A stretch of 64,000 nt of DNA. It comes from Bacillota bacterium (lineage in GTDB: Bacteria > Bacillota > Dethiobacteria > DTU022). Below, piece after piece: positions 1 through 64,000 of this stretch. Within the stretch, counting starts at the first letter, position 1; each line of letters starts with the position of its first letter. Made by a program: the position numbers and the translations under genes. A model generated the notes under the pieces. The model was given only the letters and a program-made list of their open reading frames with translations, had not been told where the DNA came from and did no database searches. Location: contig JAWSUE010000006.1 of assembly GCA_033549065.1 (NCBI GenBank), positions 62,001 to 126,000 of the forward strand, written 5' to 3'.

Positions 1-804
1 TGCAGAAATTCCCGTGCCATAGAGTATATCGAATTCGGCTATTTTAAACGGCGGGGCAACCTTATTCTTTACCACTTTAACCCGTGTTCTGTTGCCAATT
101 ATCTGATCAGAGCCGATCTTTAAAGATTCTATCCTCCTGACATCCAGACGGACTGATGAATAAAACTTTAATGCCCTACCTCCGGGTGTAACTTCCGGGT
201 TACCGAACATTACCCCTACTTTTTCTCTGATCTGATTGATAAATACTGCACAGGTTCTCGATTTGCTGATTACGCCGGAAAGCTTACGCAGTGCCTGCGA
301 CATCAATCTTGCCTGCAGCCCCACATGCGCATCACCCATTTCCCCTTCTATTTCTGCTCTCGGCACCAATGCCGCAACCGAGTCAATAACCAGGATGTCA
401 ATTGCTCCACTGCGCACAAGAGCTTCCGCAATTTCAAGGGCTTGCTCTCCTGTATCAGGCTGTGATACAAGTAATTCATCCAGATTTACACCGAGATTTG
501 TCGCATATTGGGGGTCCAGTGCATGTTCGGCATCGATAAATGCAGCATATCCGCCCAATTTCTGAGCTTCGGCAATTACATGGAGCGCTACAGTAGTTTT
601 TCCTGATGATTCCGGTCCAAATATCTCGATCACCCTACCTCTGGGCATACCTCCTACTCCAAGGGCAACATCCAGTGATAGGCTTCCGGTTGGAATTATT
701 CCAATATCCTGTCTCGCATCCTGCCCAAGTTTCATAACCGAACCCTTGCCAAACTGCTTTTCAATCTGAACCAGGGCTGCTTCCAGTGCTTTTTCCTTTT
801 CCAA
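1..804 (-). CDS. recA: RecA recombinase (C-terminal part outside window)
   Basis: RecA coats single-stranded DNA, drives homologous pairing and triggers LexA self-cleavage. The 268 visible codons read [20 protein letters not shown], then the Walker A motif GPESSGKTT at about residue 65, a loop 1 region with [12 protein letters not shown], the [14 protein letters not shown] segment and [12 protein letters not shown] near the window edge. About 80 C-terminal residues are missing because the window ends, not because the gene is broken. The start is TTG at 804, seven bases after a strong AAGGAGGT at 814-820; no in-frame ATG precedes it. It is the last gene of the ftsK-rimO-cinA-thpR run, separated from thpR by 116 bases. 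I saw no GAAC-N4-GTTC LexA box in that gap, so SOS control is not visible here. Confidence 0.98.
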
Positions 805-920
805 ATGATTTTACCTCCTTTATAAGGGTTCTTTTACTGATAATTTCTTTCAAAATTCGCTATTTCCTGCCCTTATTTACAAGATACATAATCATTGTTT
901 CATATTAAAGAGAAATTTAA

Positions 921-1505
921 TTATTCGCCCAGTTGGCTTGAATATAACCTGTTATATACCGCACCATGCTTAGTTAATCTGCTTTGATACAAAATAACCT
1001 CACAAATATTATTTGGCGGAGATTCAAAATATTCTTCCTGCTCCAGAAATATTTTTACCAATTTATCTGGCAGGGGATATCTTGCCCTTCCGATAGTCAG
1101 ATGCGGTCGGTAATCTCTTTTTTCCGGTTCAAAACCATACAGGATTAACTCTGAATCGATACTGGAGGCCAGCCTGTTTAAAGCTTCCTTTCCTCTGCTT
1201 ACATCCACCCAAAAGATCCTCGCCCTCGATAAATTCGGAAAAACTCCACAGCCTCCAAATACAGTCTCAATAGGCTCATAATTCATGAATGCCTTGTCCA
1301 TAGCGCTTTTAATCTCTGTTATCTTGTGTTCTTCAGTTTCACCTATAAACTTTAACGTCAGGTGCATCCCTTCCGGTTTTACCCATTTGATTCCTTCCAG
1401 GTATTCTGAAGCCCTGTGCTGCATATTGAGCACTTCGTGTTTCTGCTTATCCGATAAATCAACAGCAATAAATAATCGAAGCACTCCATTCCCCGGACTA
1501 TTCAT
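921..1505 (-). CDS. thpR: RNA 2',3'-cyclic phosphodiesterase (LigT/ThpR family)
   Basis: A 194-residue member of the 2H phosphoesterase family, which opens 2',3'-cyclic phosphate ends of RNA. The two defining HxT motifs are present: HLTLKFIGE around residue 48 and HLTIGRARY around residue 135. N-terminal LRLFIAVDL is typical of the family. The ATG overlaps the end of cinA by 8 bases, so translation is probably coupled. Its position between cinA and recA is common in Firmicutes. The in vivo substrate in bacteria is not settled. Confidence 0.93.
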   Translation of the reverse strand: MNSPGNGVLRLFIAVDLSDKQKHEVLNMQHRASEYLEGIKWVKPEGMHLTLKFIGETEEHKITEIKSAMDKAFMNYEPIETVFGGCGVFPNLSRARIFWVDVSRGKEALNRLASSIDSELILYGFEPEKRDYRPHLTIGRARYPLPDKLVKIFLEQEEYFESPPNNICEVILYQSRLTKHGAVYNRLYSSQLGE

Positions 1506-2748
1506 TTATATTCACTTCCCTGAGCAAACTTCTCCGCAATAAATCTATCGATAATTGGACAGCCCTCTCCTTGATTCCCCTTCTTGCACCAGGAAGATTC
1601 AACTCTTGGCAACTGCAACCGCCAGGTGAATCAATAGCCACATAAACCAGGCCCACCGGTTTATTTGTTGAATCGCTCTCCGGGCCGGCCAACCCTGTAA
1701 TACCGATGCCAAAGTCTGTATTAAATTTATTTCTTACCGCTGACGCCATCTTATAGGCGGTTTGCTCACTGACTTCACCGTTAATTTCCAGGTCTGTACG
1801 ATCAAGGCCAAGTAGATTTATTTTTGCTTCTGCTGAATATACAACCAGGCCGCCTTTGAAGTATTTTGAACTGCCGGGAATATCAGTCAACATATCAGCA
1901 AGTAGTCCTCCGCTGCATGATTCTGCGGTAGAAACAGTCATATTTTGATCAGTTAATAATTTTGCAACCGTCCCAACCAGAGTATCATCATCGCAACCAT
2001 AAATGTAATTGCCAAGCACCTCTCTTAACTGAGATTCAACCTCCGCTATCGAAACATTTGCAATTTCAGGAAGCCCTTTTCCTTTAATCTGAAGATTAAC
2101 CTCATACCCCCTGGCTACATATGATATGTCTGAAAGCTTTTCTGATCCGGCAGCCTTAATTATTTCCTCCAGCATTGATTCGCCTATACCGGCGCATTTA
2201 AGTGTTTTTACTTTTTCCACATTTCCGCAATTACGTTTTACAAGTTCCGGTATTACATAATGATCGAACATGATCTGAAGCTCTGTTGGAGGACCGGGAA
2301 GTAACACGATCATCTTTCCATTATCGTATTCCAGAAGTAATCCGGGAGCAGTCCCTCTCGAATTTTCAAGCAGCCTGCTACCATCGAGAACCATCGCCTG
2401 TTTACGATTATTTTCCGTCATTTTAAACTTACGATCCTGAAAGAATTTTTCCAACCTTGCTAGCCATTTTTTATCCAGATGCATACTCAATTTAAGTGTT
2501 TCCGCGACAGCCTCTCTGGTCAGATCATCATCGGTTGGCCCCAGTCCACCGGTAATTACTATTACTTCACTGGATTCAAGTGCTCTCTTCAGGGCACTGC
2601 TGATCGCTTCCATATTATCAGCTACAACACAGCTTTCGCGGACTGAAATACCGATTGACCACAAACGACGTGATAAAAACCCTGCATTGGTGTTTTCTAT
2701 AAGTCCGGTCAAAATTTCATTGCCTACACAAATTATATCTGCTCTCAT
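1498..2748 (-). CDS. cinA: CinA: nicotinamide-nucleotide amidase / competence-damage protein
   Basis: CinA joins an N-terminal MoaB/MogA-like domain (COG1058; VGNEILTG near the start, ITGGLGPTDDDLTREA around residue 70) to a C-terminal PncC-type deamidase domain (TAESCSGG, GIGITGLAGP), which deamidates NMN for pyridine-nucleotide recycling. At 416 residues it is normal full length. Two in-frame ATGs exist, at 2754 and 2748. The AGAGGTG ribosome site lies 1-2 bases before the first but 7 before the second, so I chose 2748, which also gives the family's usual short lead-in (MRADIICVGNE). It sits between rimO and thpR-recA; the frequent partner pgsA is absent here. Confidence 0.95.
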   Translation of the reverse strand: MRADIICVGNEILTGLIENTNAGFLSRRLWSIGISVRESCVVADNMEAISSALKRALESSEVIVITGGLGPTDDDLTREAVAETLKLSMHLDKKWLARLEKFFQDRKFKMTENNRKQAMVLDGSRLLENSRGTAPGLLLEYDNGKMIVLLPGPPTELQIMFDHYVIPELVKRNCGNVEKVKTLKCAGIGESMLEEIIKAAGSEKLSDISYVARGYEVNLQIKGKGLPEIANVSIAEVESQLREVLGNYIYGCDDDTLVGTVAKLLTDQNMTVSTAESCSGGLLADMLTDIPGSSKYFKGGLVVYSAEAKINLLGLDRTDLEINGEVSEQTAYKMASAVRNKFNTDFGIGITGLAGPESDSTNKPVGLVYVAIDSPGGCSCQELNLPGARRGIKERAVQLSIDLLRRSLLREVNINE

Positions 2749-2760
2749 TCTCATTCACCT

Positions 2761-4173
2761 CTAAACATCAAGGAAAGGGCTATCAATGATCATTGGATTA
2801 ACAGCAAGCAAATTATAAGATGAAGCTGCGGCTATTTCAGCCCGGATCCATGTCCCCGCTTCAAGTTTTCCCTGGTATCGAAAATATGTTATTCCGTCAA
2901 CTTCCGGAGCCTGCATTTCAGTCCTACCTGCATACCAGTCTTTATTACCGGTTAAAGGTCTGTCAACCAGGATTGTCATTTTTTTACCTATCTGATTTTG
3001 ATTGATTTTAAATGATATATCTTGTTGTTTTGCCATCAGGCGCTCCAATCTTTTTTTCGACACGCGTAAGGGAACCTGGCCGGTCATTTCATAGGCGGTA
3101 GTGCCTTTTTGCACAGAATAGGTAAAAGCGCCCAGATTGTTGAATGGGTAAAGTTCCAAAAAAGAAAGCAGTTCCCTGAAATCCCGGAGATTCTCGCCGG
3201 GAAAGCCGACCATACAGGTAGTTCTAAGTGATATCCCGGGTATTTTCTCCTTCAGCCGGTTAATCAGCTTACAGAGAGTTTCCCGATCGTAAGAGCGCCC
3301 CATAAGTTTCAATACCTTGCTGGACGCATGTTGAATGGGTAAATCAATATATCGACATATTCTCTTTTCAGATGCTATAAGTTCAATCAGTTTATGATCA
3401 ATTCTTGAAGGATATGCATACATTATACGCAGCCAGAATTCTTGATCAATATCCATTATCTTCTTAACTAAACCTGGTAGATCCAGACCTTCGCTGGCAT
3501 ATGCTGTCGTGTCCTGGGCAATTAGATTAATCTCGCGTGATCCAAAACTTAATAAGTTTTTTATCTCCTCGACAATTTCTGAAGCTGATTTGCTACGCTG
3601 AGGACCCCGGATAGTTGGAATAAGGCAGTAATTACAGTAGTTGCTGCACCCCTCTGAGATTTTTACAAAGGCACTGTGAACAGGTGTAGTCAATGCTCGG
3701 GGGGCAAAGGAACAATATGAATTAGCAGGCTTCAATTTCACGGCTGTCCGAATACCTGCTTCGATCATCCTGATCAATAAATCAAGCTTTGAATAGCTGT
3801 GAACCCCGATTGCCCCATCGATTTCCGGTATTTTTTTTAATATATCAATTCCGAATATTTCAACCAGACAACCGGCTGCTATAACGATTGGATTTTTTTC
3901 ATTTTTCACTTCTTCTGCTATGCCAATCAGCGTATTAACAGACTCTTGCTGTGCATCTTCAATAAAACTGCAGGTGTTGATAATAATTATATCTGCTGAC
4001 TGCCTGTCATCAGTAAGTATATAACCTTTTCCGGAAAGATGTCCCAGTATCTCTTCAGTATCTATCCTGTTCTTTGTGCAACCGAGTGATAGTGCAGCTA
4101 ATTTTCGAATTTTACGTTTTTTTAGTCGGCTATTTTTCGTTATTATTTGATCTGCTTTTTCCCTGAGGTCCAT
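2761..4173 (-). CDS. rimO: Ribosomal protein uS12 methylthiotransferase RimO
   Basis: RimO is a radical-SAM enzyme that adds a methylthio group to an aspartate of ribosomal protein S12. The MTTase N-terminal domain starts at LGCTKNRIDTEEI (about residue 30) with cysteines for the first [4Fe-4S] cluster; the radical-SAM CxxxCxxC motif is CSNYCNYC around residue 176; the last about 65 residues form a TRAM-like domain. Length is 470 residues against about 440 usually, the excess being a basic N-terminal extension of about 25 residues. It ends 12 bases before the chosen cinA start and begins 8 bases after ftsK. LGCTKNR supports RimO rather than MiaB. Confidence 0.93.
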   Translation of the reverse strand: MDLREKADQIITKNSRLKKRKIRKLAALSLGCTKNRIDTEEILGHLSGKGYILTDDRQSADIIIINTCSFIEDAQQESVNTLIGIAEEVKNEKNPIVIAAGCLVEIFGIDILKKIPEIDGAIGVHSYSKLDLLIRMIEAGIRTAVKLKPANSYCSFAPRALTTPVHSAFVKISEGCSNYCNYCLIPTIRGPQRSKSASEIVEEIKNLLSFGSREINLIAQDTTAYASEGLDLPGLVKKIMDIDQEFWLRIMYAYPSRIDHKLIELIASEKRICRYIDLPIQHASSKVLKLMGRSYDRETLCKLINRLKEKIPGISLRTTCMVGFPGENLRDFRELLSFLELYPFNNLGAFTYSVQKGTTAYEMTGQVPLRVSKKRLERLMAKQQDISFKINQNQIGKKMTILVDRPLTGNKDWYAGRTEMQAPEVDGITYFRYQGKLEAGTWIRAEIAAASSYNLLAVNPMIIDSPFLDV

Positions 4174-4181
4174 TATTCCCT

Positions 4182-6509
4182 CTATTCGTTTTTATTCTTA
4201 AAATCCTCGCATATTATTGACGCCTGATCCTGAGTTATCAGTACCTCTCTTGGCTTACTACCTTCAAAGGGACCGACAACTCCTCTTCGTTCGAGATCAT
4301 CAATTAATCGGGCTGCTCTTGTATATCCAATCCTGAATCTTCTCTGAAGAAGAGAAATCGAAGCCTGCCCCGTGCGGACAACCAGATCTACCGCTTCTGC
4401 AAACAATGCATCCATTTCATCATCTTCAGTTTCTTCTGCAGGTTCCATAAATGCACTGCCTTCCTCGTAATCGACTAATCCCTGCTCCTTGATAAAATCT
4501 GTAATTCTTTTAACCTCAGCTTCACTTACATATGCACCCTGAACCCTGAAAGGTTTAACTGCACCTACCGGATAGAACAACATGTCTCCGCGTCCTAACA
4601 ATTTTTCAGCACCAGCCATATCCAAAATTGTTCTGGAATCAAACTGTGAAGAAACAGTAAAGGCGATTCTGGAAGTTATATTTGCCTTGATAATACCGGT
4701 TAAAACATCAACTGAAGGCCTTTGTGTGGCCACAACCAAATGTATCCCGGATGCTCTGGACATCTGGGCCAGTCGTGCTATAGCATCCTCAACCTCTCCC
4801 GGTGAAACAAGCATCAGGTCAGCCAGTTCATCAATTATTACAACAATAAAGGGCAGCTGTTCCAGATCTTCTTCTTCGGCCGAAAGCTCATTATAAGCCC
4901 CGATATCCCTGACTCCCAGCTTGGCAAATAGATCGTAGCGTCTCCCCATTTCTCTGACCATGTTTCTTAGAGCAAGAGAAGCCTTTCTTGGGTCCGTTAA
5001 AACCGGCATTAGAAGATGTGGTATGCCATTGTAAACACTTAACTCGACAACTTTGGGATCGATCATCATGAAGCGGACATGATCCGGCCCTGCTTTATAA
5101 AGTATACTCATAATCAATGTATTCAGGCAGACACTTTTCCCCGCTCCAGTTGAACCGGCAATTAAGAGGTGAGGCATTTTTGTCAGGTCGGATATTACCG
5201 GAATCCCGGTTATATCTTTTCCTAAACCGATTGTCAATGGTGAAGGGCTGGCCTTAAAAGCGCTTTCCTCTATGACTTCCCGGGCATATACCAGTGAAAT
5301 AACCTTGTTTGGCACTTCGATGCCCAGCGCTGCCTTGCCCGGTATTGGAGCTTCAATTCTAACCAGTGGTGCAGCCAGATTTAATGCCAGATCATCGGAA
5401 AGGCTGATTATTTTACTTACCTTTACCCCTGCTTCCGGCTGAACCTCAAACCTGGTTACCGTCGGCCCTGATTGAACATGGATCACTTTGGCTCTGACAC
5501 CAAAGCTTAGCAGTGTATTTTCAAGCAGCCTGGCTCTATCTTTGCTGCTTTTCAGGTAATGCTTTTCTCCATTTACAGTGGGTAGCGACAGAAGGTCAAT
5601 TGGAGGAAACTTGTAATCAGTTTTTAACTTTCCGGAACGGACAACCTTTTCCGGTAAATCTTCCTTTTCTCCAACCTGTTCTGTATGCCTGGCCATCTCC
5701 AGCTGACGTTCGCTCTGGTAACCACTGACTGTGATCTGTTCCATCCTGGCATTTGCCGCAGTTTCAGCGCTATCTGCCCGCACGGCTCCATTTGCTTCAC
5801 TGCCCCCCTGGATCAGAGCATTTCCGGCTTGTTCATTCAAAGCTGCTCTTTTCTGCAGAGCAGCCTTCTCCCTCCTACTCTTTGAACCACGTAATAGTTT
5901 TCTCATACCCCTCAGCAGACTGGTAATAATAGACTTTATTACCATATATATCTTGTCTGTTGCATTTATAAGTCCTTTTAATAATCGTTTGATTGAAATA
6001 TTAAGGATAACCAGTCCAGAAATAACTGCCAAAGCTATCAGTAAAATCCTTCCACCGGTAATACCGAGTAAATAGCGAAGTGATACAGCAACTGCAGCAC
6101 CGGTTACTCCCCCGCCTTCTCCGCTGAAGCCGTATCTGAAACTCTGCCTGATCCAGTCACTGCCACTGATATTCGGTATTTGTGTTGCGATCAGATCGAG
6201 ATGAACCCAGGCTGTATAGAGCACAAATAGGGCAAGGATTCCGATCATTCTTGTTTTAAGGTTATGCTTTTCTGCTGGTAAAAGCATTCTTAATCCTAGG
6301 ACAGCTATAAAAAAAGGAATGATTACAGCAGCATTGCCGGCAATCGTTCGTAATGCGCTGTTCATGAACAACCCTACTCCGCCGGTTTGCGCAGTGTTTA
6401 TCAGTCCAACATAAGTAAATGCTGCCAGCGCCAGAAGCAAAACTCCCTTGATCTGCGTGCGCATTTCCTTATTCAGTTTTTTCTTTTTTTTTCTCCCTTT
6501 TTTAGCCAA
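4182..6509 (-). CDS. ftsK: DNA translocase FtsK/SpoIIIE
   Basis: A 775-residue hexameric DNA pump that clears chromosomal DNA from the division septum or forespore. The start is TTG at 6509, behind AAGGTGG. A basic stretch is followed by four or five hydrophobic segments within about residues 20-180, then a polar linker, then the RecA-like motor with Walker A GSTGAGKS around residue 453 and Walker [10 protein letters not shown]. The last about 65 residues form the winged-helix gamma domain ([20 protein letters not shown]) that reads orientation sequences. The length fits SpoIIIE/SftA-type proteins of spore formers. It is the first gene of a run to recA, with its own promoter upstream. Confidence 0.97.
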
Positions 6510-6534
6510 TCTTAAAGACCACCTTATTTTCTAT

Positions 6535-6563
6535 AGTATAAAACACCTGTTCGTCTTTGTAAA
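6535..6563 (-). promoter_or_regulatory. Sigma-A-type promoter before ftsK
   Basis: On the minus strand, TTTACA (6558-6563), a 17-base spacer and TATACT (6535-6540) lie 25 bases before the ftsK TTG, giving a very short leader. An 11-bp direct repeat ACCACCTTATT (plus-strand reading) lies on either side, at 6518-6528 and 6571-6581; the copy nearer ftsK contains its ribosome site. Confidence 0.65.
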
Positions 6564-6582
6564 GAAATAAACCACCTTATTC

Positions 6583-7377
6583 TCAATTCCTGCCGAACAT
6601 TGCAACGGTGATCACAATCAAACCAATAATCCAGCAGTAGTAGGCAAAATATTGAAATTTATGTCTCGCCAGCAGGTTGATAAATATCTTAATTGCCGCT
6701 ACTCCTGATAAAAAGGAAATCAACCCACCTATACTGTAATGTAAAATCTGTACGCTTTCAATACCGGTTACCAACAGTTCTCTCATCTCCAGTAATGTAG
6801 CACCCAGAATTGCCGGAGCAGCAAGCATAAAGGAGTAACGGACGGCTGTGTCCCTATCCAGTCCACGCCAGATTGCAGCCATAATTGTCGAACCCGATCT
6901 GGATATACCCGGAATAACTGCGAAGCCCTGAAAAATTCCTATCCACAAAGCATCTTTGAACTGCATACCTTTGACACTATTTCTTCCGGCGGGTAAAAAA
7001 GTTAATATTTTCAGGATTATTCCCGTAACGATAAGCATTATCCCAACCAGTAAAATTGATTGAAACAGTATGTCTGTGTAACGGTTAATGATCAATCCGA
7101 TCAAACCGGTCGGTATGATACCGATTATTAAAAGAAGCATTAATTTAGCCTGGCTTTTGTCCTGCCTGAATTTTAATAAATTTAAGAAATCGTGCCTGAA
7201 TACCCAGAAAACCGATAAAAGCGTACCGAAATGGAGGATGACTTCCAGGGTTACACCCGGTTCTTTAAGACCGAGCAGCTCCTGGAAAAGGACCAGGTGT
7301 CCGGAACTGCTTACCGGTAAAAATTCAGTTAAACCCTGTATTAACCCAAGCAGGGCCGCTTCCCATATCTGCATCAC
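6583..7377 (-). CDS. uppP: Undecaprenyl-diphosphatase UppP (BacA family)
   Basis: An integral membrane phosphatase that recycles undecaprenyl diphosphate to the monophosphate carrier for peptidoglycan synthesis. The two signature motifs are present: EFLPVSSSGHLVL near residue 18 and PGISRSGST near residue 158, with about seven hydrophobic helices over 264 residues. Two starts are possible, GTG at 7377 and ATG at 7374, sharing one GGAGG site. The start overlaps the stop of the upstream lipid-kinase gene, so the two are translationally coupled. Confidence 0.95.
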   Translation of the reverse strand: MMQIWEAALLGLIQGLTEFLPVSSSGHLVLFQELLGLKEPGVTLEVILHFGTLLSVFWVFRHDFLNLLKFRQDKSQAKLMLLLIIGIIPTGLIGLIINRYTDILFQSILLVGIMLIVTGIILKILTFLPAGRNSVKGMQFKDALWIGIFQGFAVIPGISRSGSTIMAAIWRGLDRDTAVRYSFMLAAPAILGATLLEMRELLVTGIESVQILHYSIGGLISFLSGVAAIKIFINLLARHKFQYFAYYCWIIGLIVITVAMFGRN

Positions 7378-8258
7378 TGATTTCCTCCGGTAAGCACTTT
7401 CATTTTTTTCTGTTCCAGTGTAAAATGCATGTGTTTTCCAAAGAGTATTTCCCCTTCCATATGCAGTGGCAGGGATTCGTTGATATCAAGTGTGATCTCT
7501 TTAACCCTGTACATCCGGACCTGTTTCATTTTAACATGATTACCGCTGAATACTTTGGGAAAATGATATCCAAGCGTGAAACGGTTCATATCATCCAGGA
7601 TACAAACATCAAATAAACCATCATCCTGAATAGCATCTGGAACTATCCTCATCCCACCTCCATAATTCTGACCGATTCCCACCGCAACCAGCATGGGAGA
7701 CATACTCAGTACTTCCGAACCCATATCAATTTCCATCCGGATTGTCCTGTAAGAAAATAACATGAGAAAAAAAGTATAAATGTAGGCAGATACTCCGGTA
7801 AGTGGTTTGACGCCCTGATTAGCCCTCAGGGCAACCGCGGCATCAAAACCAACGCCAACGGAATTTATAAAATACCTGTCTAATACTCTTCCCAGGTCTA
7901 TCGATTTGATATCAGCTTTAAGCAATGCTTCACAGGCCTGATCAATATCTTTGGGCATATTCACGGCGATGGCAAAATCGTTACCCTTGCCACCTCGAAT
8001 TGCGGCTAAAATAGAATCTGTTTCAGCTATTCCATTCAGTACCTCGTTAACTGTTCCGTCTCCACCGGCGGCAACAACTATATTAAATCCCTTTTCCGCT
8101 GCAGTTCTGGCTGCCTCTATGGCATCTCTGGGTCCTTTTGTATAGTAGATTTCAAAATCAACGCCCGATTTCTTAAATATTTCTTCGATCTTCGGCATTA
8201 AAGATCTTGCCCGTCCGCCTCCGGCAATCGGGTTAACTATAAATTTGTAGCTATTCAT
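7374..8258 (-). CDS. Lipid kinase of the diacylglycerol kinase (DagK/YegS) family
   Basis: A 294-residue soluble kinase with the DAGK catalytic domain: NPIAGGG at residue 8 and the nucleotide loop GGDGTVNEVLNGI around residue 65. A C-terminal beta-sandwich holds acidic residues (DDGLFDV) typical of DgkB/YegS Mg sites. In Firmicutes DgkB phosphorylates diacylglycerol so that it re-enters phospholipid synthesis. The ATG has AAGGTGA upstream. Coupling to uppP suggests a shared membrane-lipid housekeeping role. Substrate cannot be told from sequence; some homologues are annotated as sphingosine or multi-substrate lipid kinases. Confidence 0.88.
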   Translation of the reverse strand: MNSYKFIVNPIAGGGRARSLMPKIEEIFKKSGVDFEIYYTKGPRDAIEAARTAAEKGFNIVVAAGGDGTVNEVLNGIAETDSILAAIRGGKGNDFAIAVNMPKDIDQACEALLKADIKSIDLGRVLDRYFINSVGVGFDAAVALRANQGVKPLTGVSAYIYTFFLMLFSYRTIRMEIDMGSEVLSMSPMLVAVGIGQNYGGGMRIVPDAIQDDGLFDVCILDDMNRFTLGYHFPKVFSGNHVKMKQVRMYRVKEITLDINESLPLHMEGEILFGKHMHFTLEQKKMKVLTGGNQ

Positions 8259-8298
8259 TTTTCGTCACCTTGTTCCATTGTTTGATGGCTTTCAACAG

Positions 8299-8327
8299 GC
8301 AGGGCTGCCCGACCTGGACAGCCCTGC
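8299..8327 (-). other. Stem-loop between the FBPA/P gene and the lipid-kinase gene
   Basis: A perfect 9-bp stem (GCAGGGCTG with CAGCCCTGC) and an 11-base loop lie in the 97-base gap after the FBPA/P stop. No run of T follows on the minus strand, so it may be a mRNA 3'-end or processing structure rather than a plain intrinsic terminator. Confidence 0.5.
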
Positions 8328-8355
8328 ATACGAAAATTCCCCTTTCGTTAGTTCA

Positions 8356-9450
8356 TCAGCAGGAGAAACGTTTTTCAAGATTTTTCATTGTTTCAACTAT
8401 ACCGCCATATTCAAGTTCAGAGTAATGCAGCATGGCCGGTCCTGAAAAACCCTGTTCTCTTATTTCCAAAGCTTTCCGGGATACTTTATCCCTGATAAAA
8501 TCCCAATATGGATGATCAAAACAATCAACTGGTTCGGTTAATTTGCCTTCATGAACGCAAAAACCAAGTGCACTGACAACCGGAGGTCCGTCAAAATATG
8601 AAATACTGCTGCCCATTTTTACAGGCATCATCGGTCCGATATGACTACCACGCATGAATCCTGCGACATAATGCCCGATGCTGTATGGTGAAAGAATCTC
8701 TCCGGTAGCAGGAAAATCACCCTGGCACCTGACCAGTAAAACTGGATCGTCTTTTCCGGTATATTTTCCGGCAATATTATGAAGCCTTGTTGTGCTGGCT
8801 GCAGTCGCTTGTTCACCCGTTGCCCGTGAATGAATAGATGAAATCACAAATCTTTCATTATCCCTCAGTAAGGCGGCCAGGTTATATGTATCTTCGGGAG
8901 TCATTAATTCTATAACCTTGTCTTTTTCAGTATATTCAACATCCATAACCGTAAATTTAAAACCCTCACTGATTTTCGGAGATAATATTAAACCACTGCA
9001 GTGCATGGGATCACCGAAACTGAGGAAGAGTGGAAGATTGTAAGCGCCCGGATCGGTTTTATCTGCTGTAAAAAGCAAAAAAGGTTCCGCTCTGCGTTCT
9101 TCAAACTCCATTTCAGCAACAGCCGGGCCGAGCCCTTTAACATTGCCGGAAAAAGCATCAGCCAGCAGGTCTTGACCTGCCCCATATAATCCTTGATCCT
9201 TTGCCGTTTCGGTTCCGCAGATGAATGCATCCCAGGCCAGCTGGTGTAATTCCCTGCAGCCAGATCCGTTCTGGTGAGCAAATAATATGGCCACGTCATC
9301 TCCCGTGCTTCCTACAAAAAAATCTGTGATTAATTCTCCCAGTTTTTTTGCAACACATTCCCGGACTGTGGTTATCAGGGCTGAGCTTGGTCGTATATGG
9401 CCGGCTATGCTTCCCACATCCGCCTTTATCACGCTCAAAGTCGTTTTCAA
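8356..9450 (-). CDS. fbp: Bifunctional fructose-1,6-bisphosphate aldolase/phosphatase
   Basis: The archaeal-type FBPA/P enzyme condenses triose phosphates to fructose 1,6-bisphosphate and dephosphorylates it to fructose 6-phosphate, giving one-way gluconeogenesis. Family blocks: VIKADVGSIAGH at the N-terminus, GDDVAILFAH (metal-binding acids), SFGDPMHCSGLI mid-protein and SALGFCVHEGKL near the C-terminus. The longer open frame starts at 9543, but AAAGGAGG lies 7 bases before TTG at 9450, which gives a 364-residue protein starting MKTTLSVIKADVG exactly where family members begin. The divergent GlpA-like gene starts 273 bases away; the AT-rich gap between them must hold both promoters, which I could not fix. 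Found in most archaea and in deep-branching or thermophilic bacteria. Confidence 0.93.
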   Translation of the reverse strand: MKTTLSVIKADVGSIAGHIRPSSALITTVRECVAKKLGELITDFFVGSTGDDVAILFAHQNGSGCRELHQLAWDAFICGTETAKDQGLYGAGQDLLADAFSGNVKGLGPAVAEMEFEERRAEPFLLFTADKTDPGAYNLPLFLSFGDPMHCSGLILSPKISEGFKFTVMDVEYTEKDKVIELMTPEDTYNLAALLRDNERFVISSIHSRATGEQATAASTTRLHNIAGKYTGKDDPVLLVRCQGDFPATGEILSPYSIGHYVAGFMRGSHIGPMMPVKMGSSISYFDGPPVVSALGFCVHEGKLTEPVDCFDHPYWDFIRDKVSRKALEIREQGFSGPAMLHYSELEYGGIVETMKNLEKRFSC

Positions 9451-9723
9451 TTTATTCCCTCCTTTGATTAACACGGTTGATAGTACTCGGGATCCACTGT
9501 TATTAAAGTATATTTTCGACCGCTTACCGGTAAGTTCCTGCATATATAATCTATTCGCAAACTTCGTGATATATATAAATTATAATTTCCAGTCAGTCGA
9601 TATATTTCTGTTTTTGATTTAACTGACTATAATATTTTTTTATTTGGTTGTTCAGAAAAAAGGAATTAACTTTATTTTATCGAAATTTTGTGCAGCATAT
9701 ATATCCGGGATGTGTAGCTTTCC

Positions 9724-11436
9724 ATGACTAAAAGCACTGTCGAAATAATCCATGAACTATTTTCCGATAACAAACTGGATTCTTTTAATTTGAAGATTTC
9801 CGAGTCAAAGGGTACTGTTTTTCTCGAGGGCAATGTTGATCGCTGGGACCAGGCGGTAATGGCCGGTCACCTGGCCGGATCATTAAGAAGTGTTACGGCA
9901 GTTGTAAATGATCTTATGGCAGCGGACACTGTACCGGAGTTGTTCATTAGAACTGCCGGAGAGGACCGACTGATCGGCCATGCCGATGTAGTGGTTATCG
10001 GCGCAGGAGTAATCGGTTCTGCTATTGCCCGTGAGCTTTCAAAATTTAGCTTAGATATTGTACTTGTAGAAAAAGAATCAGATGTCTGTTGTGGAGCAAG
10101 CAAGGCGAATAATGGTATGGTTCATTCCGGTATCATCCAGGAGCCTGACACCTTGAGAAGCAAATTGAATATACGCGGGAATATGCTTTATGAAAATTTA
10201 TGTCGAGAACTTGCCGTGCCTTTTTACCGCAGCAGCCTGATTACCCTGATCATGAAAGAAGAAGAACTATTTTTGCTTGATCTGGTAAAAGCCCGGGGAG
10301 ATGCGCTGGACATACCGATCGAAATATTGAGTCGTGAAGAAGCTCTTAACCTGGAACCATCTCTTACTCCCGATCTAAAAGGCGCTTTTACTGCACCCTC
10401 CACCGCCATGACCTCACCTTACAAGCTTACAATAGCCTATGCAGAAAATGCTGTAGAAAATGGAGTTAAACTTTTCTTAAATACAGAAGTAACCGGCTTG
10501 AAAGCTGAAAGAGGTAAATTAACCAGGGTTGTAACCAACAGGGGAAGCTTTACAACCCGGCTCTGTATTAATGCAGCCGGCATCTATGCCGACAAAGTAG
10601 CTGAAATGGCTGGAAAGCGCGAATTCACCATCCATCCCAGAAAAGGTGAACTTATACTTTTTGATCAGGTTGATTTCGAAAACCACGCAAAAATCCCTAC
10701 CGGAATTCTTGCCATTGGTCAGGACCCTTATACCAAGGGGGGCGGCTCAATGGTCACAACCGATGGCAACCCAGAATGGGGGCCTACAGCGATAGAAACA
10801 GCCGATCGTGAAGATACCTCAGTAACTTTGGAAGGAATTAACCGTATAATTGACAAATTCAATTCAGTAATACCGGGCTTCAACCCCCAAAAAAGTATTA
10901 TCTCCTTCTTTGCAGGAGTCCGCGCTGCAACATATACGGAAGAATTTCATATTAAGCCATCAGCTTCGATGAAAGGATTAATCAATGTTGCCGGCATACA
11001 ATCTCCGGGGCTCGCTGCTGCTCCCGCCATTGCTGAGATGGTTCTGGAACTGGTTGCCGCGGAAGGATTTGAACTTATTGAAAATAAGTCGTTTAACCCC
11101 GTACGAAAAGGTCAATTACGGTTCAAATCTCTCCCCTTAAGAAAGAAAAAGGAATTAATTACAAGAAATCCGCTCTACGGCCAACTGGTCTGCCGTTGCG
11201 AGCAGGTCACCGAAGGTGAAGTGCTTGACTCCATTCACCGTCCCGTTCCTGCCCTGACACTTGATGCCATCAAGCGTAGAACCCGGATCGGGATGGGTCG
11301 TTGCCAGGGAGGGTTCTGTACTCCGCGTCTTTTACTTTTACTTGCCAGGGAACTTCATCTCCCTCTTGAAGATATCTCCAAAGATGGACCCGGCTCTGAA
11401 TTGCTTCTGCGCCCCACCAAATTAAAGCCTGATTGA
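9724..11436 (+). CDS. FAD oxidoreductase, GlpA-like, with N-terminal BON-like domain and C-terminal [2Fe-2S] domain
   Basis: A 570-residue protein in three parts. Residues 1-68 match the BON pattern (GTVFLEGNVDRWDQAVMAG, then SVTAVVNDL). Residues about 80-450 form a DAO/GlpA-type FAD domain with VVIGAGVIGSAIA and the family segment NNGMVHSGI. Residues about 488-545 form a BFD-like [2Fe-2S] domain (CRCEQVTEGEV ... CQGGFC). Homologues include anaerobic glycerol-3-phosphate dehydrogenase subunit A, but related two-component enzymes act on other 2-hydroxy or amino substrates, so the substrate is open. The partner gene follows after 16 bases. BON domains usually bind membranes or ligands in periplasmic proteins; no signal peptide is seen, which makes the fusion odd. 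Confidence 0.85.
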   Translation: MTKSTVEIIHELFSDNKLDSFNLKISESKGTVFLEGNVDRWDQAVMAGHLAGSLRSVTAVVNDLMAADTVPELFIRTAGEDRLIGHADVVVIGAGVIGSAIARELSKFSLDIVLVEKESDVCCGASKANNGMVHSGIIQEPDTLRSKLNIRGNMLYENLCRELAVPFYRSSLITLIMKEEELFLLDLVKARGDALDIPIEILSREEALNLEPSLTPDLKGAFTAPSTAMTSPYKLTIAYAENAVENGVKLFLNTEVTGLKAERGKLTRVVTNRGSFTTRLCINAAGIYADKVAEMAGKREFTIHPRKGELILFDQVDFENHAKIPTGILAIGQDPYTKGGGSMVTTDGNPEWGPTAIETADREDTSVTLEGINRIIDKFNSVIPGFNPQKSIISFFAGVRAATYTEEFHIKPSASMKGLINVAGIQSPGLAAAPAIAEMVLELVAAEGFELIENKSFNPVRKGQLRFKSLPLRKKKELITRNPLYGQLVCRCEQVTEGEVLDSIHRPVPALTLDAIKRRTRIGMGRCQGGFCTPRLLLLLARELHLPLEDISKDGPGSELLLRPTKLKPD

Positions 11437-11452
11437 CAAAAGGAGTTAATAG

Positions 11453-12706
11453 ATGAACAACTCTCGGGATTATATTGCTGTAATCGGTGGAGGTCCGGCC
11501 GGACTTGCAGCTGCCTTATCTGCTGTCAATGCCGGTTGCAACCGGATCCTGCTTATAGAACGTGATCGCGAACTGGGTGGAATTTTAAACCAGTGCGTTC
11601 ATGATGGTTTCGGGACGCTTGGTTTAGGTAGAAGCCTGACCGGACCTGAATATGCGGCACACTATATTGATGAGGTTATCAAGAAACCTGAAATCGAAAT
11701 AGTCAGTAATACCGCAGTACTCAGCCTCAAAAAAAACCGCCGAATCATTGCTGTTAACCAATCAGGTCTACTTGACATCAAGCCTTCTGCAGTAATCCTC
11801 GCTATGGGCTGCCGGGAGCGCAGCCGTTTTCAGACTGTTATTCCCGGTTTCCGACCAGCCGGAATTTTTACTGCAGGCACAGTCCAGAGACTAATCAATA
11901 TTGAAGGAATGCTTCCCGGCGAAAAGGTTGTTGTTCTTGGCTCGGGAGATATCGGGATGATCATGGCCAGGCGACTGACCCTGGAAGGTGCAGAGGTAAG
12001 GGGTGTGTTTGAAATAGCACCACGTCCCGGAGGATTAACCCGTAACATTGTCCAATGCCTCTATGATTACAACATACCCCTTCACCTCTCTCATACCGTC
12101 ACTTTTATTCACGGCAAAAAAAGAATTGAAGGTGTCACAATCGCTCCTGTTGATCAGAATCTAAATCCATTGTCGGATAAAGAATTTGATGTGGAATGCG
12201 ATACTTTAGTTCTATCCGTTGGTTTAATTCCAGAAAACGAGCTATCCAGGGAAGCAGGTGTAGAACTTGACCCCCTTACGGGAGGCCCCTTTGTTGACCA
12301 ACATATGGCTACCAGTGTACCAGGCATTTATGCCGGTGGCAATGTTGTCCATGTTTACGATCTGGTAGATTATGTTACCGGTTCTGCCGACAAAGCCGGT
12401 TTGGGAGCGGCTGACTATATAAAGAAAAAATTAAAAAAAGGAAGTGCCCGGTTATTACCCGGCTTCAATGTAGCACATGTAATTCCACAATACCTTTCTT
12501 TACCGCTTGAGCAGACATTAGAAATATTCCTGCGAGTTAAAGAACCGGCAGAAAATGTGAAGATTCGTTTGTCCTGTCGGGAACAGTTTATTTTCGAAAA
12601 AAAAGAGCGCATCGTGCGCCCTTCTGAAATGATTAAGGTAAAGATACCTCTTGATTTTATTAACAGCATTCAAAGAAATGATCAAATTACTGTTTCGGTT
12701 GAATGA
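11453..12706 (+). CDS. FAD/NAD(P)-dependent oxidoreductase, GlpB-like partner
   Basis: A 417-residue pyridine-nucleotide-disulfide-type oxidoreductase. Dinucleotide motif 1 (VIGGGPAGLAAALSA) is at residues 9-23, LGGILNQCVHDGFG follows, and the second nucleotide motif (VVVLGSGDIGM) is near residue 160. It probably passes electrons between the GlpA-like subunit and a carrier. The last about 85 residues, after the FAD-closing segment GIYAGGNV, add a domain without cysteines that I do not recognise. The third gene usual in such clusters (a small CxxC protein of the DUF1667 type) is missing; the next gene is convergent and only 6 bases away. Ribosome site AGGAG precedes the ATG. Confidence 0.85.
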   Translation: MNNSRDYIAVIGGGPAGLAAALSAVNAGCNRILLIERDRELGGILNQCVHDGFGTLGLGRSLTGPEYAAHYIDEVIKKPEIEIVSNTAVLSLKKNRRIIAVNQSGLLDIKPSAVILAMGCRERSRFQTVIPGFRPAGIFTAGTVQRLINIEGMLPGEKVVVLGSGDIGMIMARRLTLEGAEVRGVFEIAPRPGGLTRNIVQCLYDYNIPLHLSHTVTFIHGKKRIEGVTIAPVDQNLNPLSDKEFDVECDTLVLSVGLIPENELSREAGVELDPLTGGPFVDQHMATSVPGIYAGGNVVHVYDLVDYVTGSADKAGLGAADYIKKKLKKGSARLLPGFNVAHVIPQYLSLPLEQTLEIFLRVKEPAENVKIRLSCREQFIFEKKERIVRPSEMIKVKIPLDFINSIQRNDQITVSVE

Positions 12707-12712
12707 TCAAGA

Positions 12713-13957
12713 TCAATTCGCCATCTTATGCCAGAATTCGGACGGTTTTAAGTCCGGAGGCACTTTCCTGGCCAGCCATCGGTTGAAGATAGGTGTTATC
12801 GCCGCCAGCGATGTAAGAAAACGTTGTTTAGTTCCGGTAGGTCGGTTATAGGGGCATTTAGCGAGGCAGATCCCGCAGTTGGTCCCTTTGAATGCCCAGA
12901 AAGCACGGCAAACATCATGTTTGAGCGGGTACTGTAGAAGACCGCGATGACTGAAATCCCCAGCCTGCTCGTATTCCATATCACCAAAAGTAATTGCTTT
13001 TACCGGACATGCTCTCGCACAGGCCTTACAGTCAGCGCAAAACCTTTCAATCCCAAATTTAATCGGCCTGTCAACAGTCAACGGCAAGTCTGTCAAGACT
13101 TTTGAAATCCGGCATCTTGTACCCAGGTAAGGATTGATCAATTTGGCGTGCCGTCCCAGTTCCCCAAGCCCTGCATCAATGGCCAGCGGAACATTAAGAG
13201 CTGTACAATTTGCGCTGGGAATGGCGTTGTAACCGAGGCTGCGGATAAACTCAGCTGTATTCATTGCAGTGTATGCAATTTTAGAATAAAGCAAATGGGT
13301 AGTGCCCATCTGGGTTGATGTAGGGGCTGTTCGTATACCGTCATAATCCATTTCCTGCAGTATTACTACAGAGTATTGAATACTTTCAGGAATTACCGCC
13401 ACTTTATTTTCGAGAACCCTGGGGCTTTTAATATCAGCGTATTCAGGGTTCTCATCCGAAAAGACAATCGGATGATTCAGCTTTGTTTCTGGATCATAGT
13501 GCTTGGAGTATACCCAACGCCTGTCCAAACGGCAGATACCAACCACATCCGCTCCAAATTCCAGGGCTACACGCTTAACAATACTGGCAGCATAATTATT
13601 TTCTGCCTTCCAGCGATCTATCCCTTCCGGTAATCCAAGGCCCAGCGGACGCCAGCTGTTTCCCCGCTGATTTAAAACATTTATCGGAAAGTCGCTTCCC
13701 CTGAAAGTCCCTTCAGCGCCACCAAGGAAAGCCCAGTCAAGCAGGGAATAACCTTCTTCGCCAGCCTGTACTCTTTTGGTGCGGTTAACCAGCATCTGGT
13801 TAACGCTGGATTTCGCATATTTTTCGTTCCATTCCGGCTGCCAGATCATATTATATTTTTGATTGAATCGCGAAAATTCTTCAGTTGCTTTATGCAATTC
13901 AGCTGCGGTGCTCTCAACTTCCCTAATACCATAAATACCTTTATAAGCTTTGTTCAC
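12713..13957 (-). CDS. Soluble reductive dehalogenase-like corrinoid/Fe-S protein
   Basis: The protein shows the RdhA core: GLGELGRHAKLINPYLGTR, then ISKVLTDLPL, and the two [4Fe-4S] motifs CADCKACARACP and C-x10-CGICLAKCP. RdhA enzymes use a cobamide to remove halogens. Unlike respiratory RdhA there is no twin-arginine signal, and no rdhB anchor, rdhC, rdhK or rdhT gene is nearby. I chose GTG at 13957 (414 residues) because AAGGAGAG lies 8 bases before it; the open frame extends to 14032 without a ribosome site. It may be a cytosolic dehalogenase or a repurposed cobamide protein; epoxyqueuosine reductase is a distant relative but lacks these RdhA blocks. It is preceded by the rnj terminator, so it probably has its own promoter. 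Confidence 0.82.
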   Translation of the reverse strand: MNKAYKGIYGIREVESTAAELHKATEEFSRFNQKYNMIWQPEWNEKYAKSSVNQMLVNRTKRVQAGEEGYSLLDWAFLGGAEGTFRGSDFPINVLNQRGNSWRPLGLGLPEGIDRWKAENNYAASIVKRVALEFGADVVGICRLDRRWVYSKHYDPETKLNHPIVFSDENPEYADIKSPRVLENKVAVIPESIQYSVVILQEMDYDGIRTAPTSTQMGTTHLLYSKIAYTAMNTAEFIRSLGYNAIPSANCTALNVPLAIDAGLGELGRHAKLINPYLGTRCRISKVLTDLPLTVDRPIKFGIERFCADCKACARACPVKAITFGDMEYEQAGDFSHRGLLQYPLKHDVCRAFWAFKGTNCGICLAKCPYNRPTGTKQRFLTSLAAITPIFNRWLARKVPPDLKPSEFWHKMAN

Positions 13958-14068
13958 AGAAATCTCTCCTTCTGAGCAGTAAATCCCCCATGGTAATAGG
14001 TTTACTGTATACCTGAATAAGACGCCAGTCAATCCCGTTTTTGTCTAAAAAGTTTCCTGGCTTAAAAT

Positions 14069-14105
14069 AAAATAACGGCTGCAGAATCGCTGCAGCCGTT
14101 ATTTT
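14069..14105 (-). terminator. Intrinsic terminator after rnj
   Basis: A perfect 16-bp stem (14069-14084 with 14090-14105) with a 5-base loop, followed on the minus strand by a T-rich run. It lies 12 bases after the rnj stop and separates it from the RdhA-like gene. The A-rich other flank could let it work in both directions. Confidence 0.92.
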
Positions 14106-14117
14106 ATTAATTTATCT

Positions 14118-15815
14118 TTACTTTTTTTCACCGTTCGGTGAAATATCGATAATGATTGGCATAATCATCGGACGCCGCCCGGTATTTTCATAGAAATATG
14201 ACGATGCTGCATCCCTTACTTTTGATTTAATTTTATTCCATTCCGGGAGATCGTTTTTATTTAATTTGTCGATTGTAACTGATAGTTTGGCCTTCGCACC
14301 ATCCAACAGGTCTTCAGATTCCCGAACATAAACAAAACCGCGTGTAATAATTTCCGGTCCGGCAAGAATTTTTTTCTGTACCGGATCTAAAGCCATCACA
14401 ACGATCACAATTCCGTCTTCAGCCAGCATCTGCCGATCACGGATTACAACCTCACCAACATCACCGACACCGAAACCATCTACCAAAACCCTTCCAGAGG
14501 TTACAGACCCGGCCAGGCGACCCTTTCCTTCGGTAAATTCCATCACATTGCCGGGCTTGGCTAGAAAAACATTTTCTTCGGATATCCCCAGTTTCTGGCT
14601 GATTTTTGTACAGTAGACTTGCTGTCTGTATTCACCGTGAACCGGTATTACATATTCAGGTCGCAGTAAATTAAGCATGAGTTTGATCTCTTCTTCACTG
14701 CCGTGACCGGAGACATGCACACCGGATATCGGACGATAAATAACATCTGCCTTGAGCTGAAAAAGGTTATTGACCGTGCGGGCCACCAGTTTCTCATTTC
14801 CAGGAATCGGGTTGGCTGCAATGATTACCGTATCACCCGGTTGGATTTCGACCTGCCGATGTTCCGACTGAGATATCCTGGTCAGGGCTGACATAGGCTC
14901 ACCCTGACTCCCGGTTGTGATCAAAGCCATTTTTTCAGGAGGAATCTCCTTTAGTTTATCGAGATCAACAACAACACCGTCAGGCACTTTCAAATAACCA
15001 AGTTCAGTTGATATCTCAAAAGAGTTTATTATACTGCGGCCAACGATACAGACCTTTCGATCATAACGGACGGCAGCGTCGATAACCTGTTGTATCCGGT
15101 GTATGTTGGACGCAAAAGTAGCCAAAATAATCCTGCTTTGGGATAGGCGGAATATCTCATTTATGCTTTCACCGACTGCCTTCTCGGAAAGTGTATATCC
15201 GGGCCGGTCGGCATTTGTTGAATCGATTAGTGCTGCAAGGACTCCTTTTCGACCCAATTCGGCTAGCTTAAAGTATTCAGTTACTCTGCCATCTACGGGA
15301 GTTTGGTCAAACTTGAAATCACTTGTATAAACGATGATTCCTGCCGGTGTTTCGACAGCAACCCCGACAGAATCGGGTATGCTGTGATTGGTCCGGAAAA
15401 ATTCCAGTTTAAAGTTTTCCGATAAAACAATTCCCTGATCCGGATTGATTTCATTAAAACTTATCTTTTTAACCGGATGTTCTCTCAGTTTTGCTTCCAA
15501 CAGACCAAGAGTTAACCTGGTTCCATATATGGGAGCATCTATCTCTTCAATGATGTATGGTAGCGCTCCTATATGGTCTTCATGCCCGTGAGTAAGTATT
15601 ACACCCAGGATGTTTAGATTTTGTTCATGAATATATGAAATATCCTGTATTACAATATCCACACCGAGCATTGACTCATCAGGAAATTTTAATCCAGCAT
15701 CCATCATGATACATTCCCTGCCGTACTGCAGGAGGAACATATTCTTTCCAATTTCACCGACTCCACCCAGTGGAATCAACTGAACTACATTGTTTTTTTT
15801 CTTTCGTCTTGACAA
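14118..15815 (-). CDS. rnj: Ribonuclease J
   Basis: A metallo-beta-lactamase/beta-CASP RNase with 5'-3' exonuclease and endonuclease activity, central to mRNA decay and rRNA maturation in Gram-positives. It has LIPLGGVGEIGKN at residue 15, the zinc motif THGHEDHIGALPY around residue 75, HGSEEEIKLML in the beta-CASP part and VHGEYRQ near residue 390. At 565 residues it is full length. The start is TTG at 15815, with GGAGG six bases upstream. I cannot tell RnjA from RnjB. Confidence 0.95.
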   Translation of the reverse strand: MSRRKKKNNVVQLIPLGGVGEIGKNMFLLQYGRECIMMDAGLKFPDESMLGVDIVIQDISYIHEQNLNILGVILTHGHEDHIGALPYIIEEIDAPIYGTRLTLGLLEAKLREHPVKKISFNEINPDQGIVLSENFKLEFFRTNHSIPDSVGVAVETPAGIIVYTSDFKFDQTPVDGRVTEYFKLAELGRKGVLAALIDSTNADRPGYTLSEKAVGESINEIFRLSQSRIILATFASNIHRIQQVIDAAVRYDRKVCIVGRSIINSFEISTELGYLKVPDGVVVDLDKLKEIPPEKMALITTGSQGEPMSALTRISQSEHRQVEIQPGDTVIIAANPIPGNEKLVARTVNNLFQLKADVIYRPISGVHVSGHGSEEEIKLMLNLLRPEYVIPVHGEYRQQVYCTKISQKLGISEENVFLAKPGNVMEFTEGKGRLAGSVTSGRVLVDGFGVGDVGEVVIRDRQMLAEDGIVIVVMALDPVQKKILAGPEIITRGFVYVRESEDLLDGAKAKLSVTIDKLNKNDLPEWNKIKSKVRDAASSYFYENTGRRPMIMPIIIDISPNGEKK

Positions 15816-15836
15816 AATAAACCTCCAAATTTTATA

Positions 15837-16295
15837 TCAGTTTCTAATACCTGTATGACCGAAACCCCCATCGCTACGTTCTGTAGATGGTAATTCATCA
15901 GTTTCTTCCAACTCTGCCCGTATTACGGGGCATAGAACTATCTGGGCGATCCGGTCTCCCCTCTTTATGTTAAAGGGGGCTTCACCTAAATTAATTATAA
16001 TTATTTTTATTTCTCCGCGATAATCCGAATCGATGGTTCCCGGAGAATTTAATATACCAATACTATTTTTAACCGCCAACCCACTTCTGGGACGTACCTG
16101 CAGCTCATACCCCATGGGAACAGCAGCAAAAATACCGGTTGGAACCAAAACAGTTCTATTCGGCTCCACCGTTAATACGTTTTCAACTGCTGCATAAAGA
16201 TCCATACCCGAAGAACCATCGGTCATGTAGCAGGGAAGCGGTATATCGAGAGCGTTTTCAGCCCTTTTAATCAATAATTTGACTGCTTTCTGCAA
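15837..16295 (-). CDS. dut: dUTP diphosphatase
   Basis: Trimeric dUTPase that hydrolyses dUTP to dUMP, keeping uracil out of DNA and supplying thymidylate synthesis. All family motifs are visible in 152 residues: GSSGMDLYA (1), RSGLAVK (2), GTIDSDYRGEIK (3), RGDRIAQ (4) and RSDGGFGHTG (5). TTG at 16295 has AAGGAG upstream. It lies 27 bases after pnp and 21 before rnj, probably in one transcript. Confidence 0.96.
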   Translation of the reverse strand: MQKAVKLLIKRAENALDIPLPCYMTDGSSGMDLYAAVENVLTVEPNRTVLVPTGIFAAVPMGYELQVRPRSGLAVKNSIGILNSPGTIDSDYRGEIKIIIINLGEAPFNIKRGDRIAQIVLCPVIRAELEETDELPSTERSDGGFGHTGIRN

Positions 16296-16322
16296 AAGAT
16301 TCTCCTTGCCTGACCGGTCCTG

Positions 16323-18449
16323 TTAATTGCGGCGCGGACGGTTTCTGTTTCCTGATTCGCGTTCCATTCCTTCAGGGCGCGGCAGAAGTGCTTTCCGGGA
16401 TAAATTTATTCTTCCCTTCTCATCAATATCAAGCACTTTAACTTCAATCTCATCGCCAAGTTTGACAACATCTTCAGTTTTATCTACCCGGTGATGATCA
16501 AGGTGCGAAATGTGGAGCAAACCTTCTTTTCCGGGAAGAACTTCAACAAATGCTCCGTACTTTTCAACCCGGGTTACTCTGCCGGTATATATTTCTCCCG
16601 CTTCAACATCTCTCACCAGGGCTTCGATCATCTGCAGAGCCTTCTTACCGTTTTCTGGATCGACAGCAGCTATAAATACTCTACCGTCGGGTTCAATATC
16701 AATATCAACACCTGTCTCCGCGATTATCTTATTGATCATCCGGCCACCAGGTCCGATAACATCCCTGATCTTATCCACTGCAATCTGGAGTTTGAGCATC
16801 CTCGGGGCATTCGGTGAAAGCTCCGGTCTGGGAACTTCAATGGCTTGATTCATAATACTGAGAATATACTTGTACCCTTCGTCGGCCTGCTGGAGAGCTT
16901 TTTCAAGTATTTCTCCCGAAATGCCCTTTATTTTGATATCCATCTGTATAGCAGTGATTCCTTTTTCTGTTCCGGCTACCTTGAAGTCCATATCACCAAG
17001 GAAATCCTCGATACCCTGAATATCAGAAAGAATTACAACATCATCATCTTCCTTAATCAATCCCATGGCAATACCGGCCACCGCTCGCTTTAGCGGTACT
17101 CCCGTGTCCATCATCGATAATGATCCGGAGCAGACACTGGCCATTGACGTCGAACCATTGGATTCCAAGACTTCCGAAACCAGTCGAATCGTATAGGGAA
17201 ACTCATCTTCAGAGGGCACAACCGGTTCAAGGGCCCTTTCAGCAAGCGCACCATGACCGATTTCGCGTCTTCCCGGTCCGCGCATGAATCCCGTTTCACC
17301 TACGCTGTATGGTGGAAAGTTATAGTGATGAATAAATCGTTTAGACTCTTCAATGCCAAGCCCATCCAGCATCTGCATATCGCGCAGCGCAGACAAGGTA
17401 CATATATTGAGCACCTGAGTCTGTCCCCTGGTAAAGATCGCAGAACCATGTGTCCTGGGCAAAAGTGTTGTTTCACAGGTAATCGGTCTGATCTCCTGCG
17501 GGTTTCTGCCGTCTGCTCTCAGCGATTCATGCACGATCATTTTCCGTAGAGTATCTTTAAGGGTATTTTCAAATATTTTACCCAGATCTGATTCGTGTTC
17601 AGGGTACTGCTCAAGATATTCTACCAGGAGTTCCTGCTTAACAGCAGCCAATTTCTCTTCCCTTTCCTGCTTATCGGAAATTTTCAGGGCACTTGCTATC
17701 GATTCCCGGATAATCGGCACTATTTTTCCAGCGATCTCCTGAGGCTCTTCATAGGTGATTACTTCCATTTTGGGCTGTCCGGCATCATTAACCATCTTAT
17801 CCTGAACTGCTACCAGCTCTTTAATAAATTCATGTCCTGCTTCGATGCATTTCAGGACATCTTCTTTGCTTATTTCCTGAGCGCCTGCTTCAACCATCAT
17901 AACCGCTTCTTTTGTCCCGGCCAGCATTAAATGCAAATCGCTCTTTTCAGTTTCTTCCTGGGTCGGGTTAATAACCGGTTTCCCGTCGATAAGCCCTACA
18001 ATTACTGCACCAACCGGTCCGTCAAAAGGAATTTTTGATATGGAAAGCGCTGCCGATGCTCCTATAATTGAAAGTGGTTCGGGCGGGCAGTCCTGATCCA
18101 TGGAGAGAATTGTTGAAACCACATGAACTGAATTTCGAAAACCTTTCGGAAACAAGGGACGGATCGAACGGTCTGTTAACCTGCAGCCCAGTATCGCCCT
18201 TTCGGTTGGGCGTCCTTCACGTTTGATAAAACCACCGGGTATCCGCCCGACAGCATATAACCTTTCTTCATAGTCTACTGTTAGCGGTAAAAAATCTACT
18301 CCTTCGCGTGGTTCATCAGATGCAGTTGCTGTAACCAGAACAACTGTATCCCCGTAGCGAAGTATTACCGCTCCGCTGGCCTGCTTGGCCAGTTTTCCGG
18401 TCTCCATAGTTAATTTTCTGCCATGCATATCCATCTCGTATGAATACAT
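16323..18449 (-). CDS. pnp: Polynucleotide phosphorylase
   Basis: Phosphorolytic 3'-5' exoribonuclease. Two RNase PH domains flank an all-helical domain, followed by a KH domain ([15 protein letters not shown]) and an S1 domain ([20 protein letters not shown]). RNase PH signatures include GYQ-like segments and [13 protein letters not shown] moved the start from 18467 to ATG 18449, because GAGAGGAG lies 8 bases before it and none precedes the earlier codon; this gives 708 residues. The short C-terminal tail is arginine-rich. It follows rpsO as in many bacteria. Confidence 0.97.
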
Positions 18450-18491
18450 ATCAAAAACTCCTCTCAACTACTGTACTTGTATCAACTGGAA

Positions 18492-18514
18492 ACACGGGGG
18501 CTTAACCCCCGTGT
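18492..18514 (-). other. rpsO-pnp intergenic hairpin
   Basis: A 9-bp perfect stem (ACACGGGGG with CCCCCGTGT) and 5-base loop lie just after rpsO. On the minus strand only three T follow, so it should be a leaky terminator or RNase processing site, as known for rpsO-pnp transcripts in other bacteria. The long T run lies on the plus strand, where no gene needs it. Confidence 0.7.
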
Positions 18515-18521
18515 TTTTTTG

Positions 18522-18788
18522 TTACTTCCTGATTCCAAGTTTCTGAACTACAGCCTGGTAACGTTCCGGAGACTTATCGCGAAGGTAATTTAATAATCCC
18601 CTCCGTCGACCAACCATTTTAAGCAATCCTCGTTGCGAATGAAAATCTTTTTTGTGCATTTTCAGGTGCTCGGTAAGATAATTGATCCGTTCTGTGAGAA
18701 GTGCAATTTGCACCTCCGGAGATCCGGTGTCACCCTCATGCTGTTTGAATTGATCAATAATCTCCTGCTTGCGTTCATGGTCCAACAT
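18522..18788 (-). CDS. rpsO: 30S ribosomal protein uS15
   Basis: S15 binds 16S rRNA early in 30S assembly. At 88 residues it is a standard length, with family segments [17 protein letters not shown] and [21 protein letters not shown] precedes the ATG. It has its own promoter inside the end of ribF and an approximately 80-base leader, then reads into pnp through the hairpin. Confidence 0.98.
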
Positions 18789-18868
18789 AAAAAAACCTCC
18801 CTTTTATTAATCGCCGTGTGCCAAGTTGAAGCGTCGGGAAATCGCTTAACCTCGCATACGGTTCAAAC
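18789..18868 (-). promoter_or_regulatory. rpsO 5' leader, possible S15 autoregulatory structure
   Basis: The leader contains a small hairpin (AAGCG with CGCTT) and GC-rich segments before the ribosome site. S15 controls its own mRNA through several unrelated leader folds in different bacteria; whether this is one of them is inference. Confidence 0.3.
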
Positions 18869-19863
18869 TATATGTATCTTAGCACAGAACAACCTGCTTG
18901 TAAAGAAATACTACTCCCTGATTTTTCCTGCCGGTAAAATTTTATCAGTTCTCTGCTCTTTTCAATATCCCGGCCAATTTGTTCTTTTAATTCCACAACT
19001 GACGTGAACATCCGGGTGTCACGAAGTTTTTCCAGGAAGCAAAGGCGGATTTCCCGGTTATAGATGGAACCGTTAAAATCAATTATGTGTGTTTCCACAG
19101 CGGTGCTGTGATCGGAGAAAGTGGGACGCGAGCCAACATTGGTCACACCGTAAAAAATATCTTCATTTAGATTACTGACCGCAGTAAGATAAACACCTTT
19201 TCCCGGCCATAAGAGACGCTTTGAAGCCTCGATATTGGCCGTGGGATAAACCATTTTACGTCCGATCCCGTAACCTTTAATCACTCTGCCCTGCCTGAAG
19301 AAATAGTAGTTCAACAGATCGGCTGCATCCTTCACCGCACCGGCCAAAATCAACGATCTAATAATTGAACTGCTGACTTCTTTCCCTTCATATTTTACCA
19401 TATCGGTAATTTCCACCGTAAAACCAAGTTCCTTACCCCAATAGCGCATGGTTTCCGAACTGCCGGAGCCTTTATAACCAAAATTATAGTCTTCCCCGGT
19501 AAAAACACCTTTAATACCCAGCTTTTCAATTAAAATCATCCGGACAAACTGCTCTGGAGTTAGCTTCGAAACATTCTCATTAAAAGTTTCGATCAGTAGG
19601 TAATCCAGGCCAAGCTCCGCCATTATCTCGGCACGATCTGCAATATCTGTCAGTAATATCAGTTTTTTCTCCGGCTGAAGAGCTATCACCGGGTGGGGAT
19701 CAAATATAAGCGCTGCTGAAAAGGCATTTTCCTTTTCCGCTTTATTAATCATCGATTTTAAAATTGCCTGATGCCCCCTGTGGACACCATCAAAGTTACC
19801 CAATGCCAGCATAAGAGGTTTATTTTTTACCTGAAATCGCTCCAGGCCGTTAACAATCTCCAT
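18868..19863 (-). CDS. ribF: Bifunctional riboflavin kinase / FAD synthetase
   Basis: RibF converts riboflavin to FMN and then FAD. The N-terminal nucleotidyltransferase has GNFDGVHRGHQAIL and the C-terminal kinase has YPTANIE with GVTNVGSRPTF. The open frame begins with GTG at 19872, but AAAGGTG sits directly on it and 8 bases before the ATG at 19863, giving 331 residues starting MEIVNGLERF. The last about 15 residues run past the usual end, and the rpsO promoter lies inside them. Confidence 0.96.
   Translation of the reverse strand: MEIVNGLERFQVKNKPLMLALGNFDGVHRGHQAILKSMINKAEKENAFSAALIFDPHPVIALQPEKKLILLTDIADRAEIMAELGLDYLLIETFNENVSKLTPEQFVRMILIEKLGIKGVFTGEDYNFGYKGSGSSETMRYWGKELGFTVEITDMVKYEGKEVSSSIIRSLILAGAVKDAADLLNYYFFRQGRVIKGYGIGRKMVYPTANIEASKRLLWPGKGVYLTAVSNLNEDIFYGVTNVGSRPTFSDHSTAVETHIIDFNGSIYNREIRLCFLEKLRDTRMFTSVVELKEQIGRDIEKSRELIKFYRQEKSGSSISLQAGCSVLRYI
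18876..18904 (-). promoter_or_regulatory. Sigma-A-type promoter for rpsO (extended -10)
   Basis: On the minus strand, TTTACA (18899-18904), 17 bases, then TAAGAT (18876-18881) preceded by TGC, an extended -10. It lies inside the last codons of ribF, so ribF and rpsO are not solely one unit. Confidence 0.7.
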
Positions 19864-19879
19864 CAGGTGCACACCTTTC

Positions 19880-20794
19880 TCAAGACAGGTATTTCAACGT
19901 TTTAATAAATTGCCTATACTCATCGTTTTTCAGTCGGACAAGCGCTCTGAATTGCCCAGCCTCATCATAAACCCTGATTGGCTTTGAACCTTCTACGATC
20001 GAAAAGTTGGGAAGATCTTTGTCCCATTCAATCACTTTACCCTGGCTCAACTCCAGAACCTGTTTATTATTCAATTCCAATTTCGGAAAATGAGCAACAG
20101 CTCTGTCCATCGGTAATATCGCTTCTGTCAGCTTTGACTCATCGGCAAGTTTATGAATTTCGTCTATAGTTAGTGATTCTTCAATAGTAAATAAACCAAC
20201 TGAAAGCCTTTCCAGTAATGAAAGATGGGCCGGACAACCAATTTTCTCTCCCAGATCAAAGGCAAGAGTCCTGATATAGGTTCCTTTCGAACATTCGACT
20301 TCGATAAGCAAATGAGGCGCAAAATCGGGATCATAGCGGATCAGTTTAATGCTGTAAATATCAATATTTCTTAACTTACGCGGTATTTCACTGCCCTTTC
20401 GGACCCAATGATAAAGCGGCTTACCTTTGTATTTGATTGCTGAATAGGCCGGCACTTTCTGTAAAATTGTCCCTTCAAAACTGTGCATGACTTCCTCGAC
20501 CAGCTCTTTTATTAGCCCGGGCACTTCGGAATGAGCAGTTGTAATTCCCGTTGCATCATCAGTATCAGTGGCTACTCCCAGGGTTATTCCTGCCCGGTAT
20601 TTCTTCGGAAGTTCTGTAATATATTCAGCGAGCCTGGTTGCTTTTCCTATACAAATTGGCAGTACGCCTGTCGCCATTGGATCCAGTGTTCCTGTATGGC
20701 CGATTTTCACTGCCGGAATCAACCTGCGAATTATATTTACTATATCGTGGGAAGTAACATTCTGATGTTTATTGACAATAATCAAACCATTCAC
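19880..20794 (-). CDS. truB: tRNA pseudouridine(55) synthase
   Basis: TruB isomerises U55 in the T-loop of tRNAs. The catalytic block HTGTLDPMATGVLPICIG has the essential Asp near residue 38; GLIIVNKHQNVTSHD starts the domain and KGTYIRTLAFDLG follows. At 304 residues it is full length. It lies in the conserved nrnA-truB-ribF order, 16 bases before ribF. Confidence 0.97.
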   Translation of the reverse strand: MNGLIIVNKHQNVTSHDIVNIIRRLIPAVKIGHTGTLDPMATGVLPICIGKATRLAEYITELPKKYRAGITLGVATDTDDATGITTAHSEVPGLIKELVEEVMHSFEGTILQKVPAYSAIKYKGKPLYHWVRKGSEIPRKLRNIDIYSIKLIRYDPDFAPHLLIEVECSKGTYIRTLAFDLGEKIGCPAHLSLLERLSVGLFTIEESLTIDEIHKLADESKLTEAILPMDRAVAHFPKLELNNKQVLELSQGKVIEWDKDLPNFSIVEGSKPIRVYDEAGQFRALVRLKNDEYRQFIKTLKYLS

Positions 20795-20806
20795 TGCGCT
20801 GCTCCT

Positions 20807-21793
20807 TTAAGCCGACAGTTCACGCAACATATTTAAAGATTCCTGCATAACCCTTTTTTTAACTGTTTCAAAATCGCCGTACTGTCGGCAGCCTGCCGCT
20901 CTGACGTGGCCGCCACCATTTAGTTTACCGGCAAGCACACTTACGTCAAGGCTTTTTGAGCGGAATCCGACTTTTACCTCATTCTCGTTTTCAACGTAAA
21001 ATAATATGCCCAGCTCAACACCTTCGATATTACGCGAATAATTTACAATGCCCTCGAGATCATCCGTAGTCGCTCCGCTGCGTTCCCTTACATCCTTGCT
21101 GATTGTCATCACGGCAATTTTTCTCTCTTCGTACATTTCAAGGCTGGCCAGCGCTTCCTTCAAAAGGATATAGAATGACAATGGCCTTTCATCAAACATA
21201 CGTTGAGAAAGAGCCCCTGGACTTAGACCGTATTCAAGAAGCGATGAAACAACCCGGTGTGTATCGGGTGTAGTATTGTCATATTTAAAAGATCCGGTGT
21301 CAGTCGATATAGCTACATACAGTGCTTCAGCGATTCCGGCATTTAATTTAACACCGACATCATGCAGGATATGAAAAACTAATTCTCCTGTTGCCGAGGC
21401 GTTCGGATCAACCAGGTTTAAATGTCCAAAGCGCTGATTAGTAACATGGTGATCAATATTGATTATCTGCCTGCTCTTCAGAACCGTTTCCTTAAATATC
21501 CCAAGTCTGTCCGGATCGCTGCTGTCAAGTACAACAACCGTTCGGTTATGATCTTCCAGCATATCTTCATGCCTGACATCACCGGAGCCGATCATGAACT
21601 CATACTTGCGTGGAATATGCCCCGGCGTAAACATGTCGATCTTCTTGCCGATAAGTCGCAGACCGGCCCCCATGGACAAAAGGGAACCTATACTGTCCCC
21701 GTCCGGCAACATATGTGAAATCAGGTAAAATTCCTTTTCATTTTTTAAAACATCAATTATCTTTTTTCGATCCTTCGTCATCGGTCTTCTCAT
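20807..21793 (-). CDS. nrnA: Bifunctional oligoribonuclease / PAP phosphatase NrnA
   Basis: A DHH-DHHA1 phosphoesterase that degrades short RNA oligomers and converts pAp to AMP. Motifs: SHMLPDGDSIGS, VVLDSSDPDRLG, NIDHHVTNQ (DHH) and the DHHA1 block GGGHVRAAGC. The frame opens at ATG 21793, overlapping rbfA by 41 bases; a second ATG four codons on (21781) is also possible, and neither has a strong ribosome site, so coupling to rbfA is likely. Confidence 0.93.
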   Translation of the reverse strand: MRRPMTKDRKKIIDVLKNEKEFYLISHMLPDGDSIGSLLSMGAGLRLIGKKIDMFTPGHIPRKYEFMIGSGDVRHEDMLEDHNRTVVVLDSSDPDRLGIFKETVLKSRQIINIDHHVTNQRFGHLNLVDPNASATGELVFHILHDVGVKLNAGIAEALYVAISTDTGSFKYDNTTPDTHRVVSSLLEYGLSPGALSQRMFDERPLSFYILLKEALASLEMYEERKIAVMTISKDVRERSGATTDDLEGIVNYSRNIEGVELGILFYVENENEVKVGFRSKSLDVSVLAGKLNGGGHVRAAGCRQYGDFETVKKRVMQESLNMLRELSA

Positions 21794-22136
21794 CCATTTT
21801 TAATGATTTTATAACACTGTCGATATGGGCACCGTATTCAATCGAATTGTCAAGGTAAAAATTGACCACAGGTGTATAACGGAGCCTGATTCTTTTTCCG
21901 ATTTCACTGCGGATAAATCCTGATGCCTTGGTCAATATCTGCAGCATTTCTTCTTTTTCCTCTTCAGTGCCATAAACACTTACATAAGCCGAGGCATAGC
22001 GTAGATCTCTTGACAGTTGAACTTCGGTTACACTGGTTATTCCGGCTATGCGGGGATCTTTTAATTCCGAGCTGATAATCTGGCTTATATCCTTTTTAAT
22101 TTGCTCAGCAACCCGTCGGACTCTGTTTTCCGACAT
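21753..22136 (-). CDS. rbfA: 30S ribosome-binding factor RbfA
   Basis: RbfA is a KH-like assembly factor needed for 16S rRNA 5' end maturation and cold growth. The 127-residue sequence has the family features VAEQIKKDISQIISSELKDP, LSRDLRYASAYVSV and LRYTPVVNFYLD. GGGGAGG precedes the ATG. A charged tail overlaps the start of nrnA. Confidence 0.96.
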   Translation of the reverse strand: MSENRVRRVAEQIKKDISQIISSELKDPRIAGITSVTEVQLSRDLRYASAYVSVYGTEEEKEEMLQILTKASGFIRSEIGKRIRLRYTPVVNFYLDNSIEYGAHIDSVIKSLKMDEKTDDEGSKKDN

Positions 22137-22183
22137 TTAAATTACCTCCCCGGTCCGATCTGTAAAGCATCTGAATCTATTTT

Positions 22184-24307
22184 CTAACGGGCCACCTGTT
22201 CCATGACATATGCCTCTATAATATCACCTTCATGGAGATCATTATAATTCTCCAACAATATACCGCATTCAAATCCGGTCAATACTTCACGCACATCATC
22301 TTTAAACCTTTTCAATGAACCTATATGCCCTGAATCGAGCACTACCGTACCATCTCTAATTACCCTGATCAGTGCATTCCGGGTAATCTTTCCTTCTGTG
22401 ACATACGATCCGGCAATACTGCCCAACCGGGAAACTTTGAAGACCTGCCTTACTTCAGCCTGCCCCAGAATTACTTCTTTCATAACCGGTTTGAGCATCC
22501 CGGTAACAGCTGCTTTAATGTCTTCAATCGCTTCATAAATAATCCGGTAAACCCTTATATCAACCCGATCCTGTTCGGCCAGTTTCCGTGCATTGCCATC
22601 CGGGCGTACATTGAAACCGATCACAATGGCATTGGAAGCGGAGGCTAACATTACGTCTGATTCATTAATCGCTCCTACTCCTGTATGGATCACCTTGATT
22701 TGAACCTCGTCGAGGCTAAGCTTGAATAAGGCATCCTGAAGCGCTTCAACCGAACCCTGGACGTCACCTTTTAAGATGAGATTAAGGTCTTTAACTTCTC
22801 CCTCCTGAATCTGGTTGAAGAGATCATCCAGCGTAACCCTCTGAACTTTTTGGGTAGCCTCTTTTATCTTAACCGCTCTCTTTTCAGCAACCTGGCGGGC
22901 GATTCGATCATCGCTGACCACCTGAAAAATATCACCGGCCATGGGTACATCGTTCAAGCCCTGAATTTCAACCGGAGTTGAAGGTCCGGCAGTTTTAATC
23001 CTATCGCCCCGGTCGTTGATCATCGCTCGCACCTTACCGGCGATAGAACCGCAAATAACCGAATCTCCAATATTTAAAGTACCATCCTGCACCAAAACGG
23101 TAGCAACCGGACCTCGTCCCCGATCCAACTTGGCTTCGATTACTGTGCCGCGCGCAGGACGCTCCGGACATGCTTTCAGTTCTCCCACTTCTGCCAGAAG
23201 TAAAATCATCTCCAACAATTCATCAAGGCCATCGCCACGAATAGCACTGACATTGACAAATATTGTATCTCCACCCCAGTCTTCAGGAACCAGTCCATGA
23301 TCTGAAAGCTGCTGCTTTACTTTTTCCGGATTTGCATCCTGTTTATCGATTTTATTGACAGCAACCAGAACAGGGACCTGGGCAGCTTTTGCATGGTTTA
23401 TAGCTTCAATTGTCTGCGGCATTACACCATCATCGGCAGCAACGACCAGAATAGCTATGTCGGTTACCTGAGCTCCCCGGGCTCGCATCGAGGTAAATGC
23501 CTCGTGCCCTGGTGTATCGAGGAAAACAATCTTTTTATCATCAACCTGGACCTGGTATGCTCCGATATGCTGGGTTATCCCGCCTACCTCACCTGCGGTA
23601 ACATTGGCATTTCGGATAGCGTCAAGCAGAGAAGTCTTTCCATGATCAACATGCCCGAGAACTGTAACAACGGGGATCCTTAAAATCTCAATACCCTCAC
23701 CGTCTTCACAAACCGCCAGGAGTTCTTCTTCGATCGGATCTTCTACATAATTGAGGTCATAACCATACTCTTCTGCAACGAGCTCGATCGTTTCCGGGGC
23801 AAGCGACTGATTTATGTTGGCCATAACCCCGTTTTCCATAAGATAATTAATGAGCTGAGCCGGAGTTATATCAATTCTTCCGGCCATTTCGGCAACTGTA
23901 ACCTGCCCTTCCAGTTTTATCTTCGGTCGCTGGGCTTTGAGCATAGCTGCTCTTTTCTCTTCCTGAATTGCTTTTCTCGCTTTTCTACTTGGAGGAACCG
24001 GTTCAGACTCGATTGTTTTTTCTTTCTCTTTTTCTTTCTCTTTCTCTTGCTCTTTCACTGCCACTTTCTCTTTTTTCTTGCTGACAGTTTCTGCTTTTTT
24101 AGGTTTTTCCTGGATTTTGACAGTTTCAGGTTTAATTTTTTGATCAGTTTTACCGGTCAGGATGGCGATAATCTTTTTTGCATCTTCATCACTCACCGTG
24201 CTCATATGGTTATTAACCTTTATATCCATACCTTCCATAACTTCAATTAATTTTTTACTGTTAATTCCCAGTTCCTTCGCCAATTCATATACTCTTACTT
24301 TACTCAT
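22184..24307 (-). CDS. infB: Translation initiation factor IF-2
   Basis: IF-2 is the GTPase that places initiator tRNA on the ribosome. The 707-residue protein has an IF2_N helix bundle at residues 1-55, a short charged linker with a Lys-Glu repeat (about residues 85-97), a second IF2_N domain, the G domain with [17 protein letters not shown] and NKID, then the four C-terminal domains. The linker repeat is encoded by a GAAAGA-type microsatellite near 24018-24058. The L7Ae-like gene that often lies between rnpM and infB in Firmicutes is missing. Confidence 0.98.
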
Positions 24308-24362
24308 TTACAACACCTCCATCAAATGAGCCCTCCCCATAATTATCCCGCAGCTTTAAAAA

Positions 24363-24635
24363 TTATTCATATTTGGCCAGTAGTGTTAAAATGTCCTTAA
24401 CCACTTCTTCCGATAAGGGATGCTGCAGGTTTCTTTCCAATCGTTTTCCTTTCAGCGCTTTATTAAAACAAACCTCCTGTGAACAGATATATGCCCCCCT
24501 GCCGGCTTTTTTACCGGTCAGGTCAAGCGCTATTTCACCTTCCGGAGTTCTGACAATCCGAACGAGTTCCTTTTTCGGTTTCTTTTCCTGGCATCCGATG
24601 CAGATCCTCAGGGGAATTTTTCTCTTCTTAATCAT
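24363..24635 (-). CDS. rnpM: RnpM/YlxR (DUF448) RNase P modulator
   Basis: A 90-residue small basic protein of the YlxR family, recently linked to binding RNase P RNA. The family core RICIGCQEKKPKKELVRIV and the GRGAYIC segment are present. A longer frame opens at 24719, but that part lies inside nusA in another frame; ATG 24635 overlaps the nusA stop by 8 bases and has GGAAGAAG upstream, and it gives the usual family size. Confidence 0.92.
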   Translation of the reverse strand: MIKKRKIPLRICIGCQEKKPKKELVRIVRTPEGEIALDLTGKKAGRGAYICSQEVCFNKALKGKRLERNLQHPLSEEVVKDILTLLAKYE

Positions 24636-25878
24636 CTTCTTCCGGATCCTCCCCAGGCAACTCTTCGCCTTCGGGTTTATCCGCTGCTTTTTCTTCGGCT
24701 TCGTCTGATTTGCTCTCATCAGCTAATGCAACGGTTTCTTCAACCTCTTCTGAAATCAAATCCACTTCTTTTTCAAATTCATCAGTTTCCCTGTCCTGGT
24801 CAGAAGAAATGTCCTCTGAAAGTCCAATTGCCGATAGCCCTTTTTCTGCGTGCTGGCTTTCACTCGATATATCAATCTTCCAACCGGTAATTTTAGCAGC
24901 CAGCCGTGCATTCTGCCCTTCTTTGCCGATTGCCAGTGATAGCTGGTTATCAGGGACAACTACAGTGGCTGTTTTACTTTCAGAATCAAGAATAACCTCG
25001 GCAACTTTTGCCGGACTGAGTGCGTTCGCAATGTATTCTTCTGACTGCTCACTCCATTTGACGATATCGATTTTTTCACCCTTTAGCTCGTTACTAATTG
25101 CCTGAACCCGACTTCCCTTCGGGCCAACACAGGCACCTACAGGATCAATATCCTGATTATTAGAAATTACTGCCAGTTTTGAACGGTGCCCTGACTCACG
25201 TGCCGCCGCCTTGATTTCAACTATACCTTCGTAAATTTCCGGCACTTCCATTTCAAACAGCCTTTTCAGGAAACCAGTATGGGTTCTCGATACAATTATC
25301 TGGGGCCCTTTTGTAGTTTTCTTTACTTCCATAATATAAGCTTTCACCCGTTCACCCTGTCGGTAACGTTCATAAGAAATCTGTTCATCAACGGGTAAAA
25401 TGGCTTCAGTCCTGCCCAGGTCGATAATCACGTTTCTCTGTTCAAACCTGCGCACCAATCCGGTAATCACTTCTTCAGTTCTATCTACAAAGCTTTCAAA
25501 GATCAGTTCCCTTTCTGCTTCTCTGATTCTCTGAATTACTACCTGCTTTGCAGTCTGAGCAGCTATCCTGCCGAATTCTTTCGGTGTCACTTCCATTTCA
25601 ACAATATCACCGATCTGGCAGCGGGGATCGTAGACCTTTGCTTCATAAAGGCTCACTTCCTGCTGATCTGACTCTACTTCTTCAACAACTTTCAGTTGAG
25701 AAAATACCTTTATATCTCCCGTATCACGATCGATATTTACCCGTACTGCCGGTGCAGACTGGAAGTTTCTTTTATAGGCTGAAATTAAAGCAACCTCAAG
25801 CGCTTCAAAAAGAACTTCCTTGCTGATCCCTTTCTCTTTTTCCAAAGCTTCAAGTGCTGCAAAAAGGTCTTTATTCAT
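24628..25878 (-). CDS. nusA: Transcription termination/antitermination factor NusA
   Basis: NusA binds RNA polymerase and nascent RNA to control pausing, termination and antitermination. The 416 residues hold the N-terminal polymerase-binding domain, S1 (about residues 135-200), KH1 (DPVGACVGPKGSRVQAI) and KH2 (LAIGKEGQNARLAAKITGW). After KH2 comes an acidic tail of about 70 residues rich in Glu, Asp and Ser, beyond the usual short end of Firmicutes NusA. It overlaps rimP and rnpM at its two ends. Confidence 0.97.
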   Translation of the reverse strand: MNKDLFAALEALEKEKGISKEVLFEALEVALISAYKRNFQSAPAVRVNIDRDTGDIKVFSQLKVVEEVESDQQEVSLYEAKVYDPRCQIGDIVEMEVTPKEFGRIAAQTAKQVVIQRIREAERELIFESFVDRTEEVITGLVRRFEQRNVIIDLGRTEAILPVDEQISYERYRQGERVKAYIMEVKKTTKGPQIIVSRTHTGFLKRLFEMEVPEIYEGIVEIKAAARESGHRSKLAVISNNQDIDPVGACVGPKGSRVQAISNELKGEKIDIVKWSEQSEEYIANALSPAKVAEVILDSESKTATVVVPDNQLSLAIGKEGQNARLAAKITGWKIDISSESQHAEKGLSAIGLSEDISSDQDRETDEFEKEVDLISEEVEETVALADESKSDEAEEKAADKPEGEELPGEDPEEDD

Positions 25879-26392
25879 TTTTTGGAATCCAACCTCCCTT
25901 CCGACTATTTTTTAAAAAGTTTCTTTTCTCGGGGCCGGTATACCAGAGGTTTGCCCTGGTGATAGATAATAGGGGGACTTTTATTTCATCACCGTCTACC
26001 GTTTTTATTCTGACCCAGTCGTCCCCGGTTTCGATAAGTTCTCCGCTTAATTTATTATGCCCATCAAAAGAGTCTGTTGTTCTCAGTTTAACTTTTTCAC
26101 CGATAAAACGTCTGAAATGTTCTATTTTTCTTAAGTGACGCTCCAAACCCGGTGAGGATACTTCCAGGGTATAGGCATGCTCTATAGGATCACGCCTGTC
26201 CAGCAGATCAGACACTTCCCTGCTTACCAGCTCACAGTGCTCTATATTTATACCGCCTTCACGGTCAATGTGGAGATGCAGTAACCCATGCTTACCCGCG
26301 GCATATTCAAGCTGGATAAGTTCAAAACCCAGATCTTCCACCAGCGGTTCAATTAATTTAATCAACATCTCCCTTGTCTCTTCCCTGCTCAC
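25871..26392 (-). CDS. rimP: Ribosome maturation factor RimP
   Basis: RimP helps 30S assembly. Features: LGFELIQLEYA, LHLHIDREGGINIEHCELVSREVS and the LEVSSPGLERHL block. The start is GTG at 26392 behind AGAGGTGA; 173 residues, slightly longer than usual through its C-terminus. It is the first gene of the operon running to ribF; polC and proS, the usual upstream neighbours, are absent. Confidence 0.95.
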   Translation of the reverse strand: MSREETREMLIKLIEPLVEDLGFELIQLEYAAGKHGLLHLHIDREGGINIEHCELVSREVSDLLDRRDPIEHAYTLEVSSPGLERHLRKIEHFRRFIGEKVKLRTTDSFDGHNKLSGELIETGDDWVRIKTVDGDEIKVPLLSITRANLWYTGPEKRNFLKNSRKGGWIPKNE

Positions 26393-26506
26393 CGGATCAC
26401 CTCTTCTTTTACCTGAAAAAAGAGAAAATCTAAAGCTGTATTTTCCCCTACTAACATGAAAGAGTGGGAAATCCCACCCTTCGCCGAAAAAACATTTACC
26501 GAAATT

Positions 26507-26535
26507 AATTTACCACAAAAAACATCAAAAGGCAA
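26507..26535 (-). promoter_or_regulatory. Sigma-A-type promoter for the rimP-nusA operon
   Basis: On the minus strand, TTGCCT (26530-26535), 17 bases, then TAAATT (26507-26512), leaving a leader of about 105 bases before rimP. A small hairpin (GTGGG with CCCAC, 26464-26477) lies in the leader. The rest of the 238-base gap to the nitrilase gene shows nothing I can name. Confidence 0.5.
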
Positions 26536-26630
26536 TAATATAATAAGGTTGGATATTTTTCAATCAGGCAGGAAATAAACTATTTGTTTCGTATTAGTCA
26601 TTAAGCTTAGTCTTATTATAGAGGTGCTAA

Positions 26631-27575
26631 ATGATGCCTTTCAGGATTGTGGAGAGAAAGTTCTCAGAAAACGAAAACCTACCGACAGTTCTTTTGGCCA
26701 ATATATATGGATCACCAAGTGTTCAGTGTAACCTGGATAAAATGGATAAGATAATTGAGATTGCTCATAATAAAAATGTTAATATAGTTGTTTTTCCGGA
26801 GCTCAGTGTAACAGGGTATATCTGGAATACAAAACATCAAGAACAGATTACCGATCTATTGGCAGAAGGCGAAAACAACAGGATTAGATCATGGCTGAAG
26901 AATGTCAGGAACAGCCTGCATAGCAACGCTAACAGATTGGAGTATATAATTTACGGCAATGTTAGAAAAAGGTTAAACAGCTATTTTAACTGTGTTTTTA
27001 TTCTATGTCCTGAATTCGATTACCGTAGTGAGGATAAGATTTACGCCAAAGTATTTTTAACTCCTATTGAAAAAACATATTTTAGACAGGGAACTGATAA
27101 AAGACTCAGTATCGATACCAGGTGGGGCAAATTTGGTTTTTTGGTCTGCTACGACCTTTGCTATGTTGAACTTCCACGTCAGTATGCTTTTATTGACAAC
27201 GTTGATGCCATAGTGACTATCGCTGCCTGGCGCTCTCAGGCAATCAGGGAATATTCTAACATGAATATCCGGACCGACCACTATTATGGATTTCTATGGG
27301 ATCTGATGAATTCATCAAAGGCTGCGTACAATCAGGTCTGGAGCCTCGGTATTAACTGGGTCGGGCGTCATCAAAAAGGCAAGGAATACTTTTGGGGGGG
27401 AAGCGGAATATGGGCCCCCTCGGGGATGAAACTTCTTCAGGCATCTAACATTAACGAGGAACTGTTGATTATCAGAAACGTTGACATTAAAGAGCAGAGC
27501 ATTAAAGAAAAAGATGATTTTAATTACCGTATAGACTTCGAACATTTTTACCGTAATCTTGTCTACAAAGATTAA
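26631..27575 (+). CDS. Carbon-nitrogen hydrolase (nitrilase superfamily)
   Basis: The Glu-Lys-Cys triad is visible: Glu in VVFPELSVTGY, Lys in the AKVFLTPIEKTYF region, and Cys in LVCYDLCYVELPR. These enzymes hydrolyse nitriles, amides or carbamoyl groups. The substrate cannot be inferred; length is 314 residues. Two adjacent ATGs (26631, 26634) share GAGGTG. It is co-directional with the methyltransferase genes 199 bases downstream but separated from them by a sigma-54 promoter, so it may be regulated separately. A role in releasing a quaternary amine from an amide is speculation from position only. Confidence 0.85.
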   Translation: MMPFRIVERKFSENENLPTVLLANIYGSPSVQCNLDKMDKIIEIAHNKNVNIVVFPELSVTGYIWNTKHQEQITDLLAEGENNRIRSWLKNVRNSLHSNANRLEYIIYGNVRKRLNSYFNCVFILCPEFDYRSEDKIYAKVFLTPIEKTYFRQGTDKRLSIDTRWGKFGFLVCYDLCYVELPRQYAFIDNVDAIVTIAAWRSQAIREYSNMNIRTDHYYGFLWDLMNSSKAAYNQVWSLGINWVGRHQKGKEYFWGGSGIWAPSGMKLLQASNINEELLIIRNVDIKEQSIKEKDDFNYRIDFEHFYRNLVYKD

Positions 27576-27689
27576 CTCCCTACTATAATAATTTTGCATA
27601 TTTGATAAGTATTTTTAAAAGTGCACACCATTAATTCCCATTTTGCCTCTATCCCCTTTATTTTTAGCTCTATATTGATTTCTTAAATC

Positions 27690-27705
27690 TGGCATTAATA
27701 TTGCT
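27690..27705 (+). promoter_or_regulatory. Sigma-54 (-24/-12) promoter before the mttB pair
   Basis: The 16-base match TGGCATTAATATTGCT has the GG and GC dinucleotides at the required 10-base separation and fits TGGCAY-N5-TTGCW. Transcription would begin near 27717, about 58 bases before the first mttB-like ATG. A sigma-54 activator gene lies 7 kb downstream. Confidence 0.8.
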
Positions 27706-27774
27706 TAAATATTAATTGTCACTTAAAAGTATATTTATAGAACAGTAAAAACCGCGAAAAAAGGAGAATTTTTA

Positions 27775-29217
27775 ATGTTTAAGCACTGGAAAGGCAGCAA
27801 CCTTAGAGTTCTTTCCGAAAAAGATATCACTGCAATCCATGAAGCAACAGTGAACCTGTTAGAAAATACCGGAATTAAAATGCATAATGATCGCGCCAGG
27901 CAAATTTTTTCTGATCACCATGCGAAGGTGGATCATGATAATCAGATCGTAAAAATTCCCCGGTCGATGCTTGAAGAAGCTATTGATTCAACACCTTCTT
28001 CGTTAGTCCTTTGCGGAAGGGAAGAGAAAAATGACCTTATTCTTGAAGGTGCCAATGTATACTTAGGAACCGGGGGAACCGTCCTCAACACACTCGATCT
28101 TGAAAATGGCAGGAAGCGTCTTACTGAGGTTAAAGATGTGGCAGGTTATGCAAAGCTGGCAGATGCTTTAGATAATATTGCTTTTTTTGTAATCAATTGC
28201 TACCCCAGCGATGTTAAAACAGAAAATGTTGATATTAATCGCTTCTATCATGCGCTGGCCAATACTTCAAAGCATGTGATGGGTGGCATCTACACCATGG
28301 AAGGTTTACTGGCAGTGATCGAAATGGCAGAACAGATAGCCGGTGGATCAGAAAAACTGCGCCAACGCCCCTTTGTCTCCTTTATTACACTAATGATGAG
28401 CCCACTAGTTATGGAAGTAACCTATACCGATTTTTTAATTGAAATCGCCAGAAGAGGTCTCCCCGTAGCCACTCCCTCAGAACCTCTGGCCGGGGCGAAT
28501 TCACCGGTTACCCTGGCAGGAACGATCACTTTAAATAATGCAGAATCGCTGGGTGGACTTGTTCTGGCGCAACTGGTGAACAAAGGCACTCCGACAATCT
28601 ATGGATCAACATCCAGTATCATGGATATGCGCACCGGGACCTATATGGCTGGAAGTATTGAGTCAGCTTTGATAAACGCCGGATGCGCTCAAATGGCCCA
28701 ATATTATAAAATACCTGTTTATGGTACAGGCGGCATGTCCGATTCAAAAGTTGTTGATGCCCAGGCCGGTTATGAAAGCGCAAACACAGCGATGGTGGTG
28801 GCTCTTTCAGGATGCAACTACATCCACGATGCATTCGGTCTTCTGGAATTCTGCACAACTCTTTCCTATGAAAAAATGGTTATTGACAACGATTCCGTTG
28901 GTATGATTCTTCGGGCTGTTCGTGGTATAAAGGTCGACAAGGAAACTATCGCAAACGAAGTTATTTCAGATGTTGGTCCGGGAGGTCATTTTCTGGATCA
29001 CCCCCACACGGTCAAACATGTCCGGGAAGAGTTTTATTTTCCCCGCCTCTCCGACCGACAGCAGCGCAGCGTATGGGCTGAAGAAGGCTCGAAAGATACA
29101 TTCGAGAGAGCACGTGAAAAAGCAAAAGAGATCCTTGCCGGCCAAAAAGCACCGGGATTTTCTGAAGACCTTGAAAATCTTCTATTTTCCAGGAACAGGG
29201 GACTAAAAAAACTTTAG
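27775..29217 (+). CDS. MttB-family (non-pyrrolysine) quaternary/tertiary amine methyltransferase, copy 1
   Basis: A 480-residue member of the trimethylamine methyltransferase (MttB/MtgB) superfamily, which transfers a methyl group from an amine to a corrinoid protein. Shared family blocks: VYLGTGGTVLNTLDLENG, AGANSPVTLAGT and a GPGGHFLDHPHTVKH C-terminal block. The frame is read through with no in-frame amber codon, so it resembles the non-Pyl enzymes for glycine betaine, proline betaine, carnitine or butyrobetaine rather than trimethylamine MttB. AAAGGAG precedes the ATG. It is followed after 18 bases by a paralogue and then by an OpuC-type transporter. The methyl donor is unknown. Confidence 0.9.
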   Translation: MFKHWKGSNLRVLSEKDITAIHEATVNLLENTGIKMHNDRARQIFSDHHAKVDHDNQIVKIPRSMLEEAIDSTPSSLVLCGREEKNDLILEGANVYLGTGGTVLNTLDLENGRKRLTEVKDVAGYAKLADALDNIAFFVINCYPSDVKTENVDINRFYHALANTSKHVMGGIYTMEGLLAVIEMAEQIAGGSEKLRQRPFVSFITLMMSPLVMEVTYTDFLIEIARRGLPVATPSEPLAGANSPVTLAGTITLNNAESLGGLVLAQLVNKGTPTIYGSTSSIMDMRTGTYMAGSIESALINAGCAQMAQYYKIPVYGTGGMSDSKVVDAQAGYESANTAMVVALSGCNYIHDAFGLLEFCTTLSYEKMVIDNDSVGMILRAVRGIKVDKETIANEVISDVGPGGHFLDHPHTVKHVREEFYFPRLSDRQQRSVWAEEGSKDTFERAREKAKEILAGQKAPGFSEDLENLLFSRNRGLKKL

Positions 29218-29235
29218 TTATTGGGAGGTTTTATT

Positions 29236-30684
29236 TTGTTAAAAGGTACCTATGCAAACTTCTATCAACCTCTTTCCATAAATGATATAAAGGCTATACA
29301 CGAAGCTTCCATGCAGGTACTATCCAAATCCGGATTGCTTATTGATAATAAAAGAGCCCTGCAGTTATTTCATGAAAAAGGTGCTCGTGTGGACTTCACC
29401 CACAAACTGGTTCAACTAGACGAGGATTGGGTGATGAAATACTTAAATAAGGCTCCGGCAAGGATTACTTTATATGGACGGGATGAGAATAATAATCTTG
29501 TGGTTGAACCGAACCGAGTTTATTTCGGCACCGGGGGAACGGCATTGAATATTCTTGACAGAAAATCCGGTAAGCGCAGACCTTCAGTTTCCAGTGATAT
29601 TGCCGATATAGCCCGTCTCGTTGATGCTCTGCCAAATATTCACTGGTATTGTTTACCATTATATCCGAATGAATGCCCCAAAGAAGAAGTCGATATTGCC
29701 AGGTTTTATCACGGTTTGAAGAACACCGGCAAACATGTTATGGGTGGCATTTACGGTGGTAAAGAAGGAGCCAGGGATGTGATCCGGCTTGCTCAAATAT
29801 TCGCCGGCGGTGAAGAAAATCTGCGGAATAATCCCTTGATCTCTGTTATATGCAGTACAATCAGCCCTTTAAAGATGGACACCCGCTATGTTGATTTTAT
29901 CTTTGATCTTGTTAATGCAGGAATTCCTATTGCTACTTCCTGTGCACCCATTGCCGGTGCCACCGCACCGGTTACCCTTGCCGGCAGTCTGGTCCAGATA
30001 AATGCGGAGGCTATTTGCGGCATATTATTGACCCAGGTTATTAAAGAAAGCGCTCCTGCACTTTACAGCACTGTTCCCACTACTGCAAACATGAAAAACA
30101 TGGATTTTCTCTTCGGGGCGGTGGAAAACGGTATTATGAATGCGGCCTGTGCGCAGCTGGCTTCCTTTTACAACCTGCCTATGTACTCAACCGGTGGAGT
30201 TACCGAGTCCAAAATTTTCGATATCCAAAACGGTTATGAAAAGTGTATGAATAACCTTCTGCCGGCGATAGCCGGAGCTCAGCTGATACATAATGCAGCC
30301 GGTCAAATCGATAGTAGTATGACAGTCGCCTATGAACAATATGTCCTCGATGATGAAATAATTGGTATGGCCCTTCGTGTAATGGAGGGAATTCGCATCA
30401 CTTCTGACACCCTTGCATTGGAAGAAATATGTAAAGTTGGCCCGGGTGGCAACTATCTGGCATCTGATCATACCGTAAGAAATATGCGCCATGAACTCTT
30501 TATGCCAAAAGTCGCAGTTCGGACAAATTATGCAGCCTGGTTACGAGAAGGGAAAAGGAATGCTATCGATTTTGCCCGCGAAATAACCGATCAAATATTA
30601 GAAGATCATTATGCTCAATCGCTGCCTGAAAATACGGAGAGCGAAATTTTTATGAATTACCCGTTTCTGAAAGAAGGTGAATGA
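29236..30684 (+). CDS. MttB-family (non-pyrrolysine) methyltransferase, copy 2
   Basis: Paralogue of the preceding gene, with the same block order: VYFGTGGTALNILDRKSGKR, IAGATAPVTLAGS and VGPGGNYLASDHTVRNM. The frame opens at TTG 29221, but GGGAGG at 29223-29228 points to TTG 29236, giving 482 residues starting MLKGTYANFYQPLS. No amber codon interrupts it. Two adjacent diverged copies suggest two related substrates, or a heteromer. Neither a cognate corrinoid protein nor a corrinoid:tetrahydrofolate methyltransferase is in the window. Confidence 0.9.
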   Translation: MLKGTYANFYQPLSINDIKAIHEASMQVLSKSGLLIDNKRALQLFHEKGARVDFTHKLVQLDEDWVMKYLNKAPARITLYGRDENNNLVVEPNRVYFGTGGTALNILDRKSGKRRPSVSSDIADIARLVDALPNIHWYCLPLYPNECPKEEVDIARFYHGLKNTGKHVMGGIYGGKEGARDVIRLAQIFAGGEENLRNNPLISVICSTISPLKMDTRYVDFIFDLVNAGIPIATSCAPIAGATAPVTLAGSLVQINAEAICGILLTQVIKESAPALYSTVPTTANMKNMDFLFGAVENGIMNAACAQLASFYNLPMYSTGGVTESKIFDIQNGYEKCMNNLLPAIAGAQLIHNAAGQIDSSMTVAYEQYVLDDEIIGMALRVMEGIRITSDTLALEEICKVGPGGNYLASDHTVRNMRHELFMPKVAVRTNYAAWLREGKRNAIDFAREITDQILEDHYAQSLPENTESEIFMNYPFLKEGE

Positions 30685-31058
30685 AATAAGCATCTATTAT
30701 TAAAAAATGGATTCTAAGAGTCTCTCATATGCTCTGCAAGCGTCTGGTTGCATAAATTGTGGTCTCTTCGTAAATACTTCTTAATCGGCAATATACTGCA
30801 GATATGCTTGCATATATGCAGTTTGTGCATGATTTGTGTATATGAGATGATTGTCTTACAGTTTAATTATAATCAGCAAATAAACAATATATCGCATAAA
30901 AGTCAAATTATCCTCGCAGTTTTATTCTTAACTGGTTATTCCTTTTTCTGGGTTATATCTCTGACACAGATCTAGCGACTTTAGTTTAACCAAGTCAGTT
31001 CTAATATTTTTCAATCGTTTGTACCTCATATAAAACGGGGAGGGTGGTTCAAAGGTAA
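30685..31058 (+). promoter_or_regulatory. 374-base gap before the opuC operon; candidate operator
   Basis: No convincing gene. The DNA is AT-rich with a perfect palindrome TGCATATATGCA at 30809-30820 inside a cluster of spaced TGCA/GCA repeats (about 30797-30830), which could bind a dimeric regulator. No sequence fits a correctly spaced sigma-54 site, and no sigma-A pair was convincing. No terminator is evident after the methyltransferase gene, so read-through into opuC is possible. Confidence 0.35.
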
Positions 31059-31796
31059 ATGGCAGAGCAACTTATTTTGCTTGGCAGCAAAATGTACTGT
31101 ACATTTTCAAACTTCATAGTTCAGCAAACTATGGCAACTCCGTCGACTTTTTCGAGAGTCATTATTTATTTACAAAGGCGAAGCGACTTAGTTTGGGAAT
31201 TGATGGTTGAGCACATCTGGTTAGTGCTGGTTTCAATCGGTATTGCTGTGGTTATATCGGTGATTGTTGGAGTAATGATCAGCTATAAAAGCAGTCTGGC
31301 TGTTTCCGTCCTCACAGTATGCCAGATTCTAATGACCATACCCAGTATGGCTATGTTGGCTTTTATGGTTCCCCTGTTTGGGATCGGTTTCACCACCGGG
31401 GTGGTGGCTTTAATTCTTTACAGTTTGCTGCCGATTGTGCGCAATACTTACACGGGGATTAAAGAGATAAGCCCGGCGATAGTTGAATCTGCAGTTGCCA
31501 TGGGCATGACTGAATGGCGGGTTTTAACAAAAATTAAGATTCCGCTGGCCAGGCCGGTGATCATGGCGGGTATTCGCACGGCGACAGTTATGATCGTCGG
31601 TATTGGAGCTATTGCTGCTTATGTTGGCGCCGGAGGGCTGGGCGAGTTAATATTTCAGGGTATTTCGCGTTCCAACGAACCGATGATCATCGTCGGAGCT
31701 TTGGGTGTGTCAATTATAGCCCTGGCTTTTGATTTTATTTTATCATGGGGTGAACGGAAGCTGATTGCCATTGGTAAAACGGGGGAGGCTAAGTAA
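31059..31796 (+). CDS. opuCB: OpuC-type glycine betaine/choline ABC transporter, permease 1
   Basis: An inner-membrane permease of the BPD_transp_1 family, with about six hydrophobic segments and the cytoplasmic EAA-like loop IVESAVAMGMTEWRVLTKIKIPLA. Such permeases form one half of osmoprotectant or quaternary-amine importers. The ATG at 31059 has AAAGG only 3 bases away, and the N-terminus before about residue 40 is unlike the family, so a later start is possible. Stop and next start overlap (TAATG). Confidence 0.88.
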   Translation: MAEQLILLGSKMYCTFSNFIVQQTMATPSTFSRVIIYLQRRSDLVWELMVEHIWLVLVSIGIAVVISVIVGVMISYKSSLAVSVLTVCQILMTIPSMAMLAFMVPLFGIGFTTGVVALILYSLLPIVRNTYTGIKEISPAIVESAVAMGMTEWRVLTKIKIPLARPVIMAGIRTATVMIVGIGAIAAYVGAGGLGELIFQGISRSNEPMIIVGALGVSIIALAFDFILSWGERKLIAIGKTGEAK

Positions 31797-32908
31797 TGAT
31801 AAAACTGGAAGGCTTAACAAAAAAATTCCCGGGTTTACAAAACCCTGCGGTTAATAACCTGGACCTTGAAGTAAAAGAGGGAGATATTTGTGTATTAGTC
31901 GGACCTTCAGGATGCGGCAAAACAACAACGATGAAGATGATTAACCGCATCCATGAGCCTACAAGCGGTTCGATTCATATTAACGGAAAAGATGCTTTGA
32001 AAATGAGCCCTATCAAGCTCCGCCTCGATATCGGTTACGTGATCCAGGAAATTGGCCTTTTCCCGCACCACACTATCGAAGAAAATGTGGCTACAGTACC
32101 AAACGAAAAAAAATGGCCAAAAGAGAAAACCAAAAAGAAAGTAGCTGAAATGCTAACCCTGGTTGGTCTCGATCCGGAGATCTATGGAAAACGCTATCCA
32201 TCAGCACTGAGCGGTGGCCAGCGACAGCGTGTTGGCGTAGCCAGGGCCATGGCTTCCGACCCGCCAATTATGCTGATGGATGAACCTTTTGGAGCAGTTG
32301 ATCCAATTACCAGGGCTCGCTTGCAAAATGAATTTTTAAGGATTCAGGAAAGAATCAGCAAGACCATTGTTTTTGTTACCCATGATATCGACGAAGCGAT
32401 CAAGATGGGAGATACCATTGCTGTCATGCAGGAGGGGAAATTAATTCAACACGCTACACCAAATGACTTGCTCAGTACTCCTGCCAATGAATTCGTGGCC
32501 AACCTGGTAGGCCGTAACCGCTCAATTAAAAGGCTTCACCTAATACGCATACGTGAAATTTTAAAAGATGTTGATCGCATGAAACCAGCCACCGAAGATA
32601 TGCCGCTGGATGATTTGAAGAAGAGGCTGGAAGAAAGCGAAGTGCGTTCCGTGATGGTTGTTAATCGGGATAATCGGTTAAAAGGAATCATCAGTGTTGC
32701 TGATCTGAAGCGGAAAGCGGGTGAAGTGGCTGCCGATTATATCCAGGAGGTCGATCACTCTGTAACCAGCGATGCCACATTGAACGATGCTTTGTCGGTG
32801 ATGCTCGAATGCGGCGAGGGTTTTGTAGCAGTGGTTAACGAAGATGACCAGTACCAGGGAACTATAACCTTGGGTGATCTGCTGAATGTTGTGAAGGAGG
32901 ATGTGTAA
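31796..32908 (+). CDS. opuCA: OpuC-type ABC transporter ATP-binding protein with CBS domains
   Basis: The 370-residue ATPase has Walker A GPSGCGKTTT, signature LSGGQRQRVGVARAM, Walker B IMLMDEPFGAVDP and HDIDEAIKMGD. After about residue 255 come two CBS domains (RSVMVVNRDNRLKGIISVADL and GFVAVVNEDDQYQGTITLGDL), which in OpuA/OpuC proteins sense ionic strength or nucleotides. It lies between the two permease genes, the usual OpuC order. Confidence 0.93.
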   Translation: MIKLEGLTKKFPGLQNPAVNNLDLEVKEGDICVLVGPSGCGKTTTMKMINRIHEPTSGSIHINGKDALKMSPIKLRLDIGYVIQEIGLFPHHTIEENVATVPNEKKWPKEKTKKKVAEMLTLVGLDPEIYGKRYPSALSGGQRQRVGVARAMASDPPIMLMDEPFGAVDPITRARLQNEFLRIQERISKTIVFVTHDIDEAIKMGDTIAVMQEGKLIQHATPNDLLSTPANEFVANLVGRNRSIKRLHLIRIREILKDVDRMKPATEDMPLDDLKKRLEESEVRSVMVVNRDNRLKGIISVADLKRKAGEVAADYIQEVDHSVTSDATLNDALSVMLECGEGFVAVVNEDDQYQGTITLGDLLNVVKEDV

Positions 32909-32911
32909 ACC

Positions 32912-33637
32912 ATGACTAAACAGCTATGGCGCTGGGTCATCCTCCCGCTGATTTTGATCTCCATCGGCGTGGTTATCGTTGTTTACACGGTTAATAATCC
33001 CACCGATTCCCTGGTTGCTCGTGCCCTTACCTACAACAATGTTTTAAAGGGGCTGCGGGAGCATCTGCAATTGATGGTTGTTTCGATGTTTGGCGCTATT
33101 ATTTTCGGTATTTTAGTAGGCATTATGCTTTCAAGGCCTAAACTTTATTATCTTGGTCGTGGAGTAGAAAATGTCGTCAACGTGGGTCAAACTATTCCAA
33201 GCCTGGCGATCCTGGCTCTCTTTTTTACTATTTTGGGACTCGGTTTCAGGGTGGCTGTATTCGCGCTGTTTCTCTATTCCATCTTACCGATCCTGCGCAA
33301 CACTTTTGCCGGTATTATCAATGTCCCGAAAAGTATAATTGAATCGGCAGTAGGCATGGGTATGAGTCCTTTTCGGGTCCTCACAAAGATAGAACTGCCG
33401 CTTGCCTTCCCAATTATCGTGGCCGGAATCAGAACCGCGATTGTGGTCAATGTCGGTGCAGCTACACTTGCCACCTTTATCGGTGGTGGCGGCTTCGGAG
33501 ACCTTATCGTAACCGGCCTCTCACTGCGCCGGGATATGATTGTCTTTACCGGTGCCGGACTGGCGGCGCTTACCGCTATCATTCTTGATTATTATATTGC
33601 CAGAATTGAAGAAAACCTGGTTAAGTGGGTTGGTTAA
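32912..33637 (+). CDS. opuCD: OpuC-type ABC transporter, permease 2
   Basis: The second permease (241 residues), with the EAA loop IIESAVGMGMSPFRVLTKIELPLA almost matching that of the first permease, and about six membrane segments. It starts 3 bases after the ATPase stop. With the other three genes it makes a complete importer. Confidence 0.9.
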   Translation: MTKQLWRWVILPLILISIGVVIVVYTVNNPTDSLVARALTYNNVLKGLREHLQLMVVSMFGAIIFGILVGIMLSRPKLYYLGRGVENVVNVGQTIPSLAILALFFTILGLGFRVAVFALFLYSILPILRNTFAGIINVPKSIIESAVGMGMSPFRVLTKIELPLAFPIIVAGIRTAIVVNVGAATLATFIGGGGFGDLIVTGLSLRRDMIVFTGAGLAALTAIILDYYIARIEENLVKWVG

Positions 33638-33692
33638 AATATAAATTTGGCTGTTTTCTTTAGTAGGTAAAATATAAGGGGGTATATGTTTT

Positions 33693-34628
33693 ATGACTTT
33701 GAAACGTTTTGCTTTATTTTGCTTGATAGCGCTGATGATTGCCGGTTTATTTTTTGTAGCCGGCTGTCAGCCTGAAGATGAAACCGTTGATGTTACTGTT
33801 GTTGTCGGTTCAAAAGAATTTACCGAGTCTCTTATTCTAAGCCAGCTTGCAATCCTGGCGTTGGAAGATAAGGGGTTTACAGTAGTTGATGAGACAGGTC
33901 TCGGCGGCACCGTTATAGCACGGGAAGCCCTTGAAGCAGGAGAAATTGATCTTTACTGGGAATACACCGGAACAGCTTTGGTAAATTATTTCGGTTTTGA
34001 TGTTATTACAGACCCTGAAGAATGCTACCAGTTGGTAAAAGCAACCGATTTGGAGCAAAACGGACTGGTATGGCTCGATTACACTCAATATAATAATACA
34101 TACGTTATTATGATGCGTCAGGCTGATGCCGAAGCCCTGGGAATTGCATCAATCAGTGACTTGGCAGCGGCAATCAACGAAGGCGTTGATGCGCCTGATC
34201 CGGGTAGTTGGATTTTTGGTAGTAACCATGAATATTCGACCCGTGACGATGGTTTTCCGGGTTTACTCGAGCACTATGGGTTTGAATTTGATAGTGTGGA
34301 CGTTATGGATTATGGAATTCTTTACACAGCTTTGAGAGATGGAGATCTTGCTTGTGCTATGGGTTTTGGTACCGATGGACGAATAACTCCATTTAATTTA
34401 GTTATTCTCGAAGATGACCAATACTTCCATCCGGTCTACAATAGTTCTCCTGTTATCCGTCAGGACAAATTAGAGGAGGCACCGCAAATTGCCGATATAT
34501 TGAATCCCATAGCCAGTGCTCTTGACAATGAGAATATGTCGAATTTGAACCGGTTAGTTGATGAGGAAGATTACCTGCCCGAAGAAGTTGCCGAGGAGTG
34601 GTTACGAGAGCAGGGCTTTATTAACTAA
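33693..34628 (+). CDS. opuCC: OpuC-type substrate-binding lipoprotein
   Basis: The extracellular binding protein of the transporter. A lipoprotein signal peptide ends at the lipobox VAGC (Cys about residue 25). The mature part begins with the family's VVVGSKEFTESLILSQL and has GTVIAREALEAGEIDLYWEYTG, as in OpuC/ProX-type betaine, choline or carnitine binders. Length is 311 residues. Ligand choice among quaternary amines is not decidable here, but the linked methyltransferases suggest a catabolic substrate rather than only an osmolyte. Confidence 0.9.
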   Translation: MTLKRFALFCLIALMIAGLFFVAGCQPEDETVDVTVVVGSKEFTESLILSQLAILALEDKGFTVVDETGLGGTVIAREALEAGEIDLYWEYTGTALVNYFGFDVITDPEECYQLVKATDLEQNGLVWLDYTQYNNTYVIMMRQADAEALGIASISDLAAAINEGVDAPDPGSWIFGSNHEYSTRDDGFPGLLEHYGFEFDSVDVMDYGILYTALRDGDLACAMGFGTDGRITPFNLVILEDDQYFHPVYNSSPVIRQDKLEEAPQIADILNPIASALDNENMSNLNRLVDEEDYLPEEVAEEWLREQGFIN

Positions 34629-34702
34629 CCATATTCATGATTTACCAAAATGAATTTTAAAAGACATTGCAGGTAAGTAATTAAGCAAGAAAACAGCCGT
34701 TT

Positions 34703-34740
34703 CAGGGGCAGGCATTTAACAGGTGCTTGTCCCTGTTTTA
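34703..34740 (+). terminator. Terminator after the opuC operon
   Basis: A 12-bp stem with two G-U pairs (34703-34714 with 34724-34735), a 9-base loop and TTTT after it. It lies 75 bases past the opuCC stop and before the convergent activator gene. Confidence 0.7.
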
Positions 34741-34766
34741 TAGTGACCTTAATGACATAAAAAGAA

Positions 34767-36584
34767 TTATGTACTGTTAAGCTTAAGCTTACGATACAAT
34801 GTGGTAATGCTGATTCCCAGTTCAGCAGCGATCTTTTTCTTGGCTGCCAGTGACGTTCCGTATTCGCTAATCAACTTTTCAATATGATCAGCTTCCCATT
34901 CCTTGCTTTTCTGCTTCAGTTTCTGGCCATTTAATTGCTGTAAATCATTTGTTAACAACCAGCGGGGCAAGCTATTATTTTTTAGTGTTTTACTATTCTC
35001 AAAATTAACTGCATACTCAACAACGTTTTCCAGCTCACGAACATTTCCGGGCCAGTCATAGTTATAAAATATTTGCTGTACATCCTGCTCAATCGTAAAA
35101 ATGTTTTTACCCATCAGAAAGCTGTATTTCTCCAGCAAATATTCCGCTAACAATAAAATATCTTCCCGACGTTCGCGCAAAGCAGGAAGTAGAAGTGGGA
35201 TAACATTGAGACGATAATATAGATCACTCCGAAAAAGACCTTCCTTTACCATTGACTCAAGGCTTTTGTTGGTTGCGGCGATTATGCGAACATTAAAACG
35301 GTAGTCCCCTGTTCCACCAACCCTTTCGAAGGAGCTGCTTTCCAAAACTCTCAGAAGTTTAGCCTGAAGCAGCAGCGGCATATCGCCGATTTCATCAAGG
35401 AAAAGTGTTCCCCCATCTGCAAGCTCGAACTTACCGGGTTTTCCACCTTTACGGGCACCTGTAAACGCTCCTTCTTCATAACCGAAGAGTTCACTCTCGA
35501 GTAATGATTCCGGGATTGCGCTGCAGTTTATTACCTGGAAGGGCCCGCTTCCAAAGGGACTGGCTTTATGTATTGCCCTGGCAAAAAGCTCTTTTCCCGT
35601 GCCGCTTTCACCTCTTAAAAGAATTGTAGATCTGCCGGCGGCAATAATTTTAGCTTTTTCAATCAGGTTGCGGATTATCATACTTTCACCACAAATATCT
35701 TCGAAACTAACTTCTTCATGTCGACTGGCCAAACTGTCGGCATAGCGGGTAATAGTTTTAATGTCGTTAAAAGTCATAACAGCGCCTACTATAGTGCCAT
35801 TTAACATAATCGGGAATGCAGAACAGGCAATTTTCAATGCAGATAACTCATTTGCATAGCTTATTTCACTTTTGAGCTGTGCCTTGCATGTACTGATAAC
35901 TGAAGGTATTGGCGAATCTGGAAATAAATTCTGAATTAATTTTCCAGTGAAGTAATCGCCATCTATGTTTAATAGTTTTTCCGCTGCTTTATTAATATGT
36001 GAAATAGATGCATCGGCATTAACGGCAACGATCCCTTCGTTTACTGAATCGATAATCGTCTTAAGATGTTTTTCACTGCTGGCTGCCCTGCTCACTGCTT
36101 CATTCAACTGCGCCTGACCGGCAATCAACTCTCCCATTCTTGAAATGAAGTCTATAAAACGGGCTTGCCCGGATAGCAGGATCCGACGCTGATCTTCATC
36201 AAAGCTCAGCAGGCTGATTGTTCCGATTGTTTTCCCCTTTCTACTGACGGGACATACAAGAGCGGCCGTACAAAAACAATTCTCTTTTATTTTGCAATGC
36301 GCACATAAATAATGTGAGCCCGGCCTGTCAATTGTGCAACTTGTTCCGCCCTCAATAATATATTTTGCAACATGGGCTGTCTCCTGTTTGAAACCTATCT
36401 TACTTCTGATTCTTCCTGTTGCTCCGACGACAATGAGATTTTCATCGAATATTTCTACTTCCATATTTAGTGCAGAAGCTATCGCTTCAGCTATTTCCTG
36501 GACGACTAATTGTATTTTCTGAAGTTCACTTAAAATATTAAGCACCCCTCTCGCCTGATTTACTCTACAATAATTTCTTCGCAT
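34767..36584 (-). CDS. Sigma-54-dependent transcriptional activator with sensor and PAS domains
   Basis: A bacterial enhancer-binding protein of 605 residues. Residues about 20-165 form a GAF-like sensor resembling the sugar-diacid or PrdR-type sensors, with a Cys cluster (C-x12-CAHCKIKENCFC). A PAS domain follows (IIDSVNEGIVAVNADA). The AAA+ motor has Walker A GESGTGKE near residue 323, the sigma-54-contacting GAFTGA loop near residue 372 and Walker B GGTLFLDEIGDMP. A Fis-type HTH ends the protein (AAELGISITTLYRKLKL). The only visible sigma-54 promoter in the window is before the mttB pair, so this protein probably controls it. The start is uncertain; ATG 36584 has only a weak AAAGG 12 bases away. 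Confidence 0.93.
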   Translation of the reverse strand: MRRNYCRVNQARGVLNILSELQKIQLVVQEIAEAIASALNMEVEIFDENLIVVGATGRIRSKIGFKQETAHVAKYIIEGGTSCTIDRPGSHYLCAHCKIKENCFCTAALVCPVSRKGKTIGTISLLSFDEDQRRILLSGQARFIDFISRMGELIAGQAQLNEAVSRAASSEKHLKTIIDSVNEGIVAVNADASISHINKAAEKLLNIDGDYFTGKLIQNLFPDSPIPSVISTCKAQLKSEISYANELSALKIACSAFPIMLNGTIVGAVMTFNDIKTITRYADSLASRHEEVSFEDICGESMIIRNLIEKAKIIAAGRSTILLRGESGTGKELFARAIHKASPFGSGPFQVINCSAIPESLLESELFGYEEGAFTGARKGGKPGKFELADGGTLFLDEIGDMPLLLQAKLLRVLESSSFERVGGTGDYRFNVRIIAATNKSLESMVKEGLFRSDLYYRLNVIPLLLPALRERREDILLLAEYLLEKYSFLMGKNIFTIEQDVQQIFYNYDWPGNVRELENVVEYAVNFENSKTLKNNSLPRWLLTNDLQQLNGQKLKQKSKEWEADHIEKLISEYGTSLAAKKKIAAELGISITTLYRKLKLNST

Positions 36585-36690
36585 TATTGAAAATTACCTT
36601 TGCATTATTGATATTTTTTAATAGAATTGGAACATTATTTTTAAAATTTATTAAAGGTGATATTCTGTAAGAATATTTAAGAGGATGAAT

Positions 36691-37368
36691 TTAAAACTTT
36701 TTACTACCCGGAAGATGAGACTTCGAAGCTTTCGACTCTATTTTCAGGACATATCTTAAGATTTCCCAATACATCCTTACCCGGGCAAGGATGCCTTTCC
36801 AGAAACCAAGTTTTTCCTCTTTCATCACATGAGAAAGGTCGGGAAGTTGGACTATTTCCACTGCAACCTGCTTTTCTTCTGCATATTGGTGAAGGGCAAC
36901 TTCGATACCGAAGCGTGACAAGTTAAGATCTGAAACATTTTCAAGCAAATCACGTCTTATAGCCCTCTGGCCGGACAAAAAAGGAGCCATTTTTTGGGCA
37001 AAATCGGTTACGGTTCTTCCCTTCTCAAAAATTCCGACTGACATCTCGGCTCTACCCTCAATTACCGGTTCCAGGAGAGATTCGATATGTTTAATGTTCA
37101 GTCCGATCAAATCGGCATCAATAATTAAAATTACTTCTTCCCGGCAGTGATCCAGCCCGACTTTAATAGCGCCACCCTTACCACGGTTCTCCAGCAATTC
37201 TATGATTTCCACATTGTCAAAAACTGAAGCGGCTTCTACAGTGCGGTCTTCAGAACCATCGCTAACAACGATAATCCGATCAACCAGGGAAGTATGCTGC
37301 AGGGCATAAATCACTTTGCCGATTGTTTGCTCTTCATTATATGCCGGTACAATCGCCGCTACTTTCAT
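36691..37368 (-). CDS. Family 2 glycosyltransferase
   Basis: A GT-A fold glycosyltransferase with VAAIVPAYNEEQTIGKVI at the N-terminus, DGSEDRT and the metal-binding IDADLIG. At 225 residues it lacks the C-terminal membrane helices of dolichol-phosphate mannosyltransferases. It overlaps the ispG stop by ATGA. Donor and acceptor are unknown; linkage to isoprenoid genes could point to a polyprenyl-phosphate acceptor, which is inference. Confidence 0.87.
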   Translation of the reverse strand: MKVAAIVPAYNEEQTIGKVIYALQHTSLVDRIIVVSDGSEDRTVEAASVFDNVEIIELLENRGKGGAIKVGLDHCREEVILIIDADLIGLNIKHIESLLEPVIEGRAEMSVGIFEKGRTVTDFAQKMAPFLSGQRAIRRDLLENVSDLNLSRFGIEVALHQYAEEKQVAVEIVQLPDLSHVMKEEKLGFWKGILARVRMYWEILRYVLKIESKASKSHLPGSKKF

Positions 37369-38471
37369 TTTGGTCCTCCCTGCTTCTTTTGCCGGTTATA
37401 ACGACCTGTTTCATTATCAAGCTCTTCTTTAAGAACTTCAAGTAATTTCTCCTGTTTTACTGTTTTTACAACTTTCCCATGTTTGAAAAGCATACCTCTT
37501 TTTTTCCCCGCACATATACCGATATCGGCTTCTTTGGCTTCACCTGGTCCATTTACAGCACAGCCCATAACGGCCACTTTAATTGGTATGCTGTAGTTCT
37601 TAAGAAGCTGTTCTGCTGAGTTTGCCAGGTTGATCAGGTCTACCGTGCACCTGCCGCATGTAGGGCATGCGATCAATTCCGGTCCAAATATCCGTAATCC
37701 AAGGGACTGAAGAATACAGCGTGCTGTAATTACTTCTTCAACCGGCGATGCTGTTAAAGAAATCCTGATGGTATCACCGATTCCTTCAGCCAGTAAGGTC
37801 CCTGTCCCGATTGCTCCCTTAATAATGCCGGTTTGTATTGTCCCTGCTTCTGTGATACCAATGTGAAGTGGATAATCCCGTTTCTCGGAGAATAAGCGGT
37901 AGGCGCTAATCGTTGTGTAGACATCGGAAGATTTCAAAGAGACTACAAAGTTGCTGAATCCATCAGCTTCGAGCACTTCCAGGTATGCGAGAGCAGATTC
38001 AACCAACGCTGCTGAATATGGCCCCCCGTATTTTTGCAGAATTTTTTTATTCAACGAACCGGCATTAACGCCAATTCTGATCGGAACCTTATACTTATCA
38101 GCCATCCCGGCCAGTTCAAGTAATTTACCTGTCCCACCGATATTTCCGGGGTTAATTCTGATTTTCGCTGCACCGTTCTCTATAGCCATGTACGCCAAAC
38201 GGGCATCAAAATGAATATCAGCAACCAGAGGTACAGGACTGCCGGCAACAAGTTTTTTTAACGCTTTTACCGCATTTTCATCAGGAATGGCCACCCTGAT
38301 CAGCTCACACCCGGCTTCGGCCAGTTTAAAAATCTGTTCTCTGGTTTTCCCAACATCAGAAGTGTCAGTACTGGTCATCGACTGAATTACAACCGGCGCA
38401 CTTCCACCAATTATCAACCCACCGACATGAATGCTGCGGGTTAATTTCCGTTTAATTTTATCCACACCCAT
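37365..38471 (-). CDS. ispG: 4-hydroxy-3-methylbut-2-enyl-diphosphate synthase
   Basis: IspG (GcpE) is the [4Fe-4S] enzyme making HMBPP in the non-mevalonate isoprenoid pathway. The cluster ligands are CPTCGRC near residue 265 and Cys in VMGCAVNGPGE. The start MGVDKIKRKLTRSIHVGGL is typical. The 368-residue protein is the two-domain bacterial form. It follows rseP and dxr, joining two steps of the same pathway. Confidence 0.96.
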   Translation of the reverse strand: MGVDKIKRKLTRSIHVGGLIIGGSAPVVIQSMTSTDTSDVGKTREQIFKLAEAGCELIRVAIPDENAVKALKKLVAGSPVPLVADIHFDARLAYMAIENGAAKIRINPGNIGGTGKLLELAGMADKYKVPIRIGVNAGSLNKKILQKYGGPYSAALVESALAYLEVLEADGFSNFVVSLKSSDVYTTISAYRLFSEKRDYPLHIGITEAGTIQTGIIKGAIGTGTLLAEGIGDTIRISLTASPVEEVITARCILQSLGLRIFGPELIACPTCGRCTVDLINLANSAEQLLKNYSIPIKVAVMGCAVNGPGEAKEADIGICAGKKRGMLFKHGKVVKTVKQEKLLEVLKEELDNETGRYNRQKKQGGPK

Positions 38472-38485
38472 ACACCACTTCTGAT

Positions 38486-39505
38486 TTAATTTCCGGGAAG
38501 AATGTCAAAACGTAAAAGATCCTGGTAAGTAATGAATAATATAAGCAGTATAAGCAATGCAAAACCGATAAAGTGGATAAATCCTTCTTTTTCCGGATCG
38601 ATTTTTTTACCCCTTACAGCTTCGATCAGCAGGAAAAACAAGCGTCCACCATCTAAGGCCGGAATCGGTAATAAGTTCATAATTCCAAGACTGATACTGA
38701 TCAATCCGGTTAACATCAGCAGGTTTACGAAACCGGTTTGAGCTACCTCTCCTATAACAAAAATTATCCCCACCGGTCCGGCAACATCAAGAGGTGCCTG
38801 GCCGGTTACAACCTGGTACATGGAAACAATGATCAGCATAAAACGATCGACGCTGGTCCGCAGAGAGCTGAAAAATTTATACTTGTGGATTTGCGGCCCT
38901 ATACCGATCATTCCCCTACCTGATTCTTCATCCAGCTGAGGAGTAAGAATTATTTCCATTTCCTGACCATTTCGTTCTATTTCCAGGATGATTTCCCGAT
39001 CCGGTCGGGCGGATATTAAAGTAACTACATCATCCCAGTCAGCAACCGGCAAACCGTCGATTGTTCTGATCAGATCCCCCTTTGCAAGACCGGATACTTC
39101 AGCAGGTGTATCCTCAATGATATAGCCGACTTGCGAAACATCGGTAACGGGAACACCGACTATAAAGAAGAAAATGATGAAAAAAACAACTATTGCCAGC
39201 AGCAGGTTCATTCCGGCCCCCGACATTAGAACCGCAGCCCTGCTCCAAACCGGTTTCTGAGGAAAACTGTCGGGTTCGGATGACTCATTTGGTCCTTCAC
39301 CCAACATGCGGCAGAAACCGCCAAGTGGAATTGCCCTCAGTGAATAGTCAATTTCATTCTTTCGCCATCCGAATATTTTCGGGCCGAAGCCGATCGCAAG
39401 TTCCAAAACCCGGATTCCGGTCCATCTGGCAACAAAGTAATGGCCCAATTCATGGACCAGGATAAGCAATCCAAATACAAATACTGATGCGATAAAAGTT
39501 TGCAC
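38486..39505 (-). CDS. rseP: Site-2 intramembrane metalloprotease RseP
   Basis: An intramembrane zinc protease that cuts anti-sigma factors and leftover signal peptides. HELGH lies near residue 18, a PDZ domain near residues 125-205 (VSGLAKGDLIRTIDGLPV) and the second zinc motif MNLLPIPALDGGRL near residue 275. The start is GTG at 39505. At 339 residues it has the short single-PDZ form of Firmicutes. Confidence 0.95.
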   Translation of the reverse strand: MQTFIASVFVFGLLILVHELGHYFVARWTGIRVLELAIGFGPKIFGWRKNEIDYSLRAIPLGGFCRMLGEGPNESSEPDSFPQKPVWSRAAVLMSGAGMNLLLAIVVFFIIFFFIVGVPVTDVSQVGYIIEDTPAEVSGLAKGDLIRTIDGLPVADWDDVVTLISARPDREIILEIERNGQEMEIILTPQLDEESGRGMIGIGPQIHKYKFFSSLRTSVDRFMLIIVSMYQVVTGQAPLDVAGPVGIIFVIGEVAQTGFVNLLMLTGLISISLGIMNLLPIPALDGGRLFFLLIEAVRGKKIDPEKEGFIHFIGFALLILLILFITYQDLLRFDILPGN

Positions 39506-39507
39506 TC

Positions 39508-40674
39508 TTATTCATTCCTTCCTGACAACTTTGAAATTATTTCGTAAGCTTTTTTCCGTGACCAGCTATCCGCTCTGTAAATATCTTCTGATTCCGGTTT
39601 GAGAACTGAATCATGTTCCTGCATTGTCAAACTGATTACTTTCGGTATATCGGTAAATTTAATTTTTTCTTTCAAAAAATTTTCAACAGCAATTTCATTG
39701 GCGCCATTTAGGACTGTCGGTAATGTTCCTCCAGTACGGGCAGCTTCGTAAGCCAGATCAAGGCATGGAAAAGCATTTCGGTCGGGCTTCTCAAAGGCCA
39801 TCGCTTTTCCTACCGGATCAAATCTTTTAAAAACTGTATCCCTGCGTTCAGGAAAAGTTAACGCATACTGAATCGGCAGACGCATGTCCGGCATCCCCAG
39901 TTGAGCTAGAATAGATCCATCTATATATTCTACCATAGAATGAACGATACTTTGTCGGTGAATTACTACTTCTATTTTTTCAAGATCTATGCCGAACAAC
40001 CATTTTGCCTCAATTACCTCTAAACCTTTATTCATTAATGTTGCCGAATCAATGGTAATTTTACTGCCCATCTGCCAGTTAGGATGTTTAAGAGCATCAT
40101 CAGGCGTAATACTCTCAAGTTCAGAACCTGGTCGTCCGAAAAAAGGCCCTCCTGATGCTGTAAGGTATATTTTACTTACTTCACTGATCGGTCGTCTGCC
40201 CATACACTGCCATATTGCAGAATGCTCACTATCAACAGGATATATTTTTTCCAGGCTGAGCAATCCTTCCCTCTTCAGAATTTCTCCTCCACATACAATT
40301 GATTCCTTATTCGACAGCGCTACGGTTTTTCCTAATTTAAGAGCTGATAAAAGGGGTTTAAAGCCGCTGAAACCCACCTGAGCCATAACAATCAAATCTG
40401 CCCCGGGCCATACCGCAGCTTCTTCCTGTCCTTCTGGTCCTGACCCGATCCGGCATTTACCAGAATCGATCAGTTTTACAAGGCGGGAAGCAGCATCCCG
40501 GTCATTCAGTGCCGCAAATTCTGGCTCGAACTTTTTAATCTGTTCTGCCAGCCGGGTTTCATTTTTGTTTGCAGTAAGAGCTACAACCTTGTACCCGGAT
40601 CCCAGTGCATCAATCACTTCAAGAGTCTGTTCGCCTATAGAGCCTGTTGAGCCCATAATTGCTATACGTTTCAT
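39508..40674 (-). CDS. dxr: 1-deoxy-D-xylulose-5-phosphate reductoisomerase
   Basis: Converts DXP to MEP with NADPH, the first committed step of the MEP pathway. Motifs: GSTGSIGEQTLEVI (NADPH), NKESIVCGG, SEHSAIWQC and MNKGLEVIEA (metal and substrate). It has 388 residues and ends 2 bases before rseP. Confidence 0.97.
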   Translation of the reverse strand: MKRIAIMGSTGSIGEQTLEVIDALGSGYKVVALTANKNETRLAEQIKKFEPEFAALNDRDAASRLVKLIDSGKCRIGSGPEGQEEAAVWPGADLIVMAQVGFSGFKPLLSALKLGKTVALSNKESIVCGGEILKREGLLSLEKIYPVDSEHSAIWQCMGRRPISEVSKIYLTASGGPFFGRPGSELESITPDDALKHPNWQMGSKITIDSATLMNKGLEVIEAKWLFGIDLEKIEVVIHRQSIVHSMVEYIDGSILAQLGMPDMRLPIQYALTFPERRDTVFKRFDPVGKAMAFEKPDRNAFPCLDLAYEAARTGGTLPTVLNGANEIAVENFLKEKIKFTDIPKVISLTMQEHDSVLKPESEDIYRADSWSRKKAYEIISKLSGRNE

Positions 40675-40685
40675 TGATAAACTCC

Positions 40686-41486
40686 TTAGAACAGGTTAAC
40701 CAGGAGAAAATAGTAATAAACAAATGGTGCTGCAATCATTAAACTATCAAAACGATCCAGTATGCCCCCATGCCCTGGGATCAACTCACCGGAATCCTTA
40801 ACCTGAAACTGTCTTTTCAGGGCAGATTCCAGAAGATCACCAATCTGGGAGAAAACTGCAATGCCCGTCGCAAGGATAATTGCTTTTAACGGGGAAAGCA
40901 TGATTAAGTCAGGGTAAAATAGCGCAAAGATGAAGAAGATGACTGCTGTTCCAATTATCCCGGCCAGTGATCCTTCAACTGATTTTTTAGGGCTGATTTG
41001 AGGAGCAAACTTGTGAGAGCCCCAATTTATACCGATAAAGTAAGCAATAGTATCATGTATCCAGACCCCACCAAGTAGAATATACGTAAATATAATCCCT
41101 TCAGGCAGAAGCCTTAACATCAACATATAACCAAGCAGACCGCCTATATAAATTATACCCCACATCGACAGCGCTGAATCTGCAACACTGATCCGGTCCA
41201 TTCTGAAGAGAGCTGCAACAAAAAGAAAAAAGAATAATAATATCAAAGAGGGGAAAAATAGAACCTGTTGGCCTAAAAAAATAAGTACAATAATAAGGGT
41301 TACCCCTAAATGATTTAACAGAAAAGGAACTTGATAATCCTGACTCTGCAAAAGGTTGTTGTATTCCAATATCCCGAGATTCGCGACAAGTAATAAAAAA
41401 AGAGCGTAAAAAGGACCCCCCAGGTAGACCAAACCAAGAATTATCGGTATCCCGATCAGGGCAGACAATATCCTCAGGTATAGCAT
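40686..41486 (-). CDS. cdsA: Phosphatidate cytidylyltransferase
   Basis: Makes CDP-diacylglycerol for phospholipid synthesis. About eight hydrophobic helices precede the family signature at the C-terminus (SQIGDLLESALKRQF, then HGGILDRFDS with its catalytic Asp). It has 266 residues. The start ATG follows AAAGGTGG. Confidence 0.95.
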   Translation of the reverse strand: MLYLRILSALIGIPIILGLVYLGGPFYALFLLLVANLGILEYNNLLQSQDYQVPFLLNHLGVTLIIVLIFLGQQVLFFPSLILLFFFLFVAALFRMDRISVADSALSMWGIIYIGGLLGYMLMLRLLPEGIIFTYILLGGVWIHDTIAYFIGINWGSHKFAPQISPKKSVEGSLAGIIGTAVIFFIFALFYPDLIMLSPLKAIILATGIAVFSQIGDLLESALKRQFQVKDSGELIPGHGGILDRFDSLMIAAPFVYYYFLLVNLF

Positions 41487-41522
41487 ATAAAACCACCTTT
41501 CATCCCTTTATGTGAGATAAAT

Positions 41523-42266
41523 TTAAAGGGATCCATAGCGTCTTTTACGCTGCTGATAGCTATCGATAGCCTCCAGTAAGTGCAGAAGTGAAAAATCAGG
41601 CCATAAAATTTCAGTAAACCATAGTTCGCTGTACGCCAGCTGCCAGAGAAGAAAATTACTAATGCGCAGTTCACCGCTGGTTCTGATCAGCAAATCGGGA
41701 TCTGGCATACCAGCCGTGTAGAGATAAGAAGAAAATACTTTTTCATTGATTTCCCCTTTAATTTTTCCATTAAGTTTTTCCGAGATTAAATTGTTCACGG
41801 CCATCAGTATTTCAGATCGAGCGCCGTAATTAAGGGCAAAATTAAGAATCATACCAGTATTGTTTATTGTTTTTTCGACACCGTTACTGACTGCTTTTTG
41901 AACCTTTCCGGGCAATCCGGATTTATCACCAACAAGCTGCACCTTTACATTGTTACGCATTAATTCCGGCAGCTCTTTTTCAAAATATTTTTCAGGCAGG
42001 CTCATCAGGTAATTTACTTCCCATGCTGGCCTTCTCCAGTTTTCTGTTGAAAAAGCAAAAAGTGTGAGGATTTTAACTCCAAGGTTGCTGCAATTTTTTA
42101 CGGTTTCACGGACTGTTTCCACACCCTGCCTGTGCCCTTCCCGGCGTGGGAGACCTTTTTCAACAGCCCAACGCCCGTTGCCATCCATTATAATTGCTAC
42201 ATGCTTTGGGACATTTTTAAAATCTATTATTTTTTTCAGTTCTTCAATTCGTTTTTCATTATCCAT
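41523..42266 (-). CDS. uppS: Isoprenyl (undecaprenyl) diphosphate synthase
   Basis: A cis-prenyltransferase that builds the undecaprenyl carrier. AIIMDGNGRWA holds the catalytic Asp; AFSTENWRRP and RTSGELRISNFLLWQLAYSE are family blocks. It has 247 residues and precedes cdsA in the conserved order. A short N-terminal lead (MDNEKRIEELKKII) is family-like. Confidence 0.96.
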   Translation of the reverse strand: MDNEKRIEELKKIIDFKNVPKHVAIIMDGNGRWAVEKGLPRREGHRQGVETVRETVKNCSNLGVKILTLFAFSTENWRRPAWEVNYLMSLPEKYFEKELPELMRNNVKVQLVGDKSGLPGKVQKAVSNGVEKTINNTGMILNFALNYGARSEILMAVNNLISEKLNGKIKGEINEKVFSSYLYTAGMPDPDLLIRTSGELRISNFLLWQLAYSELWFTEILWPDFSLLHLLEAIDSYQQRKRRYGSL

Positions 42267-42288
42267 GCGTTCACCATGTAATTAAAGA

Positions 42289-42317
42289 GGCTCTCCCTTC
42301 CCAATCAAGAGAGAGCC
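42289..42317 (-). terminator. Possible terminator between frr and uppS
   Basis: A 7-bp stem (GGCTCTC with GAGAGCC) and a 15-base loop, followed on the minus strand by CTCTTTAATT. The weak T run suggests partial termination only. Confidence 0.5.
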
Positions 42318-42379
42318 GCCTCTTGTATAGTCAACTATTACAACCCGGCTCAGTCATTCTGGTGGGCCATGTTGTATTT

Positions 42380-42937
42380 TTAAACTTCCATCATTTCTTT
42401 CTCTTTGAATTCAAGGATTCCGTCAATATCTTCTATTTTTTTGTCAGTAAGTTCCTGTACTTTATCCTGACCTTTTCTTCTTTCATCCTCAGTAATTTCA
42501 CTGTTTTTTTCGAGCTGTTTAATGCCGTCATTAGCATCACGCCTGATATTACGTATACCAACCTTACTCTCTTCCGCTTTCTTTCGCACGAATCTGACCA
42601 GTTCTATCCTGCGCTCTTCAGTAAGCTGTGGAATGGCCAGCCTGATTACATTGCCGTCATTGGTAGGAGTTAACCCAAGGTCTGATTTAAGAATTGCCTT
42701 TTCAATATCAGCAAGAGCCTGTTTATCCCATGGTTGAATCACCAGTAAACGTGATTCCGGTGCAGATATACCGGCCAACTGGTTCAGTGGAGTAGCAGTT
42801 CCATAATACTCTACTTCTATTTTATCCAACAGGGAAGGAGTAGCTCTTCCTGCCCGCAAAGTAGATAACTCCCTTTGAAAAGCAGCAATGACCTTATCCA
42901 TTCTCTCTTCTGTGTCTTTATAGATTTGCTCCAGCAT
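42380..42937 (-). CDS. frr: Ribosome recycling factor
   Basis: RRF splits post-termination ribosomes with EF-G. The 185 residues show LRAGRATPSLLDKIEVEYYG, PLNQLAGISAPESRLLVIQPWD and VRRKAEE-like helices with NIRRDAND. It lies 3 bases after pyrH. Confidence 0.98.
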   Translation of the reverse strand: MLEQIYKDTEERMDKVIAAFQRELSTLRAGRATPSLLDKIEVEYYGTATPLNQLAGISAPESRLLVIQPWDKQALADIEKAILKSDLGLTPTNDGNVIRLAIPQLTEERRIELVRFVRKKAEESKVGIRNIRRDANDGIKQLEKNSEITEDERRKGQDKVQELTDKKIEDIDGILEFKEKEMMEV

Positions 42938-42940
42938 AAA

Positions 42941-43744
<804 letters not shown>

Positions 43745-43746
43745 TT

Positions 43747-43776
43747 AAAAAAAAGAACACTTTTCAGTGTCCTTTT
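43747..43776 (-). terminator. Intrinsic terminator after tsf
   Basis: On the minus strand an approximately 10-bp stem with one G-U pair, a GAAA tetraloop and then eight T. It begins 13 bases past the tsf stop and ends the rpsB-tsf unit. Confidence 0.93.
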
Positions 43777-43788
43777 CTTGAATTTCTC

Positions 43789-44412
43789 TTAGCAGCCGCC
43801 CGAATTATCGGATTCGACCCCTTCGCCTACTTCAAATCGGCTGAACCGCCTGATCACTATATTTTCACCGATCTTGGCTATCAAACCGGAGAGAAGTTCG
43901 CTGATCGTTATATCTTCATCTTTTACGAAGTTCTGTTCAAGCAGGCAGTTCTCCCGGTAGTATTTATCAAGACGTCCTTCAACTATTTTTTCGATAACTT
44001 TTTCCGGTTTACCCTCGTTCAGGGCTTGAGCTTTAATAATTTGTCTTTCTTTATCAAGGATATCTTCGGGAACATCTTCCTTGGTCAGGTATGTCGGGTT
44101 GGTAGCTGTTACCTGCAGGCATAGGTTGCGGACAAATTCTCGAAATTCGTCGTTCCGGGCTACGAAATCAGTTTCACAATTAACCTCAACTATAACACCG
44201 ATCTTTCCCCCGAGATGAATGTATGAATCCACAATCCCCTGATTTGCTGCACGGCCTGCTCTCTTTGCCGCTGCGGCAAGTCCTTTTTCCCTGAGGAGAT
44301 CAACTGCTTTCTCTTCATTTCCTTTAGCTTCCTGCAGAGCTTTCTTACAATCCATCATACCGGCTCCGGTTTTTTCACGTAACGCCTTTACTATTTTAGC
44401 ATCGATATGCAT
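43789..44412 (-). CDS. tsf: Elongation factor Ts
   Basis: EF-Ts exchanges GDP for GTP on EF-Tu. The UBA-like start [19 protein letters not shown] and the core [16 protein letters not shown] are present. At 207 residues it is the short Gram-positive form with one reduced dimerisation subdomain. It follows rpsB by 56 bases. Confidence 0.98.
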
Positions 44413-44468
44413 CTATGTACACTCCTTCATTAATCCTGTAAATAAATAACTCAGCCACTTCTTGTTTA

Positions 44469-45359
44469 TTAACTATCTTCCTCTGCACTGTCGCTGCTTT
44501 CTTCAGCAGTAACTTCCTCCGCTTCTTCTGCAACTGCTTCTATAACTTTTTCCGCTTCTTCTGCCGGAACTTCTTTTTCAGCTTTTGAACTTATTTCTTC
44601 AGCCGTTTCTTCTACAACTGTTTCCTCTTTTTCTTCAGCTACCTCTTCAGGAATATCCGGAATATCGGGAGCTTCACTGATCTGTTTTCCTTCCAGAACA
44701 GCATCGGCCATAACAGAGGTGATCAGTTTCACCGCCCTTATCGCATCATCATTCCCCGGAATCAGGTAATCGATTTCATCGGGATCACAGTTTGTATCAA
44801 CAATTGCAATAACAGGAATATCAAGCTTTCTCGCTTCAGCAACTGCAATTTTTTCCTTGCGAGGGTCGACAATGTAAATCGCATCGGGAAGACCTTTCAT
44901 TTCACGAATCCCGCTCAGAAACTTCATCAGTTTCTCTTTTTCATTACGCAGGTTAAGGACTTCCTTCTTGGTCAGCCGTTCAAATGTACCGTCAACTTCC
45001 ATGTTCTCCAATTGCAGCATCCGGTCTATTCTTTTGCGGATAGTCCCGAAATTCGTTAACATACCGCCTAACCAGCGGTGGTTAACATAGTGCGTTCCGC
45101 ATCTTTCAGCCTCGGTACGGATCGATTCCTGCGCCTGTTTTTTTGTGCCGACAAAAATAATGCTGCCGCCTTCGGCAACAAGGTCACGCACAAAATTATA
45201 GGTTGTATCCATCATTTTTACAGTTTTCTGCAGGTCGATAATGTAGATACCGTTACGTTCGGTGAAGATGTATGGTTTCATCTTCGGATTCCAGCGGCGG
45301 GTTTGATGTCCGAAATGAACACCCGCTTCCAAAAGCTGTTTCATACTTACCTTAGCCAA
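44469..45359 (-). CDS. rpsB: 30S ribosomal protein uS2 with long acidic tail
   Basis: S2 family blocks: [30 protein letters not shown] and [20 protein letters not shown]. The frame opens at 45407, but AAAGGAGG seven bases before TTG 45359 gives 296 residues starting [13 protein letters not shown]. The core should end near residue 235; about 60 further residues are mostly Glu, Ala and Val, an unusually acidic tail. Confidence 0.96.
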
Positions 45360-45386
45360 ACTAACTCCTCCTTTTGTTTTTACCGC

Positions 45387-45445
45387 CACCCGGGTTATCG
45401 CCTTCAACCGAGCTATTCGCCAACCGATTGCCGACTGGCCGGGTG
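45387..45445 (-). promoter_or_regulatory. Structured rpsB leader
   Basis: The 5' leader folds on a 7-bp closing helix (CACCCGG with CCGGGTG, at 45439-45445 and 45387-45393) enclosing GC-rich inner hairpins, ending close to the AAAGGAGG site. This is the form expected for an S2 autoregulatory leader; the function is inferred. Confidence 0.45.
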
Positions 45446-45470
45446 TGAGTATTATAAATTTACCACGGGT

Positions 45471-45499
45471 AGTATAGCATAGTTCTTCCCTGATGGCAA
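45471..45499 (-). promoter_or_regulatory. Sigma-A promoter P2 of rpsB-tsf
   Basis: On the minus strand, TTGCCA (45494-45499), exactly 17 bases, TATACT (45471-45476). The start would be near 45464, giving an approximately 105-base leader. Confidence 0.8.
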
Positions 45500-45539
45500 T
45501 CTAAAAACCTATGAACTTTGTTGCAAATAACTAAAGTAT

Positions 45540-45568
45540 ATTATAGAATCAAACATGCACATCGACAA
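45540..45568 (-). promoter_or_regulatory. Sigma-A promoter P1 of rpsB-tsf
   Basis: On the minus strand, TTGTCG (45563-45568), 17 bases, perfect TATAAT (45540-45545), 69 bases upstream of P2. It points to dual promoters for this ribosomal unit. Confidence 0.75.
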
Positions 45569-45602
45569 GGCTTAACCGGCCGCAAATTTCCCGGAGGAAG
45601 AT

Positions 45603-46868
45603 ATGGCTGTTATTAAACCTTTTAGAGGAATCAGGTATGATCCAAACACTATAACGGATATCAGCTCGGTGATAACACCGCCATACGATGTAATTGATAC
45701 TGCCGAGCAAGAACGGCTCCACCGCAAAAGTGAATTCAACATTATACATCTTGAATACGGTATCTCAAAAGCCAGTGATACGGAAAAAGATAACCGTTAC
45801 ACACGGGCGGCTGAAACCATTAACCGTTGGCTGGAACAAAATGTTCTCGTCTACGACCCTAAACCCTTTTTCTATCTGTATGAACAATCATTCTCCCACG
45901 AAGGTAAAAATTATCATCGGACAGGCCTCGTCGCCACCTTGAAATTAGAGCCATATAGCAAGAGGGTAATCCTGCCGCATGAGCTTACCATGACAGGCCC
46001 GAAACAAGATCGTCTTGAACTGCTGCGCAGTACCCGGACCAACATCAGTCCCATCTTCACTCTCTTTCCTGATCCTGAAGCCAAAATTAAAACGTTATCT
46101 CTACATAAGTCTGAGGCTCCGATAGTGGAAGCAGTTGAAGAAAACGGACAAACTCATCGCCTCTGGCTTCTAAAGGATCATGCTTTCCAGGTTGAGCTTG
46201 CTGAATACCTTGCCTCGCAGCAGCTTTTAATTGCCGATGGCCATCACCGGTACGAAACTGCCCTGAAATATTTTGAAAGTGCCGGCAGCAACCCTATTCC
46301 CGGTTCCGCATATATCATGACAATGATGGTCAGTATGAAAGATTCAGGATTGCTCATGCTTCCTACGCACCGTCTACTCGATTCCTTAACGGAAGAAGAA
46401 TTTAATCGCCTCAATTCGACCGTGAATGAACAATTTAAAGTCATCGATTTCGGTCCGACAGTTGAACTGAATAAAACACTTTATCTCAAAGAACTGAATA
46501 ATATAAGCCGCCTCAACAGAGGCTTTGGTTGGATTACCCGTGAACAGGCTTTTGTACTATTCCCCAAATCTTCCCAGGCAAACCGGGAACTACCCGTTTC
46601 GCTTCTACACGACCAGCTGCTTAAGCCATTTCATAAAACGGCAAGAACCGAAGATCCTGCTGAAGACAGGTTGCATTACACTCATAATTTTGATTCCGCA
46701 GTTAATGCTTTATTATCAGGAAAGTCTCATTCAGCCTTTATTCTTGATACCATACCTGTTGAAGATGTTTTCGAGCGCGCCCGACAGGGCCTGGTCATGC
46801 CTCAGAAGTCTACCTACTTTTATCCCAAACTGCCCAGCGGGCTGGTCCTCTACCGCTTTAATTCCTGA
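45603..46868 (+). CDS. DUF1015 family protein
   Basis: A 421-residue protein of the DUF1015 family. The N-terminal hallmark AVIKPFRGIRYD with VITPPYDVID and the central LLIADGHHRYETAL are clear. No function is established. The DGHHR segment resembles the phosphate-binding motif of the ParB/Srx fold, also used by free serine kinases, so a nucleotide- or phosphate-dependent activity is possible but unproven. CGGAGG precedes the ATG. It is divergent from rpsB and convergent with the deacetylase gene across repeat copy 1. Confidence 0.9.
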   Translation: MAVIKPFRGIRYDPNTITDISSVITPPYDVIDTAEQERLHRKSEFNIIHLEYGISKASDTEKDNRYTRAAETINRWLEQNVLVYDPKPFFYLYEQSFSHEGKNYHRTGLVATLKLEPYSKRVILPHELTMTGPKQDRLELLRSTRTNISPIFTLFPDPEAKIKTLSLHKSEAPIVEAVEENGQTHRLWLLKDHAFQVELAEYLASQQLLIADGHHRYETALKYFESAGSNPIPGSAYIMTMMVSMKDSGLLMLPTHRLLDSLTEEEFNRLNSTVNEQFKVIDFGPTVELNKTLYLKELNNISRLNRGFGWITREQAFVLFPKSSQANRELPVSLLHDQLLKPFHKTARTEDPAEDRLHYTHNFDSAVNALLSGKSHSAFILDTIPVEDVFERARQGLVMPQKSTYFYPKLPSGLVLYRFNS

Positions 46869-46926
46869 TTCTATTTATGAGCTATACTTGCTACTTATAC
46901 ATTTACTTATACTTTTTAATTTTCGC

Positions 46927-47366
46927 TAAGCAGACCCTGACATTGTTCGCTCCGGGGTTTTGCACTGCTTATCCACTTATACGGATGCTTTAAACCTTGG
47001 CTCACGTAAGCTCGCTGCAGGCTTACAGCATCCGCATTATTGCATGCTTGCTCTGGTTTTAAGCAAACGAACCAACCTGAAGCAGGATAAGCAAACCCTG
47101 ATACTGTAAGCGACATTAGCATGAGCGGTTAGAATTACCGGTGAGTCGAAATAAAGTTGTCAGGGGACACATAACCTTCGGTCAATATGTCCCCATACGT
47201 ATTATGCCTCTCCGGAATGATTAATACTGCTTCAGCTTTCCGGAGAGGCAGACCGAGGCCGGAGACTTAAGTGTCGACTGTTGAGGCTGCCCGCTGAAGC
47301 TTGAAGGCGAACCGGCATTAATTCTCCGCGAAATGATCCGGAGCGAACTGTATCAGGGTCTTCTTA
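46927..47366 (+). repeat. Dispersed structured element, copy 1 (modules A and B)
   Basis: A 440-bp non-coding element filling most of the 579-base gap between two convergent genes. Its ends are 29-bp imperfect terminal inverted repeats (46927-46955 and 47338-47366, 25 of 29 matching). Module A (about 46927-47086) forms a bulged helix, GGATGCT...AGCATCC with GTAAGC...GCTTAC inside. Module B (47125-47329) is described separately. A direct internal copy of the end sequence lies near 47085-47108, between the modules. A hairpin GGGGACA...TGTCCCC (about 47163-47194) is absent from copy 2. No transposase frame is present. Flanks 46869-46926 and 47367-47447 hold nothing I can name. Confidence 0.85.
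47125..47329 (+). ncRNA. Candidate structured RNA, module B, instance 1
   Basis: Closing helix: GCGG (47125), AGAATTA (47131-47137) and CCGG (47138-47141) pair with CCGG (47312-47315), TAATTCT (47319-47325) and CCGC (47326-47329). Inside is a perfect 13-bp hairpin (47205-47217 with 47238-47250) whose 20-base loop contains ATTAA and CTGCTTCAG. A conserved 36-base box (47251-47286) and a small GCC...GGC hairpin follow. Transcription has not been shown. Confidence 0.55.
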
Positions 47367-47447
47367 AACTATAAAACTATAAAGTATTTGGGGACTTCTT
47401 AAGATCGAACTGTCCGGATGGGAAATGATCAGCAAAAATTCTTTAGT

Positions 47448-48500
47448 TTAAATATCCCAGTAGCGCTTCTGAATTTCTAGTATTTCCTGCAGGCGCTGCA
47501 GGACAAAACGGTTTGGTTCAAGGCCTGGGCTCTGCTCGCCTATTGGTAGACCCCAGTTACCCAATGCATTTAGAACCTGGACTACTGCACCCGCTTGTCC
47601 GGTGAGGTGATAGCCTCCCTCAAGGCAAAGGACTAACTTTCCACCGCAGTGGTGTTCAGCAGCATCTGATAAAGCCAGAGCCATATTATAATAACCCTGA
47701 TATGTAAGGCCCATTCCTGCCAGGGGATCATAGCGGTATGCATCCTGACCGGCAGAAATCAAGATAATCTCCGGCTCAAAACGGCCTATAACCGGGATGA
47801 TCAGATGGTCAAAAAAGAGCTTATAGTCCTCATCCCCACTACCAGTTGGAAGTGGGATATTAACCGTAAATCCTTCGCCCAGATCTTTACCCACTTCTTC
47901 CATTGAACCTGTACCAGGGTATGCCGGATTCTGGTGAGTTGAAATGAATAAAACCTCGTTATCCTTTTCAAAGATATGCTGGGTACCGTTTCCGTGATGA
48001 ACATCCCAATCCATGATGACAATTCTTTTTAAGCCGTAGTCACGTTTCGCAACCTCGGCAGTAATGGCTATATTGTTCATCAGGCAAAATCCCATTGCCC
48101 GACCTCTCTCGGCATGATGCCCCGGGGGGCGATTTAAAGCGAATGCCTTTCTCACGTCGCCTTCCATAACCATTCTCAGGCCGGTTAATACTCCCCCCGC
48201 AGATAAAAGGGCTATCCTGTATGATTCGGGAACTATATAAGTATCCATATCAAGGAAATTTCTGCCGGACCGGCAGACTTCATCCAGCAGTTTTATATAG
48301 TCAGGGTCGTGAACCAGGGTTACATCATCAATCTCCGCCGGGGCAGGTTCTTTTAAAACAACTCTCTCGAAGAGATTATTATCTTCAAGAGCGGCCATTA
48401 TATGCTCAAGCCGCTCTTTGCGCTCCGGATGCTGGCCCTGCGTATGTATTAAGTAATCTGCATGATAGATTAGGCCTATTTTTTCTTCTTTACCGTTCAT
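47448..48500 (-). CDS. Histone deacetylase-family (AcuC-like) amidohydrolase
   Basis: A zinc-dependent deacetylase of the arginase/HDAC fold; AcuC in Bacillus deacetylates acetyl-CoA synthetase, while other members act on acetylpolyamines. Catalytic and zinc features: RPPGHHAERGRAMGFC with its His pair, DWDVHHGNGTQ, and SAGQDAYRYDPLAGMGLT. The frame opens at 48668, but ATG 48500 has GTGAGGG upstream and gives a 350-residue family-length protein starting MNGKEEKIGLIYH. It ends next to repeat copy 1 and follows a thioesterase gene by 13 bases. Substrate unknown. Confidence 0.9.
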   Translation of the reverse strand: MNGKEEKIGLIYHADYLIHTQGQHPERKERLEHIMAALEDNNLFERVVLKEPAPAEIDDVTLVHDPDYIKLLDEVCRSGRNFLDMDTYIVPESYRIALLSAGGVLTGLRMVMEGDVRKAFALNRPPGHHAERGRAMGFCLMNNIAITAEVAKRDYGLKRIVIMDWDVHHGNGTQHIFEKDNEVLFISTHQNPAYPGTGSMEEVGKDLGEGFTVNIPLPTGSGDEDYKLFFDHLIIPVIGRFEPEIILISAGQDAYRYDPLAGMGLTYQGYYNMALALSDAAEHHCGGKLVLCLEGGYHLTGQAGAVVQVLNALGNWGLPIGEQSPGLEPNRFVLQRLQEILEIQKRYWDI

Positions 48501-48513
48501 AATATCCCTCACT

Positions 48514-48936
48514 TCAGTCAGAATCGGTTTCCAGTGCCCTGCATAACCTGTTCCATAAAAAAGGGCTGAATTTCTTGAGCACAACAGGTTTACCATTATC
48601 ACTGATAAATGCATGTTCGGTATAACCGTTTGCCAGTAATTTACCTGCCCTGCGGATATCATAGGCAAAGGTTATCCGCACATTATCAAGATTTTCAAGC
48701 CTGGTCACGATAGAAAGTTCATCGTCATAATGAGCCGGCATTTTATATTCACAGAAAGCTTTCAGGACAGGAAGATAGATATTACTCTTTTCAAACTCCA
48801 GGTAGGGCAGCTCCAGGCTTCTCATCAGTTCAGTCCGACCAACTTCAAACCATACCAGGTAGTTGGCATAATAAGCGACACCCATTTGATCTGTATCCTT
48901 GTAGCGTACCCTTACTTTTGTTTCATATTTTTTCAA
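48514..48936 (-). CDS. Acyl-CoA thioesterase, YbgC/4-hydroxybenzoyl-CoA thioesterase family
   Basis: A 140-residue hotdog-fold thioesterase. The active-site block YKDTDQMGVAYYANYLVWFE has the catalytic Asp and is followed by GRTELMRSL. Such proteins cleave short- to medium-chain or aromatic acyl-CoA. It lies between the pyk and AcuC-like genes in one direction. Confidence 0.9.
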   Translation of the reverse strand: MKKYETKVRVRYKDTDQMGVAYYANYLVWFEVGRTELMRSLELPYLEFEKSNIYLPVLKAFCEYKMPAHYDDELSIVTRLENLDNVRITFAYDIRRAGKLLANGYTEHAFISDNGKPVVLKKFSPFLWNRLCRALETDSD

Positions 48937-48978
48937 TTCGCTTCTTCCTTTCTCCCTACTTAGATCTCATTCATTAAA

Positions 48979-50727
48979 TTACAAAACATTTGCCCTTCCC
49001 TTGTAGATCAGTCCTCTTACGGCATCGACAGTGATCATTTCACCATTTTGTATCGATTTTGTTGCATTTTCCACACCCACAACCGCAGGTATTCCCAGAT
49101 TGATGGCCACAATTGCGCCATGTGATGTCAACCCGCCTTCTTCTGTAATCAATGCAGCAGCTTTCTCCAATGCAGGCAGATGAGTTTTACCGGTGCAGCT
49201 TGATATCAGGATCATCCCCTTTTCAAACTTCTGCAGATCTTTTTCATCTCTGACTATGAAGGCCTTACCGCTGGCAGCCGCTTTTCCCACACCCGTTCCC
49301 TTTACAATAATTTCTCCTACAGTTTCAACTCTCAACAGGTTGGTTGTGCCGGATACACCGACAGGAACCCCTGCAGTGATAATAACAAGGTTGCCATCGC
49401 TGATCAGTTTCTCCTGCAGGGCGCTCTGAATGGCATTGGTAAACATGTCATCTGTGGATGAAACCGGCGGGCAGACAATTGAATTTACTCCCCAGGTCAG
49501 AGTCAGTTGAGTTGCCACTCTCTTTCTTGAAGTTACCGCGACAATAGGAGCGGCAGGCCGATATTTCGAGACCATTCTGGCTGTCGTCCCTGATTGTGTC
49601 GCCGTTATTACCGCATCAGCTCCCAGCTCAAAGGCAATATGACAGGTGGCATAACTGATTGCATCAGTAACTGTTTTCTTGATTTTCATACTTTGTTCAT
49701 CAAGGATTCGCTTGTAATTCAGGCCTTTTTCTGTATGTTCGGCAATTCTGCTCATAGTATTAACCGACTCTATGGGATATCGGCCTATTGCCGTCTCACC
49801 GGATAGCATAACCGCATCAGTTCCATCAAGAATAGCGTTGGCCACATCGCTGGCCTCTGCCCTGGTCGGCCTGGGATTACGGATCATGCTGTCAAGCATC
49901 TGGGTTGCCGTTATCACCGGTTTACCACGATTATTGCATTTACGGATAAATACTTTTTGGAGCAATGGAACCTCTTCTGTAGGAATTTCTACACCGAGAT
50001 CGCCCCTGGCAACCATCACACCGTCGGCAACTTCGATTATTGAATCGTAATTATCAACACCTTCGCGGCTTTCAATTTTTGCCAGGATCATGATATTTCC
50101 GCCCTTGTTTTCCACCAGGCGTCTTATTTCCAGTATGTCGTTTGTGCTCCGCGTAAATGACGCCGCCAGAAAATCAACATCATTTTCCAACGCCCTGATT
50201 ATATCGACTCGATCCTTGTCGCTGACTGCAGGTAGATTTATTCTCGTCCCGGGAGTATTCAGCCCTTTATAGCTGTGCAATTCACCACCGTTAATCACCC
50301 GGCACCTTATTTCCCGTCCTTTCACTGATACAACTTCAAGTTCGATTAATCCATCATCAATTAAAACTTTAACACCGGGTTTTAAATCGTTGTGCAGGTC
50401 GGAGTACGTAACCGATACCCTGTTTTTATCGCCAGGGACTGTTTCAGTGGTTAAAACAAACTCCTGATTATCCTCTAAAATTACCTCTTCTTCCGCCAGG
50501 CTTCCTGTTCTTACTTCCGGACCACGTGTATCAAAAAGAATACCCACATTTTTATTTAACTCTTTACTTATCTTTCTAATCAGATCGAGTTGTTGAAAAT
50601 GCTCTTCGTGCTTCCCATGTGACAGGTTTAACCTGGCCACATCCATGCCGGAGCGAATTAACGATAACATTTTTTCTTCACTGTCTATACTCGGTCCGAT
50701 GGTGCAGACTATTTTTGTCCGGCGCAA
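48979..50727 (-). CDS. pyk: Pyruvate kinase with C-terminal PEP-utilizer domain
   Basis: Makes pyruvate and ATP from PEP. RRTKIVCTIGPS starts the barrel; ILAKIESREGVDN and ITATQMLDSMI are active-site blocks. After about residue 475 comes an extra domain of the PEP-utilizing-enzyme mobile type (SSCTGKTHLPALEKAAALI, GGLTSHGAIVA), as in Bacillus and related pyruvate kinases. The frame opens at 50763 over the dnaE stop, but AAAGGGGG before TTG 50727 gives 582 residues. Confidence 0.96.
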   Translation of the reverse strand: MRRTKIVCTIGPSIDSEEKMLSLIRSGMDVARLNLSHGKHEEHFQQLDLIRKISKELNKNVGILFDTRGPEVRTGSLAEEEVILEDNQEFVLTTETVPGDKNRVSVTYSDLHNDLKPGVKVLIDDGLIELEVVSVKGREIRCRVINGGELHSYKGLNTPGTRINLPAVSDKDRVDIIRALENDVDFLAASFTRSTNDILEIRRLVENKGGNIMILAKIESREGVDNYDSIIEVADGVMVARGDLGVEIPTEEVPLLQKVFIRKCNNRGKPVITATQMLDSMIRNPRPTRAEASDVANAILDGTDAVMLSGETAIGRYPIESVNTMSRIAEHTEKGLNYKRILDEQSMKIKKTVTDAISYATCHIAFELGADAVITATQSGTTARMVSKYRPAAPIVAVTSRKRVATQLTLTWGVNSIVCPPVSSTDDMFTNAIQSALQEKLISDGNLVIITAGVPVGVSGTTNLLRVETVGEIIVKGTGVGKAAASGKAFIVRDEKDLQKFEKGMILISSCTGKTHLPALEKAAALITEEGGLTSHGAIVAINLGIPAVVGVENATKSIQNGEMITVDAVRGLIYKGRANVL

Positions 50728-50759
50728 GTAAATTCCCCCTTTTTGCTTACAGCTCAAAA

Positions 50760-53700
50760 TCAATTCTCTCTTGTATTATCCAATAGACCATCCTCGATAC
50801 TTTCGATCTGCTCAATCACAGCCCCAGGGCCTAACAGGTTTTCAAGCCTTTCCACGCATGAAGGATGATCACGAATCCAGTATTCTTCTTTTAAAACAAG
50901 CTTTTTTTGATTGCTCTTAAAATAGAGACAAACCGGAACCTCACCATTTTCTGCGACCAATATATCTTTCAGGTGTGTTAATACTTCCTGATTATGTCCT
51001 TCGTCTATAATTAGCCTGAAATACTTCTTGTCACGGCTTAACGTATTTATCGCTTCAGCAATAATTTTTGGCTCTTCTTCCTCTTTTATATCAGTTCTTC
51101 CTTCAACGATCACCAACGTATCCTCGTCGATCAGGGCAGATTGTCTATCAAAAAGGTCGGGAAAAATCACCGTCTCCACGCTCCCTGTCAAATCCTCAAG
51201 CCTGATAAAAGCCATCTGTTTATTCTTCTTGGTGTAAAACTTTCGGACAGCCGCTATAATGCCGCCGACTCTTACATGCTTATTATCGCCCATATCTGAT
51301 AGTTCCACACAGCGGGTCAGGTTAGACATATTTTCGAGAAAATGCCGGTATGGCTCCAGCGGGTGTCCGGAAATATACAATCCCAGCAGTTCCTTTTCCA
51401 GGGTCAGTCTTTCCTTGTTGCTGAATGGTTCAAGCTCCGGAAGTTTGTCCAGCAGCAGTTCTTCCCTGGTTTCTGTGTCAAGTAATGAAAACATCGACAT
51501 TTGTCCGTTTTCGCGCTCTCTCTGGACAACCTGACCCTGCATTAATATGTCATCCAAAGCAGCCAGGTATTGAGCCCGGTGTCCACCGAGCGAGTCAAAT
51601 GCTCCGCACTTAACCAGACTTTCCAGTACTTTGCGGTTGCAGAGTCTTAAATCAACCCTTGAACAATAATCACTCATCGATCCAAACGCTTTTTCCTTTC
51701 GGGCAGCGATGATCGATTCAATTGCTCCGAGTCCAACATTTTTCACTGCAGCCAGTCCAAATCTGATTCTTTTATCGCCTATAACAGTAAAATGTGTTTC
51801 ACTTTCATTGATGTCCGGCGGAAGAACTTCTATGCCCATACGGCGGCAATCGGCTATATACAGTGCCACTTTATCACTGTTTGAATAGTAAACCGTCATC
51901 AACGCGGCCATAAATTCAACTGTATAGTTGGCCTTCAAGTACGCCGTCTGGTAAGCGATCATGGCATAAGCTGCAGCATGCGATTTGTTGAAACCGTAAT
52001 CGGCAAATTTCAGAATTAAATCATATGTCTCAGCTGCCAGTTCTTTTGAATAGCCGTTTTCCTGGCAGCCGGCAATGAACAGCTGTTTCTGCTGGTTTAA
52101 AATCTCCTTTTTCTTTTTCCCGATAGCCCGGCGCAGAAGATCCGCCTGGCCAAGGGTAAAACCGGCCATCCTGGCGGCGATCTCCATAATCTGCTCCTGG
52201 TAAACGATTACTCCGTATGTTTCGTTTAGAATAGGTTCAAGTATGGGATGGGCATATTTAATCTCCTTTTTCCCGTGTTTGCTTTTGATGAATACCGGGA
52301 TCTGTTCCATAGGCCCCGGCCTGTAAAGAGCAACTACAGCAATAATATCTTCAAACTTATTCGGCATCAGTTCCCTAAGGACCGAACGCATTCCACTACT
52401 TTCCAGCTGAAACGTCCCGGTAGTTTCTCCCTGTGAAAGCATTTCATATGTCCTGGCATCATCAAGCGGGATTTCTTCAATATTTACCGTTAGATTTCGC
52501 CTTTTTTTGATGTTAGCGATCGCTTCACCGATAATACTCAATGTTTTCAGGCCGAGAAAATCCATTTTCAATAGGCCCAGGTCTTCCAGGGTCATCATTG
52601 GAAACTGGGTAACAATGGCACTGTCGGTTGCCTTGTAGAGCGGCACATAGTTAACCAGGGGTTCCTTGGCTATAACCACTCCTGCGGCATGTGTGGAAGC
52701 ATGACGGGGCATTCCCTCCACCGCCATCGAAGTATCTAACAGCTGACGGTATTTATCTTCTTTATACAGGATCTGCAGTTCCCTGCTCTGTTCCAGAGCT
52801 CGCTTGATCGTCATTTTCAATTCCATTGGTATAAGCTTGGCAATCCTGTCAACCTCGGCATAGGGTATAGCCAAAGCCCTGCCAACATCACGAACAGCTG
52901 CCCTGGCAGCCATGGTTCCGAAAGTGATAATCTGGGCCACCCTTTCCTGTCCGTACTTTTCACAAACATAATTCAAAATCCTGTCCCGCTTATCATCACA
53001 GAAATCTATATCGATATCTGGCATCGATATCCTTTCGGGATTCAGGAATCTTTCAAAGAGCAGTCCGTATTTAAGGGGTTCAATATTCGTTATACCCAGG
53101 CTGTAGGCCACAAGGCTGCCGGCCGCAGAACCACGACCCGGACCGACTATTACATCCTCTTTTCGTGCATATTCGATCAGATCCCAGACTATAAGAAAGT
53201 AATTGGCGTAATCCATCTGACGGATTACACTCAGTTCATATTCAAGCCGCTCGCGGATCTCCGGGGTAATCTCCTTGTACCGCTTTTTAAGCCCCTCATA
53301 GCAGAGATTTCGTAGATAATCATTAGGATCAACACCTTCAGGCAAGGCGTACTCAGGTAGGTGCCTCTGATCGAAATATTTTTCAACATTGCAGCGCTCG
53401 GCAATCAACAGGGTGTTGCTCAATGCCTCGGGGCAGTCAGAAAATCTTTCAGCCATTTCTTCTGCTGTTTTAAAATAAAAGTCCTCTGATTCAAATTTCA
53501 TTCTTTCCGGCTCATCCACCGTTTTACCAGTCTGTATACAGAGTAGAACATCATGAACTTCTGCATCGTTTCGCGCAATGTAGTGGACATCGTTGGTTAC
53601 CACCAACTTGATATCTTCTTCTGCTGCAATCTTCTTCAAAACATCGTTTACAATCTTCTGTTCAGGCATCCCGTGGTCATGAAGTTCAAGGTAAAAGTTG

Positions 53701-54212
53701 TCCTTACCAAAAAGATCACGGTAATAACAGGCAACCTCTTTTGCTTTTTCAGTCTGGCCATTTAAAATATGGGACGGTATTTCACCGGCCAGACATCCAC
53801 TTAGGGCGATCAGGCCTTTTGAATGTTCCTCAAGGAGATCCCGGTCAATCCTCGGTTTGTAATAAAACCCTTCAATGAAACCAGCTGATACAAGATTCAT
53901 CAGGTTTTGGTATCCTTCATTGTTTTCAGCCAGCAGAACAAGATGATACTGTGAATCATCCTGACGAACTTCTTTTTGAAAACGGGTTCGCGGTGCTACG
54001 TAAACCTCACAGCCTAAAATCGGTTTAATTCCGGCTGCTTTCGCCGCCCGGTAGAAATCGACAACACCAAACATGGTCCCGTGATCTGTAATAGCCAGAG
54101 CAGGCATTTTTAGCTCTACTGCTCGATTGACCAGCCTTTTAATTCTTGCCGCGCCATCCAGTAAACTGTATTCAGTGTGACAGTGTAAGTGAACAAAACT
54201 TGCATTAGCCAA
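50760..54212 (-). CDS. dnaE: DNA polymerase III alpha subunit DnaE
   Basis: Replicative polymerase of the C family. PHP domain at the N-terminus (FVHLHCHTEYSLLDGA, AITDHGTM), polymerase acids in PDIDIDFCD, then tandem HhH, an OB-fold near residues 985-1065 (VRVGGIIAAVRKFYTKK) and a C-terminal domain. The frame opens at 54263; AGAGAGG 8 bases before TTG 54212 gives 1150 residues starting MANASFVHLHCHTEYS. It is the only replicative polymerase gene seen in the window. Confidence 0.96.
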   Translation of the reverse strand: MANASFVHLHCHTEYSLLDGAARIKRLVNRAVELKMPALAITDHGTMFGVVDFYRAAKAAGIKPILGCEVYVAPRTRFQKEVRQDDSQYHLVLLAENNEGYQNLMNLVSAGFIEGFYYKPRIDRDLLEEHSKGLIALSGCLAGEIPSHILNGQTEKAKEVACYYRDLFGKDNFYLELHDHGMPEQKIVNDVLKKIAAEEDIKLVVTNDVHYIARNDAEVHDVLLCIQTGKTVDEPERMKFESEDFYFKTAEEMAERFSDCPEALSNTLLIAERCNVEKYFDQRHLPEYALPEGVDPNDYLRNLCYEGLKKRYKEITPEIRERLEYELSVIRQMDYANYFLIVWDLIEYARKEDVIVGPGRGSAAGSLVAYSLGITNIEPLKYGLLFERFLNPERISMPDIDIDFCDDKRDRILNYVCEKYGQERVAQIITFGTMAARAAVRDVGRALAIPYAEVDRIAKLIPMELKMTIKRALEQSRELQILYKEDKYRQLLDTSMAVEGMPRHASTHAAGVVIAKEPLVNYVPLYKATDSAIVTQFPMMTLEDLGLLKMDFLGLKTLSIIGEAIANIKKRRNLTVNIEEIPLDDARTYEMLSQGETTGTFQLESSGMRSVLRELMPNKFEDIIAVVALYRPGPMEQIPVFIKSKHGKKEIKYAHPILEPILNETYGVIVYQEQIMEIAARMAGFTLGQADLLRRAIGKKKKEILNQQKQLFIAGCQENGYSKELAAETYDLILKFADYGFNKSHAAAYAMIAYQTAYLKANYTVEFMAALMTVYYSNSDKVALYIADCRRMGIEVLPPDINESETHFTVIGDKRIRFGLAAVKNVGLGAIESIIAARKEKAFGSMSDYCSRVDLRLCNRKVLESLVKCGAFDSLGGHRAQYLAALDDILMQGQVVQRERENGQMSMFSLLDTETREELLLDKLPELEPFSNKERLTLEKELLGLYISGHPLEPYRHFLENMSNLTRCVELSDMGDNKHVRVGGIIAAVRKFYTKKNKQMAFIRLEDLTGSVETVIFPDLFDRQSALIDEDTLVIVEGRTDIKEEEEPKIIAEAINTLSRDKKYFRLIIDEGHNQEVLTHLKDILVAENGEVPVCLYFKSNQKKLVLKEEYWIRDHPSCVERLENLLGPGAVIEQIESIEDGLLDNTREN

Positions 54213-54416
54213 AGTGATAACCTCTCTATTTGTTTCAGTTTTTATTTCATTGAAATTTACCATATAGAAATTACTTTCGACTTTTTGTCAGGTAGATCCT
54301 TTGAGGCAATTACTTTTTTTAATTGCATATATATGTTAAAATACCTTTGAATTGTTTTAATTCACCCTCGTTAGCGGCAACCCGTACTGCAGCCTCAATA
54401 TAGAAGGAGATTAGAT

Positions 54417-55493
54417 GTGATTAAGGATCGTGAAACCCGCCTGGCTTTGAAGATTATCTCCATCGCAGCCATATTTGTAATCCTGATCTGGGCTATCATC
54501 AAGTTGGCTCCAATAATCTCACTGATTGTTATAGCTTTTTTTATAGTTTATACGATCAATCCCCTTGTGAATTTTTTGGTAAACATTAAATTTAAGCCCT
54601 TTATGGCTGCCGTTGCCGCATCCCTGATTATATTTGTTGCTGTTGTCCTCCTCTTTTACCTGCTCATTCCCGGTTTAATAATCGAGATGAGGCAGTTGGT
54701 AATTTTTCTCACCACCGAACTGATCAGGGATGTTCCTCTTTTGGTTACCCAGTTGGAAGAAATCGACCAGCGTTTCAATCTGCAGCTTGCCAGTAGTTTC
54801 CTTGAATACTCAAATGAGTTCATGCGCCAGGTACCGGGCAACGTCCAGCAGCTCTTGCGACAGCTCACCGCACTTTCCATGGGAGTGCTTTCAAGGATCT
54901 GGGTTGTCCTGGCTCTGATCTTTTTAGTTTTCTATCTTGTTCAGGATCTGGATAAGGCAAAATACAACCTCACACTGATCTTTCCCCAGATTTACAAGGA
55001 AAACATCGTGCACCTGATGAAAACAGTCGACGAAAAAGTCGGGGCCTACATCCGTGGAACATTGATGAAGTGCGTCTTTGTCGGTCTATTGACCTGGTTC
55101 GGTTTAAGCCTGCTCGGGATGCCTTTTTCCCTTCTGTTGGGTATTCTGGCCGGAGCGTTGAATATTATTTTGTATATCGGTCCTTTTGTGGCAGCTATTC
55201 CCGCCCTTCTTTTAAGTATTATGCCCGGTACTCCGAGCATCTTACTTGTCGGACTGGTTTATATTGTCGTTCAGATCCTTGATGCCTTTGTCTTTACCCC
55301 TGTATTCCTTGGCAAAGCAACCGATTTAAGCCCACTAACTGTGATCATTATCGTCCTTATCGGAGGACAGCTTATGGGCCTGCTCGGCATTATTCTCGCC
55401 ATCCCAATTACAGCCACTCTCAAGGTTCTACTCTTTCATTACTACCTGGACCGCCGCCAGGTGGAAGAAAATAATCACTCAACAGCAAAATAG
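54417..55493 (+). CDS. AI-2E family transporter (putative permease)
   Basis: A 358-residue membrane protein with about eight helices in the pattern of the AI-2E (PerM/YdiK/TqsA) family: two N-terminal hairpins, a periplasmic helix, then the conserved C-terminal block (LPLTVIIIVLIGGQLMGLLGIILAIP-like). Roles range from autoinducer-2 export to Na+/H+ antiport; the substrate is open. The start is GTG at 54417 behind AAGGAG. It is divergent from dnaE. Confidence 0.88.
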   Translation: MIKDRETRLALKIISIAAIFVILIWAIIKLAPIISLIVIAFFIVYTINPLVNFLVNIKFKPFMAAVAASLIIFVAVVLLFYLLIPGLIIEMRQLVIFLTTELIRDVPLLVTQLEEIDQRFNLQLASSFLEYSNEFMRQVPGNVQQLLRQLTALSMGVLSRIWVVLALIFLVFYLVQDLDKAKYNLTLIFPQIYKENIVHLMKTVDEKVGAYIRGTLMKCVFVGLLTWFGLSLLGMPFSLLLGILAGALNIILYIGPFVAAIPALLLSIMPGTPSILLVGLVYIVVQILDAFVFTPVFLGKATDLSPLTVIIIVLIGGQLMGLLGIILAIPITATLKVLLFHYYLDRRQVEENNHSTAK

Positions 55494-55540
55494 CGATTTA
55501 AATGTCAGAGAACATAATATAAAAATTTTTACTCCACAAC

Positions 55541-55631
55541 CTGCAGCGTGCTTACGTGAGCCAGGGCTTACAACATCCGTATATATATGGATCATCAGTG
55601 CAAATCTCCGGAACGAACAGGATCAGAATCT
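55541..55631 (-). repeat. Dispersed element, solo module A (copy 3, inverted)
   Basis: About 90 bp that align, as reverse complement, with the left part of copy 1 (46931 to about 47021): the module A GTGAGCCA...GGCTTA arm, CATCCGTAT, GCAGTGCAAA and the end-repeat CGGAACGAACAGGATCAG. Module B is absent. It lies in the 206-base gap between the AI-2E gene and nth. Confidence 0.75.
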
Positions 55632-55699
55632 CATGTAATGTTCATGATAAATGTTCTATAAGCACTTTACCAAAAAGTGCGAGCGATCTATAATGACAT

Positions 55700-56365
55700 A
55701 TGCAGAAATCAGCGTTAATCGAACAGGACAATGACAGGTTAAAAATCATTCTTGCTAAACTTGCCGAATACTACCCGCGGGCGAAAACAAGCCTGGTATT
55801 TTCAAACCCATACCAGCTTTTTGTGGCCACTATCCTTTCTGCTCAGACTACCGATGAACAGGTAAATAAAATTACGTCAACTCTCTTCAAAGCTGTTCCT
55901 TCTTTTGCAGATATGTCGAAAATGGAACCGGCAGAGCTTGAAAGTTATATTCAAAGCTGCGGCCTCTACCGCCAGAAGAGCAAATCGCTGGTAGTTTCCA
56001 GCAGGATTATCATCGAAAAATACGGTGGAGATATTCCAGCTGATTTTACTCAGTTAGTTAAACTGCCGGGAGTTGGCAGGAAAACGGCAAATATTATAAT
56101 CGGCAGCGTATTTGGAAAACCGGCCATTGCTGTTGACACACATGTATTCAGGGTATCAAGAAGACTTGGCCTGGCTGATGGAGGAAATGTTGAACAGGTT
56201 GAAGAACAACTAAAGAATATTATTCCGGTGAGTGAGTGGATCAATTCTCATCACCGGTTGATTGCTCACGGTAGAAGGGTTTGTCATGCCCGGAAACCGG
56301 ATTGTGAAAACTGCTTTCTTAATCAACTATGCCTGTATGTTCTGAAAAGGGGAGATACTAAATGA
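55700..56365 (+). CDS. nth: Endonuclease III
   Basis: A base-excision-repair DNA glycosylase and AP lyase for oxidised pyrimidines. The HhH motif LPGVGRKTANII has the catalytic Lys, AVDTHVFRVSRRLG the catalytic Asp, and C-x6-C-x2-C-x5-C (CHARKPDCENCFLNQLC) the [4Fe-4S] cluster. It has 221 residues. No strong ribosome site precedes ATG 55700, so a nearby start is possible. Confidence 0.95.
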   Translation: MQKSALIEQDNDRLKIILAKLAEYYPRAKTSLVFSNPYQLFVATILSAQTTDEQVNKITSTLFKAVPSFADMSKMEPAELESYIQSCGLYRQKSKSLVVSSRIIIEKYGGDIPADFTQLVKLPGVGRKTANIIIGSVFGKPAIAVDTHVFRVSRRLGLADGGNVEQVEEQLKNIIPVSEWINSHHRLIAHGRRVCHARKPDCENCFLNQLCLYVLKRGDTK

Positions 56366-58803
56366 CATGGGAAAAGTTATCCGTTGCAGATCTGCGTGCA
56401 AGCTGTGATTTTCATGAAATAGCTTTCGAAACCACCGCTGAGGTTCCGCCTCTGGAAGGAATGATCGGTCAGGAGAGAGCAGTGCAGGCAACAGAATTTG
56501 GCCTGCGCATAAAGAGGCCTGGTTACAATATCTTCATGACCGGGTTAACCGGAACCGGCAAATCAAGCTATGCCCAATCAATCATTAAAAAAATATCGTC
56601 AGGAGAACCTGTTCCCGATGACTGGGTCTACGTTTATAATTTTGAGCATCCCGGTGAACCGATTGCGTTGAACCTTCCGGCCGGTACAGGTTATGATTTT
56701 TGTAATCGTGTCGAAGAACTTCTTGAAGATTTAAAACAAACCATACCAAAAGCATTTGATGGAGAAGATTACGAACGTCAAAAGTCCGTATACGTTAAAG
56801 AATTTCAGGAAAAGCGGTCTTCCCTGCTTGAAGAACTGAACAAAACGGCCCAGGATATGGGTTTTGCCCTGAAAAGAACCAGTTCCGGGTTTGTAACAAT
56901 ACCTGTTCATGAAGGTGAACAGATCAGCGAAGAGGATTATGCCAAGCTCGATCAATCCCAAAAAGACGATTTTGAGAAAAAATCAACTGAAGTACAGCTT
57001 AAAGCAATGGAAATTATGCGCCGGGTTCAAAAGGAAGAAAAAGAGCTTAAAGAACAGTTGAAGGAACTCGATCAGCGTATCGGATTGGTAGCTATCGGGC
57101 ACCTTTTCAACGAGCTAATGGAAGATTATGAACATAACCAGGCGGTTACGAAATACCTGAAAGCATACCAGGAAGATGTGCTTTCCAACCTGAGCGATTT
57201 CCGTGGTGAAGATGATGAACAGCAGAACCCCATGTTCTGGTTGAGAAGGCAGACTCAGGATCAGGCCGACATGCGCTATACGGTTAATCTGCTGGTCGAT
57301 CACCGTGATACAGAAGGTGCACCCATGGTTTATGAAACCAACCCTTCCTACTATAATCTACTCGGCAGGGTTGAATATGAAAACCGTTTCGGGATGGTCG
57401 TTACCGATTTTTCAATGATTAAACCGGGAGCGCTGCATAAGGCAAACGGCGGTTATTTAATCTTACAGGCTCGGGATGTTCTAACGGCCATGCAATCCTG
57501 GGAAGTCCTTAAAAGGGTGATCAGAACACGCGAAATCAGGATAGAAAACATAAGTGAACATTTCGGATTAGTGGCGATGGCAACCTTGCGACCACAGCCA
57601 ATACCCCTAAACATAAAAATCGTTATGATCGGCACACCATATCTTTACCAGATTCTCTACCACTATGATGAAGATTTCCGTAAACTCTTTAAAATAAAAG
57701 CCGATTTTGATGTCGAAATGGATCGTCGTGAGGATAACATCAATAAAATGGCCGGGTTTATCTCATTCCACTGCAATAAGCAAAACCTGCGTCACTTCAA
57801 TCGTGAAGCAGTTGCCGAAATCGTAGATCACAGCACAAGGTTGGCCGAAAACAGGGAAAAACTAAGCACCCGCTTTAACGAAATTGTTGACATATTATTT
57901 GAAGCAGATGCCTGGGCAGATATAGACGGTGTAGATATCGTCGGTAACGCACAGGTAGAAAAGGCTCTTTCTGAAATGATCTACCGCTCGAATAAGTACG
58001 AACAAAAAATTGTTGAATCAATCAAAGATGGAATTATTCTGATTGATACGGAAGGCAGTAAGGTTGGACAGGTCAATGCCTTATCGGTACTAGACCAGGG
58101 TGATTACCGTTTTGGTCGACCATCCCGAATAACTGCATCAACCTATCTGGGACGAAAAGGGATCGTAAATATTGAGCGGGAAAGCGATTTGAGCGGAAAT
58201 ATTCATGACAAGGGAATTCTTATTATGAGCGGATGTATCGGTCAGCGTTACGGATCGATTGTGCCCATGAACCTGACAGCCAACCTCTGTTTTGAACAGT
58301 CCTATGGCGGAGTTGACGGAGACAGCGCTTCGGCTGCCGAACTTTTCTGCCTGCTCTCGAGCCTTGCCGATGTACCACTCAGGCAAGATCTGGCCATTAC
58401 AGGTTCGATCAATCAGAAAGGTGAAATTCAGCCTATCGGTGGAGTAAATTACAAGATCGAAGGCTTTTACCTGGCCTGTAAAGCAGTCGGATTGACCGGC
58501 ACTCAGGGTGTAATTATCCCTGAGAAGAACCGCCGCTCGTTGATGCTTCAAAAAGAAGTTGTCGAGGCTGTAGAAAAAGGACAATTTCATATTTATACCA
58601 TGAAAACTATTGATGAGGGGCTTGAGCTTCTTTCCGGTTTGAAAACCGGAGAGCTGCAAGAAGATAATACATACCCTGAAGACAGCTTTAACGGTAAAGT
58701 GGTAAAGAAACTTAAAGACTTTAACGAAGCTATTAAAGCAAAAAAAGATGACAAAAATAACGACTTGATTGCCCCAAAAGATGAAAACGGGAAAGAAGAA
58801 TGA
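56362..58803 (+). CDS. Lon-like (LonB/AAA_32) protease
   Basis: A Lon-related protease of 813 residues. The AAA+ part has GMIGQERAVQATEFGL and Walker A GLTGTGKSS near residue 65, followed by a long coiled insertion (about residues 130-245, rich in Lys and Glu). The C-terminal Lon protease domain has the catalytic Ser in VDGDSASAAEL and Lys in GGVNYKIEGF. It overlaps nth by ATGA. Targets are unknown; it differs from classical LonA in lacking the N-terminal substrate domain. Confidence 0.92.
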   Translation: MTWEKLSVADLRASCDFHEIAFETTAEVPPLEGMIGQERAVQATEFGLRIKRPGYNIFMTGLTGTGKSSYAQSIIKKISSGEPVPDDWVYVYNFEHPGEPIALNLPAGTGYDFCNRVEELLEDLKQTIPKAFDGEDYERQKSVYVKEFQEKRSSLLEELNKTAQDMGFALKRTSSGFVTIPVHEGEQISEEDYAKLDQSQKDDFEKKSTEVQLKAMEIMRRVQKEEKELKEQLKELDQRIGLVAIGHLFNELMEDYEHNQAVTKYLKAYQEDVLSNLSDFRGEDDEQQNPMFWLRRQTQDQADMRYTVNLLVDHRDTEGAPMVYETNPSYYNLLGRVEYENRFGMVVTDFSMIKPGALHKANGGYLILQARDVLTAMQSWEVLKRVIRTREIRIENISEHFGLVAMATLRPQPIPLNIKIVMIGTPYLYQILYHYDEDFRKLFKIKADFDVEMDRREDNINKMAGFISFHCNKQNLRHFNREAVAEIVDHSTRLAENREKLSTRFNEIVDILFEADAWADIDGVDIVGNAQVEKALSEMIYRSNKYEQKIVESIKDGIILIDTEGSKVGQVNALSVLDQGDYRFGRPSRITASTYLGRKGIVNIERESDLSGNIHDKGILIMSGCIGQRYGSIVPMNLTANLCFEQSYGGVDGDSASAAELFCLLSSLADVPLRQDLAITGSINQKGEIQPIGGVNYKIEGFYLACKAVGLTGTQGVIIPEKNRRSLMLQKEVVEAVEKGQFHIYTMKTIDEGLELLSGLKTGELQEDNTYPEDSFNGKVVKKLKDFNEAIKAKKDDKNNDLIAPKDENGKEE

Positions 58804-58807
58804 CCCG

Positions 58808-59266
58808 ATGAATGTAGTATTAGTCGAACCTGAAATACCTCCGAATACCGGCAATGTTGCCAGAACCTGCGTAATGACGGGTAGTAAATTGCACCTTGTT
58901 GAGCCCCTGGGCTTTTCTATCTCCGAAAGTCAGGTCCGTCGCTCGGGGCTCGACTACTGGAAATACCTTGACCTCGAAGTGCATGCTGATTTCATGACAC
59001 TTCAAAAAACTTACCCTGACTTTCGATTTCTTTATTACTCCACCAGGGGCAGTCAATTCTATCATGAAATCGACTACCGTTCCAACGATTTTCTCGTCTT
59101 CGGCAGTGAAACAAGGGGGTTATCGACAGATATTTTGGACCAGGCAGAAATTACCCTGCGGATTCCGATGAACAACCAGATTCCCCGTTCTCTTAACCTT
59201 GGCAATACCGTAGCCCTGGTACTCTATGAAGCGCTCCGTCAGCAAAACTTCCCCGGCCTCATTTAA
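58808..59266 (+). CDS. trmL: tRNA (cytidine(34)-2'-O)-methyltransferase
   Basis: A minimal SPOUT methyltransferase that modifies the wobble base of leucine tRNAs. The start NVVLVEPEIPPNTGNVARTC, the middle FGSETRGLS and the knot IPRSLNLGNTVALVLYEALRQ are diagnostic. A frame extends back to 58769 inside the protease gene, but ATG 58808, 5 bases after that stop, gives the normal 152 residues. Confidence 0.94.
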   Translation: MNVVLVEPEIPPNTGNVARTCVMTGSKLHLVEPLGFSISESQVRRSGLDYWKYLDLEVHADFMTLQKTYPDFRFLYYSTRGSQFYHEIDYRSNDFLVFGSETRGLSTDILDQAEITLRIPMNNQIPRSLNLGNTVALVLYEALRQQNFPGLI

Positions 59267-59459
59267 TCCATCCTTATTCCTGAATCCTCAATCAATCTAA
59301 AACTTTAATCCCTGGTTCACGATTATCGTCTTACACCTGATTTGATAACCAATTTACGCTACTCTTTATCAGCAGACTCCGATACTGTTCGCTCCGGGGT
59401 TTTGCACTTCTTATCCACTTATACGGATGCTGTAAGCCTTGGCTCACGTAAGCTCGCTG

Positions 59460-59639
59460 AGAATTGCTGCGGCTTAACTGCAGCCTTCCAAGAGAAACCT
59501 CGACAGTCGACACTTAAGTCTCCGGCCTCGGTCCGGTCTTTAAAAAACCTGAAGCAGAATTTAATATTTTTAATGACCGGATCTCTTTATTCGCTTTGTT
59601 TCGCCGGCAATTCTAGACCACTCGCTTAATGATTCGCTG
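59460..59639 (-). mobile_element. Nested inverted module B (instance 3) inside copy 2
   Basis: Read on the minus strand this carries AGAATTG (59608-59614) pairing with CAATTCT (59460-59466), a 14-bp hairpin with one mismatch (59567-59580 with 59533-59547), the loop ATTAAATTCTGCTTCAG, and the 36-base box at 59498-59533, which is 35/36 identical to the box of instance 2. TCGCTG at 59454-59459 and 59634-59639 may be a target-site duplication, since copy 1 has only one such site at this place. Confidence 0.6.
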
Positions 59640-59745
59640 CAGGCTTACAGCACCCGCCTTATTGCATGCTTGTTATGTTTTAAATAAATAAACCAACCTG
59701 AAACGGGATAAGCAGACCCTGATACTGTAAGCGACATTAACATGA

Positions 59746-59911
59746 GCGGTTAGAATTACCGGTGAGCCGAAAGAAGAAGCGGTAAATGCCTCTCCGGAAT
59801 GATTAATACTGTTTCAGCTTTCCAGAGAGGCAGACCGAGGCCGGAGACTTTAGTGTCGACTGTCGAGGCTGCCTGCTGAAGCTTGAAGGCGAACCGGCAG
59901 TAATTCTCCGC
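59746..59911 (+). ncRNA. Candidate structured RNA, module B, instance 2
   Basis: Same layout as instance 1. Closing helix GCGG/AGAATTA/CCGG (59746-59762) with CCGG/TAATTCT/CCGC (59894-59911), a 13-bp hairpin with one mismatch (59787-59799 with 59820-59832) and loop CTGTTTCAG, then the 36-base box at 59833-59868. Confidence 0.55.
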
Positions 59912-59974
59912 GAAATGATCCGGAGCGCACAGTATCAGGTTCTGCTTATACGATAAAATATCTTGAATGGATGA

Positions 59975-60008
59975 AAACATGTTTCGTGAGCCAGGGCTTT
60001 TAGCATCA
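59975..60008 (-). repeat. Dispersed element, short fragment of module A
   Basis: About 34 bp containing TTTCGTGAGCCAGGGCTTTT and AGCATC match the inverted module A arm seen at 55550-55577. It abuts the CoA-transferase stop. Confidence 0.5.
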
Positions 60009-60011
60009 AAT

Positions 60012-61214
60012 TTATTTGACTTTAATAACCCCCTGCGCCCTCAGCGTTTCAATATCGCTCTTGGTATACCCGAGCTCTTCTAAAATCTCTGCTGTATGCT
60101 CACCATGGGCCGGAGGTTGCAACCTCAGGGATCCTGTTTTTCCGGTAAATAGAAGCGGAAAACCGGTTAAAAGCTCACCCTCTAGACCTGCTGCAGACTC
60201 TAACCAGTAGCCCTCAGCCCGGTTTACCGGGTGCCTGATCGCTTCATTTAATTCAAGGATCGGTTCGCAGCATGCATCGGTTTCAGAGAAGAGTTCTATC
60301 CACTCCTGCCTCGATTTTTCTTTAAAAAGTGAGCGAACCTGTCTGATCAGCTCTTCTCTCTTTTCCTGTTCAAACTGCAGGGAAATCCACTCCGGTTTAC
60401 TCACAGCTTCGCAGAAATTTTGCCAAAATGCCGGTTCCAGCGCACCGAGGCTCATAAATCGGTTATCTTTAGTTTTATAAATGTTATAGCAAGCATAACC
60501 ACCGGTGATATGGGCACTGTCACGTCTGGGAAGTGCCTCGTTGCCGGTCAGCGCCGATGCGGCATAGGTTAACCAGGGCAGCAAACCCCTGGTCATTGAG
60601 ATGTCAACAAAACTACCCTCTCCTCTGGTCTCTCTTTTAAAAAGCGCCATCATGATCCCATTTAGCGCCATGAGAGATCCGCCGGCTATATCAGCTATCT
60701 GCACTGTCGGCATAACCGGGTTACCGTCATTACCGCGGCTGAGTTCGAGCATTCCGGCCAGAGCCGTATAGTTAATATCGTGACCGGCCCTGTCGCGATA
60801 AGGACCTTTCTGGCCGTATCCACTGATCGATGCATATACAATCTGCGGGTTAATCGCTTTCAAGTGATCGTAACCCAACTGCAGGCGGTCCATTACACCA
60901 GGCCTGAACCCTTCGACCAGAACATCTGCTTTCTTACTTAGTATTTTAATAATCTCACGTCCGGATACACTTTTCAGATCCAGGGCAATGCTCTTTTTAT
61001 TACGGTTTAGTTGTCTGAAGAAGGCGCTGCCATTTTCAAAAAAAGTGCCGACGAACCTTGTGGGATCGCCGGCATGTATATCTTCTATTTTCAGAACTTC
61101 CGCACCATAGTCGCCAAGCATCATGGTACACAGCGGACCAGGCAGAAGTCTTGTTAAATCGATCACTTTTAAACCGGTAAGCGGTTGTTCTTTTAATTTT
61201 CCTGAATCGGCCAT
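60012..61214 (-). CDS. Class III (CaiB/BaiF) CoA transferase
   Basis: A 400-residue family III CoA transferase. VIDLTRLLPGPLCTMMLGDYG starts the protein, NKKSIALDLK follows, and the catalytic Asp lies in GHDINYTALAG around residue 167. These enzymes move CoA between acids such as carnitine, oxalate, mesaconate, succinate or bile acids. The start overlaps the stop of the flavoprotein (TAATG), so they are coupled. Substrate unknown; linkage suggests a C4 dicarboxylic acid or a close analogue. Confidence 0.9.
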   Translation of the reverse strand: MADSGKLKEQPLTGLKVIDLTRLLPGPLCTMMLGDYGAEVLKIEDIHAGDPTRFVGTFFENGSAFFRQLNRNKKSIALDLKSVSGREIIKILSKKADVLVEGFRPGVMDRLQLGYDHLKAINPQIVYASISGYGQKGPYRDRAGHDINYTALAGMLELSRGNDGNPVMPTVQIADIAGGSLMALNGIMMALFKRETRGEGSFVDISMTRGLLPWLTYAASALTGNEALPRRDSAHITGGYACYNIYKTKDNRFMSLGALEPAFWQNFCEAVSKPEWISLQFEQEKREELIRQVRSLFKEKSRQEWIELFSETDACCEPILELNEAIRHPVNRAEGYWLESAAGLEGELLTGFPLLFTGKTGSLRLQPPAHGEHTAEILEELGYTKSDIETLRAQGVIKVK

Positions 61215-62818
61215 TATCTGTGAGTATAATGCGGCAGCAAGATTGGGCCTACCCGGCCGTCCGCCGCACCCGTTTCTTCCAACTCCCGGTGATATGTTTC
61301 AACATGATTCAGGTTTAATCCTTCAGGCACAGACATTTCCTTGCTCCTGGCAGCCGCATGCCTGCCGGCACGACGACCGAAAACGACGATATCCAACAGG
61401 GAGTTACCCATCAGACGGTTAGTCCCGTGAATGCCACCAGCTGCCTCACCGGCAACGTAGAGGTTTTCAACCGTGCTCTGCGCATCGGCATCGATGATCA
61501 GCCCTCCGTTCTGGTAGTGCAAGGTCGGGTAGATGAGCATCGGTTCTTTACGAATATCCACTCCAAAACGCTGGAACTGACGGAGCATCGCCGGTAGCTG
61601 TCGCTCAATTGTCCCCTCTCCGTGGATCAGTTCAATCAGTGGAGAATCAAGCCAGACAGCAGTTATACCCGTTGGAAGGGGAACTCCCAGTTTACGCTCC
61701 TCACATTCCCGAATAATAGCCGAAGATTCAACATCGCGGGTTTCGAGGTGGTAAACAAACTGTTCACCTTTAATATTTAGAGGTGTAGCGCCCAAACCAC
61801 GGGTCTTTTCTGTTACCAGCAGCCCAAGGAGCTGAGGCGGGTAAGCTCCGCCGGTCGGATGATACTGGATCGAATCGGCGTAGATTATTTTTGCCCCGGC
61901 TCTGTAACCAATGATCAAGCCATCGGCAGTCGCCCCGTAATGGTTGCTTGTGGGAAATCCCCGGTAATGAAGCCGTCCAGAACCTCCGGTGGCAATAATA
62001 ACAGTTTTCGCCCTGGCAACCTGGTACTGCTCTGTTTCGAGGTTAAAGAGCACGGCCCCCGCAGCTTTTCCGTCCCGGTCAAGGATTATTTCAACCGCAG
62101 GGTTAAATTCAACGATTGTAATTCCTTTGTTCAGCACTTCATCACGCAGGGTTCTCATTATTTCAGCACCGGTGTAGTCGCGTGCTGCATGCATTCTTTT
62201 ACGGGATGTTCCGCCCCCGTGAATGGTGATCATCGTGCCGTCATCTTTCTTGTCAAACATGGTACCCATATCTTCGAGCCACTTGATAACCAGCGGCGCA
62301 TCCATAACCAGTGCCCTGGCCAGTTCGGGAATATTTTCAAATCTGCCTCCGCCAACTACATCAACATAATGCATGGCCGGAGTGTCGTTTTCCTTGTCTG
62401 CAGCCTGAATACCACCCTGAGCCATCATTGTATTGGCATCACCAAAACGAAGTTTGGTAGCTATCAGAACATTGGCTCCGGCAGCATGGGCTTCCAAGGC
62501 TGCTGATGCTCCTGCACCACCACCGCCAATGATCAAAACATCAACATCGTAATCCGGCTCTGCAGTCAAATCGATATCGACGCCCTTTAATCGGCTCCAC
62601 GACTCAAAAACATCTGCCATTTCAACCGTCAGGCGGGCACCCTTATCAACTCCGACTTTTAAATCCCTGAAACCGTCTACAATATAGTCAGGATGAAAAT
62701 CTTTAAGAACCTGACGCCTCTCTTCCGGTGACATCCGCGGATATTCAACACCGACCCGGGAGGCTCTGTTTTCTTCCACTATTTTTACCAGTTCTCCTAA
62801 CTTACCTGTATATGCCAA
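61214..62818 (-). CDS. Fumarate reductase/succinate dehydrogenase-like flavoprotein
   Basis: A 534-residue FAD protein of the FrdA/SdhA/aspartate-oxidase superfamily. After an approximately 90-residue N-terminal stretch comes VLIIGGGGAGASAALEAHAA, then NTMMAQGGI, the substrate loop HGGGTSRKRMHAARDYTG and, near the end, GTNRLMGNSLLDIVVFGRRAG with the catalytic Arg. TTG 62818 follows GAGGAGG. It pairs with the Fe-S subunit upstream; no membrane anchor gene is present, so the complex is probably cytosolic. Fumarate is the likeliest substrate, but a related enoate is possible. Confidence 0.88.
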   Translation of the reverse strand: MAYTGKLGELVKIVEENRASRVGVEYPRMSPEERRQVLKDFHPDYIVDGFRDLKVGVDKGARLTVEMADVFESWSRLKGVDIDLTAEPDYDVDVLIIGGGGAGASAALEAHAAGANVLIATKLRFGDANTMMAQGGIQAADKENDTPAMHYVDVVGGGRFENIPELARALVMDAPLVIKWLEDMGTMFDKKDDGTMITIHGGGTSRKRMHAARDYTGAEIMRTLRDEVLNKGITIVEFNPAVEIILDRDGKAAGAVLFNLETEQYQVARAKTVIIATGGSGRLHYRGFPTSNHYGATADGLIIGYRAGAKIIYADSIQYHPTGGAYPPQLLGLLVTEKTRGLGATPLNIKGEQFVYHLETRDVESSAIIRECEERKLGVPLPTGITAVWLDSPLIELIHGEGTIERQLPAMLRQFQRFGVDIRKEPMLIYPTLHYQNGGLIIDADAQSTVENLYVAGEAAGGIHGTNRLMGNSLLDIVVFGRRAGRHAAARSKEMSVPEGLNLNHVETYHRELEETGAADGRVGPILLPHYTHR

Positions 62819-62842
62819 GTTAGATATTCCTCCTCTCCAGGT

Positions 62843-63526
62843 CTACTTCTCAATCTCACGGTTGTCATAGAGTTCCTGCAGTTTCTCACGGTTAGCCGCC
62901 ACCAGTTCGTCGATTTCGGCATCAAGTTTGCCATCGGCAATATCTTTTGCCCTCTGAGCAAGAAATGCATCCGGTTTGGCAATATAGCGACTGTAAAGGC
63001 GCCTCGCCGTCAGAGCAGCATTGTAGTGCACAATGTTGACTGGACATCTTGATACGCACAAACCGCACATCAGGCAGTCGAAAGAGATGTCTGCCGCTTT
63101 GGCAAAATCGCCGCGCTGAATATAGGCAATATACTGCATTACATCAATATCCTGCGGGCATACTTTTGTACATGAACTGCAGCCGAGGCAGCGGTATACT
63201 TCCGGGTAGAGCTGGGCAAAATGGGCTACAGAAGGTTTGATCTCTTCCAGGTTGAAAGTGGCTTTCCGGCCCGGGAAAAACGGAATCTGGGCCAAATACA
63301 TACCATCTTCCACCTTGGTCTGACAGGCCAAGCCGACTTTCAATTCGAAATCACCGGCCATCCGGTATACGGTTGCACAAGCTCCACAAAAACCGGCCCG
63401 ACAGCCGCAGCCTCTTTTCAGCTGGTAACCGGCATATTCCATGGCATCCATTATTGTCAGTGATTCTGGAACCCTGTAGCGTTTTCCCATTAAAAATATG
63501 TCAACCATCTTTATCTCGTCGCTCAT
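62843..63526 (-). CDS. Fumarate reductase-like iron-sulfur subunit
   Basis: A 227-residue electron-transfer protein with a plant-type [2Fe-2S] domain (GCGCRAGFCGACATVY ... ACQTK) and two CxxCxxxCP motifs (CLGCSSCTKVCP near residue 110 and CLMCGLCVSRCP near residue 155). The order matches SdhB/FrdB, but the second pair looks like full [4Fe-4S] sites of the HdrC/TfrB type rather than the [3Fe-4S] site of classical SdhB. That favours a thiol- or NADH-linked soluble fumarate reductase. Confidence 0.88.
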   Translation of the reverse strand: MSDEIKMVDIFLMGKRYRVPESLTIMDAMEYAGYQLKRGCGCRAGFCGACATVYRMAGDFELKVGLACQTKVEDGMYLAQIPFFPGRKATFNLEEIKPSVAHFAQLYPEVYRCLGCSSCTKVCPQDIDVMQYIAYIQRGDFAKAADISFDCLMCGLCVSRCPVNIVHYNAALTARRLYSRYIAKPDAFLAQRAKDIADGKLDAEIDELVAANREKLQELYDNREIEK

Positions 63527-63539
63527 AAGATCCTCCTCT

Positions 63540-64000
63540 TTACTCGGCAGGCGGCATGGGGATAAAACCTTGATCCATCATTGCCTTGGTAAGATCCTGT
63601 GAACGCTTAATAATTGCTTCAGCATTCTTGTAGATCTCTTCGCGGCTTAACTTCACCCGGGCCACTCCTTCTTCAATGGCTTTCATTGCAGTGGCTGTCG
63701 CCACCCGGGGGAAGATCTCCCACATATCCATGGTCGGCAGGATCTTTTCAGGATTCATTCCGCCATCAGGAGCACAGGCAGCCAGTTCTTCAGCGGCAGC
63801 AATACACATGCTGTCGGTGATTGTTGTCGCCTGAACATCGAGTACCCCACGGAAAATTGCCGGAAAGCCCAGTGAGTTATTGACCTGGTTCGGAAAGTCG
63901 GAACGGCCGGTTGAAACAATCTTTGCTCCGGCTTCCAGCGCTTCCCAGGGCCAGATCTCCGGTATCGGGTTGGCGCACGCAAAAACGATTGCATCTTTAG
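63540..64000 (-). CDS. NAD(P)-dependent malic enzyme (N-terminal part outside window)
   Basis: The visible 153 codons are the C-terminal end of a short bacterial malic enzyme, which decarboxylates malate to pyruvate. IVFACANPIPEIWP, STGRSDFPNQVNNSLGFPAIF and RGVLDVQATTIT are diagnostic. An internal ATG at 63809 could be mistaken for a start, but the frame and homology run to the window edge. It lies 14 bases upstream of the Fe-S subunit gene, in one probable operon with the fumarate-reductase-like genes. Confidence 0.92.
   Translation of the reverse strand, partial: KDAIVFACANPIPEIWPWEALEAGAKIVSTGRSDFPNQVNNSLGFPAIFRGVLDVQATTITDSMCIAAAEELAACAPDGGMNPEKILPTMDMWEIFPRVATATAMKAIEEGVARVKLSREEIYKNAEAIIKRSQDLTKAMMDQGFIPMPPAE

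Follow-up and report, generated by a model that had tools for sequence, protein, structure and literature searches.

Which promoter drives the pair of corrinoid methyltransferase genes at this locus, and which protein opens it? The pair lies in a 64-kb stretch of DNA (hereafter the window) of a 2.39-Mb genome assembled in 61 contigs. The first gene, mttB1 (27775-29217, + strand), is followed after 3 bases by mttB2 (29221-30684, +), which begins with TTG, and PF06253 spans nearly the full length of both products (E-values of 8.8e-117 and 2.7e-105, respectively), placing them in the MttB superfamily. An assignment to the pyrrolysine-containing trimethylamine methyltransferase, i.e. true MttB, was rejected, given that neither gene has an in-frame TAG and that their TIGR02369 scores (495.8 and 439.4 bits) fall below the cut-off of 525. 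Elsewhere in the genome, two of its nine MttB genes contain one in-frame TAG each (G000 C3:137802-139208 and C4:133578-134990; L018, L019 and L127, L128) and a PylS scoring above the family cut-off is encoded at C5:59422-60147, which together make pyrrolysine decoding likely in this organism. The best solved relative of the mttB1 product is the glycine betaine methyltransferase MtgB (PDB 9yce and 2qne), which is too distant to fix the substrate.

The neighbouring genes narrow the possibilities. Downstream of the pair, an opuC-like quaternary-amine ABC importer is encoded in the order permease, ATPase, permease, and binding protein (31059-34628, +); judged by enzyme family and adjoining importer, the substrate of the methyltransferases is likely a quaternary amine. 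The 374-base gap between mttB2 and the importer genes contains neither a sigma-54 site nor a terminator-like hairpin on the + strand, which makes read-through from the mttB pair plausible. A terminator-like hairpin of 15 pairs (34703-34735, +) ends the cluster ahead of a convergent activator gene; such hairpins occur in the region at chance level, and this one has the longest stem. Upstream of mttB1, and separated from it by 199 bases, lies a nitrilase-like gene (carbon-nitrogen hydrolase, PF00795; 26631-27575, +).

Within this upstream gap, the original prediction had placed a sigma-54 promoter of exact sequence and spacing, and both hold. The element TGGCATTAATATTGCT at 27690-27705 (+) carries GG and GC with 10 bases between them, as expected of a -24/-12 promoter, and is the sole match without mismatch to TGGCAY-N5-TTGCW in the entire 64-kb window. 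Its position was given correctly, while the distance to the mttB1 ATG at 27775, given as 70 bases, measures 69; a good ribosome-binding site (AAGGAG, 27761-27766) precedes this start codon. Sigma-54 promoters start transcription about 12 bases downstream of the -12 GC, a geometry that predicts a start near 27717 (+). The further claim that no other correctly spaced site precedes the importer or the nitrilase-like gene holds as well: neither gap (30685-31058 and 26393-26630, respectively) yielded a site with two or fewer mismatches. When up to two mismatches are allowed, the window shows no enrichment of sites (47 compared to a mean of 61 in shuffled sequence), so that the weight of the mttB1 site comes from its exactness and its context alone.

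This context is provided in part by the rest of the genome. It encodes one RpoN of 478 amino acids, complete with its activator-interacting (AID), core-binding (CBD), and DNA-binding (DBD) domains, as well as ten strong Sigma54_activat proteins and three weak matches. The strict sigma-54 pattern finds 15 exact sites genome-wide, compared to two for a reversed-pattern control. Twelve of these lie outside and three inside ORFs of at least 100 amino acids, and for ten an ORF of 90 or more amino acids comes within the next 200 bases of the same strand. Apart from mttB1, the genes found in this position encode a formate/nitrite transporter, a TctC-type receptor, a nitroreductase, a cupin, three class-III aminotransferases, a betaine/carnitine/choline transporter, and an acyl-CoA dehydrogenase. 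Contig C12 carries a second mttB operon in the order activator (of similar layout to the one in the window), exact site, BCCT transporter, corrinoid protein, and mttB, which supports a general scheme of activator, sigma-54 promoter, and mttB operon in this organism. Another exact site (G000 C4:100913-100928; L029, L130) is located just upstream of rpoN but faces the opposite direction, and no ORF of 90 amino acids or more was found behind it.

Is the site kept where the gene is kept? Close mttB1 orthologues are present as 17 genes in 16 of the 43 family genomes searched, the genome of the window included, at 72-80% identity (one at 69%); those relatives that bear names are metagenome genomes assigned to Syntrophomonadaceae or Bacillota. 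Readable upstream DNA was available for 15 orthologues, again counting the window. Left out were two duplicate rows (L133, the L074 gene in a wrong frame, and L134, the L076 gene by contig coordinates), L017 with only 15 upstream bases, and the 5'-truncated L084/L137 and L086/L056, which come without upstream DNA. An exact sigma-54 site lies within 150 bases of the start in seven of the 15 (the window, L070, L071, L072, L074, L076, and L079), and two more have inexact sites, with one mismatch in L075 and two in L090. The other six (L069, L073, L077, L078, L080, and L136) have no sigma-54 site upstream, and in L136 every match carries at least three mismatches. As a control, the 150 bases upstream of 93 other ORFs (150 or more amino acids each) from 13 of these loci were examined, and they contained no exact site and a single one-mismatch site. 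Spacers and flanks differ widely between the relatives, which shows that the element is conserved rather than the whole stretch. Eleven more distant loci from outside the family, which do not count among the 15 (L050, L051, L052, L053, L054, L057, L081, L082, L083, L085/L055, and L087), gave no exact site in the same upstream scan, the best being L082 with two mismatches. Taken together, consensus match, complete RpoN, conservation in relatives, and the 93-gene control make the assignment of 27690-27705 as sigma-54 promoter of the mttB pair a well-supported prediction.

The original prediction also named a GAFTGA-containing activator in this block, and the motif is indeed present in a 605-amino-acid protein encoded convergently at 34767-36584 (-). 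Its AAA+ Sigma54_activat domain with GAFTGA and its Fis-type DNA-binding HTH mark it as a bacterial enhancer-binding protein; they are preceded by a PAS domain and an N-terminal region matching SpoVT_C, a GAF-like fold. This N-terminal region contains a CxxC-x5-C motif common to three orthologues and to two of the three aligned paralogues having the region; the motif might bind a metal or an iron-sulphur centre, or sense redox. Orthologues of the activator are rare: they were found, at 57-68% identity, in four of 97 genomes of the class including its own, and in a sample of the phylum only the genome of the window (one of 398) has the gene.

In all three genomes that hold both activator and mttB1, the two genes share one cluster (mttB1 being cut by a contig edge in one), and the fourth genome with the activator, G029, has no mttB1. 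In G018 (L079), activator and mttB1 are divergently oriented around an exact sigma-54 site, and behind mttB1 come mttB2, preceded by a corrinoid protein gene, and then genes for an MmgE/PrpD protein and a binding protein. In G020 (L121), the activator has the same convergent orientation as in the window and closes a cluster of the order mttB1 (cut), mttB2, opuC, and mttB. The L121 contig starts within mttB1; over its last 79 residues, this copy shares 98.7% identity with the mttB1 of L071, which lies on another contig of the same genome and is preceded by an exact sigma-54 site. These near-identical mttB1 ends have different neighbours in L121 (G020:C66) and L071 (G020:C46), which may reflect a recent duplication or an effect of assembly.

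Where might the activator bind? A tentative candidate is TATCAAATATGCAAAA at 27592-27607 (-), 82 bases upstream of the sigma-54 promoter, which resembles a repeat at the activator gene itself. One copy of the repeat (copy 2; 36577-36592, -) overlaps the activator ATG and the other (copy 1; 36598-36613, -) lies 21 bases upstream of it. A 21-base tandem near-duplication (36577-36613) accounts for these two ATG-containing copies, and copy 1 reads ATG CAA AGG TAA, a leader frame of three codons. The pattern TCAAWWATGCRAA, drawn from the candidate site and the two activator-gene copies, has five exact matches genome-wide, three of which are these same sequences. When matrices trained on the activator-gene copies were run over both strands of the 64 kb outside the training copies, 27592-27607 tied for the best score with two of three training sets and came second with the third, in which the L071 site had joined the training. 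Among the 15 mttB1 loci that remained after removal of the duplicate rows L133 and L134, the three promoters from genomes with an activator orthologue scored highest (15.4, 13.5, and 11.8), with shuffle p-values of 0.0025 for the window, 0.02 for L071, and 0.045 for L079; the other twelve loci gave values of at least 0.09. The value for the window is unfair as a test since the motif was first noticed there by eye, and those for L071 and L079 are nearer to a fair one, although the L071 match, too, had been seen beforehand.

The activator-gene copies overlap a start codon and ribosome-binding region, and for this reason they may not be operators. We therefore regard 27592-27607 as a suggestive lead that is confounded by the start codon of the activator. 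A sequence conserved between the window and G020, TTTTCAATWATGCRAAGAA, was discarded as an operator candidate, as the start codon falls within it (preceded in G020 by AAAGGAG), and it does not constitute independent evidence. A search for dyads upstream of the promoter returned weak AT-rich inverted repeats only, and scanning the opuC gap with the window motif gave nothing notable (the best hit ranked between 123 and 347, according to the training set).

Other relatives pair the same gene with a different regulator. In L070, L072, L075, and L076, the gene just ahead of mttB1 encodes an activator of 485-507 amino acids, and the sigma-54 site lies in the space separating the two genes. These proteins are 73-81% identical among themselves, and the one of the four that was scanned (L072) has PAS, AAA+, and HTH domains. 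Their best match in the genome of the window reaches about 39% identity at most, which argues that no orthologue exists there. Three of the four loci (L070:493-601, L072:8201-8276, and L075:3272-3347) contain two or three copies of the palindrome TGCAAA-N5-TTTGCA upstream of the alternative activator gene, between it and a divergent sigma-54 site, and the palindrome is absent from the window. On the side facing mttB1, a search of these loci found no activator site common to them; words shared there were rejected as operators, since they belong to the end of the activator coding sequence, with the palindromes located on the far side of this gene. Promoter and enzyme are thus kept while the adjoining activator differs between relatives. 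One structural gene with its sigma-54 core promoter may, as we tentatively suggest, have been handed between unrelated activators, i.e. the GAF-like/PAS protein of 605 amino acids in three genera and the PAS-only type in two further genera (four genomes). We found no description of such an exchange in the open-licence literature, in searches that were not directed at this point.

How else could these observations be explained? That the sigma-54 site is a chance match in AT-rich intergenic DNA is very unlikely: the window does hold fewer matches with up to two mismatches than shuffled sequence and three of the 15 exact genomic sites fall inside ORFs, but against it stand the excess over the reversed pattern and a site that is exact before seven of 15 orthologues and before none of 93 other genes, in flanks and spacers that differ between relatives. 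Transcription of the pair mainly by the housekeeping sigma factor, with a minor or decayed sigma-54 site, has a slim chance. A sigma-70-like site (TCTACA-16-TATAAT, 10 of 12 matches) at 27562-27589 and the lack of a terminator-like hairpin on the + strand between the nitrilase-like gene and mttB1 make basal or read-through transcription possible, and the six orthologues devoid of a sigma-54 site manage without one. However, sigma-70-like sites occur at chance level (26 observed, 23.7 expected) and so carry no signal, and a perfect match is not what a decayed site would be expected to present.

The identity of the activator is the more serious question. Given that the genome encodes nine strong Sigma54_activat proteins besides the neighbour, two of which share its N-terminal layout at 38-43% identity, a true sigma-54 promoter could be opened mainly by another of these proteins, such as one of the two paralogues on contig C12, in which case the convergent neighbour would act on some other target. 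The different activator that adjoins mttB1 in four relatives would fit this explanation as well. We nevertheless consider it rather unlikely, as the linkage of neighbour and mttB1 is conserved in all three genomes that have both, the alternative activator of the relatives has no orthologue here, the activator at C12:22k adjoins a site and an mttB operon of its own, and that at C12:60k adjoins a divergent site before an aminotransferase gene. The original claim that the neighbouring activator switches on the methyltransferases is partly borne out, with linkage in three of three genomes and a similar motif in its favour, and nine other activators, the other activator in four relatives, and the confounded motif against it; on genomic grounds, the protein encoded at 34767-36584 is the likely activator of the mttB promoter.

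The reading we favour, and hold to be probable, is that of a sigma-54 promoter of an operon for quaternary-amine import and demethylation, opened by the convergent GAFTGA activator. The -24/-12 element at 27690-27705 would serve an operon comprising mttB1-mttB2 and probably reading on into the opuC importer, whose products would import and demethylate a quaternary amine. RNA polymerase carrying RpoN would wait at the element as a closed complex. With its GAF-like N-terminal region and its PAS domain, the activator could sense a small molecule or a redox signal; it would bind upstream DNA (possibly at 27592-27607) and open the complex, such that transcription would start near 27717.

Sigma-54 control of betaine and MttB genes has already been published (PMC12456013; PMC12316311), and the locus in the window is mainly a new example. 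As described for Sporomusa sphaeroides KIAC, a betaine cluster is under SigL/RpoN control, has mapped transcription starts, and is activated under betaine conditions; its methyltransferases are those for betaine and trimethylamine (PMC12456013). That cluster and the window have in common sigma-54-type promoters, sigma-54 regulators, betaine transporters, and methyltransferases, but KIAC combines an opuD-type transporter with glycine betaine reductase (PMC12456013), whereas the window combines an opuC-type importer with two adjacent mttB genes, and starts that are mapped in KIAC are only predicted in the window. A survey of the class Clostridia by scoring matrix predicted sigma-54 control of MttB (COG5598), i.e. 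the same gene family and promoter type as here; its relevant passages do not mention activator, operon structure, or activator exchange (PMC12316311). Work on Clostridiales sigma-54 regulons reported activators with cognate upstream sites and the consensus TTGGCATNNNNNTTGCT, which is near-identical to the site in the window; the words methyltransferase, trimethylamine, glycine betaine, and choline are absent from the main text of that paper (PMC6615313).

MttB-type enzymes are numerous in the genomes of this group, and their substrates are not revealed by sequence. A promoter with a dedicated activator offers a handle on this problem: given that the inducer of the activator is likely also the substrate of the enzyme, a single induction experiment could identify the two together. 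The relatives further offer a natural example in which the activator beside a conserved promoter may have been exchanged. If this exchange is real, the enzyme stays while the sensor changes, and one would expect these bacteria to differ in the inducer or in how it is used.

Follow-up and report, generated by a model that had tools for sequence, protein, structure and literature searches.

The two copies of the A/B repeat found in our window differ by 180 bp, a difference which most likely reflects a deletion in an element related to the TwoAYGGAY RNA (RF01731). The window is the whole stretch of 64,000 nucleotides that was analyzed; it lies within contig 6 (C6) of a draft Bacillota genome (2.39 Mb, 61 contigs). 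The A/B elements would be small mobile repeats of about 220–280 bp which code for no protein, with a terminal inverted-repeat stem around a conserved, branched, RNA-like core. The full A element of copy 2 would be the ancestral form. In copy 1, or in its ancestor, replication slippage between the two TCGCTG repeats which flank the core hairpin would have deleted 180 bp and joined both terminal repeats; the direction and the mechanism of this deletion are what we infer. It is well established that slippage can take place across a hairpin with short direct repeats at its sides (PMC4134008), and the event in copy 1 is an ordinary one: a short-repeat deletion within a foldback element. More interesting than this event is the element itself, a divergent TwoAYGGAY-like RNA fold inside MITE-like repeats.

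The difference between both copies can be read directly in their sequences. Copy 2 contains TCGCTG twice, at 59454–59459 and 59634–59639 (plus strand), with a spacing of exactly 180, while copy 1 contains it once, at 47012–47017 (plus strand), the inferred deletion junction. An earlier note on this DNA had described the 180 extra bases and the two repeats versus one, and its coordinates and size are exact. When copy 2 is joined across TCGCTG, its alignment with copy 1 is almost gap-free. The note took the extra piece for an inverted module B. This piece is 92–94% identical to the A cores found at C6:50 kb and C2:61 kb, and 79–84% identical to B over the alignable positions. It is therefore A's own interior, and it is homologous to B, with the opposite orientation: The orientation and the homology to B hold, the description as a B copy does not.

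Both copies are composites of several modules. The full-length A of copy 2 (59425–59655, minus strand, about 231 bp) has the terminal inverted repeats GGATGCTGTAAGCC / GGCTTACAGCACCC, it aligns end to end with the elements at C6:50 kb and C2:61 kb, and its DNA fold has a z of -4.3. Its RNA-like core, with a TwoAYGGAY-related fold, is found at 59458–59632 (minus strand) by R2, a model built from 20 copies of other genera only (64.0 bits, E 6.6e-15). In copy 1 the corresponding short A (46983–47033, 51 bp) consists of both A terminal repeats without the core. The B element of copy 2 (59710–59947, plus strand) has the terminal repeats AAGCAGACCCTGATACTGT and a DNA fold z of -6.8; its core lies at 59734–59909 (plus strand; R2 53.8 bits, E 3e-12). 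Sequence comparison places B of copy 1 at 47089–47365 (plus strand). Its core (47113–47327, plus strand) contains a 40-nt extra hairpin, and it is detected by R2 (29.1 bits, E 8e-6) and by R1, a covariance model of the window's type (96.6 bits). An outer left arm precedes A in both copies: at 46928–46982 (plus strand) in copy 1, where comparison shows that its start resembles the inverted right end of B, and at 59370–59424 (plus strand) in copy 2, with 92% identity to copy 1 over 89 bp. A decayed fragment at 55544–55631 (minus strand) contains the outer left arm and the left end of A, its form being ambiguous: The tail scores 4 against the short A and 3 against the full A.

Searches with copies 1 and 2 detected further copies at C6:50.1–50.7 kb, C2:61.4 kb, C2:69.5 kb, and C2:88.7–89.0 kb. 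At C6:50 kb there is a full A with TCGCTG twice. A standalone A is found at C2:61377–61603: It has its terminal repeats and its core, and each junction carries the internal repeat, TCGCAG at one and TCGCTG at the other. Standalone A and standalone B sit in intergenic DNA. The modules are reshuffled among copies in varied combinations: A may be full, short, or absent, B is found with or without the 40-nt hairpin, and the outer arms may be present or not. A is wholly absent from the copy at C2:88 kb, and B at C2:69 kb is turned relative to the right-hand arm, as compared with C6:50 kb and copy 2. We have considered whether A had never entered C2:88 kb, which would make this a true empty site. 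The locus is explained at least as well by a deletion between ATGCTT repeats, because the empty-site reading splits the inverted repeat unevenly. All copies detected in this genome are found in two of its 61 contigs (C2 and C6), about 16% of the assembly. A more divergent copy near a contig end, at C6:152713–152888, has different terminal repeats and is a third lineage in the genome.

The comparison of their sequences shows that A and B are two subfamilies of one element. When A, B, and a copy from another genus (JAUWPV01, Bacillota MAG CSMAG_2485) are placed on the same strand, they are co-linear over about 220–232 nt. Outside the core, all three have the left flank (CTGTAAGC) in common (shuffle p 1e-4, 4.5e-4, and <5e-5), and the right flank shows a weak similarity (p 0.02–0.12). 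The co-linearity extends across the left TCGCTG junction at least, and it includes the terminal stem. A consensus fold of eight sequences has 55 pairs, 23 of them with a compensatory change, a result which none of 500 shuffles reached; the covariation is 0.386, whereas shuffles give 0.192 and sliding the partners gives 0.080 at most. With 89 copies, compensatory changes are found in 44 of 47 pairs, and covariation is 0.429 versus 0.154 in shuffles and at most 0.064 in the slid controls, figures which should be read bearing in mind that this alignment was fitted to the covariance model. On the modelled strand there are 174 G-U pairs versus 94 A-C mismatches. As an indication only, this excess points to RNA, and to a functional sense lying on the minus strand in A and on the plus strand in B; the core may act as RNA. 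Loop-loop pairing in the window copies was judged by eye and is not conserved. Of 81 copies, 78% have flanking inverted repeats above the 95% level of the controls. The ends of A and B are terminal inverted repeats without a transposase gene, a MITE trait.

The A/B family is, from sequence and fold models, homologous to the TwoAYGGAY RNA. The original description (Weinberg et al. 2010, PMC2864571) presents TwoAYGGAY as probably RNA and not cis-regulatory, from Clostridiales, gammaproteobacteria, and gut samples, and it was later proposed as a CsrA-binding RNA (PMC4333381). R2 links both families through a homologous core fold: It detects A and B in the window, with E values down to 5e-17, and of 30 RF01731 loci which were fetched independently it matches 12 at E<0.01. 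In a relative of the same bacterial family, one locus (L105, the same place as L182 below) matches RF01731 with 47 bits, the Rfam cut-off being 43. R1 gave no match when searched directly against the RF01731 loci, so the link to TwoAYGGAY rests on R2 and on this single Rfam hit. Rfam scans of the window and of the genome's own copies gave no RF01731 match at the curated cut-off or up to an E of 5, and the window copies thus fall short of the 43-bit cut-off for membership. None of nine copies in this genome has AYGGAY or ANGGA loops, and the pair of AYGGAY hairpins is lacking in them. Two AYGGAY motifs are found in 12 of 16 copies of a related genome (G021). Since these motifs are absent from the genome's own copies and occur twice in many related ones, the former are divergent homologues and not strict members. 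They share with TwoAYGGAY the branched core, the many copies per genome, and the flanking inverted repeats. On the other hand, the window copies differ in their loops, have a longer first hairpin, and are missed by the RF01731 model. Of 398 genomes of the phylum, 50 contain RF01731 itself, in many cases with several copies; six candidates per genome were scored, so these counts are lower bounds. Long flanking inverted repeats exceed the control 95% level in 26 of 27 RF01731 loci (96%).

A search with R1 found copies in 15 of the 71 genomes of the order, this one included, and all of them belong to one bacterial family; strict filters were used, so that absences are soft. About 80 further copies were found in 14 related genomes with the covariance model. 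Some genomes have many copies by R1: 17 in G021, 14 in G033, and 11 in G027. In the latter, many related copies in contigs C56, C77, C87, C89, and C116 are found about 270 bases or less from a contig end, which would be expected of repeats that break the assembly, and copy numbers are probably underestimated. No relatives were found in the viral contigs, plasmids, and phages searched.

The best signs of mobility come from one related genus (G031, G034, and G060), where the elements are MITE-like, with 230–239 bp and both ends beginning with GTNNYTGCTCAGCC. In this genus, 7 of 15 elements have 8-bp flanking duplications matching at 7 or more of the 8 positions, compared with 1% of swapped controls. 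Some examples are ATCGAAAA, TATAAAAA, and AAATTTTT. The targets are A+T-rich, which is accounted for by the swapped control. An automatic search for 8-bp duplications in all 64 flank pairs gave a mild excess only; the signal is clear only in this genus with well-defined ends. Among the RF01731 loci, one (L250) has a convincing 8-bp duplication, and the window's own copies have no clear target duplication. An orthologous locus of two congeneric species (L182:460–690 of G008 C200, and L137 of G021 C165) has the element in opposite orientations between homologous flanks; flipping the element raises the alignment score from 97.5 to 341, which suggests an inversion across the terminal repeats. The window's elements may have moved in the same way as their relatives. 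The enzyme which moved them would be encoded elsewhere. Pattern searches of this genome and six related ones, the latter incomplete, found no transposase between matching ends, a search for GTNNYTGCTCAGCC ends gave nothing beyond elements of this kind, truncated copies, and gene sequences which match by chance, and the flanks of the genome's seven Y1 transposase loci show no meaningful similarity to the ends and flanks of A/B in four copies. IS66, with its 8-bp duplications and GT-type ends, may be a candidate mobiliser, as a tentative lead only.

Under these circumstances, how did the short A originate? Most likely, the segment at 46983–47033 is an internal deletion between the 6-bp repeats at the foot of the hairpin. 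B and the copy from another genus have the same terminal repeat next to their core, which would be unexpected if the core had been inserted into a short A, so the short form is best read as A minus its core. Similar shortened derivatives of the same architecture are found in relatives: L205 (90 bp, with a possible target duplication matching at 6 of 8 bases), L210 (about 75 bp), and L230 (about 145 bp). The earlier note proposed instead that module B inserted into module A, a mobile core thus entering a pre-existing short A and duplicating its 6-bp target, TCGCTG. The exact repeat at both ends of the extra piece, present once at the other locus, agrees with this proposal, as do the boundaries of the core model (59458–59632), which nearly match the extra piece. 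We nevertheless consider it very unlikely. The 180 bp belong to the full A, which is whole at two other sites of the genome; the piece is A-type and not B-type, and the 174 bp between the TCGCTG repeats have no inverted ends of their own. The homology of A, B, and the other-genus copy crosses the left junction at least and reaches the terminal inverted repeat. In the related genus, the clear target duplications are 8 bp long and are located beyond the terminal repeats. This genome shows no core which lacks them: The isolated A (C2:61 kb) and the isolated B (C2:69 kb) start and end with their own inverted repeats. The deletion between the two TCGCTG sites, which the note had named as the outcome that would count against it, is the better explanation. 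Part of its wider suggestion survives, that B moves alone and that A/B elements are composites: A and B are found by themselves as well as nested within composites, and the unit has mobile relatives.

Against the direction we propose for the deletion, copy 2 might also owe its full A to recombination between copies. According to this possibility, the short A would be ancestral in the composite with outer arms, and copy 2 would have regained its full A by recombination or gene conversion with, for example, the A at C6:50 kb. Both A elements are 94% identical, modules are reshuffled in varied combinations, and among the few loci with the outer left arm only copy 2 is clearly full (copy 1 has the short form, that of 55544 is ambiguous, and A is absent at 88 kb). 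An earlier deletion would still be needed to create the short form, and the fragment at 55544, which might have supported this alternative, is ambiguous. We think it rather unlikely. It is also improbable, a little more so, that the elements are not mobile now or in recent times, being RNA genes or repeats spread by duplication and recombination only. The window copies without target duplications, the lack of a transposase with matching ends in our searches, and the confinement of this genome's copies to C2 and C6 would fit such a situation, but not the seven exact or near-exact 8-bp duplications of the related genus, the standalone A and B in intergenic DNA, or the many dispersed copies per genome. 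Deletion within a mobile element is the reading we prefer, and it carries a practical lesson: Where an additional segment forms a hairpin, the short direct repeat around it is not necessarily a target duplication.

The A/B elements resemble bacterial MITEs and other small foldback repeats such as ERIC/RU-1 (reviewed in PMC10969869 and PMC2229807). They are short and protein-free, with inverted ends, many intergenic copies, and internal-deletion derivatives, and related copies carry 8-bp target duplications, as in MITEs. Unlike them, the A/B elements have as their interior a strongly covarying RNA fold, which is conserved even as the ends vary and which has homology to a catalogued RNA family. 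REP/BIME mosaics with RAYT transposases also combine palindromic units mosaically; this genome has seven Y1_Tnp genes, and the 40-nt GGGGACA hairpin lies within three B elements. Nevertheless, the flanks of the Y1 transposase genes are unlike the A/B ends, and inverted ends with 8-bp duplications, as found in the relatives, are not RAYT-like.

As a tentative generalization, TwoAYGGAY might be the structured core of non-autonomous mobile elements widespread in Bacillota. Its outer stem would serve as their terminal inverted repeat, and the core, folded as RNA or as single-stranded DNA, might aid its own mobility or protect the host gene context. An orphan RNA family, catalogued since 2010 without a known function, would gain a testable identity as the conserved interior of small mobile elements. 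In the open-licence literature naming TwoAYGGAY we found no statement of its mobility, which is no proof of novelty. The proposal of CsrA binding (PMC4333381) can be tested against lineages like this one, in which the fold is kept and the GGA loops are lost.

A few other features should be mentioned. The 40-nt hairpin (GTCAGGGGACACAT...ATGTCCCC at 47159–47194, plus strand, in B of copy 1; in general GTTGTCAGGGGACACAT...ATGTCCCC) has the same insertion place in three B elements (window 47159–47194, C6:50348, and C2:69675) and is found nowhere else in the genome. It resembles hairpins beside RAYT genes. An FMN riboswitch (L035:1390–1539) is found just past the C2:88-kb element. Two PYLIS_3 (RF02510) matches in the window, at 28735–28834 and 30199–30298, point to pyrrolysine-containing methyltransferase genes of the mttB type.

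Follow-up and report, generated by a model that had tools for sequence, protein, structure and literature searches.

Introduction

A stretch of 64,000 nucleotides of a Bacillota genome, in the following termed the window, contains three instances of a repeat, which a sequence-only reading had taken for a candidate structured RNA, since stems appeared to change while their pairing was kept. A simple inverted-repeat transposon was named by the same reading as the alternative. The question raised by this locus is whether the repeat is an RNA, a mobile element, or both. The source genome of the window (G000; other genomes are numbered likewise) comprises 2.39 Mb on 61 contigs.

Copies in the Window and in Its Genome

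All three instances (47125-47329 and 59746-59911 on the plus strand, 59460-59614 on the minus strand) are present in the sequence, and their coordinates should extend outward to take in the flanking inverted repeats. These are found at 47088-47107/47347-47366 (inner inverted repeat of the 47-kb composite), at 59708-59728/59929-59949 (95%) around the 59.8-kb copy, and at 59413-59439/59641-59667 around the minus copy. The individual features are compiled in Table 1.

Table 1. Positions of the repeat copies and their parts in the window
Feature	Position	Strand	Basis
T1 copy, long form, structured core	47103..47351	+	Match to model R1, 207.5 bits, model positions 1-209
Closing helix P1	47131..47325	+	AGAATTA (47131-47137) with TAATTCT (47319-47325); tandem-GA helix inward; covarying pairs
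Extra hairpin insert GGGGACACAT...ATGTCCCC	47163..47194	+	Alignment: only in long T1 copies; absent from short T1, T2, and T3
Hairpin H1	47205..47250	+	Stem TGCCTCTCCGGAA/TTCCGGAGAGGCA (47205-47217/47238-47250); conserved loop letters ATTAA and CTGCTTCAG
Hairpin H2, the 36-base box (GACCGAGGCCGGAGACTTAAGTGTCGACTGTTGAGG)	47251..47286	+	35 of 36 positions shared with 59498-59533 (minus)
Composite element	46927..47366	.	Outer inverted repeat 46927-46955/47338-47366 (29 nt, 86%)
T2 element relic: inverted repeats, RNA core absent	46992..47052	-	Comparison with T2 copies; end match weak and by itself not significant (E 0.24)
T1 copy, short form, structured core (the 59746-59911 instance)	59724..59933	+	R1 match, 223.1 bits
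T2 copy, structured core	59434..59642	-	R1 match, 221.8 bits
Degenerate piece from the left part of the composite, core absent	55540..55631	-	82.5% over 80 nt

G000 holds nine copies according to a whole-genome search, the three window instances and six others, and these fall into three types. T1 is found at 47.1 and 59.8 kb of the window and at C2:69.5, C2:88.8, and C6:50.3 kb; T2 at 59.5 kb of the window (minus), C6:50.6, and C2:61.5 kb; T3 is represented by one diverged copy at about C6:152.8 kb. Within one form, T1 copies are approximately 94-99% identical to each other, the 47-kb copy being 96-99% identical to those at C2:69.5 kb and C6:50 kb. The minus T2 copy is nested in a T1-associated composite, head-to-head with the 59.8-kb T1 copy, while at C2:88.9 kb the composite is found without T2. 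In some copies (L061 1501-1767, L063, L277, L278), H1 or the 5' arm holds an additional long hairpin as an insert, like that of the long T1 copies.

No target duplication was identified at the G000 copies, and no partner transposase in this genome, where the search was made with T1 ends only; the T1 end sequence (AAGCAGACCCTGATACTGT) occurs in G000 in the known copies and in one match with three mismatches. Mobility in G000 is, thus, evident only from near-identical copies at several sites and from the nested insertion, not from target duplications. A consensus scan for promoters and terminators around the 47-kb copy yielded nothing.

Secondary Structure and Covariation

The pair changes described by the sequence-only reading are borne out. 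The closing helix reads AGAATTA/TAATTCT in both plus copies (Table 1; 59752-59758/59901-59907) and AGAATTG/CAATTCT in the minus copy; the H1 stem of the 47-kb copy recurs in the 59.8-kb copy with one mismatch, and the minus copy has another stem, of the CCGG type; and the 36-base box, which matches between the 47-kb and the minus copy as claimed, is kept at 34 of 36 positions in the second plus copy. Because both plus copies are of type T1 and closely related, the covariation within the window amounts to about a single comparison, T1 versus T2. An alignment of T1, T2, and T3 gives one branched structure, composed of P1 (AGAATTR/YAATTCT), a helix with opposed GA/GA, the helix P3, H1 with retained loop letters, and H2, which is the said box. 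P3 is wholly different in the three types and still pairs (AGCGG/CCGCT, AAGAG/CTCTT, GTCGG/CCGAC), being broken in the long T1 form. Single-strand folding yields z-scores of -8.2 (T1), -6.0 (T2), and -4.5 (T3) in comparison with shuffled sequence. A loop-to-downstream pseudoknot of T1, GCTTCAGC/GCTGAAGC, was considered and dropped, because T2 does not preserve the pairing.

In a covariance model of eight G000 copies, 94.6% of 335 cells are paired, with changes on both sides in 21 of 42 pairs; slid alignments give 26-47% paired cells, and the comparison with shuffles stands at 0/500. Covariation was also tested over all pairs of 24 sequences by an own script imitating R-scape, with substitutions re-placed on the tree as the phylogenetic null. 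Helix pairs rank top: pairs 46-175 and 50-170 lie above every null value, followed by the non-helix pair 78-82 (E 0.15) and by 122-145, 45-176, and 36-187 (E approximately 1 for 16,110 pairs).

Distribution among Relatives

Model R1, built on the genomic copies, detects the repeat in nine further genomes, with E-values of 5e-26 to 1e-4. A pattern scan yielded as named relatives Dethiobacter sp. CROMO_SB6, a Bacillota MAG, a MAG labelled Syntrophomonadaceae, and a MAG labelled Desulfovibrio. A second model, R2, was built from the relatives alone, with G000 left out; its alignment is 91.8% paired, with both-side change in 27 of 40 pairs, and its slid controls, like those of the G000 copies, argue against chance. 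R2 matches in 64 of 398 related genomes, belonging to 43 genera, and recovers T1 and T2 of G000 at E-values of 2e-15 to 2e-10, which, since G000 had no part in the model, is an independent confirmation. A similarity search at the DNA level in 100 relatives, viral contigs, and plasmids gave no match.

Copy numbers from the R1 survey and the R2 survey of 398 genomes are lower bounds, with six to eight candidates scored per genome. A deeper R2 search of 11 genomes revealed 104 copies in G057, 41 in G033, 20 in G027, 17 in G021, 10 in G001, and nine in G000. Several contigs of G057 (C20, C85, C148, and C4) start inside a copy, so that assemblies probably break at the repeats and copy numbers are underestimated. 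Next to copies of this genome (flanks L185-L224), a different palindromic repeat, ATTTTCATATTAACCGCCACGACCCTGCGGGTCAC..GATGAAAAT, is often found. In genomes with many copies, the best match of most copies is another copy of the same genome, which points to lineage-specific amplification. The copies are intergenic and occur in either orientation. Between genes for a DUF1015 protein and a histone-deacetylase-like protein lies the 47-kb copy of G000, and the same holds for a head-to-head pair in G020, which belongs to a different genus; in the two genera these genes are convergent neighbours (window 45603-48668; L038 1-2987) with the core between them. In G006 and G021, the core is located directly downstream of folB. 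Such positions common across genera suggest long vertical retention of old insertions, or a site preference.

Relation to TwoAYGGAY RNA

The Rfam scan proposed by the sequence-only reading returned no match reaching threshold for the window copies. TLS-PK1, the only candidate obtained there at E up to 10, was rejected as a chance match, and TwoAYGGAY (RF01731, clan CL00106) is absent from the window up to the same limit. Elsewhere in the window, PYLIS_3 matches above the gathering score were noted at 28735-28834 and 30199-30298 (+), inside the ORFs 27775-29217 and 29221-30684; they suggest trimethylamine-type methyltransferases and the use of pyrrolysine. In relatives, RF01731 is matched below its gathering score of 43 bits, which no relative's match reaches: 35.6 bits in G318, 32.9 bits over the full length in G087, 31.7 in G001, 30.6 in G342, 30.5 in G218, and 28.8 in G027. 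At one locus of G057, detection is reciprocal, with RF01731 at 40 bits and R1 at the same place (E 1.5e-5).

The likeness to TwoAYGGAY extends to two adjacent hairpins, a longer closing stem, the hairpin loops, a tandem GA, and the sub-threshold matches of several lineages (26.5-40 bits, several of full length). GGA is found in both hairpin loops (H1, H2) of most relatives while the stems vary, and AYGGAY or shorter AGGA loops were met with in copies of G057, G033, G021, G001, G087, G278, and G364. The tandem GA lies in the enclosing stem, as GGYGARSC opposite GGYGARCC, in T1 and most relatives and is weaker in T2; it is a feature named for TwoAYGGAY (PMC4333381). In contrast, GGA loops are absent from the copies of G000, those of the window included, and of G006, G020, and G023, and the window copies lack any RF01731 match at the limit given above. 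Since relatives match RF01731 below the cut-off, the family is to be regarded as a divergent relative of TwoAYGGAY rather than as a filed member. Drum RNA (RF02958) was suspected as a further relative and rejected, its scores being at chance level and control genomes matching as well. HEARO, omega RNA, and other mobile-element RNAs of Rfam gave no match in searches of the window and its relatives. TwoAYGGAY was scored by its discovery paper as probably RNA and not cis-regulatory (PMC2864571); Rfam types the family "Cis-reg", at odds with that score.

RNA or DNA: The Strand Test

At pairs predicted on both strands, an RNA function of the modelled strand should show itself as an excess of G-U over A-C. 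In small sets, no G-U excess was observed (G-U:A-C 14:15 and 17:19). With 80 copies, the ratio is 57:16 (p 1.5e-6, which is optimistic, because the copies are related), with 36:13 in G057 and 20:8 in G033, but 16:14 in G021; RNase P RNA of related genomes, taken as control, gives 37:8. The small test, which had at first hinted at a constraint at the DNA level, is not relied on, because the 80-copy set reversed its outcome. The consensus also folds better on the forward strand (-30.9 versus -15.3). As the G-U excess is like that of RNase P, the modelled strand appears to behave as RNA, and the strand test lends moderate support to this view.

Mobility of the Element

At a constant place on either side of the core lie inverted repeats of approximately 15-30 bp, the sequence of which differs between lineages. 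The decisive cases are those of G278, in which mobility is visible by its traces. Three copies of this genome, at locations unrelated to each other, share exactly 262 bp at 99.6-100% identity, with 9-bp duplications (ATGAATAAT, GTGGCAGTA, and CAGCCCAGG/CCGCCCAGG). Among 15 elements of G278 bounded by terminal inverted repeats, the 9-base flanks agree at 110 of 135 positions, as opposed to 38 with shuffled partners (0 of 20000 trials reach the observed value), and the core is present in 14 of the 15 elements of approximately 262 bp checked. The same ends bound elements of 1,120 and 1,237 bp in G278 and G364, again with perfect 9-bp duplications, and the transposases encoded by these belong to the IS4 family (NCBIfam NF033591 above cut-off; PF01609). 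The core was not detected by the model in these two autonomous elements. The ends of the G278-type elements presumably resemble those of IS10. In G342, the core is combined with other ends, and single copies are flanked by direct repeats of approximately 9-15 bp. In one further locus (L280 474-1106, G364:C14), an element copy is apparently inserted in a cobalamin riboswitch, the halves of which match on either side.

Hence the features of a MITE are found in relatives: terminal inverted repeats, target-site duplications (G278; single G342 copies), and an autonomous element with matching ends (G278, G364). The location of the core inside such elements, with 9-bp duplications and ends shared with an IS4-type element, indicates a transposon of the MITE-like kind that carries a structured RNA core. 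The transposon alternative of the sequence-only reading, thus, applies in relatives, where the core makes up the body of small transposons, bounded by terminal inverted repeats and by 9-bp target duplications. Its main claim holds in part: selection on structure is upheld far outside the window by two covariance models, the 64 genomes, the test against the phylogenetic null, and the RNase P-like excess of G-U over A-C; a plain RNA gene, however, the repeat is not. Structure under selection and the transposon match taken together, the repeat is at the same time a mobile element and a core resembling a structured RNA.

Interpretation and Alternative Explanations

Summarizing, the family is probably a non-autonomous, MITE-like transposable element, its body being a structured RNA core that is conserved and has a distant relationship to TwoAYGGAY. 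An IS4-type DDE transposase would move the element in trans via its ends. The core would be transcribed and fold as RNA, as covariation and G-U excess suggest, and the two hairpin loops together with the tandem-GA helix would most likely serve as a protein-binding scaffold, so that it is as a protein-binding fold that the core is most likely under selection. For the copies of G000, descent as older members from the same family as the mobile elements of relatives is the best explanation. Points against this scenario are that G000 has neither duplication nor partner, that all RF01731 matches are below gathering score, that the small strand tests are without G-U excess, and that some positions are common across genera.

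Stem covariation is also known from DNA hairpin repeats such as REPINs (PMC3116915), and a palindrome acting purely at the DNA level, recognised as hairpin or cruciform in transposition and without RNA function, its covariation arising from coevolving ends and templated correction of quasi-palindromes, has to be weighed. It would account for inverted-repeat ends that remain complementary while their sequence varies by lineage, for compensatory changes like those of REPINs (PMC3116915), and for the symmetric strand tests of small samples. It is, however, rather unlikely in view of the strand-neutral test of 80 copies, which comes near to RNase P, the better fold of the forward strand, and the strand-specific conservation of loops and tandem GA. 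Multicopy genes for trans-acting small RNAs that titrate CsrA via GGA hairpin loops, as proposed for TwoAYGGAY, with mobility being incidental, are unlikely to a still greater degree: the conservation of the H1 and H2 GGA loops in most lineages over varying stems and the published CsrA hypothesis and tandem-GA helix (PMC4333381) would fit, but CsrA occurs in 18 of 36 genomes with the element versus 22 of 60 without (p 0.21, co-occurrence not significant), none turned up in G000 or in G057, a genome 89% complete with 104 copies, and copies of four genomes lack the loops in question.

That the core is a cis-regulatory leader or riboswitch is highly improbable. The Rfam type label speaks for it; against it stand the orientation of the copies, which is either way relative to neighbour genes, with several between convergent genes, the adjoining genes, which vary from copy to copy, and the score given to TwoAYGGAY by its discoverers (PMC2864571). 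Cis-regulation by the element is, accordingly, unlikely. Chance inverted repeats or an alignment artefact might be thought of, as the window has three instances only, two of them closely related; this has a negligible probability and is already refuted by the z-scores, the slid controls, and the recovery by the independent model R2.

Comparison with Other Repeats and Implications

With IS4-family MITEs, the MITE-like element proposed here shares the length of approximately 260 bp, terminal inverted repeats, 9-bp target duplications, and an autonomous IS4-family element with the same ends (G278, G364); it differs by its interior, a conserved, covarying RNA-like core kept across genera with differing ends, and by the partner, none being found in G000. 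The intergenic repeats bcr1-bcr18 are from the Bacillus cereus group, a different host group; bcr1-3 are MITE-like, and bcr10 and bcr18 are transcribed with conserved secondary structure (PMC3446304). They are likened to the present family by description, as intergenic, MITE-like or structured repeats. REPINs, too, are short, dispersed palindromes, the stems of which change in a compensatory manner (PMC3116915), but require a REP-associated tyrosine transposase (RAYT), whereas the family described here has 9-bp duplications and ends common to a DDE element of the IS4 type. Structured, transcribed MITE-like repeats (bcr, PMC3446304) and hairpin repeats with compensatory changes (REPINs, PMC3116915) are, thus, already known. 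The literature searched yielded no transposon context for TwoAYGGAY, and, as far as this literature shows, the link of a TwoAYGGAY-like fold to IS4-type miniature transposons and its phylum-wide spread are apparently new.

From the present family it follows as a caution that stem covariation in repeats alone does not separate RNA genes from mobile DNA. The function of TwoAYGGAY has been unassigned since 2010, and the CsrA idea in the literature casts it as a host small RNA. If the family at large is made up of IS4-type miniature transposons in which an RNA fold is under selection, the phyletic pattern, the copy number, and the "Cis-reg" label of TwoAYGGAY would need revision. Since the same fold is found across the phylum while the transposon ends are replaced, the RNA may help the elements to move, to be tolerated, or to be retained by the host. 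As a tentative idea, the RNA core might even be active in the element in one of these ways, instead of being a passenger, which would define a class of RNA-bearing miniature transposons with TwoAYGGAY as their body. The hundreds of natural copies offer a chance to ask why a transposon retains a complex RNA structure.
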